Below, piece by piece: positions 1 to 64,000 of a stretch of DNA of 64,000 nt; positions within the stretch are counted from its first letter, which is position 1, and each line of letters opens with the position of its first letter. The notes under the pieces were generated by a model. That model made no database searches. It was not told the origin of the DNA and was given only the letters and a program-made list of their open reading frames with translations. Source of the stretch: an uncultured Prevotellaceae bacterium (GTDB lineage: Bacteria > Bacteroidota > Bacteroidia > Bacteroidales > Bacteroidaceae); contig CADCBZ010000013.1 in NCBI GenBank assembly GCA_902799765.1, forward strand, positions 22,417 through 86,416, written 5' to 3'. Position numbers and translations under genes: made by a program.

Positions 1-1
1 C

Positions 2-103
2 ACCAAGTTGGAGAATAAGAATTTTCTGCTAGAGTACTTCGGCAAGGATAAGGACCGTGAGTATAATTCCAACGAAAGATATAATATTAAGCTGATCGAT
101 TAA
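2..103 (+). CDS. C-terminal end of an unidentified protein (cut by window edge)
   Basis: An open frame enters from the left edge and stops at TAA 101-103, giving 33 residues ending in NIKLID. The tail is charged, rich in Lys, Asn and Glu, and shows no motif. It ends 21 nt before the LysE-type gene, so the two may be cotranscribed. I cannot name the family from this fragment; the codon use is like that of the following genes. Confidence 0.5.
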   Translation, partial: TKLENKNFLLEYFGKDKDREYNSNERYNIKLID

Positions 104-124
104 GCTCGCGAGGCGAGATGTAAG

Positions 125-790
125 ATGCCGTTTCACGTACCAATAAACATATTGGATTTCATCTTCAAGGGGATGATGATTGGGGTAATTGCCAGTGCTC
201 CAATGGGGCCTGTGGGTATCCTTTGTGTGCAGCGCACGCTGAATAAAGGACGTTGGTATGGGCTCGCCACAGGCATCGGCGCCTCTTTCAGTGATATTAT
301 CTATGCGGGGTTTGCAGGTTTCGGTATGTCGTTTGTGATGGATTTTATCACCAACGATCAGAATCGTTTCTATCTGCAGATAGTCGGTAGCGTGATGCTG
401 CTCTGTTTTGGTCTCTATACCTATCGCTCGGATCCTACGAAGAAGATGCACCAGTCAGGACAACAGAAGGGAACACTTTGGTATAACACGTGGACGGCAT
501 TCCTTGTGACCTTCTCTAACCCGCTGATTATCTTCCTCTTCCTGGCAATGTATGCCCAGTTCGCCTTCGTGTTGCCTGACCATCCGTTCGAGATGTTGGT
601 AGGCTTTGCCAGTATCGTGGGTGGTGCACTGCTCTGGTGGTGGGGACTGACGTGGTTGGTGGATAAGATCCGTACTAAGTTCGATACCTATGGTATCAAG
701 CTGATCAATCAGATCATCGGTGTGGCAGTGATTATCGGATCAGTCATCATGTTGTTGGGTACGACAACGAACCTGGTTAGATTCTTTTGA
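125..790 (+). CDS. LysE/RhtB family translocator
   Basis: A 221-residue inner-membrane protein of the LysE/RhtB superfamily, which exports amino acids and related metabolites. The N-terminal segment has the family signature APMGPVG (residues 25-31), followed by about six hydrophobic stretches; the length is typical. The substrate cannot be inferred. The ATG at 125 gives a normal N-terminus. The stop codon is two bases from the ATG of the DUF4924 gene, so the pair is probably one transcript. The family assignment is firm, the transported compound unknown. Confidence 0.85.
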   Translation: MPFHVPINILDFIFKGMMIGVIASAPMGPVGILCVQRTLNKGRWYGLATGIGASFSDIIYAGFAGFGMSFVMDFITNDQNRFYLQIVGSVMLLCFGLYTYRSDPTKKMHQSGQQKGTLWYNTWTAFLVTFSNPLIIFLFLAMYAQFAFVLPDHPFEMLVGFASIVGGALLWWWGLTWLVDKIRTKFDTYGIKLINQIIGVAVIIGSVIMLLGTTTNLVRFF

Positions 791-792
791 TT

Positions 793-1338
793 ATGTTTAT
801 AGCACAGGAGTTAAGAAAGAAGAATATTGCAGAGTATCTGCTGTATATGTGGCAGGTAGAGGATACGATACGGGCGTTTGACTGCTCGCTGACACGTATC
901 AAACGTGAGTATGTAGAGCGGTTTGACTATACCGAAGAACAGAAGGAAGAGGAGATCGACTGGTTTGGTAACCTCATTCGCATGATGAATCAGGAGGGAT
1001 GTCGCGAAAAAGGGCATCTGCAGATCAACAAGGTGACGCTTCAGATGCTGATAGAGTTGAATGACCAGCTGCTGCAGTCGTCGAAGTTCCCTTTCTATAA
1101 TACGGAATACTACAAGGTGCTACCATTCATCGTGGAATTGCGTAATCGTGGGGCCAATAAGGAGGAGAACGAAATTGAAACGTGCTTCAATTCACTCTAT
1201 GGCATGATGCTACTGCGCTTGCAGAAGAAGGAGATCTCACCAGATACTGCCCATGCTGTGAAGGAGATTTCCACGTTTATCGGCATGTTGAGCGATTATT
1301 ACAAGAAGGACAAAGAAGAAGGATTGAAATTTGAATGA
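793..1338 (+). CDS. DUF4924 family protein
   Basis: A soluble, mostly helical protein of 181 residues that I recognise as DUF4924, a Bacteroidetes-restricted family without known function. The start is taken at ATG 793; an upstream TTG at 787 would overlap the preceding stop and is unlikely. There is no signal peptide or membrane segment. It sits two bases after the transporter gene and three bases before rfbD, in a tight run of same-strand genes reaching to fmt. The linkage gives no clear functional hint. Confidence 0.8.
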   Translation: MFIAQELRKKNIAEYLLYMWQVEDTIRAFDCSLTRIKREYVERFDYTEEQKEEEIDWFGNLIRMMNQEGCREKGHLQINKVTLQMLIELNDQLLQSSKFPFYNTEYYKVLPFIVELRNRGANKEENEIETCFNSLYGMMLLRLQKKEISPDTAHAVKEISTFIGMLSDYYKKDKEEGLKFE

Positions 1339-1341
1339 TAT

Positions 1342-2196
1342 ATGAAGATATTAGTGACGGGCTGTAATGGCCAATTGGGAAACGAGATGCAGTTGCTGGA
1401 GGCTGAGCACCCCCAGCATACCTATTTTAATACGGATGTAGCTGAGTTGGATATCACCGATCAGGCGGCTGTAGAGGCTTTCGTCAGTGACAATGAGATT
1501 GACGGCATCGTGAACTGCGCCGCCTACACCGCTGTGGATAAGGCGGAGGAGAATCAGGAATTCTGCACAACCTTGAATACGGTGGCACCTGGTTATTTGG
1601 CTGCTGCAGTCGAGAAACGTGGTGGTTGGATGATTCAGATTTCAACAGACTACGTGTTTGACGGTACTAACCATACCCCTTATGTGGAGACGGATCCAGT
1701 TTGTCCCAACAGTACTTATGGTCGTACCAAACTGGCTGGTGAAGAAGCGGCCCAGAAGGCTTGTGCAAAGACGATGATCATTCGTACAGCCTGGCTTTAT
1801 TCTACCTTTGGCAATAACTTCGTGAAGACTATGATCCGTCTTGGTAAAGAGCGTCCGGAATTAGGTGTAATCTTTGACCAGATTGGCACACCGACGTATG
1901 CGCGCGACTTGGCGGTGGCCATTTTCGCAGCTATCGAACAGGGTGTAAAACCTGGTGCGTATCATTTTAGTAATGAGGGCGTTATATCGTGGTATGACTT
2001 CACGAAAGCCATTCATCGTATTGCTGGTATCAAAGACTGTAAGGTGCGTCCGCTTCATACGGAGGAGTATCCCACACCCGCTAACCGTCCGCACTACTCA
2101 GTGCTCGACAAGACAAAAATCAAGCAGACTTACGGTATCGAAGTACCTTATTGGGAAGAATCGCTTGCCGAGTGTATAAAGAAATTGAAAGATTGA
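1342..2196 (+). CDS. rfbD: dTDP-4-dehydrorhamnose reductase
   Basis: A 284-residue short-chain dehydrogenase that makes dTDP-L-rhamnose, the last step of the sugar-nucleotide pathway for cell-surface polysaccharide. The Rossmann motif TGCNGQLG is at residues 6-13. The catalytic YxxxK is Y126/K130 in STYGRTK, preceded by the STDYVFDG block at 101-108. Length and motif order are standard for RfbD/RmlD. The first enzyme of the pathway, rfbA, lies about 6 kb away on the opposite strand; rfbB and rfbC are not in the window. Confidence 0.95.
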   Translation: MKILVTGCNGQLGNEMQLLEAEHPQHTYFNTDVAELDITDQAAVEAFVSDNEIDGIVNCAAYTAVDKAEENQEFCTTLNTVAPGYLAAAVEKRGGWMIQISTDYVFDGTNHTPYVETDPVCPNSTYGRTKLAGEEAAQKACAKTMIIRTAWLYSTFGNNFVKTMIRLGKERPELGVIFDQIGTPTYARDLAVAIFAAIEQGVKPGAYHFSNEGVISWYDFTKAIHRIAGIKDCKVRPLHTEEYPTPANRPHYSVLDKTKIKQTYGIEVPYWEESLAECIKKLKD

Positions 2197-2211
2197 AAAT
2201 AAGAAAGATTG

Positions 2212-3801
2212 ATGAATCAGGAAATTGACAGAAGAAGAACATTTGCGATTATATCGCACCCGGATGCGGGTAAGACGACACTGACGGAGAAATTCCTGCT
2301 GTTCGGTGGACAGATACAGGTGGCTGGTGCCGTTAAGAACAATAAGATTAAGAAGACTGCCACATCCGACTGGATGGATATTGAGAAACAGCGCGGTATC
2401 TCGGTATCGACCTCTGTGATGGAGTTCGATTATACGCCTCAGGGTTCAGATATTGAATACAAGGTGAATATCCTTGATACCCCAGGTCACCAGGACTTTG
2501 CTGAGGATACCTTCCGTACGCTGACGGCTGTGGATTCGGCTATCATCGTGGTGGATGGCGCGAAAGGTGTGGAGACACAGACAAGAAAGCTGATGACGGT
2601 CTGCCGTATGCGTAAGACACCTGTGATCATCTTCATCAATAAGATGGATCGTGAGGGACGTGATCCCTTCGACCTGCTCGACGAATTGGAACAGGAATTG
2701 GAGATCAAGGTGCGTCCGCTGTCTTGGCCTATTAATCAGGGCGCCAAGTTTAAGGGCGTGTATAACATCTACGAGCAGAAACTCGACCTTTTCACACCAG
2801 ATAAGCAGCGTGTGACGGATAAGGTGGAAGTGGATATCGACAGTGAGGAACTCGACAAGCGGGTGGGCGAGGAGAATGCCGCCAAACTGCGTGAGGATCT
2901 GGAACTGGTGGATGGTGTCTATCCAGAGTTTGATGTGGAGACCTATCGTGCCGCTGAGGTGGCTCCTGTGTTCTTCGGTTCTGCCCTGAATAACTTCGGT
3001 GTGCAGGAGCTTTTGAACTGTTTTGTGGAGATTGCCCCCAGTCCTCGTCCTACGAAAGCTGAGGAGCGTGAGGTGGAACCTGAGGAGAAGAAGTTTACTG
3101 GCTTTATCTTCAAGATCACAGCCAATATCGATCCGAATCACCGCTCGTGTATCGCCTTCTGTAAGGTTTGTAGTGGTAAGTTCCAACGTAATCAGCCTTA
3201 TCTGCATGTACGTCAGGGAAAGACGATGCGCTTCACCTCGCCTACACAGTTTATGGCACAGCGTAAGAGTACCATCGATGAGGCTTGGCCAGGCGATATC
3301 GTAGGCCTGCCGGATACAGGTGGTATTTTTAAGATTGGTGATACGCTGACAGAGGGTGAGCAGTTGCATTTTCGCGGTCTGCCCTCATTCTCACCAGAGC
3401 TGTTCAAGTATATCGAGAACGACGATCCGATGAAAGCAAAACAGCTTCAGAAAGGTATCGATCAGCTGATGGACGAAGGTGTGGCGCAGTTGTTTGTCAA
3501 CCAGTTCAACAACCGTAAGATCATCGGTACTGTGGGTCAGTTGCAGTTTGAGGTGATCCAATATCGTCTGGAGAATGAGTACAATGCCAAGTGTCGTTGG
3601 GAACCTGTGCATCTCTATAAGGCCTGTTGGATTGAGAGTGACGATGACGCTGAACTGGAGAACTTCAAGAAGCGCAAGTATCAGTATATGGCCAAGGATA
3701 AGGAGGGACGTGATGTGTTCCTCGCTGATTCGGGTTATGTGCTCTCTATGGCGCAGGAGGACTTCAAGCATATTAAGTTCCACTTCACAAGCGAATTCTG
3801 A
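2212..3801 (+). CDS. prfC: Peptide chain release factor 3
   Basis: A translational GTPase that recycles RF1/RF2 from the ribosome after peptide release. G1 is HPDAGKTT near residues 16-23, the switch II block reads DTPGHQDF and the specificity motif is NKMD; the C-terminal RF3 domain follows. At 529 residues the length is normal. ATG 2212 is preferred over TTG 2209. The stop overlaps the next start by one base (TGATG), so translation of the Sua5/YrdC gene is probably coupled to it. Confidence 0.95.
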
Positions 3802-4382
3802 TGACAAGAGAAGAAGATATCAAAAAGGCTGTTGAGACGATGCGCAAGGGTGGGGTGATACTCTATCCTACGGATACTGTATGGGGCATTGGCTGTGATG
3901 CGACGAATGCTGAGGCTGTGAAGCGTGTGTATGAGATTAAGCAGCGTGACGATTCGAAGGCTCTGATCTGTCTGGTGGATAGCGATGCTCGAATGCAGCG
4001 CTATTTCAGAAATGTGCCTGATGTGGCTTGGCAGCTTGTGGATAGTCTGAAGGAAGGTGATGGTAAGCCGACGACGCTGATCCTTGATGGTGCCATCAAC
4101 CTGGCTGATAACCTGATTGCCGAAGACGGCAGCGTGGGAATTCGTATCACGAACGAGCCTTTCTCTAAAGAACTCTGTTTCAGATTCCAGAAGGCCATCG
4201 TCTCTACCTCTGCCAATATCAGTGGCGAGCCTGCCGCACAGAATTACTGCGATATTGATCCCAGAATTATTGAGGCTGTTGATTATGTGTGTTGGAGTCG
4301 TCGTCAGGAGCATAAGCCTCATACACCTTCGAGCATCATCAAACTGAAAGAAAACGGCGAAGTAGAAATAATTAGGAAATAA
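3801..4382 (+). CDS. Sua5/YciO/YrdC family, probable L-threonylcarbamoyladenylate synthase
   Basis: A 193-residue YrdC-domain protein. The family forms threonylcarbamoyl-AMP from Thr, bicarbonate and ATP for the t6A37 modification of ANN-reading tRNAs. The hallmark GGVILYPTDTVWGIG is near residues 15-29 and the late ISTSANISGEP-type block is present (VSTSANISGEPA). There is no C-terminal Sua5 domain, so it is the short TsaC-like form; the YciO subgroup of unknown function cannot be excluded. Translation is coupled to prfC by a one-base overlap. Confidence 0.85.
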   Translation: MTREEDIKKAVETMRKGGVILYPTDTVWGIGCDATNAEAVKRVYEIKQRDDSKALICLVDSDARMQRYFRNVPDVAWQLVDSLKEGDGKPTTLILDGAINLADNLIAEDGSVGIRITNEPFSKELCFRFQKAIVSTSANISGEPAAQNYCDIDPRIIEAVDYVCWSRRQEHKPHTPSSIIKLKENGEVEIIRK

Positions 4383-6188
4383 GTGGAGACGACAATAACA
4401 GATAGAAGACCTGAGTGGCTGAAACGCCTGCATGAATGGCGGGTGGCCCATGTGAGCGAGAAGATGTTTATGATCATTCTCGCCCTCCTCATTGGCTTCT
4501 TTGCTGCTGTGGCTGCCTTCTCACTCCACTGGATCATCAACCAGATTGTTTCGTTACTGACCAGCTCTTTCGACAGAACAGGTGCCAACTGGCTCTATCT
4601 GGTTTATCCCGTAGTGGGTATCTACCTGACATCGCTCTTTGTGCGCTACGTGGTAAAGGATAACATCTCACATGGTATCACCCGTATCCTCTATGCGATT
4701 TCTAGTAATAGATCGCGTCTGAAATCACATAATTGCTGGTCATCCGTCATAGCCTCTGCCATTACTATCGGTTTCGGAGGTTCGGTGGGTGCTGAGGCAC
4801 CGATCGTGCTGACAGGTTCTGCCATTGGCTCTAATCTCGGACAGCTATTCCATCTCGACCGAAAAATGCTGATGACGCTGGTGGGCTGTGGCGCGGCTGG
4901 TGCTATCGCAGGTATCTTCAAAGCCCCGATAGCAGGATTGGTGTTCACGTTGGAGGTGCTGATGATTGATATGACGATGTCGGCCTTGTTGCCGATTCTC
5001 GTGTCGTGTGTGACGGCTACTTGTTTCACCTATATCTTCAGTGGTGATGCCTCGCTCTTTACTTTCCATCTCGATAGTGAGTGGTCTGTGCAGCGTATTC
5101 CTGCCTGTATCTTATTAGGTATCAGCTGTGGTCTGGTGTCGCTCTACTTCATCCGTATGATGGGCGTCTGCGAGGATGTGTTTGCACGCTTCAAGAATAA
5201 GCCTTATATCAAACTGGCCATTGGTGGAACCGTACTGAGTCTGCTCATCTTCCTTTTCCCTGCACTCTATGGTGAGGGCTATATCAGCATCAATCTGTTA
5301 CTGAACGGAAGGACGGAGGCAGACTGGAATCAGATTCTGAACAACTCCCTGTTCTCTGGACAGGGCTCGATGCTGATCCCCTATATCGCCTTGGTGCTGT
5401 TTACGAAGGTGATGGCCACCTCTGCAACTAATGGTGGTGGCGGTTGCGGTGGTACGTTTGCTCCCTCTTTGTTTATCGGATGCTTTACGGGCTTCTTGTT
5501 CTCCCGTCTCTGGAACATGAATGAGATAGGCATCTATATCCCAGAGAAGAATTTCTCGCTGTTGGGTATGGCTGGTGTGATGTCGGGTGTGATGCATGCG
5601 CCTCTGACAGGTATCTTCCTGATTGCCGAACTGACGGGTGGTTATAGTATGTTTATGCCGCTGATGATTGTTAGTGTGTGCGCCTATCTCACCATCATCA
5701 TTTTCGAGCCTCATAGTATCTATGGCTCTCGTCTGGCCAAACAGGGTAAGTTGATTACGCACCATACCGACCATGCCGTTCTGACACTGATGAATCTCGA
5801 CTCGGTGATAGAGAAGGATTATCTGAGTGTAACACCGGATATGGAACTGGGACAGATCGTGCACAAAATCAGCCGAAGCCATTCTACGGTAATCCCTGTG
5901 TTGGATGCAGGTGGTATGCTGATCGGGGAGATCGACATTATGAAGATCCGTAATGTCATGTTCCGTATAGAGCTCTATCACCATTTTATGGCTTCACAGC
6001 TGATGACGGATCCGAAGGCACGACTGAGTGATACCACACCGATGGTAGATGTGATGCGGGCATTCGACAGGACTGGTGCCAATTGGTTGCCTGTGCTCGA
6101 TGTAGATAATCACCTGAAAGGATATATCTCCCGCCAACGTATCTATACGATGTATCGTAAGATGGTGGCTGATATGAGTGAGGACTAA
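4383..6188 (+). CDS. ClC-family chloride channel/antiporter with C-terminal CBS pair
   Basis: A 601-residue inner-membrane ClC protein. The filter motif GSVGAEAP is at 133-140, with the gating-type glutamate at E138, and a second block GGGCGGTFAPS lies near 350-360. Ten or more hydrophobic helices are followed by two CBS repeats from about residue 475 to the end, which in this family bind nucleotides and regulate gating. Whether it is a channel or an H+/Cl- exchanger cannot be told. The start is GTG 4383, directly after the preceding stop; no ATG fits the N-terminus. Confidence 0.92.
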   Translation: METTITDRRPEWLKRLHEWRVAHVSEKMFMIILALLIGFFAAVAAFSLHWIINQIVSLLTSSFDRTGANWLYLVYPVVGIYLTSLFVRYVVKDNISHGITRILYAISSNRSRLKSHNCWSSVIASAITIGFGGSVGAEAPIVLTGSAIGSNLGQLFHLDRKMLMTLVGCGAAGAIAGIFKAPIAGLVFTLEVLMIDMTMSALLPILVSCVTATCFTYIFSGDASLFTFHLDSEWSVQRIPACILLGISCGLVSLYFIRMMGVCEDVFARFKNKPYIKLAIGGTVLSLLIFLFPALYGEGYISINLLLNGRTEADWNQILNNSLFSGQGSMLIPYIALVLFTKVMATSATNGGGGCGGTFAPSLFIGCFTGFLFSRLWNMNEIGIYIPEKNFSLLGMAGVMSGVMHAPLTGIFLIAELTGGYSMFMPLMIVSVCAYLTIIIFEPHSIYGSRLAKQGKLITHHTDHAVLTLMNLDSVIEKDYLSVTPDMELGQIVHKISRSHSTVIPVLDAGGMLIGEIDIMKIRNVMFRIELYHHFMASQLMTDPKARLSDTTPMVDVMRAFDRTGANWLPVLDVDNHLKGYISRQRIYTMYRKMVADMSED

Positions 6189-6190
6189 GA

Positions 6191-6218
6191 AGTGAAAAAT
6201 GAGAAGTGAAAAGTGAAT
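6191..6218 (+). repeat. Heptad tandem array, AGTGAAA type
   Basis: Four imperfect seven-base units (AGTGAAA, AATGAGA, AGTGAAA, AGTGAAT) fill the gap between the ClC gene and fmt. The same kind of array, with unit AGTGARR, occurs inside cbiET at 53341 and, as a purine-rich variant on the opposite strand, inside cobT at 13312. Confidence 0.7.
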
Positions 6219-6224
6219 AATTTT

Positions 6225-7202
6225 ATGGAGAAGAAGGATTTAAGAATCGTGTTTATGGGTACACCGGAGTTCGCAGTAGAGACACTGAAGGCTCTGGTAG
6301 AGAACGGGTATAATGTAGTGGCGGTGGTGACACAGCCCGACAAACCCGTAGGTCGTCATCAGAATGAGGTACAGCCCTCAGAAGTGAAGAAATATGCACT
6401 CGAACACCAGTTGCCTGTGCTTCAGCCTGAGAAGATGAAAGATCCGGTCTTTGTGGAGCAGTTGCGTAGTTATAAGGCAAATCTTCAGGTGGTAGTCGCC
6501 TTCCGTATGTTGCCTGAGGTAGTTTGGGATATGCCTGCCTATGGCACTTTCAATGTGCATGCGGCCTTACTGCCCCAGTATCGTGGTGCAGCTCCTATCA
6601 ACTGGGCGGTCATCAATGGCGAGACCCGTACAGGTGTTACGACCTTCTTCCTCGACAAGGATATCGACACAGGTCGCGTAATCCTGCAAAAGCCTTTCGA
6701 CATTCCTGACACGGCTGATGTGGAGTATGTATATAACGGTCTGATGCATCTTGGTGCTGACATCTGTTTAGAGACTTTGGAGAAGATTATTGAGGCCGAT
6801 GGACATCCAGAGAGTATCCCTCAGGAGGATCTCATGGGTAACGTGCGTCGTCTCTATGATGCGCCGAAGCTGTTTAAGGAGGTCTGTGAGATCAACTGGG
6901 ATCGTCCTTGTAAGCGTATCTATGACTTCATCCGTGGACTGAGTCCGTATCCTGGTGCCTGGACAACATTGATGGGACCTGATGGCAAGTCGGTTGACCT
7001 GAAGATCTTTAAGACGACGAAGACAGAAAAGAATCCTGGTATGCGTCCAGGTATGATTGTGGTCTATAAGGGCGTGCTCTATATCACCACTAGTGATTTC
7101 CTGCTTCAGATCGATGAATTGCAGTTGGCAGGTAAAACTCGTATGAAAGCCCGTGACTTCCTGAATGGTAATAAAAATATTGAGAACTATATAATAAAAT
7201 AA
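6225..7202 (+). CDS. fmt: Methionyl-tRNA formyltransferase
   Basis: Transfers a formyl group from 10-formyl-THF to initiator Met-tRNA. The start is set at ATG 6225, giving MEKKDLRIVFMGTPEF, the typical N-terminus; a GTG at 6213 lies inside a heptad repeat and is less likely. The catalytic block reads FNVHAALLPQYRGAAPI with the DKDIDTG aspartate downstream, and the C-terminal OB-like domain is present. At 325 residues it is full length. It is probably the last gene of the + strand run that starts before LysE. Confidence 0.95.
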   Translation: MEKKDLRIVFMGTPEFAVETLKALVENGYNVVAVVTQPDKPVGRHQNEVQPSEVKKYALEHQLPVLQPEKMKDPVFVEQLRSYKANLQVVVAFRMLPEVVWDMPAYGTFNVHAALLPQYRGAAPINWAVINGETRTGVTTFFLDKDIDTGRVILQKPFDIPDTADVEYVYNGLMHLGADICLETLEKIIEADGHPESIPQEDLMGNVRRLYDAPKLFKEVCEINWDRPCKRIYDFIRGLSPYPGAWTTLMGPDGKSVDLKIFKTTKTEKNPGMRPGMIVVYKGVLYITTSDFLLQIDELQLAGKTRMKARDFLNGNKNIENYIIK

Positions 7203-7251
7203 AAGGTGTGTGCGTTTCTTAGGTATAAACAAAATTTTAATATGATTGCCT

Positions 7252-7356
7252 ATGAAGATTTCTACCCCACGACCCAAAGCGCGAACGCTTGACATCATCA
7301 GGCAGATAGCTTACACCTATCAACCCAATGTAAACAAGGCCTATGGCCTAAACTAA
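7252..7356 (+). CDS. Candidate 34-residue small protein upstream of rpe
   Basis: An ATG at 7252 opens a 34-codon frame with a basic N-terminus (MKISTPRPKARTLDIIRQ) ending at TAA 7354, only four bases before the rpe start. It lies in a 158-nt gap, and its composition is more GC-rich than the AT-rich leader before it. No family is recognised. It could be a real small protein, a leader peptide coupled to rpe, or chance. A second overlapping ATG at 7242 opens a shorter frame of 16 residues. Confidence 0.4.
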   Translation: MKISTPRPKARTLDIIRQIAYTYQPNVNKAYGLN

Positions 7357-7360
7357 AGTT

Positions 7361-8017
7361 ATGGCATTAGTATCACCTTCATTGCTCGCCGCCGATTTCC
7401 TGCATCTCGACCGCGACATCGACATGATCAACAGGAGTGAGGCCGACTGGCTTCATCTCGATGTGATGGACGGCTCGTTCGTCCCCAACATTTCTTTTGG
7501 ATTCCCTGTGCTTGAGGCTGTAGCCAAGGCTTGTAAGAAACCGCTTGATGTACATTACATGATTGAGAAACCTGAGCGCTATATCAAACAAACAGCCAAA
7601 CTGGGTGCTATGATGATGAATGTGCATTTTGAGGCTTCAGTCCATCTGCACCGTACGGTTCAGGAGATTCATAATGAGGGTATGAAAGCCGGTGTGACGC
7701 TGAATCCCTCAACACCTGTCTCTATGCTCGAAGATATTCTTGGCGATATTGACATGGTGTTGCTGATGAGTGTGAACCCGGGCTTTGGCGGGCAGAAGTT
7801 TATCGAGAACACTATCGACAAGGTAAAGCGCTTACGCCGAATGATTGACGAGAAAGGCCTGAAGACTTTGATTGAGGTGGATGGTGGCGTACAGGGTGAA
7901 ACCGCTCCACGTCTGGTAGCTGCTGGCGTCGATGTACTTGTCAGCGGTAGCTACGTGTTTAATGCTCCTCAGCCTGAGGAAGTGGTTCGTCAGCTCAGGA
8001 GTCTATCGCGAGGTTGA
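7361..8017 (+). CDS. rpe: Ribulose-phosphate 3-epimerase
   Basis: A TIM-barrel enzyme interconverting ribulose-5-phosphate and xylulose-5-phosphate in the pentose phosphate pathway. It shows SPSLLAADF at the N-terminus, metal-site residues H32, D34 and H65 (LHLDVMDG and DVHYMI blocks), MSVNPGFGGQ in the phosphate-binding half, and EVDGGV with the late catalytic Asp. At 218 residues it is full length. Its last 23 bases overlap the 3' end of the convergent sigma factor gene. Confidence 0.96.
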   Translation: MALVSPSLLAADFLHLDRDIDMINRSEADWLHLDVMDGSFVPNISFGFPVLEAVAKACKKPLDVHYMIEKPERYIKQTAKLGAMMMNVHFEASVHLHRTVQEIHNEGMKAGVTLNPSTPVSMLEDILGDIDMVLLMSVNPGFGGQKFIENTIDKVKRLRRMIDEKGLKTLIEVDGGVQGETAPRLVAAGVDVLVSGSYVFNAPQPEEVVRQLRSLSRG

Positions 8018-8594
8018 CGCCGTATTGTTTCGACAGTTTCCGCATGTTTATCAGGGCGTAGCGCATACGTCCTAATGACGTGTTGATGCTAACATTTGTC
8101 TGCTCTGCAATCTCTTTGAACGACAGATCCTGAAAGAAACGCATAAATACAACTTCCCGTTGAGCCTCAGGCAGATTGTCCATCAGTCGTCTCACGTCTC
8201 TCATCACCTGTGCATTTGACAATTCACTCTCGCGGTTGCTGTCAAGCAGGGTGTTGCCACGCAGGTTCGAGAGGTCATTATCTTCTCCCTGATCCACGAT
8301 CTTACTGCTTTTCACAGCTCTATAGTGATCGATGATCACATTGTGCGCAATGCGTGTGGCCCACCAGATAAACTTACCCGAATTGGTATAGTGACCATCT
8401 CTCAGTTTGGTGATCAACTTGAGAAAGGTCTCCTGAAACAGGTCGTTGGCCAGGTCTTCATCCTTCACTATATAAATAATGTAGCCGAAGATCTTGTCCT
8501 GACTGCGAGAAAGTAACTCGTCGAATGCTCTGTTGTTGCCATCAATGTAAGCCAATGCCAACTCTTCGTCGGTCATTGATTTCAATGTACTCAT
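7995..8594 (-). CDS. ECF-type sigma-70 family RNA polymerase sigma factor
   Basis: A 199-residue extracytoplasmic-function sigma factor. Region 2 covers about residues 22-90, including DLFQETFLKLITKL and the WATRIAHNVIIDHYR -10-recognition stretch. Region 4 covers about 135-190 with LPEAQREVVFMRFF and the helix-turn-helix LSFKEIAEQ. No anti-sigma gene is adjacent, unlike the FecI/FecR type. The 3' end overlaps rpe by 23 bp in convergent orientation. A well-formed promoter lies upstream at 8671-8702. Confidence 0.9.
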   Translation of the reverse strand: MSTLKSMTDEELALAYIDGNNRAFDELLSRSQDKIFGYIIYIVKDEDLANDLFQETFLKLITKLRDGHYTNSGKFIWWATRIAHNVIIDHYRAVKSSKIVDQGEDNDLSNLRGNTLLDSNRESELSNAQVMRDVRRLMDNLPEAQREVVFMRFFQDLSFKEIAEQTNVSINTSLGRMRYALINMRKLSKQYGVNLAIDS

Positions 8595-8670
8595 ACTTTA
8601 ATCATTTAAAATTCTGAGTAAAGTCTGTTTCGATAGGCAATAACGTTTTAAATTGTTAATTATTCGTGTG

Positions 8671-8702
8671 CAAAAATAGGCTTTTTTATTGAAACTACCA
8701 AA
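8671..8702 (-). promoter_or_regulatory. Bacteroidetes-type promoter of the ECF sigma gene
   Basis: On the minus strand TTTG (8699-8702) and TATTTTTG (8671-8678) are 20 nt apart, matching the -33/-7 consensus TTTG/TAnnTTTG. The expected start of transcription leaves a leader of about 70 nt before the ATG at 8594. Confidence 0.7.
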
Positions 8703-8732
8703 TAATTGGCAAAAAATGTGGCGAAGAGTACG

Positions 8733-9617
8733 TTATTTGGCGTACTCTTCAGCGCGACGGAGCAAATATTTGCCGTAGTCATTCTTAGCCATTGGCTGTG
8801 CTAAGGCAATCAATTGTTCCTTGTTGATCCAGCCTCGTTTGTAGGCAATCTCCTCCAGACAAGCCACTTTCAGACCCTGACGTTTCTCAATAACCTCAAT
8901 GAAAGTTGAAGCCTCAGAGAGTGAGTCGTGTGTTCCTGTATCGAGCCATGCAAAACCACGTTGTAAAGTCTGCACTAACAGGTTCTTTTGCTCCAGATAG
9001 GTCTGATTGACCGTTGTGATTTCCAGTTCACCACGTGCGCTGGGCTTGATATGTTTGGCAATCTCTACGACACTGTTTGGATAGAAGTAAAGTCCCACCA
9101 CGGCGTAGTTTGACTTCGGATGTTCGGGTTTCTCCTCGATGCTCAGACAGTTTCCTTTTTCGTCAAACTCTGCCACACCGTAACGCTCCGGGTCGTTCAC
9201 ATAGTAGCCGAAAACTGTGGCGTGATCCTTTTCTTCAGCATTTGCAACAGCTTGCTTCAGCATACCGGTAAAGCCACTGCCATAGAAGATATTATCACCT
9301 AATACCAGACATACGCTGTCTTTGCCCACAAACTCTTCGCCAATGATAAACGCCTGTGCCAAACCGTCGGGAGAGGGCTGCTCTGCATACTCGAAACGTA
9401 CACCGAGTTCGCTGCCGTCGCCTAACAGACGTTTGAAACCTGGCAGATCATACGGTGTAGAGATGATCAGGATCTCACGGATGCCAGCCAGCATCAGCGT
9501 CGAGATAGGATAATAGATCATTGGCTTGTCAAAGATAGGTATCAGCTGCTTGCTGACGCCCTTGGTGATAGGGTAGAGGCGTGTGCCTGAACCACCTGCT
9601 AATACGATTCCCTTCAT
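8733..9617 (-). CDS. rfbA: Glucose-1-phosphate thymidylyltransferase
   Basis: Makes dTDP-glucose from dTTP and glucose-1-phosphate, the entry step to dTDP-rhamnose. The start at 9617 gives [16 protein letters not shown], the nucleotidyltransferase signature at the very N-terminus; an 11-codon upstream extension would be unusual. [15 protein letters not shown] and the later LGDNIFYG and WLDTGTH blocks are present. At 294 residues the length is normal. It stands alone, divergent from the hypothetical gene at 9728. Confidence 0.96.
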
Positions 9618-9639
9618 AGAATAAATGATTTGTTGGGTG

Positions 9640-9697
9640 CAAAGATACAAATAATTCTCAATCTTAATTCTTAATTCTTAATTTTTTTGTACCTTTG
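9640..9697. promoter_or_regulatory. Divergent -7 boxes between rfbA and the 9728 gene
   Basis: TATCTTTG on the minus strand (9640-9647) faces rfbA, and TACCTTTG on the plus strand (9690-9697) faces the hypothetical gene. Neither has a clear TTTG at the -33 position; the spacer between them holds the TCTTAAT array. Confidence 0.5.
9662..9682 (+). repeat. Three tandem TCTTAAT heptads
   Basis: Three exact seven-base units sit between the two divergent -7 boxes, where the -33 region of both promoters would lie. A change in copy number would alter promoter spacing. Confidence 0.75.
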
Positions 9698-9727
9698 CAG
9701 GCGAAATTGACTAAATAATTAGATTAT

Positions 9728-10348
9728 ATGGGATTTTGGAATAAAATTTTTGGAAAGAGCGACGCTCAGAAGGTGGGTGGAATGGAAGATTTCATGACCC
9801 TCATCCGTGTGTATTTCCAGGCTGCGATGGCAGCTGATCTGGGCATTACCAATCTGGCTGCTCTTCCTGACCTTCGTGTGTTCAAGGCTACATTGAAAGT
9901 GGCTACTGTTAATAATAAGTTGGGTGTGGGCGAACGTACTCGCTGTAAGAAAATGCTGAAGGAAATGTATGGGATGGACGATGATTTCTTCAAGGAGATC
10001 GACCAGAGTCTGCGTCGTCGCTGTAAGAAGATTCAGGATGCCCAGACCTATCTGCTTCAGTTCCAGGGCTTCACCCAGGACATCATGATGCTGACAGGCA
10101 ACCTGATGAAGTTCAAGCTCCGTTTGCCTGGCTTTATGAAGAAAGCTATTTATTCCATGACGGAGAAAACTGTGAACGATATCTTCAACAAGAACGACTT
10201 CTCTGATGCTGGTGTGTTGAAGACGGTGGTGGCTGTACGTGAATACAACCGTCGTCTCGGCTTCTCTCAAAAGTGGGTGACCGACTTTGTCTATAAGGTA
10301 GTCATGCTTGCCAAGAAGGAACCAAAACCAGCAGATGACGGCAAATGA
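9728..10348 (+). CDS. Conserved hypothetical protein
   Basis: A 206-residue soluble protein without a signal peptide. It starts MGFWNKIFGKSDAQK, is mainly helical and rich in Lys and Met, and ends in a charged tail. I do not recognise a named domain. The start ATG is supported by the upstream -7 box at 9690. It precedes the coiled-coil/zapA/rny group by about 80 nt but has its own probable promoter. No functional inference is justified. Confidence 0.7.
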   Translation: MGFWNKIFGKSDAQKVGGMEDFMTLIRVYFQAAMAADLGITNLAALPDLRVFKATLKVATVNNKLGVGERTRCKKMLKEMYGMDDDFFKEIDQSLRRRCKKIQDAQTYLLQFQGFTQDIMMLTGNLMKFKLRLPGFMKKAIYSMTEKTVNDIFNKNDFSDAGVLKTVVAVREYNRRLGFSQKWVTDFVYKVVMLAKKEPKPADDGK

Positions 10349-10402
10349 TATAAAAAAACTTAAAAGATAAGCTCTTTGTTTACCTTTAAAGCGAATTTTA
10401 TA

Positions 10403-10410
10403 TAATTTTG
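10403..10410 (+). promoter_or_regulatory. -7 box (TAATTTTG) upstream of the coiled-coil/zapA/rny group
   Basis: The box matches TAnnTTTG and lies 19 nt before the ATG at 10430. A TTTG at 10375-10378 is 24 nt upstream, slightly further than the usual 20, so the -33 assignment is uncertain. Confidence 0.5.
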
Positions 10411-10429
10411 TACACCAAATAGTTATGCT

Positions 10430-10726
10430 ATGGATCCAAATGAGATGACGCTGACAACTTTCGAGACCCGCATTCGGCAGATGATTCTCCGTTTTCAGGA
10501 GCTGAAAAAGGAGAATAACGCTTTGCATGTACAGTTGCAGAAAGATGAACAGGAGATTCAGAATCTCAAGTCAAAGTTGGCTCAGGCGGACAGCAACTAC
10601 AATTCACTGAAGATGGCCAAGATGCTTGAAATCACCGATGGCGATCTCGAGGGCGCCAAGGCAAGGGTATCCAAGATGATTCGTGATGTGAACAAATGCA
10701 TCTCCATTCTAAGTGACGGAAAATAA
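10430..10726 (+). CDS. Small coiled-coil protein upstream of zapA
   Basis: A 98-residue protein. About residues 12-65 form a heptad-patterned coiled coil (LKKENNALHVQLQKDEQEIQ and onward), followed by a short conserved-looking tail with DLEGAKARVSKMIRDVNKC. It lies 12 nt before zapA in the same orientation. By position and structure it may be a ZapA-associated division factor comparable in shape to ZapB, but no sequence match to ZapB is claimed. This is inference from context. Confidence 0.75.
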   Translation: MDPNEMTLTTFETRIRQMILRFQELKKENNALHVQLQKDEQEIQNLKSKLAQADSNYNSLKMAKMLEITDGDLEGAKARVSKMIRDVNKCISILSDGK

Positions 10727-10738
10727 AAGTGCTATTCA

Positions 10739-11038
10739 ATGGCAGAAGTAAACAACGACAGACTCCATATACGACTGCACGTCTATGACGAAGAGGTTGA
10801 AGTGACGATTCGTCGCTCTGATGAAGAGCTTTATCGCCGTGCAGCCAAGCTCATTACCGACCGGTATAATGCCTATGCTCAGGCTTATAAGGGTCGTAAG
10901 GGCGAGCATACAATTGCGTTGATGACGCTGATTGATATTGCTCTGCTCCATGAGCGCGAGCGCAGTAAGAATGATACTGCTCCCTATGATGATGTTCTTG
11001 CGAAGTTGACTTCTGAGATTGAGGAAGCGCTGAAGTAA
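10739..11038 (+). CDS. zapA: Cell division protein ZapA
   Basis: A 99-residue ZapA-family protein, which stabilises and bundles FtsZ protofilaments at midcell. The N-terminal beta-rich part (DRLHIRLHVYDEEVEVTIR) and the RRAAKLITDRYNAYA helix are characteristic, and the C-terminal helix is a short coiled coil. It is placed between the coiled-coil gene and rny, the order commonly seen in Bacteroidetes. The start at 10739 follows the upstream stop by 12 nt. Confidence 0.85.
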   Translation: MAEVNNDRLHIRLHVYDEEVEVTIRRSDEELYRRAAKLITDRYNAYAQAYKGRKGEHTIALMTLIDIALLHERERSKNDTAPYDDVLAKLTSEIEEALK

Positions 11039-11068
11039 GAAATCATTTAATAACAATATAGATTTTAT

Positions 11069-12610
11069 ATGGATTTAATTTTTGTACTATTGATTGCTGC
11101 CGGTGCACTCGTTTTAGGAGGCGTCGGTGGATATCTTGTTTTCCGCTACGTATTGAAGGGGAAATACAGAGAGATGGTCGATACAGCCGAAAAACAGGCT
11201 GAGGTCATCAAAGAAAAGAAACTGCTCGAGGTGAAAGAAAAGTTCCTCAACAAGAAGAGCGAACTTGAGAAGGAAGTGCAGCAGCGCAACCAGCACATCC
11301 AGCAGAGTGAGAACCGTTTGAAGCAGCGTGAGATCTCGCTGAATCAGCGTCAGGAGGAGCTTGGTCGTCGTAAGAATGACCTTGATAATCTTCAGACGCG
11401 CATTGATAACGAGAAAAAACTGCTGGCTATCAAGAGTGATGAACTTGAAAAGATGCAGCTCAAGGAGCGCGAGAAACTCGAGGAGGTGTCAGGCCTGAGT
11501 GCTGAAGAGGCTAAGAATCGTCTGGTTGAGTCGATGAAGGATGAGGCAAAGACCGCTGCTGCCAGCTATATCAATGAGATTATGGACGAGGCAAAGCTTA
11601 ATGCCAATGCCCAGGCCAAGAAGATTGTGATCCAGACCATCCAACGTGTGGCTACTGAGACTGCCATTGAGAACTCCGTCAGTGTCTTCCATATTGATAA
11701 TGATGAGGTAAAGGGTCGTATCATTGGTCGTGAGGGTCGTAACATCCGTGCACTTGAGGCTGCAGCTGGTGTTGAGATCGTGGTTGATGACACACCTGAG
11801 GCTATTGTTATCTCAGGATTCGATCCCGTTCGTCGTGAGGTCTGCCGTCTGGCTCTTCATCAGCTTGTGAGCGATGGTCGTATCCACCCTGCCCGTATTG
11901 AGGAGGTGGTTGCTAAAGTGAAGAAGCAACTTGATAATGAGATCATCGAGACTGGTAAGCGTACTGCCATCGACCTGGGTATTCACGGCCTGCATCCTGA
12001 ACTGATCCGTATCATCGGTAAGATGAAATACCGTAGCTCTTATGGTCAGAACCTCTTGCAGCATGCCCGTGAGACTGCAAACCTCTGTGCTGTGATGGCT
12101 GCAGAGCTCGGTCTGAATCCTAAGAAAGCTAAGCGTGCCGGTCTGCTCCACGATATTGGTAAGGTGCCCGATGAGGACAGTGAGATGCCTCACGCACTCT
12201 ATGGTGCCAAGATTGCAGAGATGTTCAAGGAGAAGCCTGACATCTGCAATGCCATTGGTGCCCACCACGATGAGATGGAGATGCAGACGCTGCTGGCGCC
12301 GATCGTTCAGGTGTGTGATGCCATCTCTGGTGCCCGTCCTGGTGCCCGTCGTGAAATCGTTGAGGCTTACATCAAGCGTCTGAATGATCTGGAAGCCATT
12401 GCCATGAGTTATCCTGGTGTTACCAAGACCTATGCTATTCAGGCAGGTCGTGAGCTTCGTGTCATTGTTGGTGCAGATAAGATGAATGATGCCGAGAGCG
12501 AGGCCCTCAGCACAGATATAGCTACGAAGATCCAGAATGAGATGACCTATCCGGGTCAGGTGAAGATTACTGTCATTCGTGAGACACGTAGCGTTGCCTA
12601 CGCCAAGTAA
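11069..12610 (+). CDS. rny: Ribonuclease Y
   Basis: A membrane-anchored endoribonuclease that starts mRNA decay. Domains in order: an N-terminal transmembrane helix (residues 2-25), a long coiled coil to about 170, a KH domain with [15 protein letters not shown] near 213-227, and an HD domain with [15 protein letters not shown] and the LLHDIGK metal motif around 330-370. At 513 residues it is full length. Its stop is 6 bp from the convergent cobT stop; a 7-bp inverted repeat (CCAAGTA 12603-12609 with TACTTGG 12624-12630) spans the two 3' ends but lacks a T-run. Confidence 0.96.
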
Positions 12611-12616
12611 CGAGCG

Positions 12617-13687
12617 TTAGAAGTACTTGGTGATCCGGGCGTTATCGAAGTTATTCATTTCGTTAATCATCCTAACGGCAGAGTCGATGAGGGGGTAGGT
12701 GCAAAGGGCGCCTGTCCCCTCACCGAGTCTTAGGCCTAAATGAAGTAGGGGGTTGGCTCCTATCATGTCAAGCATCCGCTTATGTCCGCTCTCGTCGCCA
12801 CAATGGGTGAAAATCATATAGTCCTTTGCGTTAGGGTATAGTTGGATGGCGGCAGCAGCGCAGGCCGTCATGATAAATCCGTCTATTAAGACAATCAGGT
12901 GTTGTTCTGCTGCACGCAGCATGGCACCGATGGCAGCTATCATCTCGAAACCTCCGAAATAGCGGAGTGGGGTGATGGGGGTTGGCTGTGGTTCAGAAGT
13001 CTGGTAATGAGTCAAGGCCTTTGAGAGCACTTCGAATTTATGTTGGATACCAGGTTTGTCGAGTCCGGCACCTGCACCAATACAATCTGCTAAGGGGATA
13101 TTCCCGAAGAGTGACATCCAGATGCTGGAGGGCGAGGTGTTGGCGATACCCATCTCACCAATGCACAAAATCCTGCATCCCTCGGCGATGCATTCGTCAA
13201 CAAGCTCACAGCCCACTTGGATAGCCTGCTCAAACTCAGCCTCACTCATGGCTGGCTCGTAGAGGAAATTCTTCGTGCCATAGGCTATTTTCTTGTCGAT
13301 AATTGGTATTCTCTCTCCACTCTCCTCTCTCCACTCTCCACTAAAATCATAATCCACACCGACATCGACGATGCGCAACTTAAAACCATGCTGGCGACAG
13401 AACATATTCACGCCACCGCCACCATGCGTAAAGTTGATCATCTGCTGCCAGGTCACCTCTCGGGGAGACACACTGACACCCTCACGCTCAATACCGTGAT
13501 CGCCTCCGAGGAGCAGATGACAGGGGTGAGTAAGACTTGGCGTGAGTGTCTGTTGAATCAGGCACACCTGCATGGCTAACTCCTCCAAACGTCCCAAAGC
13601 GCCTTTGGGCTTGTTCAGATTGTCAATCTTTTCTTGAATGGCTGATTCAAGCGATCTGTTGATAGGTTGTATGACGAAATCCTTCAT
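12617..13687 (-). CDS. cobT: Nicotinate-nucleotide-dimethylbenzimidazole phosphoribosyltransferase
   Basis: Activates the lower-ligand base to alpha-ribazole phosphate in the nucleotide-loop assembly of cobalamin. The start at 13687 (MKDFVIQPINRSLE) overlaps the cobU stop by 4 bp; a longer upstream frame is ruled out by this coupling. It shows LLLGGDHGI, FTHGGGGVN, IGEMGIANTS and, near the C-terminus, LGLRLGEGTGA with the catalytic-type Glu. An in-frame heptad array at 13312-13339 encodes an EW-R-E-rich linker between about residues 115 and 126. It is the last gene of the TSCPD-cobS-cobU-cobT operon. Confidence 0.95.
   Translation of the reverse strand: MKDFVIQPINRSLESAIQEKIDNLNKPKGALGRLEELAMQVCLIQQTLTPSLTHPCHLLLGGDHGIEREGVSVSPREVTWQQMINFTHGGGGVNMFCRQHGFKLRIVDVGVDYDFSGEWREESGERIPIIDKKIAYGTKNFLYEPAMSEAEFEQAIQVGCELVDECIAEGCRILCIGEMGIANTSPSSIWMSLFGNIPLADCIGAGAGLDKPGIQHKFEVLSKALTHYQTSEPQPTPITPLRYFGGFEMIAAIGAMLRAAEQHLIVLIDGFIMTACAAAAIQLYPNAKDYMIFTHCGDESGHKRMLDMIGANPLLHLGLRLGEGTGALCTYPLIDSAVRMINEMNNFDNARITKYF
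13312..13339 (-). repeat. In-frame heptad array inside cobT
   Basis: Four seven-base units read on the plus strand as TCTCTCC, ACTCTCC, TCTCTCC, ACTCTCC. They add a polar segment to CobT without breaking the frame. The 28-bp length equals that of the array in cbiET (53341). Confidence 0.75.
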
Positions 13688-14193
13688 TTTATCTTTACGG
13701 GTATGCCACTGACCATCAGGATCACCTCGTCGGCTTTTGAGGCGATATACTGGTTCATCCAACCCTCAAGGTCAGTGAATTTGCGTTGGATGGCATTGTC
13801 GCTCACACCACCACTGCCAATCTCATTAGTGACAAAGATATAGGTGGCATCGGGGGCTGTAAATTGGTCGAATTCTGCCTTAGCCAGTTCGAGCGACTTG
13901 TCTGTATCAGATTCGTTGGCAAAGAAGAAGTTGGTGAGCCAGAGGGTCACGCAGTCGATCACCACCACACGCCCCGTCAGATCATGGCGACTCAAAGCCA
14001 TCTCCTCCTCGATATTTGTCCATTGCGGTCCGCGACGCGCCTGATGCCTGCGCACCCGTTCCTTAAACTCTTCGTCCCAGATGTGGGCTGTGGCTACATA
14101 GACAGGATTAGGCGAGAGACGTAATGCCATGGCCTCTGCCTCCTTGCTCTTGCCAGAACGCTGGCCACCTGTAATCAATATCAACTTCTTCAT
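13684..14193 (-). CDS. cobU: Adenosylcobinamide kinase / adenosylcobinamide-phosphate guanylyltransferase
   Basis: A bifunctional enzyme that phosphorylates adenosylcobinamide and then transfers GMP to give adenosylcobinamide-GDP. The start is set at 14193 (MKKLILITGGQRSGKS), placing the P-loop GGQRSGKS at residues 9-16; the 25-codon upstream extension would run into cobS. RRHQARRGPQW and IFVTNEIGSGGVSDN are present. At 169 residues the length is standard. It overlaps cobS and cobT by 4 bp on either side, so the three are translationally coupled. Confidence 0.95.
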   Translation of the reverse strand: MKKLILITGGQRSGKSKEAEAMALRLSPNPVYVATAHIWDEEFKERVRRHQARRGPQWTNIEEEMALSRHDLTGRVVVIDCVTLWLTNFFFANESDTDKSLELAKAEFDQFTAPDATYIFVTNEIGSGGVSDNAIQRKFTDLEGWMNQYIASKADEVILMVSGIPVKIK

Positions 14194-14987
14194 AAGCTTG
14201 CTAAATGAAATTGCAGACAAATTACCAGATAGACGGCTAATTCCACCAGTAGGAAAGTGGCACCGCAACAGTCACCGGTATAACCGTGAATCTTGCGCCA
14301 CATCAGCAGATAGAGGAAGTACATCACCAAGCAGGGCAGGAAGATCACCATTTCCCATGAAATGCCTGTCAGCCATAGGAATAGGCCCAAAGGCAACAGC
14401 CCCTGAACGGCCAGACTGATGCCAGTCACCACGTCAAACTTACGATACACCGTTTTGGCCTTAGCCTCCTCTTCCTTCCTGGCATAGGGCATCATCAGGA
14501 TCAACTGCGCTGCTACCATCTTGGCGTAGGGATCGGCAGCCAGGATGACTAAAGCCGCAGTCCTGGGTTCCAGCGAGAGTAGTGCTCCTGCTAATAACGC
14601 CAGATAGAGAATCAGTCCCAGCACGCCATAGGTACCGATGTGGGAATCCTTCATGATGTCGAGGATGCGCTGACGGTCATTACCCCCTCCTCCGAATCCG
14701 TCGAAGAAGTCTGCCAACCCGTCTTCATGCAGTGCCCCAGTAAGAAGCAGACGTGCTGCGATGGCCAGTAACACAGCAGCTGTATAGGGCAGAACCATAC
14801 TGCCGAAATACAGTGTGGCAGCCATCACTCCACCTGTCAGCCAACCTACCAAAGGCCAATGTTCAACCACCCGACTATAACACTCCTTCGGAGGCTGATG
14901 CAGTCGCCAGAAGGGTAGGCGGGTGAAGAAGATCAACGAGGCCCAGATGCGGTCATACCACTTCGTTTGGTCGATGCTAGTCTGCAT
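14190..14987 (-). CDS. cobS: Adenosylcobinamide-GDP ribazoletransferase (cobalamin synthase)
   Basis: A 265-residue integral membrane enzyme joining adenosylcobinamide-GDP to alpha-ribazole. The motif HEDGLADFFDGFGGGG near residues 91-106 carries the acidic metal-binding residues. Several hydrophobic helices follow, and the C-terminal GYTGDCCGA motif is intact. It lies in the TSCPD-cobS-cobU-cobT operon, overlapping cobU by 4 bp. A co-factor of the same pathway (cbiB, broken here) would supply its corrinoid substrate. Confidence 0.95.
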   Translation of the reverse strand: MQTSIDQTKWYDRIWASLIFFTRLPFWRLHQPPKECYSRVVEHWPLVGWLTGGVMAATLYFGSMVLPYTAAVLLAIAARLLLTGALHEDGLADFFDGFGGGGNDRQRILDIMKDSHIGTYGVLGLILYLALLAGALLSLEPRTAALVILAADPYAKMVAAQLILMMPYARKEEEAKAKTVYRKFDVVTGISLAVQGLLPLGLFLWLTGISWEMVIFLPCLVMYFLYLLMWRKIHGYTGDCCGATFLLVELAVYLVICLQFHLASL

Positions 14988-14993
14988 AGCTGC

Positions 14994-15266
14994 TTAGTCT
15001 TCCAACGGCGCGTTCTTCAACTGCTCCAGCGCTCTGCAGAGCTGGTCAGGACAGGATGTGCCCTTTGTGCCGCAGCGGATACCGTCGAGTTTCTTGATCA
15101 CATCGTCGATCTGCTGTCCGCGCACCAGCTGACTCACCCCCTGCAGGTTACCATTACAGCCCCCCAGGAAGAACACCTGTTGGATTACATTGTTCTCATC
15201 GGCAGTCACATCGATCATCTTCGAGCACGTGCCCTGCGTCTCATACTGTACATGTTTTGTTTTCAT
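14994..15266 (-). CDS. TSCPD domain-containing protein
   Basis: A 90-residue protein with the C-terminal TSCPDQLCRAL motif (about residues 70-80) that names the TSCPD domain, first seen at the end of class II ribonucleotide reductases. Five cysteines (C14, C37, C65, C71, C76 approximately) suggest metal binding. It is the first gene of the cobalamin nucleotide-loop operon, 6 bp before cobS. The domain's link to B12-dependent reductase fits the location, but no direct role in cobalamin synthesis is established. Confidence 0.85.
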   Translation of the reverse strand: MKTKHVQYETQGTCSKMIDVTADENNVIQQVFFLGGCNGNLQGVSQLVRGQQIDDVIKKLDGIRCGTKGTSCPDQLCRALEQLKNAPLED

Positions 15267-15288
15267 ATCTTATATATAAATGATTTGG

Positions 15289-15321
15289 CAAAGATACAAA
15301 AAAAACAGTTAAGTGAGCAAA
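15289..15321 (-). promoter_or_regulatory. Promoter of the TSCPD-cobSUT operon
   Basis: On the minus strand TTTG (15318-15321) and TATCTTTG (15289-15296) are 21 nt apart, a good Bacteroidetes promoter. The leader is only about 20 nt, too short for a cobalamin riboswitch, so this operon is not under direct riboswitch control. Confidence 0.7.
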
Positions 15322-15384
15322 AAAAAACGTATTTTTTGATTCTCTTTTTTATCTCGACTGGCTTATAATCTCAAAAATTTTATC

Positions 15385-15392
15385 TAAATTTG
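15385..15392 (+). promoter_or_regulatory. -7 box (TAAATTTG) of the SUMF1-like lipoprotein gene
   Basis: Matches TAnnTTTG, 29 nt before the ATG at 15422. No TTTG is seen at the -33 position. Confidence 0.5.
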
Positions 15393-15421
15393 CACCGATT
15401 TACTTATAATTTTAAATAGTA

Positions 15422-16210
15422 ATGGAAAAAAGGAATTTATTATCAGTGGTGATGACGCTGCTCATGGCAGCTTTCATGAGTATTTCATTTACTGCCTGTG
15501 GCAGTAACGATGACAACAATCCTGCCCCAACCGACCGCAACCTTGTTGTGAAGGTTAATAACGTTAAGCTCGCTTTTATTTATGTTCCTGGTGGTACATA
15601 CGAATTCACAATCAGCCGTAAAGATTCTGAACGTAATGCTATTAATGTAAACTTGTCAGGTACTATGAACGACTTCTTCATGAGTCAGACAGAAGTTACC
15701 AATCAGTTGTGGAAAGCTGTAATGGGATCTATTCCACAGCAATCAGAACAGACCGGCGATAAATACCCTGTAATCTACAATAGCTATAACGACATCAGCA
15801 ACGCCGGTGGTTTCATTGACAAACTGAACGAACTGGCTAAGGACCAACTGCCTGCTGGCAAGAAGATTGCTCTGCCAACAGAAGAAGAATGGCACTATGC
15901 AGCTAAGGGCGGACCACAATCAGGAGGCTACATATATGCCGGTTCGAACTCAATAGACGAAGTAGCATGGTATTATGACAACTCTGATGCATCAACACAT
16001 CCTGTTGCTCAGAAGGAACCTAACGAACTGGGGCTTTATGATATGTCTGGTAACGTATGGGAATTTACATCAACTCTTGTTAATGGAAAAGTTGCTAACT
16101 GTGGTGGCGGTTACACCAGCGAAAATGATTGGTGTGAGCTAAATCTCAGCTTCCCGGATAATGTAGATGAGCTTTTCGAAAACGTAGGTATCCGTCTTGT
16201 GATAAAGTAA
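15422..16210 (+). CDS. SUMF1/formylglycine-generating-enzyme-like lipoprotein
   Basis: A 262-residue secreted lipoprotein. The signal peptide ends in a lipobox FTACGS with Cys near residue 26, followed by an Asp/Asn-rich tether. The rest is a SUMF1-type domain: FIYVPGGTYEF, MSQTEVTNQLWKAVMG, LPTEEEWHYAAKGG, LYDMSGNVWEFTS and a final VGIRLVIK. In Bacteroidetes such proteins are common and often lack a known sulfatase partner; none is nearby. The domain is clear, the enzymatic activity is not. Confidence 0.85.
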   Translation: MEKRNLLSVVMTLLMAAFMSISFTACGSNDDNNPAPTDRNLVVKVNNVKLAFIYVPGGTYEFTISRKDSERNAINVNLSGTMNDFFMSQTEVTNQLWKAVMGSIPQQSEQTGDKYPVIYNSYNDISNAGGFIDKLNELAKDQLPAGKKIALPTEEEWHYAAKGGPQSGGYIYAGSNSIDEVAWYYDNSDASTHPVAQKEPNELGLYDMSGNVWEFTSTLVNGKVANCGGGYTSENDWCELNLSFPDNVDELFENVGIRLVIK

Positions 16211-16221
16211 AAAAGAGTGAC

Positions 16222-16464
16222 GTGGATCGGTCTTTAGTGGATTTAGTGCTTGATATCCAGTATCGGACTCAGCACTATTGGTACTATGAATTGCACCGCC
16301 TCTACTACGACAACCAGTTGCGTGATGCAGCACAGCAGCGTCGCCGCACGAATAAGTTCCAGGAGTGTTTCAGGCTGTTCTTTCAGACCTACGACCAGCA
16401 TGCGACCTATGGAGTAGAGGCCGTATCCAAAAATATAATGTTTTGTTACAATCCTGTTACGTAA
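16222..16464 (+). CDS. Possible 80-residue protein, unrecognised
   Basis: A GTG at 16222 opens an 80-codon frame rich in Tyr, Gln and Arg (for example IQYRTQHYWYYELHRLYYD). Third-position choice looks like real coding sequence, but no family is recognised and the frame is not a continuation of the lipoprotein gene. Its TAA lies inside the terminator stem at 16462. It could be a small gene cotranscribed with the lipoprotein or a leftover of a larger gene. Confidence 0.4.
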   Translation: MDRSLVDLVLDIQYRTQHYWYYELHRLYYDNQLRDAAQQRRRTNKFQECFRLFFQTYDQHATYGVEAVSKNIMFCYNPVT

Positions 16465-16487
16465 CCGTATCGTAACAGGATTTTTTT
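16450..16487 (+). terminator. Rho-independent terminator
   Basis: A perfect 12-bp stem (AATCCTGTTACG, 16450-16461; CGTAACAGGATT, 16471-16482) with a 9-nt loop runs into seven T residues. It ends the lipoprotein transcript. Confidence 0.9.
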
Positions 16488-16516
16488 GGAACGAGCGTGG
16501 ATTCGTTGTATCTTTG
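16485..16516 (+). promoter_or_regulatory. Promoter of the Na/Pi cotransporter gene, overlapping the terminator
   Basis: TTTG (16485-16488) and TATCTTTG (16509-16516) are 20 nt apart. The -33 box begins inside the T-run of the upstream terminator, and the predicted leader is only about 5-8 nt before ATG 16529. Confidence 0.8.
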
Positions 16517-16528
16517 CGCAAAAAAGAA

Positions 16529-18220
16529 ATGATGGAAACAACACAGAATTATTTATTCGTAGCGCTGAAATTACTGGGCGCATTAGGTTTGCTGATTTAC
16601 GGCATGAAGATGATGAGCGAGGCTCTGCAGAAGATAGCAGGTCCTCAGTTACGGTATATCCTATCGAAGATGACGACCAACCGGTTCACAGGGATGCTGA
16701 CGGGTACGCTGGCGACCTGCGCCGTGCAGTCGTCATCGGCCACGACGGTGATGACGGTATCGTTTGTCTCGGCAGGACTGCTGACGCTGGCACAGGCCAT
16801 CAGTATCATCATGGGAGCGAACATCGGAACGACGCTGACGGCGTGGATCATGTCGCTGGGTTATAACGTCGATCTGACGAATGTGGTGTTCCCCGCGTTC
16901 TTCTTCGGTATGGTGCTTATCTACTACAAGCGTCACCGCTATGTGGGTGACTTCCTTTTCGGCATCGCCTTCATGTTCCTGTCGCTGGTGATGTTGAGTT
17001 CGGCTGGCAAAGAGATGGATCTGGCACACAACGAGTCGGTGGTCAACTTCTTCGCCTCGTTTGATACAAGTAGCCACCTCACGATTCTCGTTTTTCTTCT
17101 CATCGGTACGTTGATCACCTGCATCGTGCAGTCGTCGGCTGCTGTGATGGCTATCACCATCCTGCTCTGTTCCACAGGCGTTCTACCTATATATTTAGGA
17201 ATCGCACTGGTGATGGGTGAGAACATCGGTACTACGGCAACGGCCAACCTCGCGGCACTTGGTGCAGGCATCCAGGCTCGTCGGGCGGCACTGGCCCATC
17301 TGCTGTTCAATGTCTTCGGCGTCATCTGGGTGCTCTGCGTGTTCTATCCCTTTGTCGATATGGTGTGCGGATTCGTGGGCTACGACCCGATGGCAGGAGG
17401 TCAGGCAGAGCGACTGCCCATCGTGCTGGCGATGTTCCACACCTGCTTCAACATCACCAATACGGTGCTGCTCATCGGACTGATCCCGCAGATGGAACGC
17501 ATCGTCTGTTGGCTGTTGCCTGAGATGGAACAGGCTGGTCAACAGGAGTTGCACCTTCAATATATACAGTCTAATCTGGTGCAGACGCCCGAAATAGCCG
17601 TGTTGCAGGCACAGAAGGAGACGGCTCACTTCGCAAAACGCATGCAGCAGATGTTTGCCCAGGTGAGACGTCTGGCCAAGGAGGACGACGAGCAGCAGTT
17701 TGACAGCATCTTCAGGCAGATTGTGCAGGCGGAAGACCACTCCGACCAGACCGAACTGGCCATTGCCCGCTATCTGGAGCAGGTGGGCGAAGATCACCTG
17801 AGTGACGCGACGAAACAGAAAGTGCGTCAGATGATGCGCGAGGTGGGTGAGTTGGAGAGTATCGGCGACGCCTGCTACAACCTGGCCCGCACCTTCAAGC
17901 GCAAACAAGAATCTGGTCAGCACCTCACCACTCATCTGCAGGAGCGGCTTGACACTTTGATGACGCTCTGTGACGATGCCCTCACGCAGATGAACACGAT
18001 TATGTCGGGCCATCGCAACGAGCACGACATCCGTGTCACCTATAGGATAGAGAATGACATCAACCAGTTGCGTGACCGTCTGAAGGCAGGCAACATCCAA
18101 GCCGTTAATGATCATGAGTACGACTACGCCCTCGGCACCATCTTCGCCGACCTTATTAGCGAGTGTGAGAAGCTGGGCGACTACGTGGTCAATGTCGTAC
18201 AGGCGAGATTTGGGAAATAA
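16529..18220 (+). CDS. Na/Pi cotransporter family protein with PhoU-like tail
   Basis: A 563-residue inner-membrane protein of the Na+/phosphate cotransporter II family. Paired QSSSATT and QSSAAVM motifs mark the two inverted repeats (about residues 70 and 210); membrane helices extend to about 330. The C-terminal 200 residues are a helical PhoU-like domain. The frame is open from a TTG at 16514, but that lies inside the -7 box, so ATG 16529 (or 16532) is the start. A two-component pair follows, which could have regulated phosphate response but is broken. Confidence 0.9.
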   Translation: MMETTQNYLFVALKLLGALGLLIYGMKMMSEALQKIAGPQLRYILSKMTTNRFTGMLTGTLATCAVQSSSATTVMTVSFVSAGLLTLAQAISIIMGANIGTTLTAWIMSLGYNVDLTNVVFPAFFFGMVLIYYKRHRYVGDFLFGIAFMFLSLVMLSSAGKEMDLAHNESVVNFFASFDTSSHLTILVFLLIGTLITCIVQSSAAVMAITILLCSTGVLPIYLGIALVMGENIGTTATANLAALGAGIQARRAALAHLLFNVFGVIWVLCVFYPFVDMVCGFVGYDPMAGGQAERLPIVLAMFHTCFNITNTVLLIGLIPQMERIVCWLLPEMEQAGQQELHLQYIQSNLVQTPEIAVLQAQKETAHFAKRMQQMFAQVRRLAKEDDEQQFDSIFRQIVQAEDHSDQTELAIARYLEQVGEDHLSDATKQKVRQMMREVGELESIGDACYNLARTFKRKQESGQHLTTHLQERLDTLMTLCDDALTQMNTIMSGHRNEHDIRVTYRIENDINQLRDRLKAGNIQAVNDHEYDYALGTIFADLISECEKLGDYVVNVVQARFGK

Positions 18221-18263
18221 AAGCTTTTCTTTTTCGAAGTTTTTTATTATATTTGCAGCCAGA

Positions 18264-18912
18264 ATGGAACAGAAGAGAATCCTTATAGTTGACGACGAGC
18301 AGGATCTGTGTGAGATCCTGTGCTATAACCTGACGGCTGCGGGCTATCAGGAAAGGTGTGGCGCAATATGACCTGCTTTTGCTCGACGTGATGATGCCTG
18401 GGATGTCGGGCTTTGAACTGGCCCGGCAGTTGAAGGATGATGAGGCTACAGCCTCTATCCCCATCATCTTCCTGACGGCGAAGGATACGGAGGAGGATAT
18501 GCTCCACGGCTTCGGACTGGGGGCAGACGACTATGTGAAGAAACCGTTCTCCGTCCGCGAGGTGATGGCCAGGGTGAAGGCGGTGCTCTGTCGTTCGGAG
18601 AGTGTCGAGGCTGGCAAGCCCAAGATCCTGCAATATGAGGGGTTAGCGATAGATCTCAGCCATAAATCTGTCAAGGTGGATGGTGAGGCTGTGGCGCTGA
18701 CCAAGACTGAGTTTGAATTGCTTGTCTTGTTGCTGAGTCATCGTGGGAAGGTGTTTTCTCGCCAACAGATTCTTGATAGCGTCTGGCCTCAGGATGTCAT
18801 TGTGACGGATCGCACCGTTGATGTCAATGTGACCCGCATGCGCAAGAAGATTGGGCGATATGCCAGTCTCATTGTCAGTCGGCAGGGATTCGGATATGTG
18901 TTTGAGTTATGA
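18264..18912 (+). pseudogene. OmpR-family response regulator, frameshifted in the receiver domain
   Basis: The first frame encodes MEQKRILIVDDEQDLCEILC and continues to GYQ near 18348; the next frame resumes at about 18358 with QYDLLLLDVMMPGMSGFELA. The acidic pair is before the break, and the phospho-acceptor Asp (LLLLDVMMPG), the T/K residues (FLTAKD, YVKKPF) and the whole winged-helix output domain are after it. Compared with usual receivers about 15-18 residues (alpha2-beta3) are missing, so an out-of-frame loss of roughly 50 nt is inferred. A -7 box TATATTTG lies at 18248-18255. Translation of the second part from GTG 18358 could yield a partial regulator. Confidence 0.8.
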
Positions 18913-19780
18913 GGAAACTGACGGAAGGAACGAAGATGTGGATGAGCGTGATGGTGGTATTCGCCGTCTATGCCATCATCTCGACTGGCATCTGTTGTTG
19001 TTCTCGCTCGCGGTGATGGTGGGGCTTGCCCTGCTACTGCATCGCTATGCCCGCAGGATGGATGAGCGCATTAGCCGTGAACAGGCGGAGAAGGAGAACC
19101 AGGTGCGGCGTGAACTGACTCAGAATATCTCCCACGAACTGAAAACCCCCGTAGCCAGCATCTTAGGCTATACCGAGACCATCCTCGATGATCCGCAGAT
19201 GAACAGTGAGACACAGCGACAGTTTATCCAGCGCACGCATGCTCAGGCCCAGCGACTGACGGCCCTGTTGCAGGATATCTCGACGCTGAACCGTATGGAC
19301 TATGCTGCCCATCAGCTCAAGATGGAGCGCACAGACGTGTCGGAGATTGTGAGTGATATCGTGGAGGAGACAGCCATTGCCGTAGAGAAGCGCCACATGA
19401 CGGTTCATAACGGCTTGCCAGAGGACATCATCATTCAGGGTAACCCCTCGCTGATTTACAGTATCTTCCGCAACCTGATTGACAATGCCATCAACTATGC
19501 AGGCGAGGGCACCACGATTGATATCCAGGCAGAGCCGACATCTGATGGCTGGAGGTTCCGTCTGAGTGACAACGGTGTGGGTATCGCCCCGGAACATCTG
19601 TCGCGTATCTTTGAACGCTTCTACCGCATCGACAAAGGCCGCAGTCGTTCACTTGGCGGCACAGGTCTTGGCCTTGCCATCGTGAAGAATGCGGTCTTGT
19701 TGCATGGTGGTTCCATCACCGTCCGCCCTGCCGACAAGGGTGGCTTGGCGTTTGAGTTTACGCTGAGGAAATCTATTTGA
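18909..19780 (+). pseudogene. Sensor histidine kinase, frameshifted near the N-terminus
   Basis: The ATG at 18909 overlaps the regulator stop and gives MRKLTEGTKMWMSVMVVFAV, a first membrane helix, but this frame stops at about 19016. The catalytic part lies in another frame: a second helix (LLLFSLAVMVGLALLLH), the H box ISHELKTP, N box DNAINYA, G1 DNGVGIAPEH and G2 GGTGLGLAIV. The short periplasmic loop between the helices seems lost with the frame, an inferred loss of about 40-60 nt. The 3' end overlaps the convergent TonB gene by 8 bp. Part of a broken two-component pair. Confidence 0.78.
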
Positions 19781-21884
19781 ACTTGACTTTCAAACCTACT
19801 ACCAGCATCGTGCCCGGACTATAGAGGGCATATTTGCGCGTGGCGGAGTCGATACGGCGATCCACACGGTTGAAAATGTTGTCGATACCGATGGATGGCT
19901 CTATGAGTGCCCATTTCGCGACATCGAATGAGTGGGTGGTATAGAGGTTCCAGATACCATAACCAGGCGCATCTTCGTAGGAGGGATAATAAGTCTTGCT
20001 CTGTAAACGTCCGTTCAGGTTGACATTCAAGCTATAACGTTTCCATGCGTGGTGATAGTCGGCTGCAATCGTGGCTGTATGACGGATGCTGCGCTCCAGG
20101 GGTGTCCATTCTTCCCCGCTCTTGGTGCGGGCATAGGTATAGGCATAGTTCGTGGAGAGGTTGAACCCAGGGAAGAGATTGGCAGAGACATTCAGCTGCA
20201 CACCTTTGATATCTCCCTTGTCGCTGTTCTGATAAAGGGCATAGCTCACCAGTTTCGAGGCCTCCGCATCTGTCATCCCCGGGAACTCCCGTTTCAGCAT
20301 CACGAGTGATGCGTCATTCACGTCGATATTCTCTTTGACCACCATGTCGTTGATGCGGTTGATGAAGCCTGTGAGACTGACGGCGATCATCTGTGTGCGA
20401 TATTCGGCATTCAGCGAGAAGTAGTGACTCTTCTCTGGCTTCAAGTCCCGATTGCCGAAGCTGATCTGGGGCTTGCCACGATTCACGGAGTAATAGTGAT
20501 AGTAGAGCTCGTCGAGACCAGGGGCACGGAAACCTGCAGAGTAGGTGGCACGGAAACGGAACTCACCAGGGGCATACATCAGGGCCACCTTAGGGGTGAG
20601 GTGATTATTGAACGTCTCGTGATGTGTCAGTCGCAGACCGAGGGTGGCGGTGAAGTCTTTCAGGAACTTCATTTCGTGCTGGGCATAGGCTGCGAGGGTA
20701 TAGACCTTCTCGTTGATGTTACCAGAGGTGGCTGTGAGATGATCCTGTCGCCAGTCGGCACCAAAGATGGTGGTGCTGTTGGTGGTGAGGCCGAGAATGG
20801 CTTTCAGCTCCCCATCCATCATACGCTGTTTCTTGGATTGTACATAGTCGCCTATCTGATAGGTCTTGGTTGCCACGTCGTACTCCTTGCCATAGCGATA
20901 GCGATCAACGACGAAGTTGGCTTGAAGAGAGTTGCGGCTGGTGAACTTATAGATGCCACCAACGTTCCAGCGCAGTCCTTTGTAGCGCATCTCGTAGTCA
21001 GTTCCACCTGTGATGTCCTCTCGTGTTTCAGGGCGCGAGGTGATCTTATAGGAATAGTCCAACCCTGCGTTGAGCGCCAGATGCTGGTTGGGCGCATAGG
21101 TGAACTTCTGTCCAACGATGTTCGAACGGTAACCTGTGAAGAGTGGGGCGATGGAGGATTGTGTCTCCGTGTCAGAGCCCTTCACATATTCGAGGTCGTT
21201 ATTACGATAGCTGTCAGCACGATCGTGTGTGAACGAGGTGTAGGATCCGAAGCCCTTGCTAAAGATGTCGAGACTGACGCTCTCCGTGAGTTGTCCATGT
21301 CCAGAGACGCGTGTATCGCTGGTGGCACAGATCAGATTCTGTGTGGGTTGATCGGTAATGATATTGATCACACCTGCGATGGCATCAGAACCATACAGTG
21401 AGGAGGCTGCTCCGTCGAGCACCTCAATACGCTTCACACGAGCCATATTGATACGGTTGAGGTCGATATTGTTGGAGATGTCGCCAGAGAGTTTCTGACC
21501 ATTGATCAATATCAGAATGTACTTATTGCCCAGACCGTTGAGGCGCAGGAAGGTACCCATCGAGTTGGGTGCCATCGATATCTGGGGCATCATACGGACA
21601 AGGGCACCGTCGAAGGTGCTGATGCCCTGTTCACGGATCTCCTGGGCAGAGAGTACATGCACAGGGGTGGCAGTGCTTTTCAGCCGCTGGTGATGACCTG
21701 AACCAGTTACGACAACGGGGTTCAGATTATAAGAACGGCTGATGTCGGTAGAGTCATTACGCGTCATCTGATGAATTTGCGCCTGACTGACCATACAGCA
21801 CAAAAGTAAAAAGGGAAAAAGATGCTGTCTCCCGACAGCACCTCTTCCTAAAAACCTATATAATAATACACGCACTGTTTTCAT
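19773..21884 (-). CDS. TonB-dependent outer-membrane receptor (BtuB-like)
   Basis: A 703-residue receptor with a signal peptide (hydrophobic LFPFLLLCCMVSQAQ), a plug domain (NPVVVTGSG, LRLNGLGNKYILILINGQ, RIEVLDGAASSLYGSDAIAG at about 55-170) and a 22-strand-type barrel ending in a hydrophobic VVGLKVKFK. There is no carboxypeptidase-like N-terminal repeat or SusD partner, so it is not a SusC. It lies downstream of cbiK and a second receptor, all behind a cobalamin riboswitch, so corrinoid or a related metallo-tetrapyrrole or cobalt complex is the likely substrate. Confidence 0.9.
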   Translation of the reverse strand: MKTVRVLLYRFLGRGAVGRQHLFPFLLLCCMVSQAQIHQMTRNDSTDISRSYNLNPVVVTGSGHHQRLKSTATPVHVLSAQEIREQGISTFDGALVRMMPQISMAPNSMGTFLRLNGLGNKYILILINGQKLSGDISNNIDLNRINMARVKRIEVLDGAASSLYGSDAIAGVINIITDQPTQNLICATSDTRVSGHGQLTESVSLDIFSKGFGSYTSFTHDRADSYRNNDLEYVKGSDTETQSSIAPLFTGYRSNIVGQKFTYAPNQHLALNAGLDYSYKITSRPETREDITGGTDYEMRYKGLRWNVGGIYKFTSRNSLQANFVVDRYRYGKEYDVATKTYQIGDYVQSKKQRMMDGELKAILGLTTNSTTIFGADWRQDHLTATSGNINEKVYTLAAYAQHEMKFLKDFTATLGLRLTHHETFNNHLTPKVALMYAPGEFRFRATYSAGFRAPGLDELYYHYYSVNRGKPQISFGNRDLKPEKSHYFSLNAEYRTQMIAVSLTGFINRINDMVVKENIDVNDASLVMLKREFPGMTDAEASKLVSYALYQNSDKGDIKGVQLNVSANLFPGFNLSTNYAYTYARTKSGEEWTPLERSIRHTATIAADYHHAWKRYSLNVNLNGRLQSKTYYPSYEDAPGYGIWNLYTTHSFDVAKWALIEPSIGIDNIFNRVDRRIDSATRKYALYSPGTMLVVGLKVKFK

Positions 21885-21889
21885 ATTTT

Positions 21890-23056
21890 TTATTCTGAAG
21901 CGGTCGTAGGCGTAGAGAGTGCCTCGTCAGTACCCAGTTTGGCAATAGCCTCCTTGGTGTGGTTCATCCACAGCTTACGAACGGCGCTGCGCTCAGCCAG
22001 ACCAGGGATATACTCATCGCCACTCTTGTACTGCTTCCAGCAAGGCTCGGTGAAGTTGGTCTCATAGGCTTCTGTTTCGATACCAGCCTCATTGAACAGA
22101 GAGTACCAGCTCTCATCGTCATCGGGATCAGCCATATCGTTGTGGGCATGATCTCCGGCGATTGACATCAGCACGAAGAGCTGGGCTTTCTTGGCGTCGT
22201 TGGCAGCATAGGTAACGCTCTTGGTCACATCACCAATCTTGTAGTCGAATTTTCCGCCAGCAATGTGCTTCAGTACATCCTCAGCATAAGTCTCGTCCAT
22301 ATCTACTGTTCCTACATAGTATTTAGGATTGATGGCACGGAGGTATTCCTCCAGTTGTATATAGCGTACGTTACCGCCATAGTAGTCATACCCCTCAGGG
22401 TTACCATGACCCATGAAAGCTACGATACCATCAGCTACAGCTGCCTTCACGTCGGCTTCATTGTTAAGAGTTGTAGCCAGTGCCTTGGCGTCGCTCTCCT
22501 CTGCCATCAGCGGGGTGCCTACCACCACCTGACGATCGAGGCTCTTCATGTAGGTATCGGTGAAGTCACCGTTACGGTTGTTCATGAAGTCCTTCACATA
22601 GCTGTCGCGAACACGGCGATACTCCTCACCAGGGATCACCTGCAGCGACTGTACCACGATCTGCTTGTAACCTGCCAGACCGATGGCGGTGAGCCAGTGC
22701 TCTGGATCGTAGTAGTCCTTAGGCGCTACATTCTCACCAGCACGGGCATTGTTGATACAGATGGCTGAAGAGAAAGAGAGATAGACATCCCAACCTGAGA
22801 ATGCTGCCTTGTAGTCGTCAACCACCTTGTCGAAGGTGTCGTAAGCCTGCTCCCAAGTAGAACCGAAGGCTACAAGCAGGATTACCTTATCGCTCTTCTT
22901 CTGTGAGTTAACAGTCTGATTTACAGCCTGCTGATAACGATCGTAATTTGACTGATTACCATTGTTCTTGTTGTCATCGTCACTGCTACAAGCGGTGAAC
23001 GTTGCGCTGGCAACGAATGCCATCATAGCCAGCATGAAATACTTAATCTTGTTCAT
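21890..23056 (-). CDS. cbiK: Sirohydrochlorin cobaltochelatase CbiK, lipoprotein form
   Basis: A 388-residue CbiK-type chelatase, which inserts Co2+ into sirohydrochlorin, the first committed step of the anaerobic B12 route. Two likely metal-site blocks are visible: FMGHGNPEG near 214-222 and GDHAHNDMA near 305-313. Unusually the protein begins with a lipoprotein signal (MAFVASATFTACSS, Cys near residue 23) and a Ser/Asp/Asn tether, so the enzyme should sit outside the cytoplasm. It lies between two TonB receptors, overlapping the upstream one by 14 bp. It may act in the periplasm or on the surface in tetrapyrrole or cobalt handling rather than in classical synthesis. Confidence 0.88.
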   Translation of the reverse strand: MNKIKYFMLAMMAFVASATFTACSSDDDNKNNGNQSNYDRYQQAVNQTVNSQKKSDKVILLVAFGSTWEQAYDTFDKVVDDYKAAFSGWDVYLSFSSAICINNARAGENVAPKDYYDPEHWLTAIGLAGYKQIVVQSLQVIPGEEYRRVRDSYVKDFMNNRNGDFTDTYMKSLDRQVVVGTPLMAEESDAKALATTLNNEADVKAAVADGIVAFMGHGNPEGYDYYGGNVRYIQLEEYLRAINPKYYVGTVDMDETYAEDVLKHIAGGKFDYKIGDVTKSVTYAANDAKKAQLFVLMSIAGDHAHNDMADPDDDESWYSLFNEAGIETEAYETNFTEPCWKQYKSGDEYIPGLAERSAVRKLWMNHTKEAIAKLGTDEALSTPTTASE

Positions 23057-25163
23057 TGTAGTTTGAATTTAAATTAGACCTATATCTGTTTGTAAGTTTT
23101 TTACCTTCATTAAGCCGTACGGTCAACGAGGCATAGACGGTACGACCTGGGGTCGTGGTGCCCAGATGCAAGCCATGAGGCGTGCGATCCACATAGTCGA
23201 AGATATTGTCTATACCAGCATCTATGCGCAAGATCTTTCCAATCTGATGATTGGTAGAGAGTCGCCAGAGGTTGTAGCCCTTGCCATCGCCATCGATCTG
23301 ATAATAGCGCTTGCTGGAGAGTCGGCCATAAATGCCGATGCCCAGTTTATAACTCTTAGAGAAATCATGGTTCCATGTGGCATAAAGATTGGCTTTATGA
23401 TGGGCCATACCGTCGATGGTGACCTTAATCATCATATCCTTCTCAGAATCATACTGATTGGCCTCCGTATCGAGATAACTGTAACTTCCGCCTGCCGTGA
23501 AGTGCTTGCCCTGATAGCGCACAGTGAAATCTACACCATAAGTCTTTGCCTCCTCCATATTCTGATACTGGCGCACCCTGATGGGATCGTATTTCGTAAT
23601 CAGATCACCTGGTGCATCCTTGGTAGGAATGGTGACGAGGGTGATCATATCCTTTACCTTATTATAATAAGGGGCGAGGGTCAGGGTCAGATGTCCTATG
23701 GTGTATTCTGCACTTACGCCGAAATAGTTGGATGTCTGAGCCTTTAGGTTGGTATTACCCAGATAGAGATAGACACCATTCATATTCTTCACATACTGAT
23801 AGTGCAGTTCCTTGGGGGTAGGGGTCTTGTAACCCTGACTCCAGGTAGCCCTCAATCGCAGTTCACCTAACTTCAGCATCGCAGAGATCTTTGGGGTCAG
23901 TCGTGTGCCAAAGCCTTGGTTTCTGGTGAGTCGTAATCCTGCAGTCAGATAGAGCGGATTCAGTAGAGCGAACTCATCCTGCACATAGATAGCCTCCGTA
24001 TTGTCTGTAGCCTTTCCACCTTCCACTCGCATGGGCGCTTTCAACCAGTCGTAACGATAGTCGAATCCTGCACTCAGTTGCTGTTCGTAGGGTAGGGTGA
24101 AGATGCCCTTCAACGAGATATTCGTGAGTCGTTGATCACTCTGTAACTCAACATCTCCAGGGAAATACGGATAGTAGTTGGTGAAGCGCCCATTCACATA
24201 ACCATCTGTCAGGGTGGTGTCTGTATAGACATAGTTGTAGGCATGTCTCTTCCAATCGGCATCAAGGGTGATGATGTCCGTACTGTTCAGTTTCCACTTA
24301 CCTCCAGCAGAAACTGAAGCATTGTCGTATTGCAGATCCCAGGTCTTGATATCCACACCAGGATGATGTCCGCAAGGACGATAAATACGTTTCCAATAGA
24401 TGCTACCATCGGCATAGAGTTCGATCTGAGGTGTCAACTGATAGGTCAGACGCTCTTCAACCTGCCAGTTGGTATGACGGTTCACAGTCTGGTTTCGTGA
24501 GTCTGTGATATGATATTCCGTCTGCGAAATAGCTTCCTCAGAAGTGTTCTGCCAACCATCAGAGTGCTGCAGTTGGAAGTTGGTGTAACTGGAGAGTTTG
24601 CCATAATTCAGCGCGAGTCCGTTATGCTGACGGATGTCACCATACGAACCAATTCGCGAGGTATTCTCAAACATCAGACCTTGTTCGCGATGCTTTTTGG
24701 TGATGATGTTGATCACGCCAGCAATGGCATCACTACCATAGAGGGCACTCGATGCACCCTTCACAATTTCAATCTTCTCAATATTGTTGGGATCGATGAG
24801 GGAAAGATCATTCTCTCCACCATTGTCACCATGCAGACGACGTCCGTCTATCAGAACCAGTATATACGAGTTGCCGAGTCCGTTCATTTGCATGCGTGAA
24901 CTCATATCACTCTCGCCGAAGTCAAAGCTGGCAGAGAGACCTGATAGGATGTCTTCAATACTCCTACCTGCATATTGCCGTAACTGCTGATGACTGATCA
25001 CCTCCGTTTGTACGGGTGCGTCTTTCAGCAGGTGCTGCGTACCAGTACCTGTCACCACAACTTCCTGCAGACTGTCAGAACGCCAGACATCTGTCTGGGC
25101 ACATACATTTACGCCAACAGTCAACAGCCAAAGGCCAAGGGCCAATTTCTGTTTTAGTTCCAT
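23043..25163 (-). CDS. TonB-dependent outer-membrane receptor behind a cobalamin riboswitch
   Basis: The start is set at 25163, giving MELKQKLALGLWLLTVGVNV followed by a cleavage site after CAQ; the 49-residue upstream extension is encoded by hairpin-rich leader sequence and is rejected. The plug shows LQEVVVTGTG, MQMNGLGNSYILVLIDGRR and EIVKGASSALYGSDAIAG; the barrel ends RTVYASLTVRLNEGKK. At 706 residues it is like BtuB-type receptors in Bacteroidetes. It is the first gene of a riboswitch-controlled operon with cbiK and a second receptor, so corrinoid uptake is the best guess. Confidence 0.92.
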   Translation of the reverse strand: MELKQKLALGLWLLTVGVNVCAQTDVWRSDSLQEVVVTGTGTQHLLKDAPVQTEVISHQQLRQYAGRSIEDILSGLSASFDFGESDMSSRMQMNGLGNSYILVLIDGRRLHGDNGGENDLSLIDPNNIEKIEIVKGASSALYGSDAIAGVINIITKKHREQGLMFENTSRIGSYGDIRQHNGLALNYGKLSSYTNFQLQHSDGWQNTSEEAISQTEYHITDSRNQTVNRHTNWQVEERLTYQLTPQIELYADGSIYWKRIYRPCGHHPGVDIKTWDLQYDNASVSAGGKWKLNSTDIITLDADWKRHAYNYVYTDTTLTDGYVNGRFTNYYPYFPGDVELQSDQRLTNISLKGIFTLPYEQQLSAGFDYRYDWLKAPMRVEGGKATDNTEAIYVQDEFALLNPLYLTAGLRLTRNQGFGTRLTPKISAMLKLGELRLRATWSQGYKTPTPKELHYQYVKNMNGVYLYLGNTNLKAQTSNYFGVSAEYTIGHLTLTLAPYYNKVKDMITLVTIPTKDAPGDLITKYDPIRVRQYQNMEEAKTYGVDFTVRYQGKHFTAGGSYSYLDTEANQYDSEKDMMIKVTIDGMAHHKANLYATWNHDFSKSYKLGIGIYGRLSSKRYYQIDGDGKGYNLWRLSTNHQIGKILRIDAGIDNIFDYVDRTPHGLHLGTTTPGRTVYASLTVRLNEGKKLTNRYRSNLNSNYNEQD

Positions 25164-25254
25164 CAATTTTTCATTTAATCCGACTGCTAACTCCTGAACA
25201 GTCTTGTTCTTGAATGCAGAGAGCTCTTGCGTTTTCTGCTCTTGCTTCGGCAGG

Positions 25255-25315
25255 CTTGACGCTTTGCGTCGAGCCCTACCTCGGCTCGGCAGAATTGGAG
25301 CAAGCTCCATTCTGC
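25255..25315 (-). repeat. Chain of three hairpins in the riboswitch-receptor leader
   Basis: Adjacent inverted repeats: GACGC/GCGTC (25259-25270), GAGCC/GGCTC (25271-25287) and GCAGAATTGGAGC/GCTCCATTCTGC (25289-25315, one bulge). The first belongs to a small palindrome family also seen at 43669. They could form an expression platform or be inserted REP-like elements. Confidence 0.6.
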
Positions 25316-25325
25316 TCTCTCCTTC

Positions 25326-25480
25326 GGTAGGTCTTCTGACTTTCCCCAGTCTGCTTTACCTTCCCGACCCTGTGGTCAGTGGCGTTACACAAGCAAACCC
25401 TTCAAAGGGGGATTACAGCTGCAGGTACAGTTCCGGACTCTCACCGGATTCCCTTACATCAGGCGGCATCGGCCACCAGA
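25326..25480 (-). promoter_or_regulatory. Cobalamin riboswitch
   Basis: Read on the minus strand, the conserved core is present in order: GGGAATCCGGTGAGAGTCCG, then ACTGTACCTGCAGCTGTAA, then the B12 box AACGCCACTG, and near the 3' end AGTCAGAAGACCTACC. This is the AdoCbl-type aptamer layout. It lies about 160 nt before the TonB receptor at 25163 and should repress the receptor-cbiK-receptor operon when cobalamin is plentiful. The outer limits are approximate to about 10 nt. Confidence 0.93.
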
Positions 25481-25498
25481 TTACCATAATTTCGTGGG

Positions 25499-25588
25499 CA
25501 AAGATACAAAAAAAAGTGAAAAGAGAAAAGAATATAGTGAAAAATTTGCTGATTACCTGCAAAATAATGCAGAAAGTATGTATCTTTG
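25499..25588. promoter_or_regulatory. Divergent -7 boxes between the riboswitch operon and cbiA
   Basis: TATCTTTG on the minus strand (25499-25506) would start the riboswitch transcript about 20 nt before the aptamer. TATCTTTG on the plus strand (25581-25588) ends five bases before the cbiA ATG, predicting a leaderless or nearly leaderless cbiA mRNA. Neither has a good TTTG at -33. Confidence 0.6.
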
Positions 25589-25593
25589 CAGAG

Positions 25594-26864
25594 ATGAAAG
25601 CGAGTTTTCTGATAGCTGCCCCCACCAGTGGCTCTGGCAAAACAACGATTGCCAGAGGGTTGATGGCGCTTCTTACATTGAAGGGCCTGAAGGTGCAACC
25701 TTTCAAGTGCGGCCCAGATTATATCGATACCAAGTTCCATGAGGCTGTGTGTGGTCGTCCCAGCATTAATCTCGATACGTTTATGGCTTCTCCTGAGCAC
25801 GTTAGAGAGCTTTTCTGGCACTATGGCGAGGATGCCGATGTGTGTATCGTGGAGGGGATGATGGGTTTGTTTGATGGCTACGATCGTGAGAAAGGGTCTG
25901 CCTACGAGATTGCGAAGACGCTCGATATCCCTATCGTGTTAGTGGTGGATGCCAAGTCGGCAGCTTATTCGATGGCGGCTTTGCTCTCTGGGTTTATCCA
26001 TTTCCGTCAGGATGTTCGCTTTGCAGGCGTTATATATAATAAGGTAGGATCAGAAAAGCATTTCCAGATGCTCCAACAGGTGTGTGATGATTTGGAGATC
26101 AAATGTCTGGGCTATCTGCCTAAGGATGCTTCACTCGAACAAGGCTCGCGCTATCTGGGTTTGGATTTCTCTGAACAACCCGAGACTCAGAAGCTGATCA
26201 ATCTTTTAGAGACTCATGTCGATTGGCGGTACTTGATGGAGCTTTTAGTCCGAAGTGAGCGAACTCCTAGTCCGACGCGTGCGGACTCTTTGTCCGTAAC
26301 GTCGTACGGACTAAATGTTCTTATGGCAAAGAATGCTGAGAGTTTTAGCTTTGTCTATCAGGAAACCATAGACCGCTTTTCTTCTGTGCGCTTTTTCGAT
26401 CCAGAGACAGAGGTGCCTGATTTCTCAGGTATCGATTTGCTCTATCTGCCTGGTGGTTATCCAGAGAAACATTTAGAGGCACTTGTGAAGAACGAGGCTT
26501 GCCGCAAAGCCATTAAGGATTTTGCTGAACAGGGTGGAAAAGTGGTGGCAGAATGTGGTGGTATGATGTATCTCTGCAAGAGCATCGTGGCGGATGAGGA
26601 GACAGGAAATTGTCGTTAGGTTATCGCCAGTTCGAACTCGATGGGAAATCCTATCGCGGACATGAGTTCCATTATACGCAGTTCTTTTCGGAGAAAAGCG
26701 GCCGCTCGACCTTAGGTCGCTTGCAAGGCAAGAAAGCCGAGTGCTTTGGTGAGGTGCCTCCATCTGCGACTCAGGTCTATGATGCAAAAGGCCATCCTGT
26801 AGCGACGCCAGTTTTCAAGTATAAGAACGTTTTAGCCAGCTATACGCATCTTTATCAGATATGA
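25594..26864 (+). pseudogene. cbiA: Cobyrinate a,c-diamide synthase, frameshifted
   Basis: Amidates the a and c side chains of cobyrinate with glutamine and ATP. The N-terminus MKASFLIAAPTSGSGKTTIA carries the P-loop, and the glutamine-amidotransferase Cys lies in VVAECGGMMYL. The first frame stops at 26617-26619, just after ADEETGN. A second frame from about 26612 carries LGYRQFEL, RGHEFHYTQF and SYTHLYQ, the normal C-terminus. Relative to the family about 18-20 residues are absent at the join, so an out-of-frame loss of roughly 55-60 nt is inferred. The amidotransferase half, including its His, would not be made. It overlaps cbiP by 4 bp. Confidence 0.85.
26243..26315 (+). repeat. Palindromic insert inside cbiA
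   Basis: An outer 9-bp inverted repeat (TTTAGTCCG, 26244-26252; CGGACTAAA, 26307-26315) encloses further GTCCG/CGGAC copies. It is read in frame as a Ser/Thr/Arg-rich linker between the two CbiA domains, at about residues 217-241. Confidence 0.7.
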
Positions 26865-28339
26865 GACAGCTTCATCCCATTATGTTTGCAGGAACAGGCA
26901 GCGATGTCGGCAAGAGCATTGTTGCTGCAGCCTTCTGTCGTATCTTCAAGCAGGATGGCTACCAACCAGCTCCCTTTAAGGCGCAGAATATGGCGCTGAA
27001 CAGCTATGCGACACCAGAGGGATTGGAGATCGGAAGGGCTCAGGCTGTTCAGGCTGAGGCTGCAGGCATCGCCTGTCATACGGATATGAACCCGTTGTTG
27101 CTGAAGCCTCAGAGCGATCATACTTCCCAAGTGATACTGAATGGCAAACCTGTGGGCAACAAACATGCGTATGATTATTGGCGCAAACAAGGCGCTGGAG
27201 ATATTGACTTCAGGAAAGAGGTCTGTGCTGCCTTCGATCGTTTGGCAGCACGTTATAACCCCATCGTGATGGAAGGGGCAGGCAGTATTTCTGAGATCAA
27301 TCTGCGAGATACTGACTTGGTGAATCTGCCAATGGCGCGTCATGCGAAGGCTGATGTGATCTTAGTGGGCGACATCGATAGAGGAGGTGTGTTTGCTTCT
27401 GTCTATGGTAGCATCACCCTACAGACGTCAGAAGACAGAGCACTCATCAAAGGCATCATCATCAATAAGTTCCGTGGGGATATGCGCTTGTTTGAGGAAG
27501 GGCGCAAGATGTTGGAGGAGATTTGTGGCGTGCCTGTCTTGGGTGTGATTCCTTATTTCAAGGATATCCATATTGAGGAAGAGGATTCTGTGGCGTTGGC
27601 GCAGAAATCCTTCCAATTGCAACAGGATAAGGTGAACATTGCTGTTATCATGTTACAGCATCTCTCAAACTATACCGACTTCGATGCTTTGGAACAAGAC
27701 GCACGCGTACATCTTTTCTATACGAATAATGTGGATGATATCCTGAAGGCTGACATCATTATCCTGCCTGGTACCAAATCGACCTTGCATGATCTTTATG
27801 AACTACGTCGAAACGGTTGTGCGCAGGCCATCGTCAAGGCGTATCGTGAAGGGGCTTCCGTATTGGGTATCTGTGGTGGTTATCAGCTGATGGGTGTCGA
27901 GGTGTGTGATCCAGACCATGTGGAAGGAGATATCGAAAGACTGCCTGGGCTTGGGCTCCTGCCTGTCACTACGACGATGAGTGGTGAGAAACTCACCCGT
28001 CAGGTGAAGTGCGAATATGGTGAGGGTTATGAGATCCACATGGGAGAGACTCGCCCCTTTGGTGATGCTGAGGCTTCCCCCATGCTGCATCTCAATGATG
28101 GGCGTGCAGACGGCTATCGCGTGAATGAAAGATGTATGGGAACGTATGTGCATGGTATTCTCGACAATGCCGCCTTTGTGAATGAACTCTTGAAGCCTTT
28201 TGCTGAGAAGTTCAGTGGCGATGCCCCTTCATTCGACTATCAGAGTTATAAGGAAGAACAATATAACAAACTCGCTGACCATGTGCGCCAATATGTGGAT
28301 ATGGAGCGGATTTATCAAATACTGACAGACCATGATTGA
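26861..28339 (+). CDS. cbiP: Cobyric acid synthase
   Basis: Also called CobQ. It amidates the b, d, e and g side chains of adenosylcobyrinate diamide. The N-terminal ATPase domain begins MFAGTGSDVGKSIVAAAFC, followed by NMALNSYATPEG and VEGAGS-like (MEGAGSISEINL) blocks. The C-terminal amidotransferase shows VLGICGGYQLMG with the catalytic Cys and GTYVHGILDN with the His. At 492 residues it is full length. It overlaps cbiA by 4 bp and cobD by 8 bp, so the operon cbiA-cbiP-cobD-cbiB is tightly coupled. This gene appears intact although its neighbours are not. Confidence 0.95.
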   Translation: MRQLHPIMFAGTGSDVGKSIVAAAFCRIFKQDGYQPAPFKAQNMALNSYATPEGLEIGRAQAVQAEAAGIACHTDMNPLLLKPQSDHTSQVILNGKPVGNKHAYDYWRKQGAGDIDFRKEVCAAFDRLAARYNPIVMEGAGSISEINLRDTDLVNLPMARHAKADVILVGDIDRGGVFASVYGSITLQTSEDRALIKGIIINKFRGDMRLFEEGRKMLEEICGVPVLGVIPYFKDIHIEEEDSVALAQKSFQLQQDKVNIAVIMLQHLSNYTDFDALEQDARVHLFYTNNVDDILKADIIILPGTKSTLHDLYELRRNGCAQAIVKAYREGASVLGICGGYQLMGVEVCDPDHVEGDIERLPGLGLLPVTTTMSGEKLTRQVKCEYGEGYEIHMGETRPFGDAEASPMLHLNDGRADGYRVNERCMGTYVHGILDNAAFVNELLKPFAEKFSGDAPSFDYQSYKEEQYNKLADHVRQYVDMERIYQILTDHD

Positions 28340-29327
28340 AGGACACGGTGACGACATTTATCGTTATGGCGCAATACGTTGCAATTTCAGTAGCAACATC
28401 TCGCCATTTATTGATATCAGCGAGTTACGCAAGCACTTGGCTGGGCGTCTTGAGGTCATCAATCATTATCCAGAACCTTCAGCTCATGCTTTGGAACTTC
28501 TTCTTGCAAAGGTGTATGATATCAGTCCTGACGAGGTACTCGTTACCAGTGGTGCCACAGATGCCATCTATCTGATAGCCCAGACGCTGCGTGAAGAAGG
28601 AACTTTCGCTGTAAAGCGTCCTACATTCAGTGAATATGCGGATGCTTGTCGAATGTTTGGATATCAGGAAGCTCCTAAGGGTGGGGCAGTTCGCTGGCTT
28701 TGTAATCCCAATAATCCTACGGGTGAGTTACGTACTATCGATACGATCAAAGTCCTTTCTCGTCGCCATCACTGGTTGATTATTGATCAATCGTATGAGA
28801 ATTATCTTTGGAGAAAAACGCTCTCGCCACATGATGCAAGAGAAATGCAGAATGTGATACAGATTCATTCTATGACAAAACGTTTTGCCATCCCAGGTTT
28901 GCGCTTAGGATTCATTACGGCGCCAGCATCCATTATCAAACGTCTGCGTGCCAACCATCGTCCATGGGCTGTCAATGCATTAGCAATTGAGGCAGGTCAG
29001 TGGCTCATCACCCATCAGGATCCCAATGAGCAGTATCTGATAGAAGAGCTGCTGTCAGAATCTAGAATCCTTGCTAATAGATTACGAAGGATTTTTGGCA
29101 TCCACGTCTATCCTTCAATGACCAATTTCATGCTTTGCTCCATCCGGCAGGGCTCTGCTGCAGAACTGAAAGAATATCTGCTGAAGAATCATCAGTTCCT
29201 GATTCGTGATGCCTCCAATTTCGAAGGTCTGAAAGATTGTCACTTCCGTATTGCAGCCCAACAGCCAGAATATAATGATGAACTGGTAAAGGCGATTTAC
29301 ACTTTTACAAGGCTGAAGAATGGATAG
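28332..29327 (+). CDS. cobD: CobD-like PLP-dependent decarboxylase/aminotransferase
   Basis: A class I/II aminotransferase-fold protein of 331 residues. In the cobalamin context it is expected to be L-threonine-O-3-phosphate decarboxylase, which makes (R)-1-amino-2-propanol phosphate for CbiB. It begins MIEGHGDDIYRYG, typical of CobD, and carries CNPNNPTGEL and the PLP lysine in SMTKRFAIPGLRLGF. It lies between cbiP (8-bp overlap) and cbiB (8-bp overlap). A histidinol-phosphate aminotransferase role is possible by fold but unlikely here. Confidence 0.88.
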   Translation: MIEGHGDDIYRYGAIRCNFSSNISPFIDISELRKHLAGRLEVINHYPEPSAHALELLLAKVYDISPDEVLVTSGATDAIYLIAQTLREEGTFAVKRPTFSEYADACRMFGYQEAPKGGAVRWLCNPNNPTGELRTIDTIKVLSRRHHWLIIDQSYENYLWRKTLSPHDAREMQNVIQIHSMTKRFAIPGLRLGFITAPASIIKRLRANHRPWAVNALAIEAGQWLITHQDPNEQYLIEELLSESRILANRLRRIFGIHVYPSMTNFMLCSIRQGSAAELKEYLLKNHQFLIRDASNFEGLKDCHFRIAAQQPEYNDELVKAIYTFTRLKNG

Positions 29328-30198
29328 TTGGATGCTTGCCATATTGCCCTTGTTGGCAGGTTGGATCTTAGACCTCCTGCTTGGTGACCCACAGTGGTTG
29401 CCTCATCCAGTCGTATAGCACAAACTGAATCGTGGTCATCATCGAAATGCGAAAGGTGCTGTTGTCGCGATTTGTCTGATAGCCCTCGTCTTTGCGCTGA
29501 CGTGGTTGGTTCGCTATTGGCTCTTATCGCTTTCATCTTATCTTTTGCTTCTTTTTGATGCTGTTATTATCTTCTATTGTCTGGCTGGTACAACATTGAT
29601 ACGAGAGGTTCACGAAGTGTTCTACGCCTTGGATCGCAGTCTGGAAGAAGGTCGTCAGCAGGTGGCTCGCATCGTAGGACGTGATACTTCAGAACTCTCT
29701 GCTCAGGAAGTGCGAACTGCAGCATTAGAGACGTTGGCAGAGAATCTGAGTGATGGGGTGATTGCTCCATTGTTCTGGTTCGCTTTGTTGGGCACACCAG
29801 GTATGTTGGCTTATAAGATGGTGAATACACTCGACTCGATGATTGGTTATAAGACGGAACGCTATAAAGACTTTGGTTGTTGGGCTGCACATATCGACGA
29901 TGTGGCAAATTATCTCCCTGCCCGTTTGACGGCCTTGCTGATGATACTGGCATCTGGCAAACTGAATCTTCTTGCTTTCGTTTGGAAAAACGGTCCTCGT
30001 CATGCCAGTCCGAATAGTGGCTATCCAGAGGCTGCTTTGGCTGGCATCCTGAACTGTCGCTTTGGGGGACCGCATTATTATTTCGGCCAGCTCTTCGATA
30101 AACCCTATATTGGAGAGAACGAACGCCCATTGACAACTGCTGATATGAAAAAGGCAGTCCGAGTGAATCGTGTGGCAGAGATATGGATGATGATATGA
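29320..30198 (+). pseudogene. cbiB: Adenosylcobinamide-phosphate synthase, interrupted by TAG
   Basis: Joins aminopropanol phosphate to cobyric acid. The ATG at 29320 gives MDSWMLAILPLLAGWILDLL and GDPQWLPHPVV, then TAG at 29416. The same frame continues with HKLNRGHHRNAKGAVVAICL and the rest of CbiB, including SDGVIAPLFWFALLG and APNSG-like ASPNSGYPEAA. Family members have about ten residues (WFG...GE) between HPVV and HKLN, so an in-frame loss of about 27 nt that fused T and AG into a stop is the simplest reading. A product from an internal start (ATG 29506) would lack the first two helices. Confidence 0.85.
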
Positions 30199-30236
30199 TG
30201 TATTTTTGCACCCAGAAACTTAAAAAGATAAAAGAA

Positions 30237-31346
30237 ATGAGAAATCTGACTTGGGCTATTGCTGTTGTCGTTATGCTGTGTTCTTGCTCAGGCAAGAATA
30301 CCAAGAAACAGGGTGCTGATGCAACTTCTGATGCTGCCCTTGTGGAAGTGACTGTGAAATATGCCACAGGCTTTAGTGTACGCGACTCTGCCGATATCCG
30401 TTTGGTGGATGTGGGTAAGCATGACCATTTCGCTTTGGTAAGAACTGATGATATGGAAGTGCCTGATGGTTATACGAAGGTTCGCGTACCCATCCAGCGT
30501 ACCATCTGTATGACAGCCCTTCAGCTCTCCAACTTTACCGTTCTCAATGCCCATGATGTGGTGAAAGGACTGACTGGCACCAAAAACCTTTTTAACAAGG
30601 ATATTCTTGAGAGAGTGAAAGACGGACGCATCGTGAAGATCGGTATGGAAGGCAATTTCGATACAGAGATGGTACTCGCCGCCAATCCTGATGTGATCTT
30701 TATCTCGCCCTCTAAGCGTGGTGGTTATGAGGCCATCAAGGAGACTGGCATCCTGTTAGTGCCCCATCTGGGTTATCAGGAACTCGATCCTTTAGGACAG
30801 GCTGAGTGGATCAAATTCATAGGCATGTTTATTGGTAAGGAGAAAGAAGCCAATGAGGTGTTTGCTGGCATCGAACAGCGCTACAATGATCTGAAAGTCA
30901 AGGCGTCAGCAGCTACGACTCGTCCTACGGTCTTTTCTGGTGAGATGCACTATGGTAACTGGCATGCCGTTGGTGGTAAGAACTATCTGGCTCAGATCTT
31001 CCGTGATGCAGGTGCTGATTATGTCATTCAGGATGAAGAGACAGCGGGTGAGAACTTGGAGTTTGAGAAGATGTATGCCTTGGCGGCTAATGCCGACTAC
31101 TGGCGCATCCTGAACAGTTTCCCTGATGACTTCAGCTATGAGGCCCTGAAGTCCTCTGAGCCTCGCAATGAACTCTTCAAGGCCTATAAGGATCGGAAGG
31201 TCATCTACTGCAATATGAAGCAACAGCCTTATTATGAGATTACACCTGTGCAACCAGATGTGCTGTTGAAGGACTTTGTGGCAATCTTCCATCCAGAACT
31301 AGTAGAACCTGATTACCAACCTACCTATTACAGACTCTTGAAATGA
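30237..31346 (+). CDS. btuF: Cobalamin-type ABC transporter substrate-binding lipoprotein
   Basis: A 369-residue periplasmic-binding protein of the iron/B12 (FecB/BtuF) class. ATG 30237 starts a lipoprotein signal MRNLTWAIAVVVMLCSCSGK with a lipobox LCSC; the longer frame from 30183 is rejected. It shows MTALQLSN, NPDVIFISPSK and the C-terminal YYEITPVQPD. A -7 box TATTTTTG lies at 30201-30208, three bases after the cbiB stop. Its stop overlaps the permease start (ATGA). Corrinoid is the likely ligand from the location; iron-chelate cannot be excluded. Confidence 0.85.
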   Translation: MRNLTWAIAVVVMLCSCSGKNTKKQGADATSDAALVEVTVKYATGFSVRDSADIRLVDVGKHDHFALVRTDDMEVPDGYTKVRVPIQRTICMTALQLSNFTVLNAHDVVKGLTGTKNLFNKDILERVKDGRIVKIGMEGNFDTEMVLAANPDVIFISPSKRGGYEAIKETGILLVPHLGYQELDPLGQAEWIKFIGMFIGKEKEANEVFAGIEQRYNDLKVKASAATTRPTVFSGEMHYGNWHAVGGKNYLAQIFRDAGADYVIQDEETAGENLEFEKMYALAANADYWRILNSFPDDFSYEALKSSEPRNELFKAYKDRKVIYCNMKQQPYYEITPVQPDVLLKDFVAIFHPELVEPDYQPTYYRLLK

Positions 31347-32368
31347 AGCGAACCCTACCACTGATATGTACCCTCATCGTGGGTATTCTTGCACTGCTGA
31401 TCGTTAATCTGCTGATTGGCTCAGTGAGGATCCCTGTGTCAGAGGTATGTCGTATCCTCTTGGGGGCTGAAAGCAACGAGATCTGGACAAACATTGTATT
31501 CAGCAGTCGTTTGCCTCAGGCGTTGACGGCTATCATGGCAGGGGCTGGTTTGGCTGTCAGTGGACTTCAGATGCAGACGGTATTCCGTAATCCCTTGGCT
31601 GGTCCTTCTGTGTTGGGTATCAGCAACGGTTCTGCCTTAGGAGTCGCCTTCGTAGTGCTGCTCTCTGGACGAATCGGTGGAGTGGCACTTTCTCGTCTGG
31701 GCTATCTGGGCGATGCAGCGATGAGTGTTGCTGCCATCGTGGGTGCGCTGGCTGTGATGTCACTGATCCTGTGGGTGTCGCAAAAGGTGAGGGACAATGT
31801 CACTTTGTTGATTATCGGTGTGATGATTGGTTATCTCGCTACTGCGATTATTGGTGTCCTGAAGTTCCTGTCGCCAGAAGAAGATGTGAAGGCTTTTGTA
31901 GTATGGGGATTGGGCTCGTTCTCACGTGTCTCTGGTGATGAAATGGTCCTCTTTGTCGTACTGATGTGTGTGTTGTTGCCATTGGCCTGTCTGTTGGTGA
32001 AAACGATGAACCTCCTCTTGTTGGGTGAACGATATGCTGCAAACTTAGGTCTGAACATCCGTCGCAGTCGTATGCTGGTGATTATCTCCTCTGGTGTGTT
32101 GGTGGCAATTGTGACAGCCTATTGTGGACCTATCATGTTTATTGGTCTGGCAGTCCCTCATCTGGCTCGAGCCATCTTCCGCACTTCCGATCATCGTGTC
32201 CTCATGCCTGCCACAGCCCTCTGTGGCGCAGTATTAGCCTTGTTCTGTAATCTGATTGCCCGTATGCCAGGTTTCGAAGGTGCCTTGCCTGTCAACTCCG
32301 TTACAGCCCTGATAGGAGCCCCAGTCATTGCTGCTGTCCTGTTCCGTAAATCTGCCCTTCGTCACTGA
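31343..32368 (+). CDS. btuC: FecCD-family ABC permease, probable cobalamin importer
   Basis: A 341-residue inner-membrane permease with about ten helices. It has the family blocks SSRLPQALTAIMAGAGLAVS, GLQMQTVFRNPLAGPSVLG and, near the end, GPIMFIGLAVPHLAR (coupling-helix region) and LPVNSVTALIGAPV. It forms a four-base-overlap pair with btuF. The expected ATPase gene does not follow; instead the last 44 bp overlap the 3' end of the convergent cbiJ-cbiD gene. The protein itself looks complete. Confidence 0.88.
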   Translation: MKRTLPLICTLIVGILALLIVNLLIGSVRIPVSEVCRILLGAESNEIWTNIVFSSRLPQALTAIMAGAGLAVSGLQMQTVFRNPLAGPSVLGISNGSALGVAFVVLLSGRIGGVALSRLGYLGDAAMSVAAIVGALAVMSLILWVSQKVRDNVTLLIIGVMIGYLATAIIGVLKFLSPEEDVKAFVVWGLGSFSRVSGDEMVLFVVLMCVLLPLACLLVKTMNLLLLGERYAANLGLNIRRSRMLVIISSGVLVAIVTAYCGPIMFIGLAVPHLARAIFRTSDHRVLMPATALCGAVLALFCNLIARMPGFEGALPVNSVTALIGAPVIAAVLFRKSALRH

Positions 32369-34067
32369 TCAGTAGGATGGTCAGCGTACCATTGAGTAGT
32401 AGCGGTTTGCAGTACCTTTCGCAATGACGGATGATGGTGCTTGCGAAATCCTGTATCTGTTGTTCAGGTATTTTCTCCCATAGTTCTCTTGCTAAGGTGA
32501 GGTCGCTGATGTCGATGGGAATACCTGCTTCTTCGAGCATCTCACTGAGAAACGCCTTATCCATCGTGGTCTTCCGACTATGCGTGTCCAGATGACCTGC
32601 AGCGAGTTTCACAGCTTTGCCTAACATCACACCAAGGGTTACTTCTTTGATGTTCAGTTCGTGGGCGATTTTCAAGGTCTCGCCGATATAGTTGCCGTAT
32701 TCCACAAACGCCTGTTGGGGTAGGTCAGGGTAGAGGGCTTTTACGAAGCGTTCACTCTTGCCGCCACTGTTGATGACTACACGATTGGTGCCACTGGCTT
32801 TGGCCACATTCATGCACTTGCGGATGCTGTCGATGAAGGCTTCTTCGCTGAATGGCTTGACGATGCCAGAGACACCAATAATGCTTATGCCACCCTCGAT
32901 ACCCAGACGAGGATTAAAGGTCCTTTTCGCAATAGCCTCACCTTCTGGTACGGAGATGGTGATACTGAGTAAATCGTTTGTTACTGCTGCAAGATTCTGA
33001 CGAATCATCTCACAAGGTGCTTTGTTGATGGCTGGTGAGCCTGGGGGATAGTCGAAACCAGGAAGCGTGAAAGTGCCAACCCCTTCGCCACCTAAAATCT
33101 CGAAGGTGACAGATGGTTTGACACTCGCCCGTATCTCCAACCCATTCGTCACATCAGGATCGTCGCCAGCATCCTTGATGCAATAGGCATAGCCCTCACC
33201 ATAGCCAACAGCAACATGGATGGTCTCCCCATCAGGCAACAAAACAGGCACCTCTTCTGGTGTCTCATTCTTCAAGAGCCGTATCGTTGCAGCGATAGCC
33301 GCAGCAGTCGCACAAGTGCCTGTGGTGAGTCCGCTATGCAAGGGATAGAACTCTGGCAACAGCTTCTCCACAGCTCGCCGCAGTCCGTAAGGTCCGTTGA
33401 TAATCTTGAAAACAGCAGGTGCCTCAGGGCGTTTCAGTACCAGAATCCGCATCCCTTTAGCTTTGGCAGCATCCACTTTCTCCTGAAAGCCGCCAGAGAG
33501 TCCACTCTCCTTCAATAGGATGGCATCAGCCTCTACAGGCACATCCTTTGGATCTTCGAAATAGCAGAGCTGTTCCATCCTTGCCCCCTGTTTTTGGGCT
33601 AAGGCGATGGATGATTCCCTGTTGAGAATGCGGTAATAGACCTTAACGCCTTTTGCCTCTAATGGTTTCAGTTTGCTGATACTCTGTACACCAGTCGTTG
33701 CCAACAGCGATTTGATATCACGGGGAACCTGTTCATAGCTGTCGAACCATTCCAGACTGGCATCTCTCTCAGGAAAGATGCGCTCATAACGGATGGCAGG
33801 AATCTTTAGGGCATCAGAGACTTCAGCAATCGTCTGGTGAAGTTGGGAAGCAAAGGGGTGGGCTGCATCCACCATCAGACGGATATTGTGCTCACGGCAG
33901 AAGGTAAGCATGGCATCAGTATCCAGCGCACCATCGATGCGCTGTCCGTGATGCAGGGTCAGGTCTTGCTCTCCCGTCTTCGTACTATAATAGTAAGGTG
34001 AGCCACCTTCCTCCAGCACCTCTACAGCCTTACGGCCTTCTGTCGTTCCTCCGAATACCAGTATCAT
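32325..34067 (-). CDS. cbiJ-cbiD: Fused cobalt-precorrin-6A reductase / cobalt-precorrin-5B C1-methyltransferase
   Basis: A 580-residue fusion of two corrin-ring enzymes. Residues 1-245 are CbiJ/CobK (MILVFGGTTEGRKA, MVDAAHPFASQLHQ, LLKESGLSGGF). Residues from about 248 are CbiD, beginning SGLTTGTCATAAAIAA, with later FNPRLGIEGGISIIG and INSGGKSERF. The two do consecutive-stage chemistry in the anaerobic pathway. It overlaps the FetB-like gene by 4 bp upstream and btuC by 44 bp at its 3' end. Both halves look intact. Confidence 0.93.
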   Translation of the reverse strand: MILVFGGTTEGRKAVEVLEEGGSPYYYSTKTGEQDLTLHHGQRIDGALDTDAMLTFCREHNIRLMVDAAHPFASQLHQTIAEVSDALKIPAIRYERIFPERDASLEWFDSYEQVPRDIKSLLATTGVQSISKLKPLEAKGVKVYYRILNRESSIALAQKQGARMEQLCYFEDPKDVPVEADAILLKESGLSGGFQEKVDAAKAKGMRILVLKRPEAPAVFKIINGPYGLRRAVEKLLPEFYPLHSGLTTGTCATAAAIAATIRLLKNETPEEVPVLLPDGETIHVAVGYGEGYAYCIKDAGDDPDVTNGLEIRASVKPSVTFEILGGEGVGTFTLPGFDYPPGSPAINKAPCEMIRQNLAAVTNDLLSITISVPEGEAIAKRTFNPRLGIEGGISIIGVSGIVKPFSEEAFIDSIRKCMNVAKASGTNRVVINSGGKSERFVKALYPDLPQQAFVEYGNYIGETLKIAHELNIKEVTLGVMLGKAVKLAAGHLDTHSRKTTMDKAFLSEMLEEAGIPIDISDLTLARELWEKIPEQQIQDFASTIIRHCERYCKPLLLNGTLTILLISDEGQIYGTGQQQ

Positions 34068-34759
34068 ACTTTTCGAACCTCTTTATGAATCATCGACAGC
34101 GCAATCATACCTGCCAACACGTTGGCAACGAAAGAGGCTGCTATTAGCATCAAGATGACAATCAAACCAATATGGGCAGAGACACCTCCTACCAGCATAC
34201 CAGCATACAACATCGGCATGACCATCACCAAGGGTTGAGCCATAGATCTTATTTGAGGTAATGCGCTCTCACGCCATGAGAGTTCCAGCTTGGGTGCCTC
34301 TGGATTCATGGGTGAGGCGTGCTGACTGCGCAGGAAGTTCACCATGGTCTGGATCATCGATGCCGTCATACAGGCCATCAACACTGAATATACTGTCAAA
34401 AAGACATTCATTGGCAGACATAGCATCGTACTGCCTCCCACCACGATACTACCTGCCAGCATCGCAGCACTTACGGGTATCATTGCCCTCTTCCACATAA
34501 AATTGATAGGATACAGAACCCAGCAGATCGACAGGAACAGGATCAGCAGATACCAGAGCAGATAGGCCCACCAGGCAAACGTCTTGAAGGCCAACAACAC
34601 CACAGCCCCAACGACGATCATCTGCGCCACAGTTGCTCCGAATATCACCAGCATGCGTCGTAGCATCTTACTGTCAACGAAGGCCAGGGCTATCATTGCG
34701 ATAACAACTATAATCGCTACCACTGCCGCACCCCATAAAGAAATCTCATTTACTATCAT
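34064..34759 (-). CDS. FetB/YbbM-like (UPF0014) membrane permease
   Basis: A 231-residue protein with six or seven hydrophobic helices. The order (VDSKMLRRMLVIFGATVAQM, KRAMIPVSAAMLAGS, later WRESALPQIRSM and PMLYAGMLVGG) resembles the UPF0014/FetB family of ABC permeases linked to metal export. No ATPase gene is adjacent. Being coupled to cbiJ-cbiD by a 4-bp overlap, it might move cobalt or another metal, but this is inference from place alone. Confidence 0.6.
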   Translation of the reverse strand: MIVNEISLWGAAVVAIIVVIAMIALAFVDSKMLRRMLVIFGATVAQMIVVGAVVLLAFKTFAWWAYLLWYLLILFLSICWVLYPINFMWKRAMIPVSAAMLAGSIVVGGSTMLCLPMNVFLTVYSVLMACMTASMIQTMVNFLRSQHASPMNPEAPKLELSWRESALPQIRSMAQPLVMVMPMLYAGMLVGGVSAHIGLIVILMLIAASFVANVLAGMIALSMIHKEVRKV

Positions 34760-34773
34760 ATACTACATTCCTG

Positions 34774-35090
34774 TTAATAAGAACTATTTAGAAGATTGTC
34801 CAATTGGGATTGCAACTCTTCTCGATTGGGCAGATAAAGCTGGTAGCGAGCGGCAAAGAGTTGATTGTCTCCTTTCTTGCTCCCAACACAATACCCACAG
34901 GCGGATTGTCATCTGGCTGGCAAATCTCATTCTTAAAATAATTAAGGTTGAGATTCAATTGTCCAGACGCTGTTTGGATTTTTGGGAATCTCATATAAAA
35001 GAGTCTCACATATTTAGAATCATTGTTCTGCATAATGCCTTTAGAGGTTGTTGCCATATCTTTCTTTATTTCTTTTTCGTCCATATTCAT
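34774..35090 (-). pseudogene. Remnant of a DUF1016 (YhcG-type PD-(D/E)xK) protein
   Basis: The ATG at 35090 opens a frame with SKYVRLFYMRFPKIQTASG, which resembles the N-terminal part of DUF1016, joined directly to LNYFKNEICQPDDNPPVGIV from its C-terminal nuclease region. The roughly 150 residues usually between these are absent. A second break follows: after GIVLGARKE the matching sequence NQLFAARYQLYLPNREELQ is in another frame and ends at TAA 34774. At least two losses have therefore hit this gene. Full-length homologues are often found beside type I restriction genes, in keeping with the island that follows. Confidence 0.75.
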
Positions 35091-35209
35091 ATTTCGTTTA
35101 CCGCTCGACCCTAAGGTCGCTTTGTTTACAAAGAATGTTACACCTTTTTATTTATATAGTATGCCAAAATCCGAAAATGTTACACTTCTATTTCTACTTT
35201 TTTATCATT

Positions 35210-36001
35210 TCATTTAAGAGCCAGTCCTTCTGATTGATTTTCACTGATATGATATTTCTCGTATTTCTTAACCAATTCATTAAGGGCGTTTCTGGAATGC
35301 TTATACTCAAGCAAACATTTTTTCAATATTCCAAATCTTATGGTAATATCCTCTATTCCATAAGAAGTTTTCATATTACCACCGCATCTTCCTCTTATTT
35401 GGGATACGAGACTATCATGTTTGATTGTTGACAGAACTCTTAGGTCTTCAGGTGATAGCCATGAAGCCATAGCTTGAATCTCAAATAGGGTCTCGTCTAA
35501 CCATTGTAATGGAAGAGATAAGGCAAACAAGTATTCAGGTTTAAAATGTACATCAGAATCAAATTCTTCGACAGACAAAGTTTCTTCCTCACAATATTGC
35601 TTACAATCTTCTTTTATGACTCTTTCTACAAATGATTTTAAATCGAAATCTGTAGAATAATCCTGATTCGTACTACTTACTGCCATAAAATCAAAAAATG
35701 CTTTCCTTAATTCAACAAGTTTATCAGAAATAAATGGAAGTATAGAAAGACGTCTACACAAATTGGGTATTACAACAGAGATAACAAAGAAAATAGAACC
35801 TGCAATATAGCTTAATGATATCCCCTGAATAATTGTATTAGTAGCATAGTTATATTCTGAAGAAAAATTTGTTTGAATATACCAGCTTGGCAGTAAAGTC
35901 CATAATGATAGAAGCAAGGCAATTGCGGATGACAGCCCAACCCAGATATAGTCAATGGCGATTTCTTTCAGAATTGTTATATAAACACGAACTTTTGTCA
36001 T
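35210..36001 (-). CDS. Two-helix membrane protein of the accessory island, unknown
   Basis: A 263-residue protein with two N-terminal transmembrane segments (about residues 19-38 and 60-82) and a soluble C-terminal part rich in charged residues. No known domain is recognised. It is AT-rich compared with the core genome. It is the last of three small membrane-anchored proteins downstream of the hsdS-type gene, all in one orientation with short gaps, suggesting a shared transcript. No homology-based function can be given. Confidence 0.7.
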   Translation of the reverse strand: MTKVRVYITILKEIAIDYIWVGLSSAIALLLSLWTLLPSWYIQTNFSSEYNYATNTIIQGISLSYIAGSIFFVISVVIPNLCRRLSILPFISDKLVELRKAFFDFMAVSSTNQDYSTDFDLKSFVERVIKEDCKQYCEEETLSVEEFDSDVHFKPEYLFALSLPLQWLDETLFEIQAMASWLSPEDLRVLSTIKHDSLVSQIRGRCGGNMKTSYGIEDITIRFGILKKCLLEYKHSRNALNELVKKYEKYHISENQSEGLALK

Positions 36002-36023
36002 ATCTTGTTTGCAGAACTTATGA

Positions 36024-36464
36024 TTATTCTTTATTCAATGTTGCAATACCTTTTATTATTCCTCGAATTTTCTTTGCAGGTTCTGAGTCATATTGAGAAT
36101 CTGATTTTTCCGTCTCTAAATTAATTTGGTAAGCTCTGGTATAGGCATCATAATATCTATCTTTGTTTTCTTCTAAGAAAACAAGAGATTCTTGAATAAA
36201 TTCGTAATTGTTAATGCTATATGGATTATAATGCTCATATATTGCATTAGCTTGTTTGTGGATGTTCTTAACTCTTTCTAATTCACTGTTGTAATGTACA
36301 GCATATCCGCAAGCTAAAGTCATAATAAAAATGAAAATAGCGTAGAACCAACGATTTGACTTAAACTTATCTGAGATAAAAAGTCCTATAATACTACATA
36401 TAGAAGAGAGTAATCCTATTAATACTGTAAAATTCATAATTATATATAATATTTGTTTTTGCAT
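36024..36464 (-). CDS. Small membrane protein of the accessory island, unknown
   Basis: A 146-residue protein with two hydrophobic segments near the N-terminus (about residues 10-30 and 39-58), then a cytosolic-looking charged tail ending GIIKGIATLNKE. Start 36464 is preferred because AAAAGG lies just upstream; an alternative Met at 36437 would shorten it by nine residues. The layout (helical hairpin plus tail) is like that of the 263-residue neighbour. Function unknown. Confidence 0.65.
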   Translation of the reverse strand: MQKQILYIIMNFTVLIGLLSSICSIIGLFISDKFKSNRWFYAIFIFIMTLACGYAVHYNSELERVKNIHKQANAIYEHYNPYSINNYEFIQESLVFLEENKDRYYDAYTRAYQINLETEKSDSQYDSEPAKKIRGIIKGIATLNKE

Positions 36465-36511
36465 ATACCTTTTAAAATCTTCAATAGTAATTGAACACTT
36501 TATTGTGTTCT

Positions 36512-37252
36512 CTATTGATTCAACAATTGCTCAACAACTTTATTGTTCTGATTGATAACTTCAGACAGTTTATCTATCGGATACTCCTCAATAGGAACAT
36601 CAAGCATATACCTATACATAAACACAAGTTTATCATACGTCTCTATCATTGCACACAAACTATCTTCATTAAATACAGATATTGCAGCAAGCATGTTTTC
36701 TTTATGGCTTTTACGAGAATTGGTTCCCATTTCAATAGCCTTCTGACTCATGGATCCCACAAGCACAATATAAGATTTTAGTATAACTTCTGCACTATAT
36801 GAAAGTAAAGGCTTGATACTTGTAACATATTCCTCAAAAGAGCGGATGTCTTCATCCAATTTACGAACATATTCCCATACATGGAGAATGCAATTCTTGT
36901 CACATTTGTGACTGCATATTTCTTCATTGCTAAACGTCAAGTTGTTCCTACAATCATAAAGGTTAAATGAGCGTAGTCGATTAACATCTTGGTTAAACTT
37001 GGCTATAGAGCGAAGAACTTCTTTCATAACTTTAATTCGCTCTTCCAATGTTGTGCTACTCCTCGAAATGTCTTTTGCCAATGTCGCTTTATGCGATTCT
37101 AAATCTTTATTGAATTTGTTAATTATTGATTGGCGTTTATAAAAGAACAGAGCGGTACATGTTGCAGTGACTATTGAGGCCACGATACTTGCAATTGAAA
37201 TCCAATCTTTTACTTCTAACTCTATCATAATTTGTTTTATCTCTTGAATCAT
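36512..37252 (-). CDS. Single-span membrane protein of the accessory island, unknown
   Basis: A 246-residue protein with one N-terminal transmembrane helix (WISIASIVASIVTATCTALF, about 17-36), then a long helical cytosolic region with a Cys/His-rich stretch CSHKCDKNC (about 112-120) that could bind metal. It begins 7 nt after the S-subunit gene stop on the same strand. It does not resemble any restriction component I know. Confidence 0.7.
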   Translation of the reverse strand: MIQEIKQIMIELEVKDWISIASIVASIVTATCTALFFYKRQSIINKFNKDLESHKATLAKDISRSSTTLEERIKVMKEVLRSIAKFNQDVNRLRSFNLYDCRNNLTFSNEEICSHKCDKNCILHVWEYVRKLDEDIRSFEEYVTSIKPLLSYSAEVILKSYIVLVGSMSQKAIEMGTNSRKSHKENMLAAISVFNEDSLCAMIETYDKLVFMYRYMLDVPIEEYPIDKLSEVINQNNKVVEQLLNQ

Positions 37253-37259
37253 AGAATTA

Positions 37260-38699
37260 CTATTGTAAAATCATTCGCTCCACTTCTTGTTTTGCTGATT
37301 CCAAAATACGTTTCCCTTCGTCCTGTAAGGACTTTGCTTTTTTGCGAATGTCTGCGATGTGGTCGGCTATTTCCTGTTGTTTGTCTAATGGAGGCAAAAC
37401 CACCTTAATGGTGGATATTTCCTCTAAATTGATATTAGCTCTAGCAACAGGACGTTTCAGTCGATTAAGAGAAAGTTGGCCTATACTTGACTTTATCAAT
37501 TCCTTTATGAATTGAACATTATATCCATCTTTTAATCTAACAAGTGCTATTGCCTGATTAATGTTGGCTCCACCATCATAAGGATAGATTCCAACCTGGC
37601 CAATAGTAGCCCCAACAATGGCTATAAGAATATCATTCTTTTGCAACTGAGATGATCGCATCAATGTTTCATGGATTTCTGGCTTCAAATACAGCAAGTC
37701 ATCAAAGTCCAATTCACCTTCAATCGAGATGTTACCGCTTCTTACAAAAGGAACGCCGATTTCCTTGTCTTCAGTATATGCGTCGCCACCTGATTTTGGA
37801 GTGATGCCACTCGTAATGAGTTTTGTTATGTTTTTGAGATTAACGATGGGATAATTACAATATTCCAATGATGTAAATGCATCTCTGAAATATTTTTGTG
37901 AATAATAGGGATCCCAACGATTATCAAAAGTCTTTCTATTTATAGTAAATATCCTATCTTTCAGGTCCGTTTGATATTCTGGTAGCGAAACATCGAGCTC
38001 ATCAAGTATATATGTATCAATACTGTCAAGATATTGCTGAGCCTTGTATTCTTTTTCTTTCTTTTGTTTGATAGCATTGTCAATAGGTGAGAAGTCTATA
38101 CCCTCTATTATTGGAATACTTTTCAATGAAGGATAGTCTAAAGCGGGACGTGTTCCACCTGTAGAATGTCGAGACGCAATCTTTTCAATAATATCAAGGT
38201 TTAAATATCGAGCCAAGTATTTACTCAAAGAAGCATCACCTGTTTTGATGACGACCATGTGCTGATTTGTGTTCCCAACAAATCCATCAGGTGCAACTGA
38301 TGCAATAGCCATTCGTCCAACACCAGTTATTTTCACTAACAAATCACCTTCTGAAACTTGGCTTCTAGCCAATAGGCCATTATGAGTTTCTTCATTAATA
38401 TATATACATCCAGAAAGAGACAACTCTCCATTTGTTTGAAGATTCTGAACTCTAAGAAATGGTATTCCATTCTCTGAATCCGTATAAAATGAGCCTGCCT
38501 CAGTCTTCTTAGGGGTCGCTCCGCCAGCAAATGAAATAGCATAATCTCTCAGTTTATGCGTTGCCAAAGAACGTATTCTTTTTTCAAGTGAGGAGAGGGG
38601 AGGTCTATAGAACTCAGGTTCTAACCTCCTTTCAATCTCCGATCGATTAACGATGAAGATTTTGTCTTTGCTGATATGTTGAGGAACTTGATAACTCAT
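37260..38699 (-). CDS. hsdS: Restriction-modification specificity (S) subunit
   Basis: A 479-residue S subunit with two target-recognition domains. TRD1 lies in about residues 20-190 (NRSEIERRLEPEFYRPPL, GGATPKKTEAG), TRD2 in about 255-450 (NRKTFDNRWDPYYSQKYF, GITPKSGG, IVGATIGQVGIYP). Each is followed by the conserved helix spacer; the last helix reads LDKQQEIADHIADIRKKA. Its ATG overlaps the methyltransferase stop by 4 bp. It sets the recognition sequence of the modification complex, which would be bipartite. Confidence 0.9.
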   Translation of the reverse strand: MSYQVPQHISKDKIFIVNRSEIERRLEPEFYRPPLSSLEKRIRSLATHKLRDYAISFAGGATPKKTEAGSFYTDSENGIPFLRVQNLQTNGELSLSGCIYINEETHNGLLARSQVSEGDLLVKITGVGRMAIASVAPDGFVGNTNQHMVVIKTGDASLSKYLARYLNLDIIEKIASRHSTGGTRPALDYPSLKSIPIIEGIDFSPIDNAIKQKKEKEYKAQQYLDSIDTYILDELDVSLPEYQTDLKDRIFTINRKTFDNRWDPYYSQKYFRDAFTSLEYCNYPIVNLKNITKLITSGITPKSGGDAYTEDKEIGVPFVRSGNISIEGELDFDDLLYLKPEIHETLMRSSQLQKNDILIAIVGATIGQVGIYPYDGGANINQAIALVRLKDGYNVQFIKELIKSSIGQLSLNRLKRPVARANINLEEISTIKVVLPPLDKQQEIADHIADIRKKAKSLQDEGKRILESAKQEVERMILQ

Positions 38700-40858
38700 A
38701 GCGTAGCAATAAACTTCTTAAGTTCTTCACCAATGACATCCAACTCATTTGTAGCAGTTTTCTTGCCAGTAGCATCATAACCAATCTCTTCGGCAATAGC
38801 CATGAAGATAGGATAATCAGGAAGATTACTCTGTTTTGCCTGCAGATACTGCTCTGTCAGATTGGTTTTCAATTCGTCAATCTTTGCAGCATACTCTTCA
38901 AGCATAGAGGCATTCCATGACTTGTATTCGTCTGTTTGCTTTGCAGCAGTAGCCGAAATTCGTTGCTTCCCTTTTATTTCTTCTGCTTTAAGCTTTTGCT
39001 TCTGTTTGATTTCTTTGTCCCATTGAGTTCGCTGAGCGAGGTAATTGCTGTCGCTTAGCAGTGTGTTTTCTATGTTCTTTTTAGTTTGAATGAGTTTCTC
39101 CGTTTCCACCTTCTTCCATTTTCGAAGAAACAAAACAGAACTCTTTACACCAGCACCATTAGCGGCAAATGCTGTTTGGGGCATACTCACCACAGCAACA
39201 ATGCGGAACCAGTCTTCAATCTGAGTCCTGACGTATTGCATACTGCTATTTGTAAGAATGCCATCTGGAAGAACAATTGCCAAATAGCCATCCTCTTTCA
39301 GGAACTTATAATCTTGTTCTATAAATAGTACTTCTGTGCTTTGTCCGTCACGTGTAATCTCTGGTTGGACTTTTACTGCCAGCCAATCTTCTTCTTTCTT
39401 ACCTAGTTGATATGTTTTCAAATATGCCTGCTCGCTTTGGCGGATGGTACTTCCAAATGGTGGATTTGTGATGATGAAATCAAACGTTCCATATGTAAAC
39501 CCTTGGTTGCTAGTTTTTGCAAAAATCATTTCATCAGAAACAAGGCCATCGGAGGTGATGACGTTGGTATGGCCATCGTCGTGGATAATCATATTCATCT
39601 TGGCTGCACGTGATATCTGCTCGCTGATTTCTATGCCATAGAGATTCTTCTCAGCAAAGTCATGCCAATATGGGAACCATTTAGCATATTGCTTGGTATC
39701 TGTCCTGTAGTTAGGATAATAGCTTGTTGCCTGATCACGAACCTTATTTAACGCATAAAGCAAGAAACCACCACTACCGCAAGAAGTATCCAAAACTTTG
39801 GAGTCATTCTTTATAGGCAAAACATCGACAATAAACTTCACAATTTCGCGAGGAGTAAAGTATTGACCAAAGTTACCTCTAAAGAATGATCCCATAAATG
39901 TTTCAAAAGCACGTCCCTTACTGTCAAGGTCCGTCTCACTAAGATTAACGCCTTCAAGATAACCGACAACTGTTCTTATCTTCTCAGGTGTCAAACGGAT
40001 ATTGTCACGAAATACCTCTTTATCTTTGGCCCTACCTTCCTCGTAAAGTGCCTTGATTCGGTTACATAGGTTTTCATTTTCTTTTGAACGCCTTTTTGCA
40101 GCATCTTTCTCTTCATCTCTTGTAACTGTTATGATTTGAAAATCGTAAGGTTCACCCATTCTTCTCGGTTTCCTTTCGTCCCAGATTTTACAGAAGATGA
40201 GTTTGTCCAATTCATCAAAAGCCTCAGAAGGATTTAACTGTCCTCCTGCCCATAATGCTTCATGAGCCTGTTTGAAACGACGCGTCAAATCAGACTGGTC
40301 TATAACAGCCAAGTCAAAGAATCGCTGTTTTCCCGCTTCTTCAGGAAGATACTGCGCCTCATAAACGTATTTATAGGTAGCAATGTTCTCAACGCCGTAT
40401 TGAGGAATGTCAGGTAACTGGTTTCTTGCATTTTGGTTCTTATCAACTTCAAAGTAATCAGACTTAATGCCAGATGTTACCCAGACGTATTTTACATCAC
40501 AAGGCAAAGCAAACGCGTAACTATATGCTTGTTCTATGGCTTGCTGATACTCTGCCTCGCTGACCTCCTGACGTTTACACTCCACCAAGATGTGTGGACT
40601 CATACACATCTCATCATCATAGACAACGATATCTGCTTCTTTGATTTCCCGACCCATAGTAACAGGAACAAACTGTCTTATTCGACTCTCTGGATAATTA
40701 TAATCCAGTATCAGCCTAAGAAACGTCTCAGCCTGTACTTTTTCTTCAGGATTGTTGTAATTACGTTCTTTCTTTTGATAGATATATGTAATTCTGGACT
40801 TGTCTTCATTAAATGAGATAAGCCCTTTGTCAATTCCTAATTGTATATAATCTTTCAT
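38696..40858 (-). CDS. Fused nuclease-like/N6-adenine DNA methyltransferase of an R-M system
   Basis: A 720-residue protein. Residues 1-170 are an HsdR_N-like PD-(D/E)xK domain with candidate active-site residues D76, E93 and K95 (ADIVVYD and LVECKR). Residues about 200-600 are HsdM-type: GQYFTP (331-336), SAM motif DTSCGSGG (357-364) and catalytic NPPFG (465-469). The C-terminus is a charged helical arm. No HsdR translocase gene is present. The arrangement (nuclease and methylase in one chain, separate S subunit) is like the BcgI-type IIB systems; a solitary modification system is the alternative. Confidence 0.88.
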   Translation of the reverse strand: MKDYIQLGIDKGLISFNEDKSRITYIYQKKERNYNNPEEKVQAETFLRLILDYNYPESRIRQFVPVTMGREIKEADIVVYDDEMCMSPHILVECKRQEVSEAEYQQAIEQAYSYAFALPCDVKYVWVTSGIKSDYFEVDKNQNARNQLPDIPQYGVENIATYKYVYEAQYLPEEAGKQRFFDLAVIDQSDLTRRFKQAHEALWAGGQLNPSEAFDELDKLIFCKIWDERKPRRMGEPYDFQIITVTRDEEKDAAKRRSKENENLCNRIKALYEEGRAKDKEVFRDNIRLTPEKIRTVVGYLEGVNLSETDLDSKGRAFETFMGSFFRGNFGQYFTPREIVKFIVDVLPIKNDSKVLDTSCGSGGFLLYALNKVRDQATSYYPNYRTDTKQYAKWFPYWHDFAEKNLYGIEISEQISRAAKMNMIIHDDGHTNVITSDGLVSDEMIFAKTSNQGFTYGTFDFIITNPPFGSTIRQSEQAYLKTYQLGKKEEDWLAVKVQPEITRDGQSTEVLFIEQDYKFLKEDGYLAIVLPDGILTNSSMQYVRTQIEDWFRIVAVVSMPQTAFAANGAGVKSSVLFLRKWKKVETEKLIQTKKNIENTLLSDSNYLAQRTQWDKEIKQKQKLKAEEIKGKQRISATAAKQTDEYKSWNASMLEEYAAKIDELKTNLTEQYLQAKQSNLPDYPIFMAIAEEIGYDATGKKTATNELDVIGEELKKFIATL

Positions 40859-40869
40859 GGATGGACGAA

Positions 40870-41481
40870 TTATTTAGTATCACATTCTTTTTCTTTCCTA
40901 ATATCATCAAGTACTTTCCCATTGTACGAGAAATATTTGGCACCTTGGTAGGCACCAGAAGTGTTGCGATGTTCCTCTGGCATAAAGGTACCAACGAATG
41001 GAGATAGTTTATAGATGCGGCCCTCGTATTCAATAGAATCGTCGGAAGCAACCTTTACTACTATTCCAGTAGGGTCGAAGGTGATTTGTTCGCCAATTTT
41101 GATGCCACACATAGAGAACTTGAAACGGGGGCGTTTTACCTCTCGTTTCTGTGGTTCTTTGTGTTCGCTTTTCACAATAGGCCTGTTATCTTCGTAAAGT
41201 GTCACTTCGGCATCGTCTATTGTCATGGCAATATCACGGAAGATGTCGAGGGCCATCTGTGGGGCCACATTGAAGAACGTCTTATGCACCAATTTCTCCA
41301 CTTCATTGTATTTCGTAGTCTTCATCGTGGCGAAAATCTCGAAGGGCAAGGGAACAGCTGTATTATCCAGTTCTTTGCTTCTCACATCCACAGGACGACT
41401 GCTCTTTCCGATCTTTACCCAATCCTCGCGAAAGCTGGGATTGGTCAGTATATAAACGTAACCTGGTTCTTTGTTGTTCAT
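40870..41481 (-). CDS. GIY-YIG nuclease-domain protein (T5orf172-like)
   Basis: A 203-residue protein. The N-terminal 90 residues are a GIY-YIG-type domain of the T5orf172/MUG113 group (GYVYILTNPS at 6-15, WVKIGKSSRPVDVRSKEL after it). The C-terminal 70 residues hold a small beta-rich module (GIKIGEQITFDPTGIVVKV and YKLSPF) resembling the DUF4357-like domains that accompany such nucleases. The start is ATG 41481; a seven-residue longer form from 41502 is possible. It lies between the methyltransferase and the PD-(D/E)xK-like gene. Likely a DNA-acting accessory. Confidence 0.75.
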   Translation of the reverse strand: MNNKEPGYVYILTNPSFREDWVKIGKSSRPVDVRSKELDNTAVPLPFEIFATMKTTKYNEVEKLVHKTFFNVAPQMALDIFRDIAMTIDDAEVTLYEDNRPIVKSEHKEPQKREVKRPRFKFSMCGIKIGEQITFDPTGIVVKVASDDSIEYEGRIYKLSPFVGTFMPEEHRNTSGAYQGAKYFSYNGKVLDDIRKEKECDTK

Positions 41482-41494
41482 ATTGTAGTAATAT

Positions 41495-41983
41495 CTAATC
41501 AAATAACTTCCAAAAATCTATTGCATTCATGAAGCGGAACTGGGGCTTTCCTGCAAACAGGCGTTTTAGGCGGTTGTATTGGGTAGGAGTCAGTACGCTT
41601 TGTTTGAACAACACGTAGAATACATTAGCATAAGTGTAATCATCGGAGAGAACAAGGGATTTTGAACTGTTCAGCTTTGATTTCAACTCTGTAGGTGAAA
41701 TGTTCTTGACGCTGGTGCTGTTGAACTTTGCATCTGCCAATAGATACTTGTTGCCAGTAATACATAACAATACGTCAGCTGATGCCTGTTTGTCCGTTTT
41801 GTTTTGTTGAGCTATCCGCGTTTGAACTTCATCAAGGGCTATTGCTTTCTGTTCATCCGTGAATTTGTTCTCGCTATCTATACACCCTTCTTTCTTTAGA
41901 AGGGTATGCATACCTTGAATGTCTGACAATAGCAGACTCTTAATCCGAATACCTTTCGGATCTGTTATCGTATATTCAGCCAT
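41495..41983 (-). CDS. Small PD-(D/E)xK-like protein paired with an ATPase
   Basis: A 162-residue protein I do not recognise as a named family. The central strand pair has D70 (SADVLLCITG) and D84-A-K86 (YLLADAKF), the spacing of a PD-(D/E)xK nuclease core, followed by a helix with Ser/Lys residues. Its ATG overlaps the ATPase stop by 8 bp, so the two are translated together. By analogy with ATPase/nuclease pairs of phage defence (for example Septu or Gabija) it could be the effector. The nuclease call rests on a short motif only. Confidence 0.6.
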   Translation of the reverse strand: MAEYTITDPKGIRIKSLLLSDIQGMHTLLKKEGCIDSENKFTDEQKAIALDEVQTRIAQQNKTDKQASADVLLCITGNKYLLADAKFNSTSVKNISPTELKSKLNSSKSLVLSDDYTYANVFYVLFKQSVLTPTQYNRLKRLFAGKPQFRFMNAIDFWKLFD

Positions 41984-43190
41984 TGTCTGTTCCGTATTTC
42001 TCTATCAGTTCATACGACTTGTTGAAAGACTCGAATATAGGTTCGATGTCTGTACCCATAGCCTGATAGTCGTAGGTATAGGCATCAGCTTCTGTAGGAA
42101 CAGCGCGATAGTATGAAAGATGATCAAGCGTATCTTCTTTCTCTGAGATATAACGGAGGGCACTAACCATGTCTGTGCTGTGCGTTGCAATAAAGAATCT
42201 GGCTTTGGTCTTCTTGTTGAGTTCCACTAACACCTTGGCATATTCCACTATCCACTGGGGATGCAGATGGGCTTCTGGCTCGTCAATGATAATGAGTGAA
42301 CGATCATTGATAAGTCCTTTTTTCAAGAGCAACTGGAGAAAGGCGAAAGCCTGCACACCTGTGGCACTTTGTGAAAGATCGAACGTCTGGCCATCATTAC
42401 GCTTGTAAACCAATGTTTTCCATTGTTCTGAATATGATGCGTCACCCTTTAAAATGTTATCCGATAGATATTTACTTATCTCTTGATTATATGCTGCATC
42501 CTTTTGGCTATTAATGTAATCCCATTCGCTATAAGAGAAAGGAATCTCCAGTTTCTTGGGTGTATCAATATATGTGCAGAACTTAACACTATGCAACAAG
42601 GGAACACTCTCTACGCCAGGTCCAAAGAATGTATAGCCATACTCAGAAACTGATACTTTATTAATGATATTATCTTCTTGTAGTTCTGATGCTATCTCGT
42701 TACCTAATTCCTTAAATGGACGATTTTTCTTCCTGTCTTCATATCTGGCAGCAGTTTTATTGAAAACATCCATTATGAGATTAAGATCTTCCTTGTCTTT
42801 TATCTCTATTCCTAAATTATACTTGATGATACTGAGAAGTCTTTTGATTTTCTCGTCTTGTCTAAATGAATCTGTTAACAAGGATATGGCTTTCTGAATT
42901 TCATTTCGAACCTCTTCAACAGTTGTCCCAAACAATAAGTTTAAATCAGAGGGTTTCAATGTATCGTATATTTGTTGACAGACCTCCCTTATTGCAAATG
43001 TTTCAGAATAGAAAACACTCCAATAGACATCATCTAATGCTTTCACTTTATTAAATATCGTATAAAGCAATCTTGACAGAGTACTCTTGCCACTTCCGTT
43101 TACACCTGCGATAACGGTAATGCCATTGAGGTCAATGTCAGCACTGTGAATTGCCCTGAAATCCTTAACAGATATTTTTATGTCACTCAT
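41976..43190 (-). CDS. AAA/ABC-type ATPase of the defence-associated class (AAA_15/AAA_21)
   Basis: A 404-residue SMC/ABC-like ATPase. Walker A is GVNGSGKST (29-37), a signature-like LSQSATGVQ is at 272-280, Walker B LIIIDEPEAHLHP is at 299-311 and the H-loop is IATHSTD (334-340). The region between is helical, and no C-terminal TOPRIM is present, so it is not an OLD nuclease. It is the first gene of the island transcript, with a -7 box TATATTTG on the minus strand at 43222-43229. A downstream partner overlaps it by 8 bp. A defence role is inferred from class and surroundings. Confidence 0.88.
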   Translation of the reverse strand: MSDIKISVKDFRAIHSADIDLNGITVIAGVNGSGKSTLSRLLYTIFNKVKALDDVYWSVFYSETFAIREVCQQIYDTLKPSDLNLLFGTTVEEVRNEIQKAISLLTDSFRQDEKIKRLLSIIKYNLGIEIKDKEDLNLIMDVFNKTAARYEDRKKNRPFKELGNEIASELQEDNIINKVSVSEYGYTFFGPGVESVPLLHSVKFCTYIDTPKKLEIPFSYSEWDYINSQKDAAYNQEISKYLSDNILKGDASYSEQWKTLVYKRNDGQTFDLSQSATGVQAFAFLQLLLKKGLINDRSLIIIDEPEAHLHPQWIVEYAKVLVELNKKTKARFFIATHSTDMVSALRYISEKEDTLDHLSYYRAVPTEADAYTYDYQAMGTDIEPIFESFNKSYELIEKYGTDNG

Positions 43191-43645
43191 ATTTGTCTTT
43201 AATCATTGTCTTTTTCTGCTGCAAATATACAAATAATAATGTAAATAAGCGAAGTTTTTCTTTTTTATTAGAAAAAAAGAATTTAATAGATGTTTTTTGG
43301 TGAATAGGGTGAATCCAACAGTCAAGTGGCAGATGTCCTCTACATTTTTATTTTGATTAAAAATGAGCTATCTATCACTTTTGATGTTAACTACTTGAAT
43401 ATCAGAAGGTTTGTTTGAGTGATAGTTTTCTGTTTACTATCACTGCCATCATGATGCGCTGGAATGCCTTTATATAAAGGGGAAAACGTCATCTACAAAA
43501 GTAAAACAACTTGTTTTACCTTTTAAAAGATATGCTAAACGTTCCTAAAAGATAGTCTCTTTGAAAGTAAAACAAGTTGTTTTGTTGTGAAAGGCTACTT
43601 CTCCGTCAAAGGCAGAGATAGTTCTTTGTTCTCTTTCCTATGATT
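43191..43645. other. Intergenic region between the accessory island and cbiG-cbiF
   Basis: A 455-nt AT-rich stretch without a convincing gene. It contains the promoter of the ATPase gene (-7 box 43222-43229, minus strand) and the paired 17- to 19-bp palindromes at 43501-43583. The rest shows nothing identifiable. It may mark the right edge of the inserted island. Confidence 0.6.
43501..43583. repeat. Two related AAAACAA-S-TTGTTTT palindromes
   Basis: GTAAAACAACTTGTTTTAC (43501-43519) and GTAAAACAAGTTGTTTT (43567-43583) are 47 nt apart. Each is a perfect palindrome around one central base, and the central base is C in the first and G in the second, so the copies are in opposite orientation. 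The AT-rich sequence between them shows no gene. Confidence 0.75.
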
Positions 43646-45451
43646 TTACGAGTCTTTTTCGTCGCCACCTTGACCTTTGGTCGAGCCTTTTCTGAATAGG
43701 TGAGTGAAGTGCTTCGAATAAAGCTCTGAGAGACCTTCGCGATTGTCGATGGCCTCGCCTACGACGAGCATCGTGGTGAGGGTCAAGTTGTTGTCGTGGA
43801 CAATCTTCGCCAAATCCTTCAGCTTGCCTCTATAGATCTTCTGATCAGGCCATGTGAGGTGATAGCAGGCTGCAACGGGGGTGTCCTCAGGGTACTCCTG
43901 AAGCAGTTCACGCTGCACATCATCGACGATGGCGGCAGAGAGGAAGATACACATTGTACTCTGACTCTTTGCCAATAGGTGCAGCTGCTCCCTTTCAGGC
44001 ATTGGTGTGCGCCCTTCGCCTCGCGTCAGGATAATCGTCTGTGTGCGCTCTGGAATCGTGAACTGACTCTGCAACTCTGCTGCTGCGGCGAGGAAGGAGG
44101 AAATACCTGGTGTGATGTGATAATCCATACCTTGTTGGTCGAAGAAGGCCATCTGCTCCTGAATGGCACCAAAGATACAGGGATCGCCTGTATGCAGACG
44201 CACAATGAAGTGCCCCTTGTCGTAGTGCTCCTTCATCAGCTCACATTGTTCCTCGAGATTCATATCAGCTGAAGAACGCACCACAGCCCCTGGCTTATGG
44301 CACTCCGTGAGAGCCTTGGGCACTAGTGAACCAGCATACAGGATCAGGTCGGCTCTTTCGAGCATCTTGCGCCCTCGTACAGATACCAGATCAGGATCAC
44401 CAGGACCAGCACCTACAATCTCGATATGACCTTTCTTTTCTCGTAGATATTTGTAGTCGATAGCGAGGGCAACTGTCCAGTTCTCACCTTTTATCTTGGG
44501 GATGATCAGCTTGCCATGATTAGAACCTACGATGGCAGCAGCCTCGCAGACGCTGGGTGTACCTACATGCTTCTCTACAGTAGCACTGGGATTGGGCACA
44601 TCCACCTGCGCCAACTCCTCTGCTGTATAGAACTCCACCTTCTCTCCATAGGTCTTTTCGAGCCGCCTGCAAAACGGTTCGTCCTTCTTCGCATCGATGG
44701 TGCAATACCTGTGTGAACAAGGCAAAATACCATGATTGATAAGTGCCTCAGCCATCTCGTCGTAGATATATCTGAAGACCTTTGGGTGATGCGCTAAACC
44801 AAAGCCAATGGTCCCCACCATCGGTATAAAATGCAGTACCCACATATCATCTGGCTCTGCATGCACGAAAGGTGTCACCATGATCAGCAACTCGTATTTC
44901 TCAGGATCTGCATCACTGATGTCATCGATGATGGTCACATGTTCCGGCTTGGTCTTCTCCAGATAGTCTGTACCCTCATCGCGCACTTCCAAAAACAGGG
45001 CTGTGGGCTTTCGATTCACGAAAGCATAGATGCACTCCTGCAGCTCTTCTTCGTCACTCATCGTGTCCCAGCCGAAACGCTTCTCAAACGTATCGAGTGC
45101 CCAGAGTCCTGCATTGTCGCTCTGGGTGGTGATTACTTCTCTACCTCCGATGATGCCTGCTGCCTCACGAGCCAGATCGTTCGCTCCTCCGATATGACCT
45201 GAGAGTACGGAGATGGCGTTTATTCCCATACTATCCACACACACCACAGCTGGGTCTTCGTGTTTGTCGTTAACAAATGGTGCAATGGTTCGAACGCAGA
45301 TACCCATTGCTCCAATAAAGATAAAGGCATCCTGCTTCTGCCATTCCTCACTCACTTCTGAGCGCTGAATCACTTTGGCTTTCAGCTCCCTTTGCAGCGT
45401 CGAGGCTATCTCATTGCCTGCCTCACTGATTTGTATAATTGCTATATTCAT
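43646..45451 (-). CDS. cbiG-cbiF: Fused cobalt-precorrin-5A hydrolase / precorrin-4 C11-methyltransferase
   Basis: A 601-residue fusion. Residues 1-340 are CbiG, which opens the ring-A lactone (FIGAMGICVRTIAPF, VLSGHIGGANDLAREAAG, and the C-terminal TPSVCEAAAI block). Residues from about 342 are CbiF/CobM, an SAM-dependent methylase (EIVGAGPGDPDLVSVRG, LHTGDPCIFGA, TPGISSFLAAAAEL). The two act in consecutive steps of the anaerobic pathway. The last residues (STKGQGGDEKDS) are encoded by a small palindrome at 43669-43687, seemingly an added tail. It lies 4 bp after the FMN reductase start side, in the same direction. Confidence 0.93.
   Translation of the reverse strand: MNIAIIQISEAGNEIASTLQRELKAKVIQRSEVSEEWQKQDAFIFIGAMGICVRTIAPFVNDKHEDPAVVCVDSMGINAISVLSGHIGGANDLAREAAGIIGGREVITTQSDNAGLWALDTFEKRFGWDTMSDEEELQECIYAFVNRKPTALFLEVRDEGTDYLEKTKPEHVTIIDDISDADPEKYELLIMVTPFVHAEPDDMWVLHFIPMVGTIGFGLAHHPKVFRYIYDEMAEALINHGILPCSHRYCTIDAKKDEPFCRRLEKTYGEKVEFYTAEELAQVDVPNPSATVEKHVGTPSVCEAAAIVGSNHGKLIIPKIKGENWTVALAIDYKYLREKKGHIEIVGAGPGDPDLVSVRGRKMLERADLILYAGSLVPKALTECHKPGAVVRSSADMNLEEQCELMKEHYDKGHFIVRLHTGDPCIFGAIQEQMAFFDQQGMDYHITPGISSFLAAAAELQSQFTIPERTQTIILTRGEGRTPMPEREQLHLLAKSQSTMCIFLSAAIVDDVQRELLQEYPEDTPVAACYHLTWPDQKIYRGKLKDLAKIVHDNNLTLTTMLVVGEAIDNREGLSELYSKHFTHLFRKGSTKGQGGDEKDS
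43669..43687. repeat. Small palindrome CTTGACCTTTGGTCGAGCC at the cbiG-cbiF 3' end
   Basis: An inverted repeat GACC/GGTC with TTT between. It matches the element at 25255-25275 (CTTGAC-GCTTTGC-GTCGAGCC) except for the central bases. A looser relative, with core CCGCTCGACC and GGTCGCTT, occurs at 26702 and 35101. Confidence 0.65.
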
Positions 45452-45455
45452 TTCT

Positions 45456-46004
45456 TCATCCGATGAATTTCAGGAAGGCATCTGCCTGTGCCTTCAGTGA
45501 TGTGATCTGCTCTTCTGTGAGAATCATACGACCTTCGGTCCATGCCTCCAGATTCAGCACGATACCTGTTTGCTGTTCCATCACGTCAGCCTTGAGGAAA
45601 GTCAGCAGTTCCGTCAGCTTCTCACGACATTTCGCTGTAGCCATTTTGCCGCCAGCACCAGTCAGGGCAACCTTCTTCCCGTTGATGACTGTGGGGGTCT
45701 CGTAATCGCCAGCCACCAACGGACGTGAGAGCCAGTCAAACAGGTTCTTCACGTGTCCTGGATAACTGAAATTATACTCAGGTGTAAACACCCAGATGCC
45801 ATCAGCCTCCTTCACTGTAGCGCGCAGACGACCAACGGCCTCTGGCTCTGGAAACTCGATGTCCTGATTGATGAGTGGCACATCAGAATAGTCCAGATAA
45901 GTCACTTCGGCCTGCGAGTCGATCATCTTCTCCGCCTCAAGCGCCAACTGTCTGTTGAAGGACTCTTTCCTCAACGACCCAATGATAAATAGGATTTTTT
46001 TCAT
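45456..46004 (-). CDS. NADPH-dependent FMN reductase family protein
   Basis: A 182-residue flavodoxin-fold reductase. The N-terminal IIGSLRKESFNRQLA is the phosphate-binding loop and TPEYNFSYPGHVKNLFDWL the second FMN-contact motif; KKVALTGAGGKMA follows. The length is standard. Such enzymes reduce FMN or quinones and, in cobalamin loci, can provide reducing power for cobalt reduction, but that role is only suggested here by its place directly upstream of cbiG-cbiF (4-bp gap). Confidence 0.88.
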   Translation of the reverse strand: MKKILFIIGSLRKESFNRQLALEAEKMIDSQAEVTYLDYSDVPLINQDIEFPEPEAVGRLRATVKEADGIWVFTPEYNFSYPGHVKNLFDWLSRPLVAGDYETPTVINGKKVALTGAGGKMATAKCREKLTELLTFLKADVMEQQTGIVLNLEAWTEGRMILTEEQITSLKAQADAFLKFIG

Positions 46005-46110
46005 ATCTTTGTGTATCTATTCAACTGCAAATTTAGGTAATTATTTCCTGACCTCCAAACTTTTTTAGTAAAAAAGTCGTAGTCAGCGCAAGGCATCCCC
46101 CCAGTGGTTA

Positions 46111-46413
46111 CTATATGGGTTTCACGATCTCTACTCTCATACCTAACGAGGTGATCATTTCCCAGAACTTGGCTACGCTCGGGATGATGTCACCATTTTC
46201 AACACGTGAGATATACGACTTGGTGGAGTTGATACGTTTAGCAAGTTCAGCCTGGGTGACTTTCGCCTCCTTACGGGCATTTTGTAACAACTGGCCTGTA
46301 TAGAAAGCATAGGCTTCCTCATCGAATTTCTCTCGTTCAGGAGTGCCAGGAGCACCATACTTTGTGTCAAGTTCAGCGCTGACATCAGTGATCATGTTCT
46401 TTTTTGTACTCAT
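46111..46413 (-). CDS. HigA/XRE-family antitoxin
   Basis: A 100-residue protein with a C-terminal helix-turn-helix (TQAELAKRINSTKSYISRVEN, about 53-73) and an N-terminal helical part. This is the usual layout of an antitoxin encoded after a HigB/RelE-type toxin. The partner upstream (46426-46548) is truncated to 40 codons, so this antitoxin is an orphan within the window. It may still repress its own promoter (-7 box TATCTTTG, 46553-46560, minus strand) or neutralise toxins elsewhere. Confidence 0.82.
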   Translation of the reverse strand: MSTKKNMITDVSAELDTKYGAPGTPEREKFDEEAYAFYTGQLLQNARKEAKVTQAELAKRINSTKSYISRVENGDIIPSVAKFWEMITSLGMRVEIVKPI

Positions 46414-46425
46414 AATACTCTGCTC

Positions 46426-46548
46426 TTATATACGGTCTTCTCTTTCAAGCAATGAGAGGAAATATTCGATCTTCTTGCTCTCCTTCTTTGAGAGGGCCTT
46501 CATGAAGTCGTGGTAATACGACCCAAACGCAATGATTCTCCTTCTCAT
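46426..46548 (-). pseudogene. Truncated HigB/RelE-type toxin
   Basis: An ATG at 46548 gives 40 residues starting MRRRIIAFGSYYHDFMKALS and ending LLEREDRI, then TAA at 46426. This is the N-terminal third of the Bacteroidetes HigB-like toxin family, normally about 105-110 residues. The catalytic C-terminal strands (RDGIYELR-type and VVILFNGF-type blocks) are missing, and the antitoxin follows after only 12 nt. Loss of the toxin's distal part with the antitoxin kept is inferred. Confidence 0.7.
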
Positions 46549-46900
46549 GGCGCAAAGATAATTAAAAGTTTTAAAATAATGAAACTTTTCCCGCAAATTT
46601 TTGCTTTTTTATTCTTCATAAGCATTCTATTTAAGTGAAACAATATTGTTAACGGGTGCAAAGGTAATGGATTTATTTGAACTCACCAAATTTTTTTGAA
46701 AATATGTCGTAACTATTTTCCCCGATTCTCCACTATATGTCCATTTTGGGCCTCAAAGTGAAAAAAGTCGCTTAAAAACTTGCAGAATCCAAATCCTTTT
46801 TATAGCTTGGACTTAATAATTTATTAATTTATCCGTCATAAGAATTTAATGTAAAATTAGAGAAAATTGCATAACAATTTAAAATATAGGAGATACAATT
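46549..46900. other. Intergenic region upstream of the 90-residue gene
   Basis: A 352-nt AT-rich stretch. It holds the minus-strand -7 box of the toxin-antitoxin remnant at 46553 and the bipartite motif at 46784-46827 before the gene at 46901. No other gene is seen. Confidence 0.55.
46784..46827 (+). promoter_or_regulatory. Bipartite upstream motif, copy 1
   Basis: AGAATCC (46784-46790) and ACTTAATAATTTATTAA (46811-46827) are 20 nt apart. The same pair with the same 20-nt spacing occurs at 48435-48478. It lies 73 nt before ATG 46901 and is probably a shared promoter or operator. Confidence 0.6.
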
Positions 46901-47173
46901 ATGACTAAAAAGCAGGCAAAACAGATTTGTGAGTTGTGGAATGAGTTGTTCACAGGTTGCACAGAACCTACCAAGACGAAGGCTATCGTAAACAAACCAT
47001 ATCACAAGCGCAACTATGCGAACAATTGGAGTGTCTCAATCATTCCATACGGAGACGAGAACGATGGTAATGCGTTCTACCATAATGAGGAGTACGCAGA
47101 TGTGATGCGTGCCTTCAAGGTGGGTGGCTACGTACACATCGAGGGCGGGAAAGTAGTTGCAATAATTCATTGA
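46901..47173 (+). CDS. Small hypothetical protein
   Basis: A 90-residue protein starting MTKKQAKQICELWNELFTG, soluble, with a beta-rich second half (WSVSIIPYGDEND, GGYVHIEGGKVVAII). GGAG in ATAGGAGATACAATT precedes the ATG, a rare Shine-Dalgarno-like site here. I do not recognise a family. It is preceded by the bipartite motif shared with the gene at 48499 and followed 47 nt later by the cysteine-protease-like gene. Confidence 0.65.
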   Translation: MTKKQAKQICELWNELFTGCTEPTKTKAIVNKPYHKRNYANNWSVSIIPYGDENDGNAFYHNEEYADVMRAFKVGGYVHIEGGKVVAIIH

Positions 47174-47220
47174 TAGGGGGCATATGAATTAGATAATGAA
47201 AAACCAATAAGTACTCTATT

Positions 47221-47925
47221 ATGTTTATAATTAAATTCATTGATAACCTATTCTTTAGGGATTCAAATCTCCGTGCAGAAGGTAGGGAGGGGACAACAAC
47301 AAATGTTTTCCTTAGGCAAGGCCAACTAGATAGAGCTTGTGGTATCTATGGTATTTTAATGCTGCTCATTATTCATAAAAGGATTAACGGTGATGATCTT
47401 ACAGATGAAATTGCTCACGATGATCCTCCGTATATCAAGCGATTGAAAAAACTATTTCTTAATCCTCTTAAAGGTATCAAATCCGACGGCACAACGATGT
47501 CATACTTGCGTGGAATGCTTTTAAGAATTTTCGACGATCAAATCAATGTAAGTGTTTTTAAAAAGCTAGATACTGGTGAAGATAACTTGTTTCATTTTAG
47601 GATAAGAAATCATCTTGATGCAGGCTATCCAGTATTGATTGCTTACAGGAAACCTGATGCCTTTGGTCATGTTGTTCTTGTTATCGGTTACACAATGCTA
47701 GGAGATATTATGCGCCTTTATTGCCTGGACCCAAGTGGTTCTGCTCCTTGGTTCAATTATTGGAATAATATGATCGATATTAAAATATCTGATGATGAGG
47801 AAGATTGGCCAGATTTTAATCATTGGACTGGTAAAAAAGTAAAAGTTGACAAGATTCTTATAATTGAAGATGATAAGTGCATGGAACTATTTTCTCCTTT
47901 TAATGATACAGCTTTACCCTTCTAA
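47221..47925 (+). CDS. Papain-like cysteine protease-type protein, unassigned
   Basis: A 234-residue protein without a signal peptide. A Q-x(4)-C arrangement (Q35, C40 in GQLDRACGIYG) followed by helix LLIIHKRI, a late FGHVVLVIGY (H150) and CLDPSG (D170) give the Q/C/H/D order of papain-like or C39-type peptidases. No processing partner is obvious. It is AT-rich and part of the accessory stretch. The fold call is from motif order only; substrate and role are unknown. Confidence 0.6.
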   Translation: MFIIKFIDNLFFRDSNLRAEGREGTTTNVFLRQGQLDRACGIYGILMLLIIHKRINGDDLTDEIAHDDPPYIKRLKKLFLNPLKGIKSDGTTMSYLRGMLLRIFDDQINVSVFKKLDTGEDNLFHFRIRNHLDAGYPVLIAYRKPDAFGHVVLVIGYTMLGDIMRLYCLDPSGSAPWFNYWNNMIDIKISDDEEDWPDFNHWTGKKVKVDKILIIEDDKCMELFSPFNDTALPF

Positions 47926-47926
47926 A

Positions 47927-47958
47927 TTTGGAAGTTATTAAAAATCTTATTATATTTG
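47927..47958 (+). promoter_or_regulatory. Promoter of the NNMRLG-repeat protein gene (leaderless)
   Basis: TTTG (47927-47930) and TATATTTG (47951-47958) are exactly 20 nt apart. The ATG at 47963 is only four bases after the -7 box, so transcription should start at or beside the A of the ATG. Confidence 0.75.
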
Positions 47959-47962
47959 CAAC

Positions 47963-48376
47963 ATGAAGTACAAAGTGATTATTACATTATTAATGGTTTT
48001 GTTCGTGGGGAGCGTTGGTGTTGCCCAGTCTTTCCGCGACAATAACAACATGCTGCTTGGCAATGTTGAGTCAGACGGCACAGTTCGCAACGCCAATAAC
48101 ATGCGCCTTGGAAGAATATTCGATGATGGAACCATCAGAGACGGTAACAACATGAAAATAGGTTTCATCGATAAGGATGGCACTGTCAGAGACAAGAACA
48201 ACATGCGATTAGGTACTGTTAGTTCTGATGGGGTAGTGCGCGACAACAACAATATGCGTCTTGGTACCATTAGCCCCGATGGCGCAGTACGTAACAATAA
48301 CAACATGAGGATAGGCACAGCCAGTGGCATCAATTCCAAATATGCTGCAGTGTTATTCTTCTTCGACCTTTTGTGA
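47963..48376 (+). CDS. Secreted protein of tandem 19- to 20-residue NNM(R/K)(L/I)G repeats
   Basis: A 137-residue protein with a signal peptide (MKYKVIITLLMVLFVGSVGV, cleaved after AQS). The mature part is six or so tandem repeats with core DGTVRDxNNMRLG: NNMLLG, NNMRLG, NNMKIG, NNMRLG, NNMRLG, NNMRIG. At the DNA level the unit is about 57-60 bp. The C-terminus is hydrophobic (YAAVLFFFDLL), perhaps a strand or anchor. Such short beta-hairpin repeats suggest a surface solenoid; no catalytic residue is evident. Confidence 0.75.
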   Translation: MKYKVIITLLMVLFVGSVGVAQSFRDNNNMLLGNVESDGTVRNANNMRLGRIFDDGTIRDGNNMKIGFIDKDGTVRDKNNMRLGTVSSDGVVRDNNNMRLGTISPDGAVRNNNNMRIGTASGINSKYAAVLFFFDLL

Positions 48377-48434
48377 GATGCATAGTTTTGGTGATTTGTG
48401 TAATGTGGGATAAAATAGTTGCCCCAAAATTAGG

Positions 48435-48478
48435 AGAATCCAGAAACTTCTTACACATTAGACTTAGTAATTTATTAA
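48435..48478 (+). promoter_or_regulatory. Bipartite upstream motif, copy 2
   Basis: AGAATCC (48435-48441) and ACTTAGTAATTTATTAA (48462-48478), 20 nt apart, 20 nt before ATG 48499. The second block differs from copy 1 at one base. Confidence 0.6.
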
Positions 48479-48498
48479 CGTCATTAAATATATTAATT

Positions 48499-49173
48499 AT
48501 GGAAACAAATGTAAATTTACAGAAACTATTGATGAGTTTAGATGCGAATTCAGATATATATATGATAGAGACAAAATTTGAAGAAATAGCAAAGGAACTC
48601 TTTAATAATTTTCACATCCAAAAAGGCGACCAAGAGTATTATTTTTCTAACTTAGAGTTTTACTTTTGCAATCAGTATCATCTAGACATTATAACTTATC
48701 CACGACAATTACCTGAAGGGAAATGGTTTTTCCATCAAAGTGGGTTCGATTTAACATTCGCAAGTAAATATGAAATAGATAATGAAGGAAAGATTAACAC
48801 GGAAAAGGAGTTCTATTTTGGTGGTATTCTTATAAGGGAGGTCATAAAAAAGAGTTCATGTAAAACTTTTAATGGCCCATATAAATGTGAATGGGAGATA
48901 TTTGATACTTTAGATGCACTAACAAAAAATACAAACGTGCCTCATATAGAGCCAAATGAAGATCTCAATTTTAGGATAGGAAAAGAGATAATGTCCGATC
49001 ATAGATGTTTTTCATATGATGATGCAAAAAAGAAAAAGAAGTATAACGAATTGAAGGAAACCTATAATAGAGTTAGTCTTTCAGAAAGTGATTTTATTAG
49101 ATTCTTAAATAATGGATATGCTTTTAAAATAAAAGAGAGCCTTTTAAAAGATAAATTTAGCAAGAAGCTATGA
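48499..49173 (+). CDS. Hypothetical protein coupled to a deiminase-like gene
   Basis: A 224-residue soluble protein. ATG 48499 is chosen because the longer open frame from 48373 would run through the bipartite motif. It shows blocks NLEFYFCNQYHLDIITYPRQ, FHQSGFDLTF and FYFGGILIREVI, which look like one alpha/beta domain, plus a Lys-rich tail. I do not recognise it with confidence. Its stop overlaps the deiminase-like ATG by 4 bp, so the two products are made together and probably work on the same target. Confidence 0.65.
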   Translation: METNVNLQKLLMSLDANSDIYMIETKFEEIAKELFNNFHIQKGDQEYYFSNLEFYFCNQYHLDIITYPRQLPEGKWFFHQSGFDLTFASKYEIDNEGKINTEKEFYFGGILIREVIKKSSCKTFNGPYKCEWEIFDTLDALTKNTNVPHIEPNEDLNFRIGKEIMSDHRCFSYDDAKKKKKYNELKETYNRVSLSESDFIRFLNNGYAFKIKESLLKDKFSKKL

Positions 49174-50384
49174 TCACCGATAATCAAACCAACAAGATAT
49201 ATTTCTCTCCAGCTTTGGAGAGAGATTGCCCCAGACTTTGGGAGAGCATACATAAGGCTCTGGTGGATAGAAAAATCCGTCATGGACTACTTATGAAGAA
49301 TCCGCGATACTTCTGGTGTCGCGACTATATGCCTATACAGATTGCCGAAGACAACTATGTGGCTTATCATTTCAGACCAGACTACCTGCTTAAAGAAAAG
49401 GATAAGTATGATTATGCCCTCAAATGCGACGGCTACGAAATATGCAAGGCAATGAATTATCCCATGACAGAAATGGATTTGGTTCTTGATGGTGGCAACG
49501 TCGTAAAATGTGGCGATACCATCGTGATGACAGATAAGGTTTTTCGAGAGAATCCAGATAAGAGTCGAGTTGAAGTGGAGCGTATTCTTCATGAGAAATT
49601 TCAGAGCGATATCTTCTTCCTGCCATGGGATACTGAAGACTATTGTGGTCATAGCGATGGGATGGTGCACTATGCAGGCGAAGGTCGTATTTTAGTATCC
49701 AGTTACTATTACGACTTCTATCCTGGTTTTGCAAAAGAGATTGAGAAGATACTGGAAAAGAAGTTTGATGTGATTCGCTTGAAGTCCAATATCAAGTTGA
49801 AAAACAGAAACAACTGGGCCTATATCAATTTCTTGCAAACGGAAAAGCTGATCATGGTTCCTCTGCTCGATATCGAGGAAGAAGATGCGCTAGCCATCGA
49901 ACAGATCAGTAATGTTTTCCCTGATGTAGAAGTCATTGGCATCCCAGCCCTTGAAGCTGTCAATGACGATGGCGCTCTGAATTGTGTTTCTTGGAATATC
50001 AAGGACAATGGAACGCTACCTCGAGAATTGGAAGATTTCATCAACCCCATAAAACAACTTATCAGAGAATTCCCAGAACTGATGAATGGCAACATCATGA
50101 AGCCTATCATACAATTCGCAGATGACACGACACGCTATCCCTCTCCAAAAGAAATAGAGAAAGCTAAGCATGTTGTTGATTCCATTCTGCGACATGCGGA
50201 AAGTATGCTGTCTCCTTCCTTTATTCCAGAATCCAGTCGAAGATTAGCCCTCTCGGATGGAAGCGTAATGGAAATTACCAATGATAATGCAAACAAATGG
50301 GTTAACGCCGCTGGCATCCTACGCGCGTTCTCGGATAGATTACAGTATCTTGAAACAGATCTGAAATTTGAATTTGTGGAATAA
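49170..50384 (+). CDS. Peptidyl-arginine/agmatine deiminase-family protein
   Basis: A 404-residue guanidino-group modifying enzyme. Conserved blocks: WCRDYMPIQ (49-57), VLDGGNVV (105-112), YCGHSDGMV (158-166, with H161 and D163) and GALNCVSWN (268-276) with the nucleophile C272. Members hydrolyse the guanidino group of agmatine or of peptidyl-arginine. There is no signal peptide, so it should be cytosolic. The C-terminal 110 residues (from about 295) are an added helical domain not found in plain agmatine deiminases. Its coupling to the unknown gene at 48499 is unusual. Confidence 0.82.
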   Translation: MITDNQTNKIYFSPALERDCPRLWESIHKALVDRKIRHGLLMKNPRYFWCRDYMPIQIAEDNYVAYHFRPDYLLKEKDKYDYALKCDGYEICKAMNYPMTEMDLVLDGGNVVKCGDTIVMTDKVFRENPDKSRVEVERILHEKFQSDIFFLPWDTEDYCGHSDGMVHYAGEGRILVSSYYYDFYPGFAKEIEKILEKKFDVIRLKSNIKLKNRNNWAYINFLQTEKLIMVPLLDIEEEDALAIEQISNVFPDVEVIGIPALEAVNDDGALNCVSWNIKDNGTLPRELEDFINPIKQLIREFPELMNGNIMKPIIQFADDTTRYPSPKEIEKAKHVVDSILRHAESMLSPSFIPESSRRLALSDGSVMEITNDNANKWVNAAGILRAFSDRLQYLETDLKFEFVE

Positions 50385-50392
50385 CATAAAGT

Positions 50393-50416
50393 AAGGGGAT
50401 TCTTGCGAGCCCCCTT
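50393..50416 (+). terminator. Weak hairpin after the deiminase-like gene
   Basis: AAGGGG (50393-50398) pairs with CCCCTT (50411-50416). No T-run follows, so terminator activity is doubtful. Confidence 0.3.
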
Positions 50417-50486
50417 AGGGAATACTGCAATCTGATGGATTGAATACTGCTCGCTGGTAGTTCCCAGTATGGGGACATTTGGGTCG

Positions 50487-51899
50487 CTACATGAGGTCGA
50501 GGATCACTTTTTCGTAGAGGCCATAGGCACTCATGACGATGTAGCCTTCACTCTTCCATCGCTCTACGATTTTCTCGGCGTTGCGTTGGTTGACACCACA
50601 ATAATAGACCAGGTCGTTGGTGGTGAACTCATTGGGCAGTGAACGATAGCGCAGCTTCATCTTCTTCGAGTAATGCCTTTCCTGACGAGGACCATATAAA
50701 CCCTGTTCCTGCATCCTGAAGTACGACTCCCAGTAGTTGCCGAAGAAGTAGTTCTGGCAACAGAGTTGGATGTTGCACACCAGTTGGCAGAAGTAGAGGT
50801 CAGTGTCGTCGATGGACAGCGAACGATGCTGTTTCCACTCGTCCCAGTGACGCATGACGATGAAGGGAACGGTGACGTTGATGCCATAATAGGCCACGCG
50901 TTTGCACAGGAGTTCTTCGACCTTAGAGTCGTCGTCCTTGGCATCAGCCATACGTCGTGCTGTCCATTCATAACACTCGTGCACCAGTTTCTCGATCGGC
51001 AATTCACCATACTCTTTATCCAGTCGCTCAGCCCACATGCGCAGCGTCTTGTCCTCCTCTGGTTCCAGTCCGACCTCTTCCAGCGTCTCGCGTTTCATCA
51101 TTCGGAAATGGGTCGAGGGCATGGGTATAGCTGCCAGACGCGTCGCCAAGCCTGTGCCGATGTTGCGTTGGTTCACTTTGGTCTCCAAGGCCATTGGCGT
51201 GCCTGTATAGACGTAGTTCCAGTAAACATTGAATGCGGGTTGGAGCAGACTATTGACGAAGCATTCGCCATCCTCCTCATTGTGGAAAGCCTTGAGTTCC
51301 ATGACCTGTTTGCTGTTCCACGCCTCACTCTGAAGACGGATGCTATTGCTCAGTTCTGTGTCGAAGGATAACATGTGGAGGTGCAACTCTTCACCATCGA
51401 CGATATCAATGGCGTTGTTCATGTCCTCGATAAACACTTTGTTAGAGTTACGTGCAGGATGTACGCGGATCAGAGGTTTGGGCTTCGTAGGTCCATCGCC
51501 TTTCTGTCCGCTGTGTTCCCACTCACTGTATTTGCGCTTGTATCGGTTCATCGCGTTCATGCCTTGATGTGACACACGGATGATAAGACCAGCCAGCAGG
51601 TTGTAGAGACGGGTAGCGAAGGATTTGCCTGAACCTGGGTCGCCAATGATGTAAACACCATAGTTCAGACGACGCAGCTCCTCAGGACGATGGTAGAATC
51701 GGTAGGAGCAGCGTGTCATCAATGTGCCTAAGAAACAGGCGCCTGTGAAGAGAGCGGCAGGGTAGGCTGCAGTCTCCAAACCTTTGCAGATCTCTCGCAG
51801 GCAAGGGTAGTCGCTCATCAGACGCAGGATCTCGTTTCCGAAGTGTTCCAGTTTCTGTTCGATGAGTGGACGATTGTGGGTTGTTGTTTCTGTCATCAT
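50487..51899 (-). CDS. DUF3987-like P-loop ATPase of a mobile-associated family
   Basis: A 470-residue protein with a P-loop GDPGSGKS at 86-93 inside YGVYIIGDPGSGKSFATRL, a later SFDTELSNS block (Walker B-like acidic) and a C-terminal winged-helix-like region (TTNDLVYYCGVNQRNAEKIV). It resembles the helicase/primase-like DUF3987 proteins that are multicopy in Bacteroides and Prevotella, often with an N-terminal VirE-type primase domain. Here that domain is absent, so it is either a short subtype or truncated. Upstream lies a large palindrome region. Confidence 0.6.
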   Translation of the reverse strand: MMTETTTHNRPLIEQKLEHFGNEILRLMSDYPCLREICKGLETAAYPAALFTGACFLGTLMTRCSYRFYHRPEELRRLNYGVYIIGDPGSGKSFATRLYNLLAGLIIRVSHQGMNAMNRYKRKYSEWEHSGQKGDGPTKPKPLIRVHPARNSNKVFIEDMNNAIDIVDGEELHLHMLSFDTELSNSIRLQSEAWNSKQVMELKAFHNEEDGECFVNSLLQPAFNVYWNYVYTGTPMALETKVNQRNIGTGLATRLAAIPMPSTHFRMMKRETLEEVGLEPEEDKTLRMWAERLDKEYGELPIEKLVHECYEWTARRMADAKDDDSKVEELLCKRVAYYGINVTVPFIVMRHWDEWKQHRSLSIDDTDLYFCQLVCNIQLCCQNYFFGNYWESYFRMQEQGLYGPRQERHYSKKMKLRYRSLPNEFTTNDLVYYCGVNQRNAEKIVERWKSEGYIVMSAYGLYEKVILDLM

Positions 51900-51963
51900 G
51901 CTTATGATTCGTAGGTTATTATTTCAGGTGCAAAGGTACAAAAAATATTTGGAATAACCAAAT

Positions 51964-52123
51964 AACTTACGACAAAATTTGAAAATTATTATGTATTTAA
52001 CATTTTAATTAGATTTATATTATTATTAATATAATATATATATTATATTAATAATAATATAAATTATATAATACTTATATAGTTAGTATATGACGTATTA
52101 ATTTCTACTTTTTGTCGTAAGTT
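51964..52123. repeat. 14-bp inverted repeats flanking a 50-bp perfect palindrome
   Basis: AACTTACGACAAAA (51964-51977) and its exact complement TTTTGTCGTAAGTT (52110-52123) bound the segment. In between, 52014-52063 is a perfect AT-only palindrome; each 25-base half begins TTTATATTATTATTAATATA. No coding sequence lies inside. Confidence 0.85.
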
Positions 52124-52219
52124 TCGTTGTTATATGCCGCGCATATTGTAAAGTAACTTCGCAGCACGCCAAAATAGCAGTAAAACGTGGTGCTAATTGA
52201 AAATATTGCGAGCATTAAT

Positions 52220-52263
52220 CCTAGCAATTTTTACATTTAATGCTAGCAATTTTTCTCTTTAAT
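52220..52263 (+). repeat. Two 22-bp direct repeats
   Basis: Units at 52220-52241 and 52242-52263 share CTAGCAATTTTT and TTTAAT and differ at three or four bases. An upstream ATTGCGAGCATTAA (52205-52218) is nearly complementary to the TTAATGCTAGCAAT formed across the unit boundary. Confidence 0.65.
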
Positions 52264-52319
52264 GAGTTGTTTTCTGCTTCATAAAAGGGAGTTTTGAGTG
52301 TAAAATAATTTGGGTTATA

Positions 52320-53564
52320 TTAGGCAAGCTTTGCCTTGAGGATCTCGATGGGGTTGTAGTCGTTGAGTTGGATCTGGAGAGGGGGCTCCTGTGTAAGATG
52401 GATGGCTGCGCAGGCTTCATCCCATAACTGATGACTTCCAGGACGGTCTGTCATCTGGGATACGACTGGTGAGGTGACGCTGTTGAATACGATGACGCCG
52501 CCAGGTGCCAAAACAGTCATCACCTTTGTCATGATTTCCTTCAGATGACCTCCGTGCCCTCCGATAAACACAGCGTCTGGACGAGGTAATGCAGAAATGT
52601 CTGTCTCTAGGAAATCGTCAATATGAATGTCGATGCCTGGGGCACCAAAGCGACGGACGTTCTCTTGGATGATTGCCTCGCACTCAGGACGGATTTCGAA
52701 AGCGCAGACTTGTAGATTGGGGAACTGCAGACGGGCTTCGATAGAGACACTGCCAGTGCAGAAGCCGATGTCCCAGAAGACGCGTCTATTAGGCAGGTCG
52801 AGTGCCTGAAGCGTCAGCAAGCGGATGGGCATCTTTGTAATCATCTTTTCTCTTCCGTCCAATAGTGCAAACTCAGCGTCAGGAATGCCAAAACGTTTCT
52901 CACAAAGGGGACTATCCCCATTGTGAGAAAGAATCACGCAGTTGGGCATGGAGAAGTCACAATGGGTAGCCTCTTCAAGCGACAGGGTGGTGACCTTTTC
53001 GAGTTCAGGATTGCCCAAGTGCTCACCCACATGCATCTGATAGTTGGTGTATCCATAGTCAATCATGCGTTGGGCGATGGCTGCTGGGGTATGTTCCTTA
53101 TCAGTCAGTATGCCGATCTTCTCCGTCCTTTCAATCAGTGCCTTATCAAACTCAGGCCAAGGACGACCAGTCAGCGAGACGATGCGCATGTCGTGGTAAG
53201 GCATCACCAGGCGATGGGCTAACATCTGGAGTGAGTTGAAAGTAGGGTAGAGCACGATTTCGGCCTCAGGCATCTTCTTGCGGATGGTGTTGGCAAAGCC
53301 GAAGAAAAGTGGGTCGCCAGAAGCGAAGACGATGATAGAAAGTGAGGAGTGAGAAGTGAAAAGTGAAAAGTATTGTTCGAAGACGGCGTCGAGTGGGGTG
53401 GTGATGTCGATCCATTGGGCATCAGCAGGTAGCAGCGATGCTACGATTTCATGATGGCGCTTGCCACCAGAGAATACCTTGCCTTGCTGGATGATATCTA
53501 ATACCTCAGGGGGGAACCAAGGATTGGGATTATCTGTAATGCCTATGACGATAAAAGTAATCAT
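52320..53564 (-). CDS. cobL: Precorrin-6Y/7 C5,15-methyltransferase and decarboxylase (CbiE-CbiT)
   Basis: A 414-residue fusion. Residues 1-210 are CbiE, an SAM tetrapyrrole methylase (VIGITDNPNPWFPPEVL, FSGGKRHHEIV, VFASGDPLFFGFA). Residues from about 225 are CbiT, with the SAM motif DIGFCTGSVSIEA and VFIGGHGG. It methylates C5 and C15 and decarboxylates the acetate at C12. ATG 53564 is the start; the TTG at 53573 falls in a heptad array. A second array at 53341-53368 encodes FTSHSSL in frame at about residues 66-75. The protein frame is intact. Confidence 0.93.
   Translation of the reverse strand: MITFIVIGITDNPNPWFPPEVLDIIQQGKVFSGGKRHHEIVASLLPADAQWIDITTPLDAVFEQYFSLFTSHSSLSIIVFASGDPLFFGFANTIRKKMPEAEIVLYPTFNSLQMLAHRLVMPYHDMRIVSLTGRPWPEFDKALIERTEKIGILTDKEHTPAAIAQRMIDYGYTNYQMHVGEHLGNPELEKVTTLSLEEATHCDFSMPNCVILSHNGDSPLCEKRFGIPDAEFALLDGREKMITKMPIRLLTLQALDLPNRRVFWDIGFCTGSVSIEARLQFPNLQVCAFEIRPECEAIIQENVRRFGAPGIDIHIDDFLETDISALPRPDAVFIGGHGGHLKEIMTKVMTVLAPGGVIVFNSVTSPVVSQMTDRPGSHQLWDEACAAIHLTQEPPLQIQLNDYNPIEILKAKLA
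53341..53368 (-). repeat. In-frame heptad array inside cobL
   Basis: Four seven-base units on the plus strand: AGTGAGG, AGTGAGA, AGTGAAA, AGTGAAA. The gene reads through it as a Phe/Thr/Ser/His segment between the CbiE strands. Confidence 0.75.
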
Positions 53565-53599
53565 AACTATCAACTATCCACTATCATCTATAAACTATC
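53565..53599. repeat. Heptad array between cobL and cbiC
   Basis: Five units: AACTATC, AACTATC, CACTATC, ATCTATA, AACTATC. The array begins directly after the cobL start codon and includes part of the cbiC stop codon, so it is the whole intergenic spacer. Confidence 0.75.
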
Positions 53600-54029
53600 A
53601 AAGGTCGCGTCCTGGTTTAAGTTGGGCTGCGTCATCGAAGGTCAGGATAGCATTGCAGAGGGTAGCTGCCAGATTGGAGCCTCCTTTTCGGCCTTCAACA
53701 ATGATTTTGGGAATGTCGCGGAAAGGTTTCACCATGTGCTTCGACTCGCGTACATGTACAAAACCTACAGGGGCGGCGATGATGCCAGCAGGATGAGCTT
53801 TGCCCTTGCGGATCAGATCGCAGAGTTCCATCAGGGCCGTTGGTGCATTGCCAAAGGCGAAGAGTGCATCAGGATGCTCCTCTACAGCCAGACGGATGCC
53901 TGCCTGCGTGCGCGTGATGTCTTGTGTCTGCGCCATCTCTGCCACCCGTGGATCACTCAGATAGCATTTCGCCTCAACACCCAGACGAGACAGTGCCCCC
54001 TTACGGATACCACTTGTCACCATCGTCAC
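53598..54029 (-). pseudogene. cbiC: Precorrin-8X methylmutase, C-terminal part out of frame with its N-terminus
   Basis: CbiC/CobH shifts the C11 methyl to C12 to give cobyrinate. This frame holds 143 residues from TMVTSGIRKGALSRLG to KPGRDL, about two thirds of the family. The missing N-terminal part, including the catalytic-type His in AIHTTADFDMEDILYTD, is the tail of the upstream cbiH frame. The two frames differ by one base, and about 12-20 residues expected between AVE and DVTMVTSG are absent. A fused CbiH-CbiC protein broken by an out-of-frame loss of roughly 40-60 nt is the best reading. Confidence 0.78.
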
Positions 54030-54954
54030 ATCTGTTAATCTCCACAGCTTTGGGATCCGTATAGAGGATGTCCTCCATGTCGAAGTCAGCAGTGGTGTGG
54101 ATGGCGTGCAACAAGGCCCACTTGTGATCGAGCGGATAGTCTTTCTTCAGTTCCCCAGCAATGGTGCGGAACGATTCTATCATGATGTTCTGACCAATCT
54201 TCTCGCCCTCCGTAGCTGTCGCGCGATAGTAGCCGCGAGGGGTAATTATCTTACCATCAGCTATATACGACTGAGAATTGCCAATCAGAACGACCGTGAA
54301 CATATCGATGTCTTCTGGATCGAAAGCACCCAGGGTGGTGACTTTTACCTCCTGCTCAGGGCGTCCTGCCTGACGCACATATCCAACAGGCGTGTCTGCA
54401 GAACGCTCCATCAGGAACAGCTCCTGCAAACGGTAGAGTTGCCAATAACGTCCATGGGATTTGGGGTTGTAGATGGCTGTTACGAAATCGCCTGTGGCAG
54501 CAGCCTTGATTCGACGCTCGATGACTTCCCAAGGTGTCATCAGGTCGGAGAGTGAGATGATGCAAGTGTCATGCCCTATGGGTGCGCCTAAGAGTGAGGC
54601 TGCCTTCTGGAAGGCAGAGATGCCTGGCAAGGTCTCGATGATGATGTCAGAACCTTTGGCTTCAGCCATCTCATAAACGAGTGGTGCCATGCCGTATAAA
54701 CCTGCATCACCAGAGGAAATCACCACCACCGTCTTGCCAGTTTCCGCTAAAAGGAAAGCCTGTTCAGCCCGTTCACGCTCCTTCTTCATGCCTGTGTCGA
54801 TACACTGGCATCCATCTTTTACGTATGGTTCAATAAACTGGAAGTAGTATTTGTAGCCTACAATCGCATCAGCCAGTCGTACTGCCTCGAGTACGGCAGG
54901 CGTGATGTCCTCTTTGCTACCAGGGCCGATGCCTGCGATGAAGATTTTACCCAT
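54001..54954 (-). CDS. cbiH: Precorrin-3B C17-methyltransferase with start of CbiC at its C-terminus
   Basis: A 317-residue frame. Residues 1-245 are CbiH/CobJ, an SAM methylase that contracts the ring (FIAGIGPGSKEDITPAVLEA, VISSGDAGLYGMA, PGISAFQKAASLLGAPIGHD). Residues from about 260 (KKDYPLDHKWALLHAIHTTA) are the N-terminus of CbiC, then the frame goes astray and stops at 54001. In an unbroken state this would be a fused CbiH-CbiC protein of about 460-470 residues. The methyltransferase domain itself is complete and may still work. Confidence 0.9.
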   Translation of the reverse strand: MGKIFIAGIGPGSKEDITPAVLEAVRLADAIVGYKYYFQFIEPYVKDGCQCIDTGMKKERERAEQAFLLAETGKTVVVISSGDAGLYGMAPLVYEMAEAKGSDIIIETLPGISAFQKAASLLGAPIGHDTCIISLSDLMTPWEVIERRIKAAATGDFVTAIYNPKSHGRYWQLYRLQELFLMERSADTPVGYVRQAGRPEQEVKVTTLGAFDPEDIDMFTVVLIGNSQSYIADGKIITPRGYYRATATEGEKIGQNIMIESFRTIAGELKKDYPLDHKWALLHAIHTTADFDMEDILYTDPKAVEINRCDDGDKWYP

Positions 54955-54958
54955 ATCA

Positions 54959-56101
54959 TTAGAATGCTGGATGTGCTGGGTCAGAGATCTGCTTCACGGC
55001 CATGCACTCCATCTCGATCAACCAAGAAGGTCGGCAGACGGGTGCCTGTACGATGACGTAGGGCTTTCCTGGGAAACGCTCTTCGTAGAGATCGCGCACC
55101 AGTTCGTAGTCAGCCACATCGCGCAGATAGACCACCATCTCGCTGACTTCATCGTATGAGCAGTCAGCCTCTTTCAGCAGGGCTTCCACATTCTCCCACA
55201 TGCGATGGGTCTGCTTGACGATGTCTTTCGGATACATCACCTCACCCTTGTTATTGATAGAGGCAGTACCAGAGATGAATACGTGGCGACGATCGGCATA
55301 GTCGATATAGGTGCCACGTTCGAAGGATACACCATAGTCACTGGTGCGATTTAGATGGGTGGGGGCGTAGAGGTAATGGATTTGTTCCTTCTGGATGCCT
55401 GCGATGGCATAGTTGTCCATCTGGGTGAGCACATTAGGATCCATCTGTCGTCCGCCGATGCCAGTAGAGGCAATGAAATGGGTGTGAACCGTGAGCCCCT
55501 GTGTAAAGAAAAACTGGTTGCGTGCACGAACCACACCACCATAGTTCAAATCGATATCATTGACGAACAGCCAGGTGCGGATGCAGTTGGCCTCTATGGT
55601 GCAGTCTTCTTCAAGCAACTGCATGTTGTATTCGTTGAAGAGCAGGCGCGTCTGATACTCTGAGTTGGCTGCCATGTTATGGGCAGAGGCATTCCAGAGA
55701 TGACGGAAGCTGCCATGACGTACCTCGTAGAGTCCACTTTTGCCGATGCCAGTCTGTACATTCGTCATGAGATAGACCCAGAGGGCAATCTTCGTCCCGT
55801 CGAGTGGTGCCTGTTCGATTAAGCTCTTGGCACAGTCAGTGACGTCGGCCAGGATGATATCATCAGACTGGTTAGCGGCATCACTGAGGAAGTAGCGCTT
55901 GAATACGGCTTGTGTACCAGGTAGCACCTCCAGCAACTGGGTATAGGCATTCATGATGGCTTCCAGTTGTTGGGCGTAGGGGAGCTTGTGCTGGCTGACA
56001 TGTATCATCGCCTGATATTCCTTCACTTCGGTACCGTTGTCGAAGCAGAAGACATCAGCGTATGCATTCTCAAAAGTGATATGTGAAAGGGCTGTGGGCA
56101 T
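54959..56101 (-). CDS. Rid (YjgF/YER057c/UK114)-like protein
   Basis: A 380-residue protein. The C-terminal 130 residues are a Rid-type domain (ISGTASINNKGEVMYPKDIV, VEALLKEADCSYDEVSEMVV, YVIVQAPVCRPSWLIEMECM). The N-terminal part looks like a second, diverged copy, as in the FkbO/Hyg5 chorismatase-like group. Rid proteins hydrolyse reactive enamines and imines. It lies 4 bp after the regulator gene on one side and 4 bp before cbiH on the other, so it is likely cotranscribed with the cobalamin genes; its role there is unknown. Confidence 0.8.
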   Translation of the reverse strand: MPTALSHITFENAYADVFCFDNGTEVKEYQAMIHVSQHKLPYAQQLEAIMNAYTQLLEVLPGTQAVFKRYFLSDAANQSDDIILADVTDCAKSLIEQAPLDGTKIALWVYLMTNVQTGIGKSGLYEVRHGSFRHLWNASAHNMAANSEYQTRLLFNEYNMQLLEEDCTIEANCIRTWLFVNDIDLNYGGVVRARNQFFFTQGLTVHTHFIASTGIGGRQMDPNVLTQMDNYAIAGIQKEQIHYLYAPTHLNRTSDYGVSFERGTYIDYADRRHVFISGTASINNKGEVMYPKDIVKQTHRMWENVEALLKEADCSYDEVSEMVVYLRDVADYELVRDLYEERFPGKPYVIVQAPVCRPSWLIEMECMAVKQISDPAHPAF

Positions 56102-56104
56102 ATA

Positions 56105-56710
56105 TTATATCTTGTTGATATCTACATAACCGTGCATGACGGCGTAGATGGTGAGGGCACTGACGCTTTTCATTCCAAGCTTGTCCATAATGTTCTTCCG
56201 ATGGGTGATGACTGTGGCCAGTCCGATGTTCAGCTTGTCGGCTATCTCTTTGTTGATATAGCCTTGGACGATCAGTGACATCACTTCTATCTCTCTGTCG
56301 GAGAGAATCTTTTTGTTGAGGATAGTCGGCATCGGAGGCATATGCTCGCCATGACCATGTGCATGCTGCTGCAACATGAGGACAGAGCGTATCAATTCTT
56401 CTTCCGTCACATTGGTACAGAGACAATTGAATCCAGACAGCTGCGACATGGTGTCGCGTGAGAGAGTCAGGACGATGGTCTTCTGCCTGCGCTCATCGAA
56501 GAATGTCTTGTTCTCAAGTACGATATTGATGGCTGTGAAATAATGGAAATACTCATCGGGCTTGTTGGCTGACAGTTCCAGAAAGGAACCAAAGGTGTCA
56601 ACCGTCATGATGGGCAGGACATTCATCAATATCTGCTTTAACCCCAACGCCGAGAGGGTGTTGGGGTCGATGATTGCTATTTTAGGTCTTCCTTTTCCGA
56701 AGTTATGCAT
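56105..56710 (-). CDS. LuxR/FixJ-type helix-turn-helix regulator
   Basis: A 201-residue regulator. The C-terminal HTH (LSDREIEVMSLIVQGYINKE, then LATVITHRKNIMDKLGMKS) is typical. The N-terminal domain is receiver-like in fold (IAIIDPNTLSALGLKQIL) but lacks the acidic pair and the phospho-acceptor Asp, so it is probably not phosphorylated. A His-rich linker HAHGHGEH (about residues 118-125) could bind metal or heme. The start is ATG 56710; the earlier codon is TTG. It overlaps the STAS gene by 8 bp. Confidence 0.85.
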   Translation of the reverse strand: MHNFGKGRPKIAIIDPNTLSALGLKQILMNVLPIMTVDTFGSFLELSANKPDEYFHYFTAINIVLENKTFFDERRQKTIVLTLSRDTMSQLSGFNCLCTNVTEEELIRSVLMLQQHAHGHGEHMPPMPTILNKKILSDREIEVMSLIVQGYINKEIADKLNIGLATVITHRKNIMDKLGMKSVSALTIYAVMHGYVDINKI

Positions 56711-57008
56711 TTCTGATTTCAAACAGGTTGAAGAAACCTGTCATCATGAATACCTTGCGGATCTCGTCATTGATATTCTCAATGATAACCTTTCCGCCCT
56801 TGACAGAAGCTTCCTTACGGATAGTCAGGAACAGACGGAGACCAGAACTACTGATGTACTCAAGGTTCGTACAGTCGAAAACGATTTCCTTGTCTGCATT
56901 CTCAAGCAGTGGTCCAATCTCCTGCTGAGCCTTTACTGCTGCAGGTGTGTCAAGTCGGCCGTTCAGAATGGCTAACATACCGCCATTGTTCTCTTTAATT
57001 TCAATCAT
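56703..57008 (-). CDS. STAS-domain anti-sigma factor antagonist
   Basis: A 101-residue SpoIIAA/RsbV-type protein. The phosphorylatable serine is in CTNLEYISSSGLRLFL (about residues 46-61), with NGRLDTPAA near the N-terminus. It would bind the adjacent anti-sigma kinase when dephosphorylated. The 3' end overlaps the LuxR-type gene; a 4-bp gap separates it from the kinase gene. No cognate sigma factor or phosphatase is in the operon. Confidence 0.9.
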   Translation of the reverse strand: MIEIKENNGGMLAILNGRLDTPAAVKAQQEIGPLLENADKEIVFDCTNLEYISSSGLRLFLTIRKEASVKGGKVIIENINDEIRKVFMMTGFFNLFEIRNA

Positions 57009-57012
57009 AATG

Positions 57013-57471
57013 TTATGCTTTATTAAGTTTCTTTTTTAATGTCAATACATTCTTATTGTCAACATACTGATAACTGATGTCGTCCATCAATTTCCTGACG
57101 AGATGGATGCCTAAGCCACCGATAGGACGCTCTTCTGCAGAAAGCGTGGTATCAACTTCTTCCTTTTGGGTGGGATCAAAGGGGGTACCAGAATCAGTGA
57201 TAATGAAAACCATCTCATCTCCATCTGCAGTCAAATCAATATCCACCTGACCTTCCGTCCCTTCTGGATATGCGTAACTCATCACGTTGACAACAGCCTC
57301 TTCAAGTGCCAGGTTGATATTCATGGTATCAACCATGTCCACTCCCAACTCTTCACAATTTAAATCAATGAATTCGCTAAGCTGCGGAATCGTATTGATA
57401 TCATTGGGAAGGGTCAGATGACACTGCAGAAATGTCTCGCCTTTCAATTCCGAATCTGTTTTCTCATTCAT
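57013..57471 (-). CDS. Anti-sigma regulatory factor (RsbW/SpoIIAB-type HATPase)
   Basis: A 152-residue GHKL ATPase/serine kinase. The N box is INLALEEAVVNVMSYAYPEG, the G1 box IITDSGTPFDP and the G2 region PIGGLGIHLVRKLMD. It partners with the STAS protein just downstream, forming a switch unit whose target is not in the window. It is the first gene of the transcript, with a -7 box TAACTTTG on the minus strand at 57491-57498. Confidence 0.9.
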   Translation of the reverse strand: MNEKTDSELKGETFLQCHLTLPNDINTIPQLSEFIDLNCEELGVDMVDTMNINLALEEAVVNVMSYAYPEGTEGQVDIDLTADGDEMVFIITDSGTPFDPTQKEEVDTTLSAEERPIGGLGIHLVRKLMDDISYQYVDNKNVLTLKKKLNKA

Positions 57472-57500
57472 CTTCGTCCTATTTTGCCGGCAAAGTTAAT

Positions 57501-57532
57501 AAAAAATCCCCGCTCTTACAAGAAAAGTGGGG
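57501..57532 (-). terminator. Rho-independent terminator of the decarboxylase operon
   Basis: On the minus strand CCCC (57529-57532) with CTTTT pairs with AAGAG and GGGG (57508-57511), followed by a T-run (57501-57506). It separates oadB from the anti-sigma transcript, whose -7 box is directly beyond. Confidence 0.8.
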
Positions 57533-57559
57533 AAATTTTTATAAAAGATTGCTAACTTA

Positions 57560-58717
57560 CTATGAAAGGAAGCCCAGAAGTGCGCCTGCAGCGACTGCAG
57601 AACCAATCACACCAGCCACATTCGGACCCATGGCGTGCATGAGCAGGAAGTTGTGGCGATCGTACTCCAGACCAAGGTTATTACTGATACGTGCAGCCAT
57701 CGGTACAGCCGATACACCTGCATTACCAATCAGCGGATTCAGCTTCTTGCCTTCAGGCAGGAAGAGGTTCATCAGCTTCACGAAACATACACCAGAGGCT
57801 GTGGCAATCATGAAGGCCATCGCACCTAAGGCGAAGATCTTAATCGTATTGAAGGTGAGGAACTCACTGGCCTGAGTAGAGCAACCAACTGTGAGACCTA
57901 ACAGCATCACCACGATATCGTTGAGTGAAGAACCTGCTGTTTTGGCCAGACGGGTGGTCTTACCACTTTCCTTCAGCAGGTTACCAAAGAAGAGCATACC
58001 TAACAGAGGAAGACCAGAAGGCACGATGAAGGTGGTGAGCAGCAATCCGATGATGGGGAAAAGAATGCGCTCAGTCTGAGACACCTCACGTCCAGGCTTC
58101 ATCTTGATGACACGCTCTTTCTCAGTGGTGAGCAGACGCATGATGAACGGCTGGATCACAGGTACCAGAGCCATATATGAATAGGCGCAGACGGCGATGG
58201 CACCCATGAGGTTGGGCGACAGCTTCGAACTGAGGAAGATGGCCGTAGGACCGTCAGCACCACCAATGATGGCGATACCTGCAGCCTGAGATGGCTCAAA
58301 GCCCATAGCCAGCGCCACCATATAGGCGCCAAAGATACCAAACTGGGCAGAAGCGCCGATGAGCATCAGCTTTGGATTAGCCAACAGAGCCGTAAAGTCT
58401 GTCATAGCGCCAATACCTAAGAAAATCAGAGGGGGATACCAGCCCTGACGCACACCCTGATAGAAGATGTTCAATACCGAGTTGTCTTCATAGAGACCGA
58501 TCTCCAATCCGGCATCTGCACGGAAGGGGATGTTTCCAAGGATGATACCCAATCCGATGGGTACAAGCAACAGCGGCTCAAAGTCCTTCTTGATGGCAAG
58601 CCAGATGAAGAAGGCGCCTACCGCTATCATGATGAGGTTTCCCACCGTTGCATTGGCAAATGCTGTATAGGTGAGGAACTCATGGAAGTTCTGTATGATA
58701 AATTGTCCGAGATCCAT
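57560..58717 (-). CDS. oadB: Na+-translocating carboxylic acid decarboxylase, beta subunit
   Basis: A 385-residue membrane protein that couples decarboxylation of carboxybiotin to Na+ export. Hallmarks: GIAIIGGADGPTAIFLSSKL (conserved Asp region), YSYMALVPVIQP and NAGVSAVPMAARISN. It matches the OadB/MmdC family of oxaloacetate or methylmalonyl-CoA decarboxylases. The carboxyltransferase (alpha) subunit is not in the window. Nearness to mutAB makes methylmalonyl-CoA the likelier substrate, by inference. Confidence 0.92.
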   Translation of the reverse strand: MDLGQFIIQNFHEFLTYTAFANATVGNLIMIAVGAFFIWLAIKKDFEPLLLVPIGLGIILGNIPFRADAGLEIGLYEDNSVLNIFYQGVRQGWYPPLIFLGIGAMTDFTALLANPKLMLIGASAQFGIFGAYMVALAMGFEPSQAAGIAIIGGADGPTAIFLSSKLSPNLMGAIAVCAYSYMALVPVIQPFIMRLLTTEKERVIKMKPGREVSQTERILFPIIGLLLTTFIVPSGLPLLGMLFFGNLLKESGKTTRLAKTAGSSLNDIVVMLLGLTVGCSTQASEFLTFNTIKIFALGAMAFMIATASGVCFVKLMNLFLPEGKKLNPLIGNAGVSAVPMAARISNNLGLEYDRHNFLLMHAMGPNVAGVIGSAVAAGALLGFLS

Positions 58718-58723
58718 AACTGC

Positions 58724-59182
58724 TTATCCAATTGTGAGGAGAACGGCACCTTCCATGACTGTCTCGCCCTGCTTCACGGTGATGGCAGTCACTGTTCCGT
58801 CGTACTCTGATTCAATATTGTTCTGCATTTTCATAGCCTCGAGCACAAGCAGGATGTCACCCTTCTTCACGGTGTCACCAACATTGACTTTCAATTCGGT
58901 AATCGTGCCAGGAAGTGGTGCCTTGATGGGTGAACCAGCGCCAGCAGCCGCAGTGGCTGTAGGTGCAGGAGCTGCTGTGGGAGCAGGTGCTACAGACGGA
59001 CGAGCTACAGGCTTTGGAGCCTCCACGCGCACCTTCTTCAGAGTGCTTGTAGGATTGATGGGCTGCTTCAGTTCCACGTCAAAGCGGATGCCGTTGACAA
59101 TGACCTTGGCTACGTTGCCCTCTACTTCTTCGATCTCTACGTCGTAATCGACGCCTTGTACTTTATACTGATACTTATTCAT
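58724..59182 (-). CDS. Biotin carboxyl carrier subunit of the decarboxylase
   Basis: A 152-residue biotinyl-domain protein. The N-terminal third is a small fold (YQYKVQGVDYDVEIEEVEG). An Ala/Pro/Thr-rich flexible linker (about 52-80) follows, then the lipoyl/biotinyl domain with the biotinylated Lys in VLEAMKMQNN. It carries the carboxyl group between the transferase and OadB. It lies between the beta subunit (6-bp gap) and the OadG-type gene (3-bp gap). Confidence 0.92.
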   Translation of the reverse strand: MNKYQYKVQGVDYDVEIEEVEGNVAKVIVNGIRFDVELKQPINPTSTLKKVRVEAPKPVARPSVAPAPTAAPAPTATAAAGAGSPIKAPLPGTITELKVNVGDTVKKGDILLVLEAMKMQNNIESEYDGTVTAITVKQGETVMEGAVLLTIG

Positions 59183-59185
59183 TGC

Positions 59186-60208
59186 TTAATGGATTTCTGG
59201 GGTTGTGGGAATGTTGGGTGCGCGATGCGATGTTGGAATGACAGGCTTTGAGAAGTGGGTCATCTGACTTGACTCATCTGCCCATCCTGACTGGTGCGTC
59301 TTGATGGTGATGATACCACTCTCGACATCGTGTACATCGTCTTGATACTGTTTCAGTGCCATAGAGATGACAGCGATATAGACCTCCTTGTCGATACCCT
59401 TCTTCTGGAAACCGTCCTGTAGGATGTTTCCTGTTGCATGGGCAATGTCGTGGGTCACCTCTACCGTCTTGGTAATCGGCTTGATAGGCTGGGTGTTGAC
59501 CACCTTCTTGGCTGTATCCAGATGTCGCATGATAAGACCAAAGATCCAGAAGAAAACAAAGAGAACTGCCAGACAGAAGAACACGATGCCCATAGCCAAC
59601 AGGGTGATACCGACTCCGTAAGGATCTTCACGCTTCAACTTGGCATCTTTCGTCTCGTCGGTCTTGATGAAGTTCTCAATACCTGGTGTTACGTTCTCAG
59701 GCGACTTCACACTCCATTCGTTGCCATGACGAGCATAGCTCTGATCAGCAGCAAGTGCAGGAACAGTGACAGAGTCAATCAGTTCGACAGCATTACCATT
59801 GTAGAATCCGATCCATACGGGTTCTGACATGGGAACGGAAAGCGAGAGATGCAACTTTCCCTCAGCGGGATTTGAGTTGCAGTAGAACACAAGGTGCTGT
59901 CGTCCGCCTATCTGTGTACGAGGATCTCCGTTGGGGATTACGCTCATACGCTTGATACGTTCAGGAACGCTCATCTGAGGGTCGAGGACAGAACGATCAG
60001 TCGTGAAGTACATGCCTCGGATATTGTAGGTGGTGAACGATGTATTCTCCACCTCAATCCAGGCTTCACGATTGCCAAACTCATCCACAATGCTGGCTGT
60101 GTTATTGGTCAGCACCTCGTTCAGTCGGATGTTCTTGGCTCCCTGAGCCATTGCCGACGTGGCGCTTACCAGTAGCATTCCGCATAGCAGAATTTTTACT
60201 TTATTCAT
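59186..60208 (-). CDS. OadG-family membrane subunit with extra N-terminal domain
   Basis: A 340-residue protein. A cleavable signal (LLCGMLLVSATSAMA) is followed by an extracytoplasmic domain of about 150 residues with a lamin-tail-like start (NIRLNEVLTNNTASIVDEFG). After a transmembrane helix (LLAMGIVFFCLAVLFVFFWI, near 205-224) comes a cytosolic OadG-like tail. Typical OadG is only about 80 residues, so this is the large Bacteroidetes form. It anchors the decarboxylase complex. Confidence 0.85.
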   Translation of the reverse strand: MNKVKILLCGMLLVSATSAMAQGAKNIRLNEVLTNNTASIVDEFGNREAWIEVENTSFTTYNIRGMYFTTDRSVLDPQMSVPERIKRMSVIPNGDPRTQIGGRQHLVFYCNSNPAEGKLHLSLSVPMSEPVWIGFYNGNAVELIDSVTVPALAADQSYARHGNEWSVKSPENVTPGIENFIKTDETKDAKLKREDPYGVGITLLAMGIVFFCLAVLFVFFWIFGLIMRHLDTAKKVVNTQPIKPITKTVEVTHDIAHATGNILQDGFQKKGIDKEVYIAVISMALKQYQDDVHDVESGIITIKTHQSGWADESSQMTHFSKPVIPTSHRAPNIPTTPEIH

Positions 60209-60241
60209 TGTTGTAATTATTATATAGATATTCTTATTCGA

Positions 60242-61870
60242 CTAACCGCAGAAGAACAGTACGATGATCTGTGCTGTGAAAATCCTGAGGAACATCGCGA
60301 GCGGATAGACCGTCGAGTAGCCGATGGCAGGTGCTTCCTTAGAACAGATGCTGTTGGCATAGGCCAGGGCAGGGGGATCGGTGTAACTACCAGCAATCAT
60401 ACCTGCAATGGTGAAGTAATTGAACTTATGGCGTATTCTTGCAATCGGACCAATGATCAGAATCGGGATGACAGTGATGAGGAAACCTGTCAGCACGTAA
60501 AGCAGACCATCGCCTTCTACCACTGTTTCGAAGAAGTTGTCACCAGCCTTGATACCCACAGAGGCCAAGAACAATACCAGACCGATTTCTCGAAGCATCA
60601 TGTTCGCAGAGGTAGTGGTATAGGTGACCAGATGGATCTTGTAACCATAGCGGCCAATGAGGATGGCGATAATCAGCGGACCACCAGCCAGACCCAGTTT
60701 CACTGGAACAGGCATGCCAGGAATGGCAAGCGGGAAGGAGCCGAAGATCAGACCGATAAAGATGCCTACGAAAATCGTGGCTATATTTGGCGCATTCAGA
60801 CGACGCAGACTGTTGCCCATAATGTTGGCTACACGGTCAACGGCATCCTCCGGACCCACCACCATGATCTTATCACCTACCTGCAGGGGAAGTGAGGCAG
60901 ATGCAAAGAGATCCAAACCATGGCGGGTCACACGGGTGACGTTCACACCATGCACGCTTGAGAAGTGCATCGAAGCAAGGGTCTTACCGTTAATCTTCGG
61001 ATTAGTGATAAGGATACGCTTTGATACCAGAGGCTGATCCTGTTGCTCAAAATCGATATCGAGCTTTGGACCAATGAAAGCCGTGATAGCCTCTTGATCT
61101 GCCTCTGCACAGACGATCAGCATTTGGTCGCCGACGTGGAAGAGCGTATCACGGTTAGGGATACACAACTCTCCCTCATGAACCAGACGGGATATCACGA
61201 AGTCGCGATTCAGGAAGTCATGTACCTGTAAGAGCGTCTTTCCTTCAAGATATTTATTGGTTACTTCCAAGTGCATCTTGTATGGTTTCTTATTGGTCTT
61301 TGTACCCTCCATCTCCAAGAGCTGCTTTTCTTCGTCTTCCAGTTTTACCTTACACGCGTACCTTATTAATACAATAGCACCAATGATGCCCAGCACACCT
61401 AACGGATAGGCACAGGCATAGGCCGAAGCAATCTGTGGGGCGCCATTGGGGAATACCGTGTTCAGCGCCTCGTTGGCAGCACCAAGACCTGGGGTGTTGG
61501 TGACAGCACCATAGGCAAACATCACAAGGATATTCAGGAGAATGGCACTGGCAGCCAGTCCGTTGAGTTTAATACCTGCTGTTCCGAAGCTCTCAAAGAA
61601 ACCTGGTCCCACCTGCATACCAATCATAAACACAAAGAGTATCAGTCCGAAGTCCTGAACAAACGTCAGAATCGGGGTGGGAGCAGTGAAACCGATATGC
61701 CCAGCCAGAATACCTGCGAATAGCACAAAAGTAACACCCAGTGAGATTCCGAACACCTTGATCTTTCCCAAATAGACACCTATCGCAATGACAATGGCAT
61801 ACAATAGCGCGATATGCGCTACAGAGTCAGTCGTTGTAAATAGGTCTTTCAACCATTGAAATGATTCCAT
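60242..61870 (-). CDS. AspT/YidE-type putative transporter with two TrkA-C domains
   Basis: A 542-residue inner-membrane protein. About five N-terminal helices ([18 protein letters not shown] in the first repeat) and about six C-terminal ones ([18 protein letters not shown] in the second) flank two RCK_C/TrkA-C domains at about 190-350 ([25 protein letters not shown]). It belongs to the aspartate:alanine exchanger family. It is the first gene upstream of the decarboxylase subunits, with a -7 box TAACTTTG on the minus strand at 61920-61927. A dicarboxylate or amino-acid substrate would fit the succinate pathway, unproven. Confidence 0.88.
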
Positions 61871-62026
61871 TTTTCTTACTAACTTTTATATATCTCAAAT
61901 TTTCTTGCCAATTTGGGTGCAAAGTTACAAAATACAGAATAAGCTATTTTGTGCACATTATTTTGAATAAAAACTGATTTTTTATTTCTTTCACAATTCA
62001 AACGACTATTTTGACTAAAAAGTTTG

Positions 62027-62034
62027 TATCTTTG
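62027..62034 (+). promoter_or_regulatory. -7 box (TATCTTTG) of mutA
   Basis: Lies 55 nt before ATG 62090 in the 219-nt divergent gap between the transporter and mutA. A TTTG at 62010-62013 is too close to be the -33 box. No riboswitch was seen here. Confidence 0.6.
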
Positions 62035-62089
62035 TAGCCCGTTAGGTGGAACTTAAAACAAACTTATATAATAATTTAGCACTGTAACT

Positions 62090-63946
62090 ATGGCAAACAA
62101 AGAAAAGCTCTTTACCGAGTTTACTGCGCCGACCACTCAGGAGTGGCTCGACAAGATTGAAGTCGATCTGAAAGGTGCCGACTTCCAAAAGCGCTTGGTA
62201 TGGAGAACAAATGAAGGTTTTAACGTACAGCCCTTCTATCGCCGCGAAGACTTGGCGAATCTGAAAACCCCCGATGCACTCCCTGGTGAGTTCCCATTTG
62301 TGAGAGGTAACAAGAAGGACTCTAACGTGTGGTATGTTCGTCAGAACATTGTTGTGAACGATCCGAAGGAGGCCAACAAGAAGGCACTCGACATTCTGAA
62401 CAAGGGTATCGACTCCTTAGGTTTCAAGATTCCTGGAGATCAGGTCTCTAAGGAGACTGTTGAGGCACTGCTCGAAGGTATCCTCTGTGATATCGTAGAG
62501 GTGAACTTCGTTACCTGCCAGCGCCATTCGCTTGAACTTGCTGAGATCCTGGTAGCTTACTTCGAGAAGAAGGGCTATGACAAGGAGAAGGTGGTAGGCT
62601 CAATCGAGTGGGACCCCATGAAGAAAATTGTGATGAAAGGCAAGGACGTAACACCTGTGCTCGCATTTGGTCCGAAACTCGTGGAGGCTCTGAAGGCTTA
62701 TCCTAACTTCCGCTGTATTGCTGTCAGCTCTGACGCTCTTAACAATGCTGGTGCCTATATCGTTCAGGAACTGGGTTATGCACTTGCTTGGGGTAATGAG
62801 TATCTGCAGCAGTTGACTGATGCTGGCGTGGATGTTGACTTGGCTGCTAAGAGCATTAAGTTCAATATGGGTGTCAGCGAGAACTACTTCATGGAGATTG
62901 CGAAATTCCGTGCAGCCCGTCTGTTGTGGGCTCAGATCGTGAAACAGTATGAGCCTAAGAACGATGACAGCTGTCAGATGTGTGTCAATGCGACCACCTC
63001 TACTTATAATCAGACGCTGTTCGACAGTTATGTGAATCTGCTTCGTTCTCAGACTGAGGCCATGAGTGCTGCCCTGGGTAGTGTTCATTCAATGGTGGTA
63101 ACACCATTTGATGCACCTTACGAAGAGGCTACTGATTTCTCAGAGCGTATCGCCCGTAACCAGCAGTTGCTGATTAAGGAGGAGAGCCATTTCGATCGTA
63201 TTGTAGATCCTTCTGCAGGTTCTTACTACATTGAGCATCTGACAGATGCATTGGCTACTGAGGCTTGGAAGATCTTCCTGAAGGTAGAAGAGGAGGGAGG
63301 CTTCCTCGCAGCTATCAAGGCTGGTACCATCCAGGATGATATTAATGCCACCAACGTGAAGCGTCATGGCGATGCTGCCAAGCGTAAGGAGTTCCTGTTG
63401 GGAACCAATCAGTTCCCCAACTTCACTGAGAAGAGTGAGGGTAAGAAAGCTGTGGCTGCATGTTGCTGTGCCACAGCATCAGACGCGACGGAAGAGCCTG
63501 CCTTCAAGGCAATCAACTCTACTCGTCTCGCTGCCGACTTTGAGGATCTGCGTATCCATACCGAGGAGACCAAGGTTCCTGTAGCCTTTATGCTCACCAT
63601 CGGTAACCTTGCTATGCGTCAGGCTCGTGCACAGTTCTCTTGCAACTTCCTCGCTTGTGCAGGATACAAGGTGATTGATAACCTCGGCTTCAAGACTGTT
63701 GAGGAAGGTGTAGATGCCGCTTTGGAGGCTAAGGCTGACATTGTGGTGATCTGCTCAAGCGACGATGAATATGCTGAGTACGCTATCCCTGCCTTCAAGT
63801 ACTTGAATGGCCGTGCGATGTTTGTCGTAGCTGGTGCTCCTGCTTGCATGGAGGACCTGAAGGCTGCAGGCATCGAGAACTACATCCACGTGAAGTGTAA
63901 TGTACTTGAGACTTTGAAAGAATATAATCAGAAACTTGGTATTTAA
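62090..63946 (+). CDS. mutA: Methylmalonyl-CoA mutase small subunit
   Basis: The 618-residue non-catalytic subunit of the B12-dependent mutase that interconverts succinyl-CoA and (R)-methylmalonyl-CoA. The TIM-barrel half shows TAPTTQEWLDKIEVDLKGA-type and CQMCVNATTSTYNQT blocks, then IVDPSAGSYYIE. The C-terminal flavodoxin-like domain (ACAGYKVIDNLGFKTVEEG) lacks the DxHxxG cobalamin motif, as expected for MutA. The large catalytic subunit begins 19 nt downstream. This enzyme is the main visible user of the cobalamin whose genes fill the window. Confidence 0.96.
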   Translation: MANKEKLFTEFTAPTTQEWLDKIEVDLKGADFQKRLVWRTNEGFNVQPFYRREDLANLKTPDALPGEFPFVRGNKKDSNVWYVRQNIVVNDPKEANKKALDILNKGIDSLGFKIPGDQVSKETVEALLEGILCDIVEVNFVTCQRHSLELAEILVAYFEKKGYDKEKVVGSIEWDPMKKIVMKGKDVTPVLAFGPKLVEALKAYPNFRCIAVSSDALNNAGAYIVQELGYALAWGNEYLQQLTDAGVDVDLAAKSIKFNMGVSENYFMEIAKFRAARLLWAQIVKQYEPKNDDSCQMCVNATTSTYNQTLFDSYVNLLRSQTEAMSAALGSVHSMVVTPFDAPYEEATDFSERIARNQQLLIKEESHFDRIVDPSAGSYYIEHLTDALATEAWKIFLKVEEEGGFLAAIKAGTIQDDINATNVKRHGDAAKRKEFLLGTNQFPNFTEKSEGKKAVAACCCATASDATEEPAFKAINSTRLAADFEDLRIHTEETKVPVAFMLTIGNLAMRQARAQFSCNFLACAGYKVIDNLGFKTVEEGVDAALEAKADIVVICSSDDEYAEYAIPAFKYLNGRAMFVVAGAPACMEDLKAAGIENYIHVKCNVLETLKEYNQKLGI

Positions 63947-63965
63947 AGAATAGGAGACTTGAATT

Positions 63966-64000
63966 ATGCGTAAACAGTTTAAAGATATTGATATCTATGC
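63966..64000 (+). CDS. mutB: Methylmalonyl-CoA mutase large subunit (start only)
   Basis: An ATG at 63966, after GGAGACTTGAATT, opens MRKQFKDIDIY and runs off the right edge. The N-terminus and the position after mutA fit MutB, which carries the catalytic and cobalamin-binding domains. Only 11 full codons are visible. Confidence 0.75.
   Translation, partial: MRKQFKDIDIY

Follow-up and report, generated by a model that had tools for sequence, protein, structure and literature searches.

On the minus strand of the 64,000-nucleotide stretch of DNA that we analyzed (the window, from an uncultured Prevotellaceae bacterium), the gene for an ABC-type ATPase overlaps by 8 bp the gene for a protein of 162 residues, which is followed by a GIY-YIG gene and then by genes of a restriction–modification (R-M) system. 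An earlier note on this DNA had described the first three as a candidate defense module, with ORFs in these positions, this strand and overlap, an ATPase of the AAA_15/21 class, and a D70 and D84-x-K86 pattern in the small protein, and all of these features were present (Table 1).

Table 1. Features of the locus in window coordinates, with the basis of each assignment.
Feature	Position	Strand	Basis
Low-GC insertion block (ATPase pair, GIY-YIG, R-M, and small ORFs)	35002..43266	.	GC, homology edges
Block flank, cbiG	43646-45451		
Block flank, cbiJ/D	32325-34067		
Bacteroidetes-type -7 promoter-like element, TATATTTG	43222..43229	-	32 bp before ATPase start
OLD/AAA_15-type ABC ATPase, 404 aa	41976..43190	-	ORF list and Pfam
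Small PD-(D/E)xK-like partner, 162 aa	41495..41983	-	ORF list and conservation in 14 relatives
Partner codon D70	41774-41776	-	
Partner codon D84	41732-41734	-	
Partner codon K86	41726-41728	-	
GIY-YIG (T5orf172) protein, 203 aa from probable start ATG	40870..41481	-	Pfam, PADLOC, relatives
GIY-YIG, full ORF	40870-41502	-	
R-M methylase, 720 aa, HSDR_N_2 and N6_Mtase (neighbor, outside the pair)	38696..40858	-	Pfam
R-M specificity subunit HsdS, 479 aa (neighbor)	37260..38699	-	Pfam

The ATPase matched Pfam AAA_15 at 75.9 bits (cut-off 32.1) and AAA_21 at 58.1 bits (cut-off 27), and contained a Walker A motif (GVNGSGKST, residues 29–37, including K35), the signature ATG at residues 276–278, a Walker B motif (IIIDEPEAHLHP, residues 300–311, including E304), and an H-loop histidine (H337). 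It ended in a conserved C-terminal tail, DIEPIFESFNKSYELIEKYG, in which I382, I385, F386, F389, N390, and Y399 were invariant among nine aligned sequences. The best PADLOC matches were to HEC-02A (95.4 bits), PtuA (85.2 bits), HEC-02A again (82.5 bits), and AriA (80.3 bits); we found no mention of HEC-02 in the literature that we searched.

The small protein had no match in PADLOC, NCBIfam, or PHROGs and only two chance-level matches in Pfam, both below cut-off, so it would be overlooked by any annotation that relies on these four collections. Its relatives are highly divergent: 14 non-redundant partners, aligned without the damaged copies from G105 and G811, the near-identical ones from G806 and G880, and the second-clade L022 and L023, had a mean pairwise identity of 22% (range 12–64%, 91 comparisons), and identity to the window protein fell as low as 13%. 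Only six of the 132 fully occupied columns kept a charged class in all 14 sequences, namely E32, D51, D70, D/E84, K/R86, and K103, with D70 and K103 identical throughout. Judged from the alignment, this pattern of charged columns exceeds chance. We take the order and spacing of D70, a D/E-x-K motif 14 residues later after a hydrophobic stretch, and then K103 to fit a PD-(D/E)xK active site, and the putative fold of the protein is that of a PD-(D/E)xK nuclease. Position 86 was lysine in eight of the partners and arginine in the other six, and some of the latter may for this reason be inactive or rely on K103.

A second clade of small partners comprised L022, L023, copies on an Acinetobacter plasmid (L065) and a Klebsiella plasmid (L066), and one in a phage (L067). 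An hhalign comparison of the 14 partners with these five placed the D..(D/E)xK columns in register and scored 37.2 (probability 55%; taken as a single comparison, E 1.2e-4), whereas 60 column-shuffled decoys reached at most 20.7 and the reversed control 11.3. A repeat on another alignment scored 33.3 (probability 33%), and the degenerate viral partner L024 was kept out of both alignments. These scores give moderate support to a kinship between the two clades. Neither the partner sequence, nor two alignments that include it, nor the second clade brought more than chance hits in searches of solved structures.

A scan of genome contigs for the small protein yielded eight loci in Prevotella and other Prevotellaceae (L004–L011, 65–98% best-segment identity), and in all eight the ATPase lay directly before it. 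Profile searches with the ATPase (E 1e-40, using alignment A2 for the order and A4 for the others, and including the window's own genome each time) matched 10 of 393 genomes of the order, 2 of 395 of the phylum, 9 of 150 of the genus, and 4 of 201 of the family, counts that are lower bounds because only 4–11 candidates per genome were scored. Together the matches came from 20 different genomes, of which G806 and G880 are probably the same records as L008 and L004, respectively. In all 20 a small ORF stood directly behind the ATPase on the same strand, so that the ATPase–partner pairing in the earlier note's proposal withstood the test for its loss across genomes. One match to the partner profile, L013, was rejected because it sits inside an unrelated long frame.

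The partner was intact, with a D..(D/E)x(K/R) core, in 17 of the 20 genomes. In the other three it was reduced to N- and C-terminal remnants by an in-frame deletion of the core (G105, loci L017 and L059), shortened to 118 residues with the D70 region missing (G811, locus L053), or frame-shifted by a 13-bp deletion near its start with the core kept (G806/L008); outside the 20, an in-frame loss of 159 bp had taken D84 and K86, among other residues, from the partner of L010. Damage to the partner while the ATPase frame stays open is thus not rare.

Translational coupling was a constant feature of the pairs, with an overlap of 1–26 bp in 20 of the 22 measured; in the remaining two the genes were 3 and 6 bp apart. 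Among six further close loci, five had the 8-bp overlap and the frame-shifted L008 had none. The two proteins diverged in parallel, their distance matrices correlating at r = 0.82 for 14 pairs and 0.81 for 20 (none of 5000 permutations was as high), as expected for co-inherited genes. Both are also under purifying selection: dN/dS was 0.06–0.23 for the ATPase (7 sequences, 21 comparisons, L004 and L011 left out) and 0.05–0.12 for the partner (6 full-length sequences, 15 comparisons, L008, L010, and L011 left out). The ATPase of L010, a single lineage, gave 0.10–0.23 in its 6 comparisons, versus 0.06–0.14 in the other 15.

Beyond the many chromosomal sites that the pair occupies, we searched mobile DNA. 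Viral contigs held no relative of the partner and 11 loci matching the ATPase; of five that we examined, two (L024 and L025) encoded a 191-residue partner with a degenerate core and three (L026–L028) larger partners that looked HNH-like by eye. Plasmid matches to the window ATPase were absent at E 1e-30, as were matches among phage records at 1e-20, and relaxing the cut-offs brought in two plasmids (1e-8) and one phage record (1e-5). A search with the Klebsiella ATPase returned the same three records, and the Klebsiella pair had no match in a search of E. coli genomes.

The block containing the pair differs in composition from its surroundings, with a GC content of 0.31–0.42 versus 0.47–0.52 at 31–35 and 44–46 kb (46–50 kb is low as well). 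A cbiJ/D match was present in 19 of 60 genomes of the genus, including the window's own, and we examined this cobalamin site in 15 of the other 18, resolving both flanks in 12. In eight of these 12, cbiG and cbiJ/D were adjacent; the other four carried inserts of about 0.6, 4.4, 13.9, and 3.6 kb, with no evident R-M gene among their ORFs by eye, and queries with the pair and the R-M genes matched nothing in the 15 stretches. Since none of the 12 other genomes with both flanks resolved has the block at this site, it is an insertion. Two relatives, L007 and L009, had no cbiG in the DNA examined and apparently lie at other sites. The -7 element of Bacteroidetes promoters has the consensus TAnnTTTG, and a promoter-like element of this type precedes the ATPase. 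Because homology to six relatives with differing upstream DNA (L005–L009 and L011) begins at 43229–43266, the pair appears to carry its promoter along when it moves.

We think it likely, with a probability of roughly 70%, that the pair is a two-gene abortive anti-phage system of the type of WonAB, which is encoded by the WASA-1 prophage of Vibrio cholerae and combines an OLD-ABC ATPase with a PD-(D/E)xK partner of 16.1 kDa (PMC12137116; what we say of published systems follows excerpts of the papers cited). In such a system the ATPase would dimerize through its ATP sites, with the small protein docked on the conserved C-terminal tail of the ATPase. In response to a phage cue the ATP-bound state would change, and the small PD-(D/E)xK protein, thereby activated, would cut an essential nucleic acid, so that the infected cell would stop growing and phage would not be produced. 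For WonAB the target may be tRNA or rRNA, because overproduction of WonB arrests translation while the DNA stays intact (PMC12137116).

A second account, which could hold together with a WonAB-type function, is that the pair simply provides a stretch of homology on the left side of a defense island, behind which R-M cassettes are swapped by recombination, with no functional link between pair and R-M. The homology edges are sharp, as this account would have it. From 43266 to 40885 the window was 90.7–92.2% identical to L005, L006, and L008, and a short block of homology lay on the right at about 35002–35177; between the two blocks, the five other cobalamin-site loci gave no match at E 1e-10. 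The cbiG genes of L005, L006, and L008 were only 76.4–80.3% identical to that of the window, and this difference from the left block suggests transfer. For L004 and L010, cbiG and the pair aligned as a single stretch (81.8% and 85.6%), without such a contrast. Passive homology leaves the purifying selection on the pair unexplained, and we regard this account as tentative, a serious possibility that falls short of an even chance.

The R-M genes allow a more active role to be considered. As the earlier note had said, the module lies upstream of R-M genes running in the same direction on the minus strand; the R-M system itself consists of an HSDR_N/N6-methylase and HsdS, and we saw no HsdR-sized ORF beside them in the ORF lists. 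R-M genes were found within three genes behind the pair, on the same strand, in the window and in all seven close relatives with downstream sequence (L011, which ends inside the partner, was not counted), and they were of four kinds: HSDR_N-methylase with HsdS (window and L009), type III (L004, L005, and L006, and L008 by its likeness to L005), MmeI type (L007), and D12 methylase with AlwI (L010). At the cobalamin site, pair and R-M occurred together in six of six blocks (window, L004, L005, L006, L008, and L010). We found no description of a constant pair heading swappable R-M genes in the titles and opening parts of abstracts that we searched.

Such an arrangement could mean that the pair is a guard, which would respond to phage anti-restriction or R-M failure by killing the cell, in the way that PARIS responds to Ocr. 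The downstream R-M could then be exchanged, since a guard is indifferent to which R-M it protects. The recurrence of R-M behind the pair fits this idea, as do the 12 resolved sites that lack the pair, where no R-M was seen (only four of them held any insert). In one distant genome (L055) the pair lies between hsdS and hsdR, genes that we named by eye from the sequence, and OLD-ABC dyads beside BREX have been read as backup effectors (PMC12839542). Against it, no other distant pair adjoined R-M genes, as far as ORFs can be judged by eye; the eight closely related loci represent few independent events; R-M genes stand beside a damaged partner in L008 and L010; and WonAB, whose defense requires both of its genes, gives protection when only these two are expressed (PMC12137116). 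We consider guarding somewhat unlikely, and its general-purpose form, in which the pair stays at the head of the island as a shared fail-safe that kills the cell whenever a phage disarms whichever R-M is then in place, doubtful. The combination of constant head and swappable restriction supplies natural replicates with which to ask if pairs of this kind guard R-M, as has been asked before of PARIS and of the backup effectors of BREX (PMC12839542).

A classical toxin–antitoxin module, in which the small protein would be a toxin neutralized by the ATPase and the main effect of the pair would be to stabilize the island, is improbable. The partner is small and its gene overlapping, and the four damaged partner genes (L010, L017, L053, and L008) would be expected if the small protein were costly, but the ATPase frame remains open beside them, and deletion of WonA abolishes the toxicity of WonB (PMC12137116), the reverse of what removing an antitoxin should do.

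The GIY-YIG ORF matched T5orf172 at 40.7 bits (cut-off 20) and belonged to the PADLOC candidate family PDC-S57 (213 bits), of which we found no mention in the literature that we searched. Its start is probably the inner ATG at 41481, because two relatives have a stop codon before that ATG, and from there the gene lies 13 bp behind the partner without overlap. The window copy carried a 42-bp in-frame deletion relative to all five relatives that have the gene, and its Pfam match covered positions 1–69 of 101 (1–100 in L004 and L006); the 14 lost residues presumably include a catalytic glutamate, and the protein is probably disabled. A three-gene system with GIY-YIG as a second nuclease is very improbable, since the gene, although carried at 89–91% identity by five of the seven close relatives whose sequence extends beyond the pair, was absent behind the pair in L007 and L009, had no match in the distant pair loci compared, and has lost domain residues in the window. 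For the same reasons we regard it as a passenger: of the two- or three-gene system that had been suggested, the conserved two-gene pair is supported and the membership of GIY-YIG is not.

Returning to the WonAB-type reading, we compared the pair with other known systems. Its domains fit neither Septu nor Gabija, as the earlier note had already argued from the lack of HNH, UvrD, and TOPRIM domains. The ATPase does match PtuA models of Septu (best 85 bits), and the partner, unlike PtuB, has no HNH match in Pfam or PADLOC; GajA models of Gabija matched the ATPase part only (57 bits), the ATPase had no TOPRIM match, and none of the 10 proteins scanned contained a helicase above the Pfam cut-off. 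PARIS shares the ATPase superfamily (AriA model, 80 bits) and a possible guard role, but its AriB partner is a TOPRIM nuclease, and the window partner is unmatched in Pfam, PADLOC, NCBIfam, and PHROGs. MADS came into question through the neighboring methylase, which resembles MAD2 in NCBIfam, and was rejected on its scores, 302.8 bits for MAD2 (cut-off 720) and 39.5 bits for the ATPase against MAD3 (cut-off 420). PD-T4-4 (Vassallo et al., 2022) consists of a nuclease-like protein and an AAA_15 ATPase (PMC10952713, PMC12137116), and its PADLOC model PD-T4-4_A matched the window ATPase at 63.2 bits; we rejected it in that the ATPase scored better against HEC-02A (95 bits) and the partner matched no PADLOC model. 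Closer in plan is the combination of OLD-ABC ATPase and Novel REase (Krishnan et al., 2020), described as a broader family with WonAB among its members (PMC12137116, PMC12409358, PMC12839542), which has the same gene order and domain plan as the window pair.

The likeness to WonAB itself is that of a two-gene operon with an OLD-type ABC ATPase first, complete with Walker A, signature, Walker B, and H-loop, and a small protein with a PD-(D/E)xK active-site pattern second, an order that held in 20 of 20 genomes. The residues essential in WonAB are K34, R182, E300, and H333 of WonA and K71 of WonB (PMC12137116); the window's K35, E304, and H337 are spaced nearly as K34, E300, and H333, and we placed no counterpart of R182. 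The C-terminal extensions of WonA are the predicted docking place of WonB (PMC12137116), and the ATPase tail is conserved in the window family. From this spacing and this tail we therefore read the pair as the same kind of machine as WonAB. It differs in being chromosomal and from a Bacteroidales host, in a partner of 162 residues rather than 16.1 kDa with arginine in place of K86 in 6 of 14 relatives, and in heading R-M islands in its close relatives. Because the likeness is one of plan and motif spacing, we go no further than to class the pair as a new branch of the WonAB plan, one that extends a recently described and mechanistically open form of defense, in which an ATPase sensor is joined to a nuclease effector, to the Bacteroidales.

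In four loci (L008, L010, L017 and L053), the gene for the small PD-(D/E)xK-like partner is damaged, by a frame shift in one and by in-frame loss in three, and the adjoining ATPase frame is still open. Such repeated damage beside an open ATPase frame is what a cost of carrying the small protein would look like. A related ATPase, accompanied by a 191-aa partner, is encoded on two contigs classed as viral (L024 and L025), where the core of the partner is degenerate, with D replaced by N and ExK by RTE.

The R-M methylase of the window carries an N-terminal HSDR_N domain and is MAD2-like at 302.8 bits, which is below the cut-off; no HsdR was seen adjoining this system. None of the three small ORFs behind HsdS had a Pfam match above the cut-off, and the 146-aa ORF also follows the same R-M system in the closely related locus L009 (88%). 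Upstream of the L009 ATPase lies a 95-bp stretch that matches the beginning of the GIY-YIG gene, a trace of rearrangement.

At the right-hand edge, a short block is 85–97% conserved across 69–176 bp in five cobalamin-site loci. In one of these (L005) it forms the opening of a 353-aa ORF, which we take to resemble DUF1016 and whose counterpart in the window is apparently a remnant. The same cobalamin site holds a 13.9-kb insert in L092, possibly another defence cassette, which encodes membrane-like proteins and a weak, below-cut-off tubulin-like match.

Positions of the features in the window and in related loci
Locus	Position	Feature
Window	35002-35177	right-hand block
Window	35210-37252	ORFs of 263, 146 and 246 aa
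Window	38696-40858	methylase
L008	9966-10441	damaged partner
L010	10001-10330	damaged partner
L017		damaged partner
L053	5154-5510	damaged partner
L053	5517-7066	second ATPase and partner
L009	8610-8704	95-bp GIY-YIG piece
L024	5001-6888	ATPase and 191-aa partner
L025		ATPase and 191-aa partner
L092	242-14046	insert

Directly behind the damaged pair of L053 lies another ATPase with an overlapping 142-aa partner, in which D..E-x-K is present and which no model in PADLOC or NCBIfam matched; this second ATPase matches PADLOC PDC-M29A at 193 bits.
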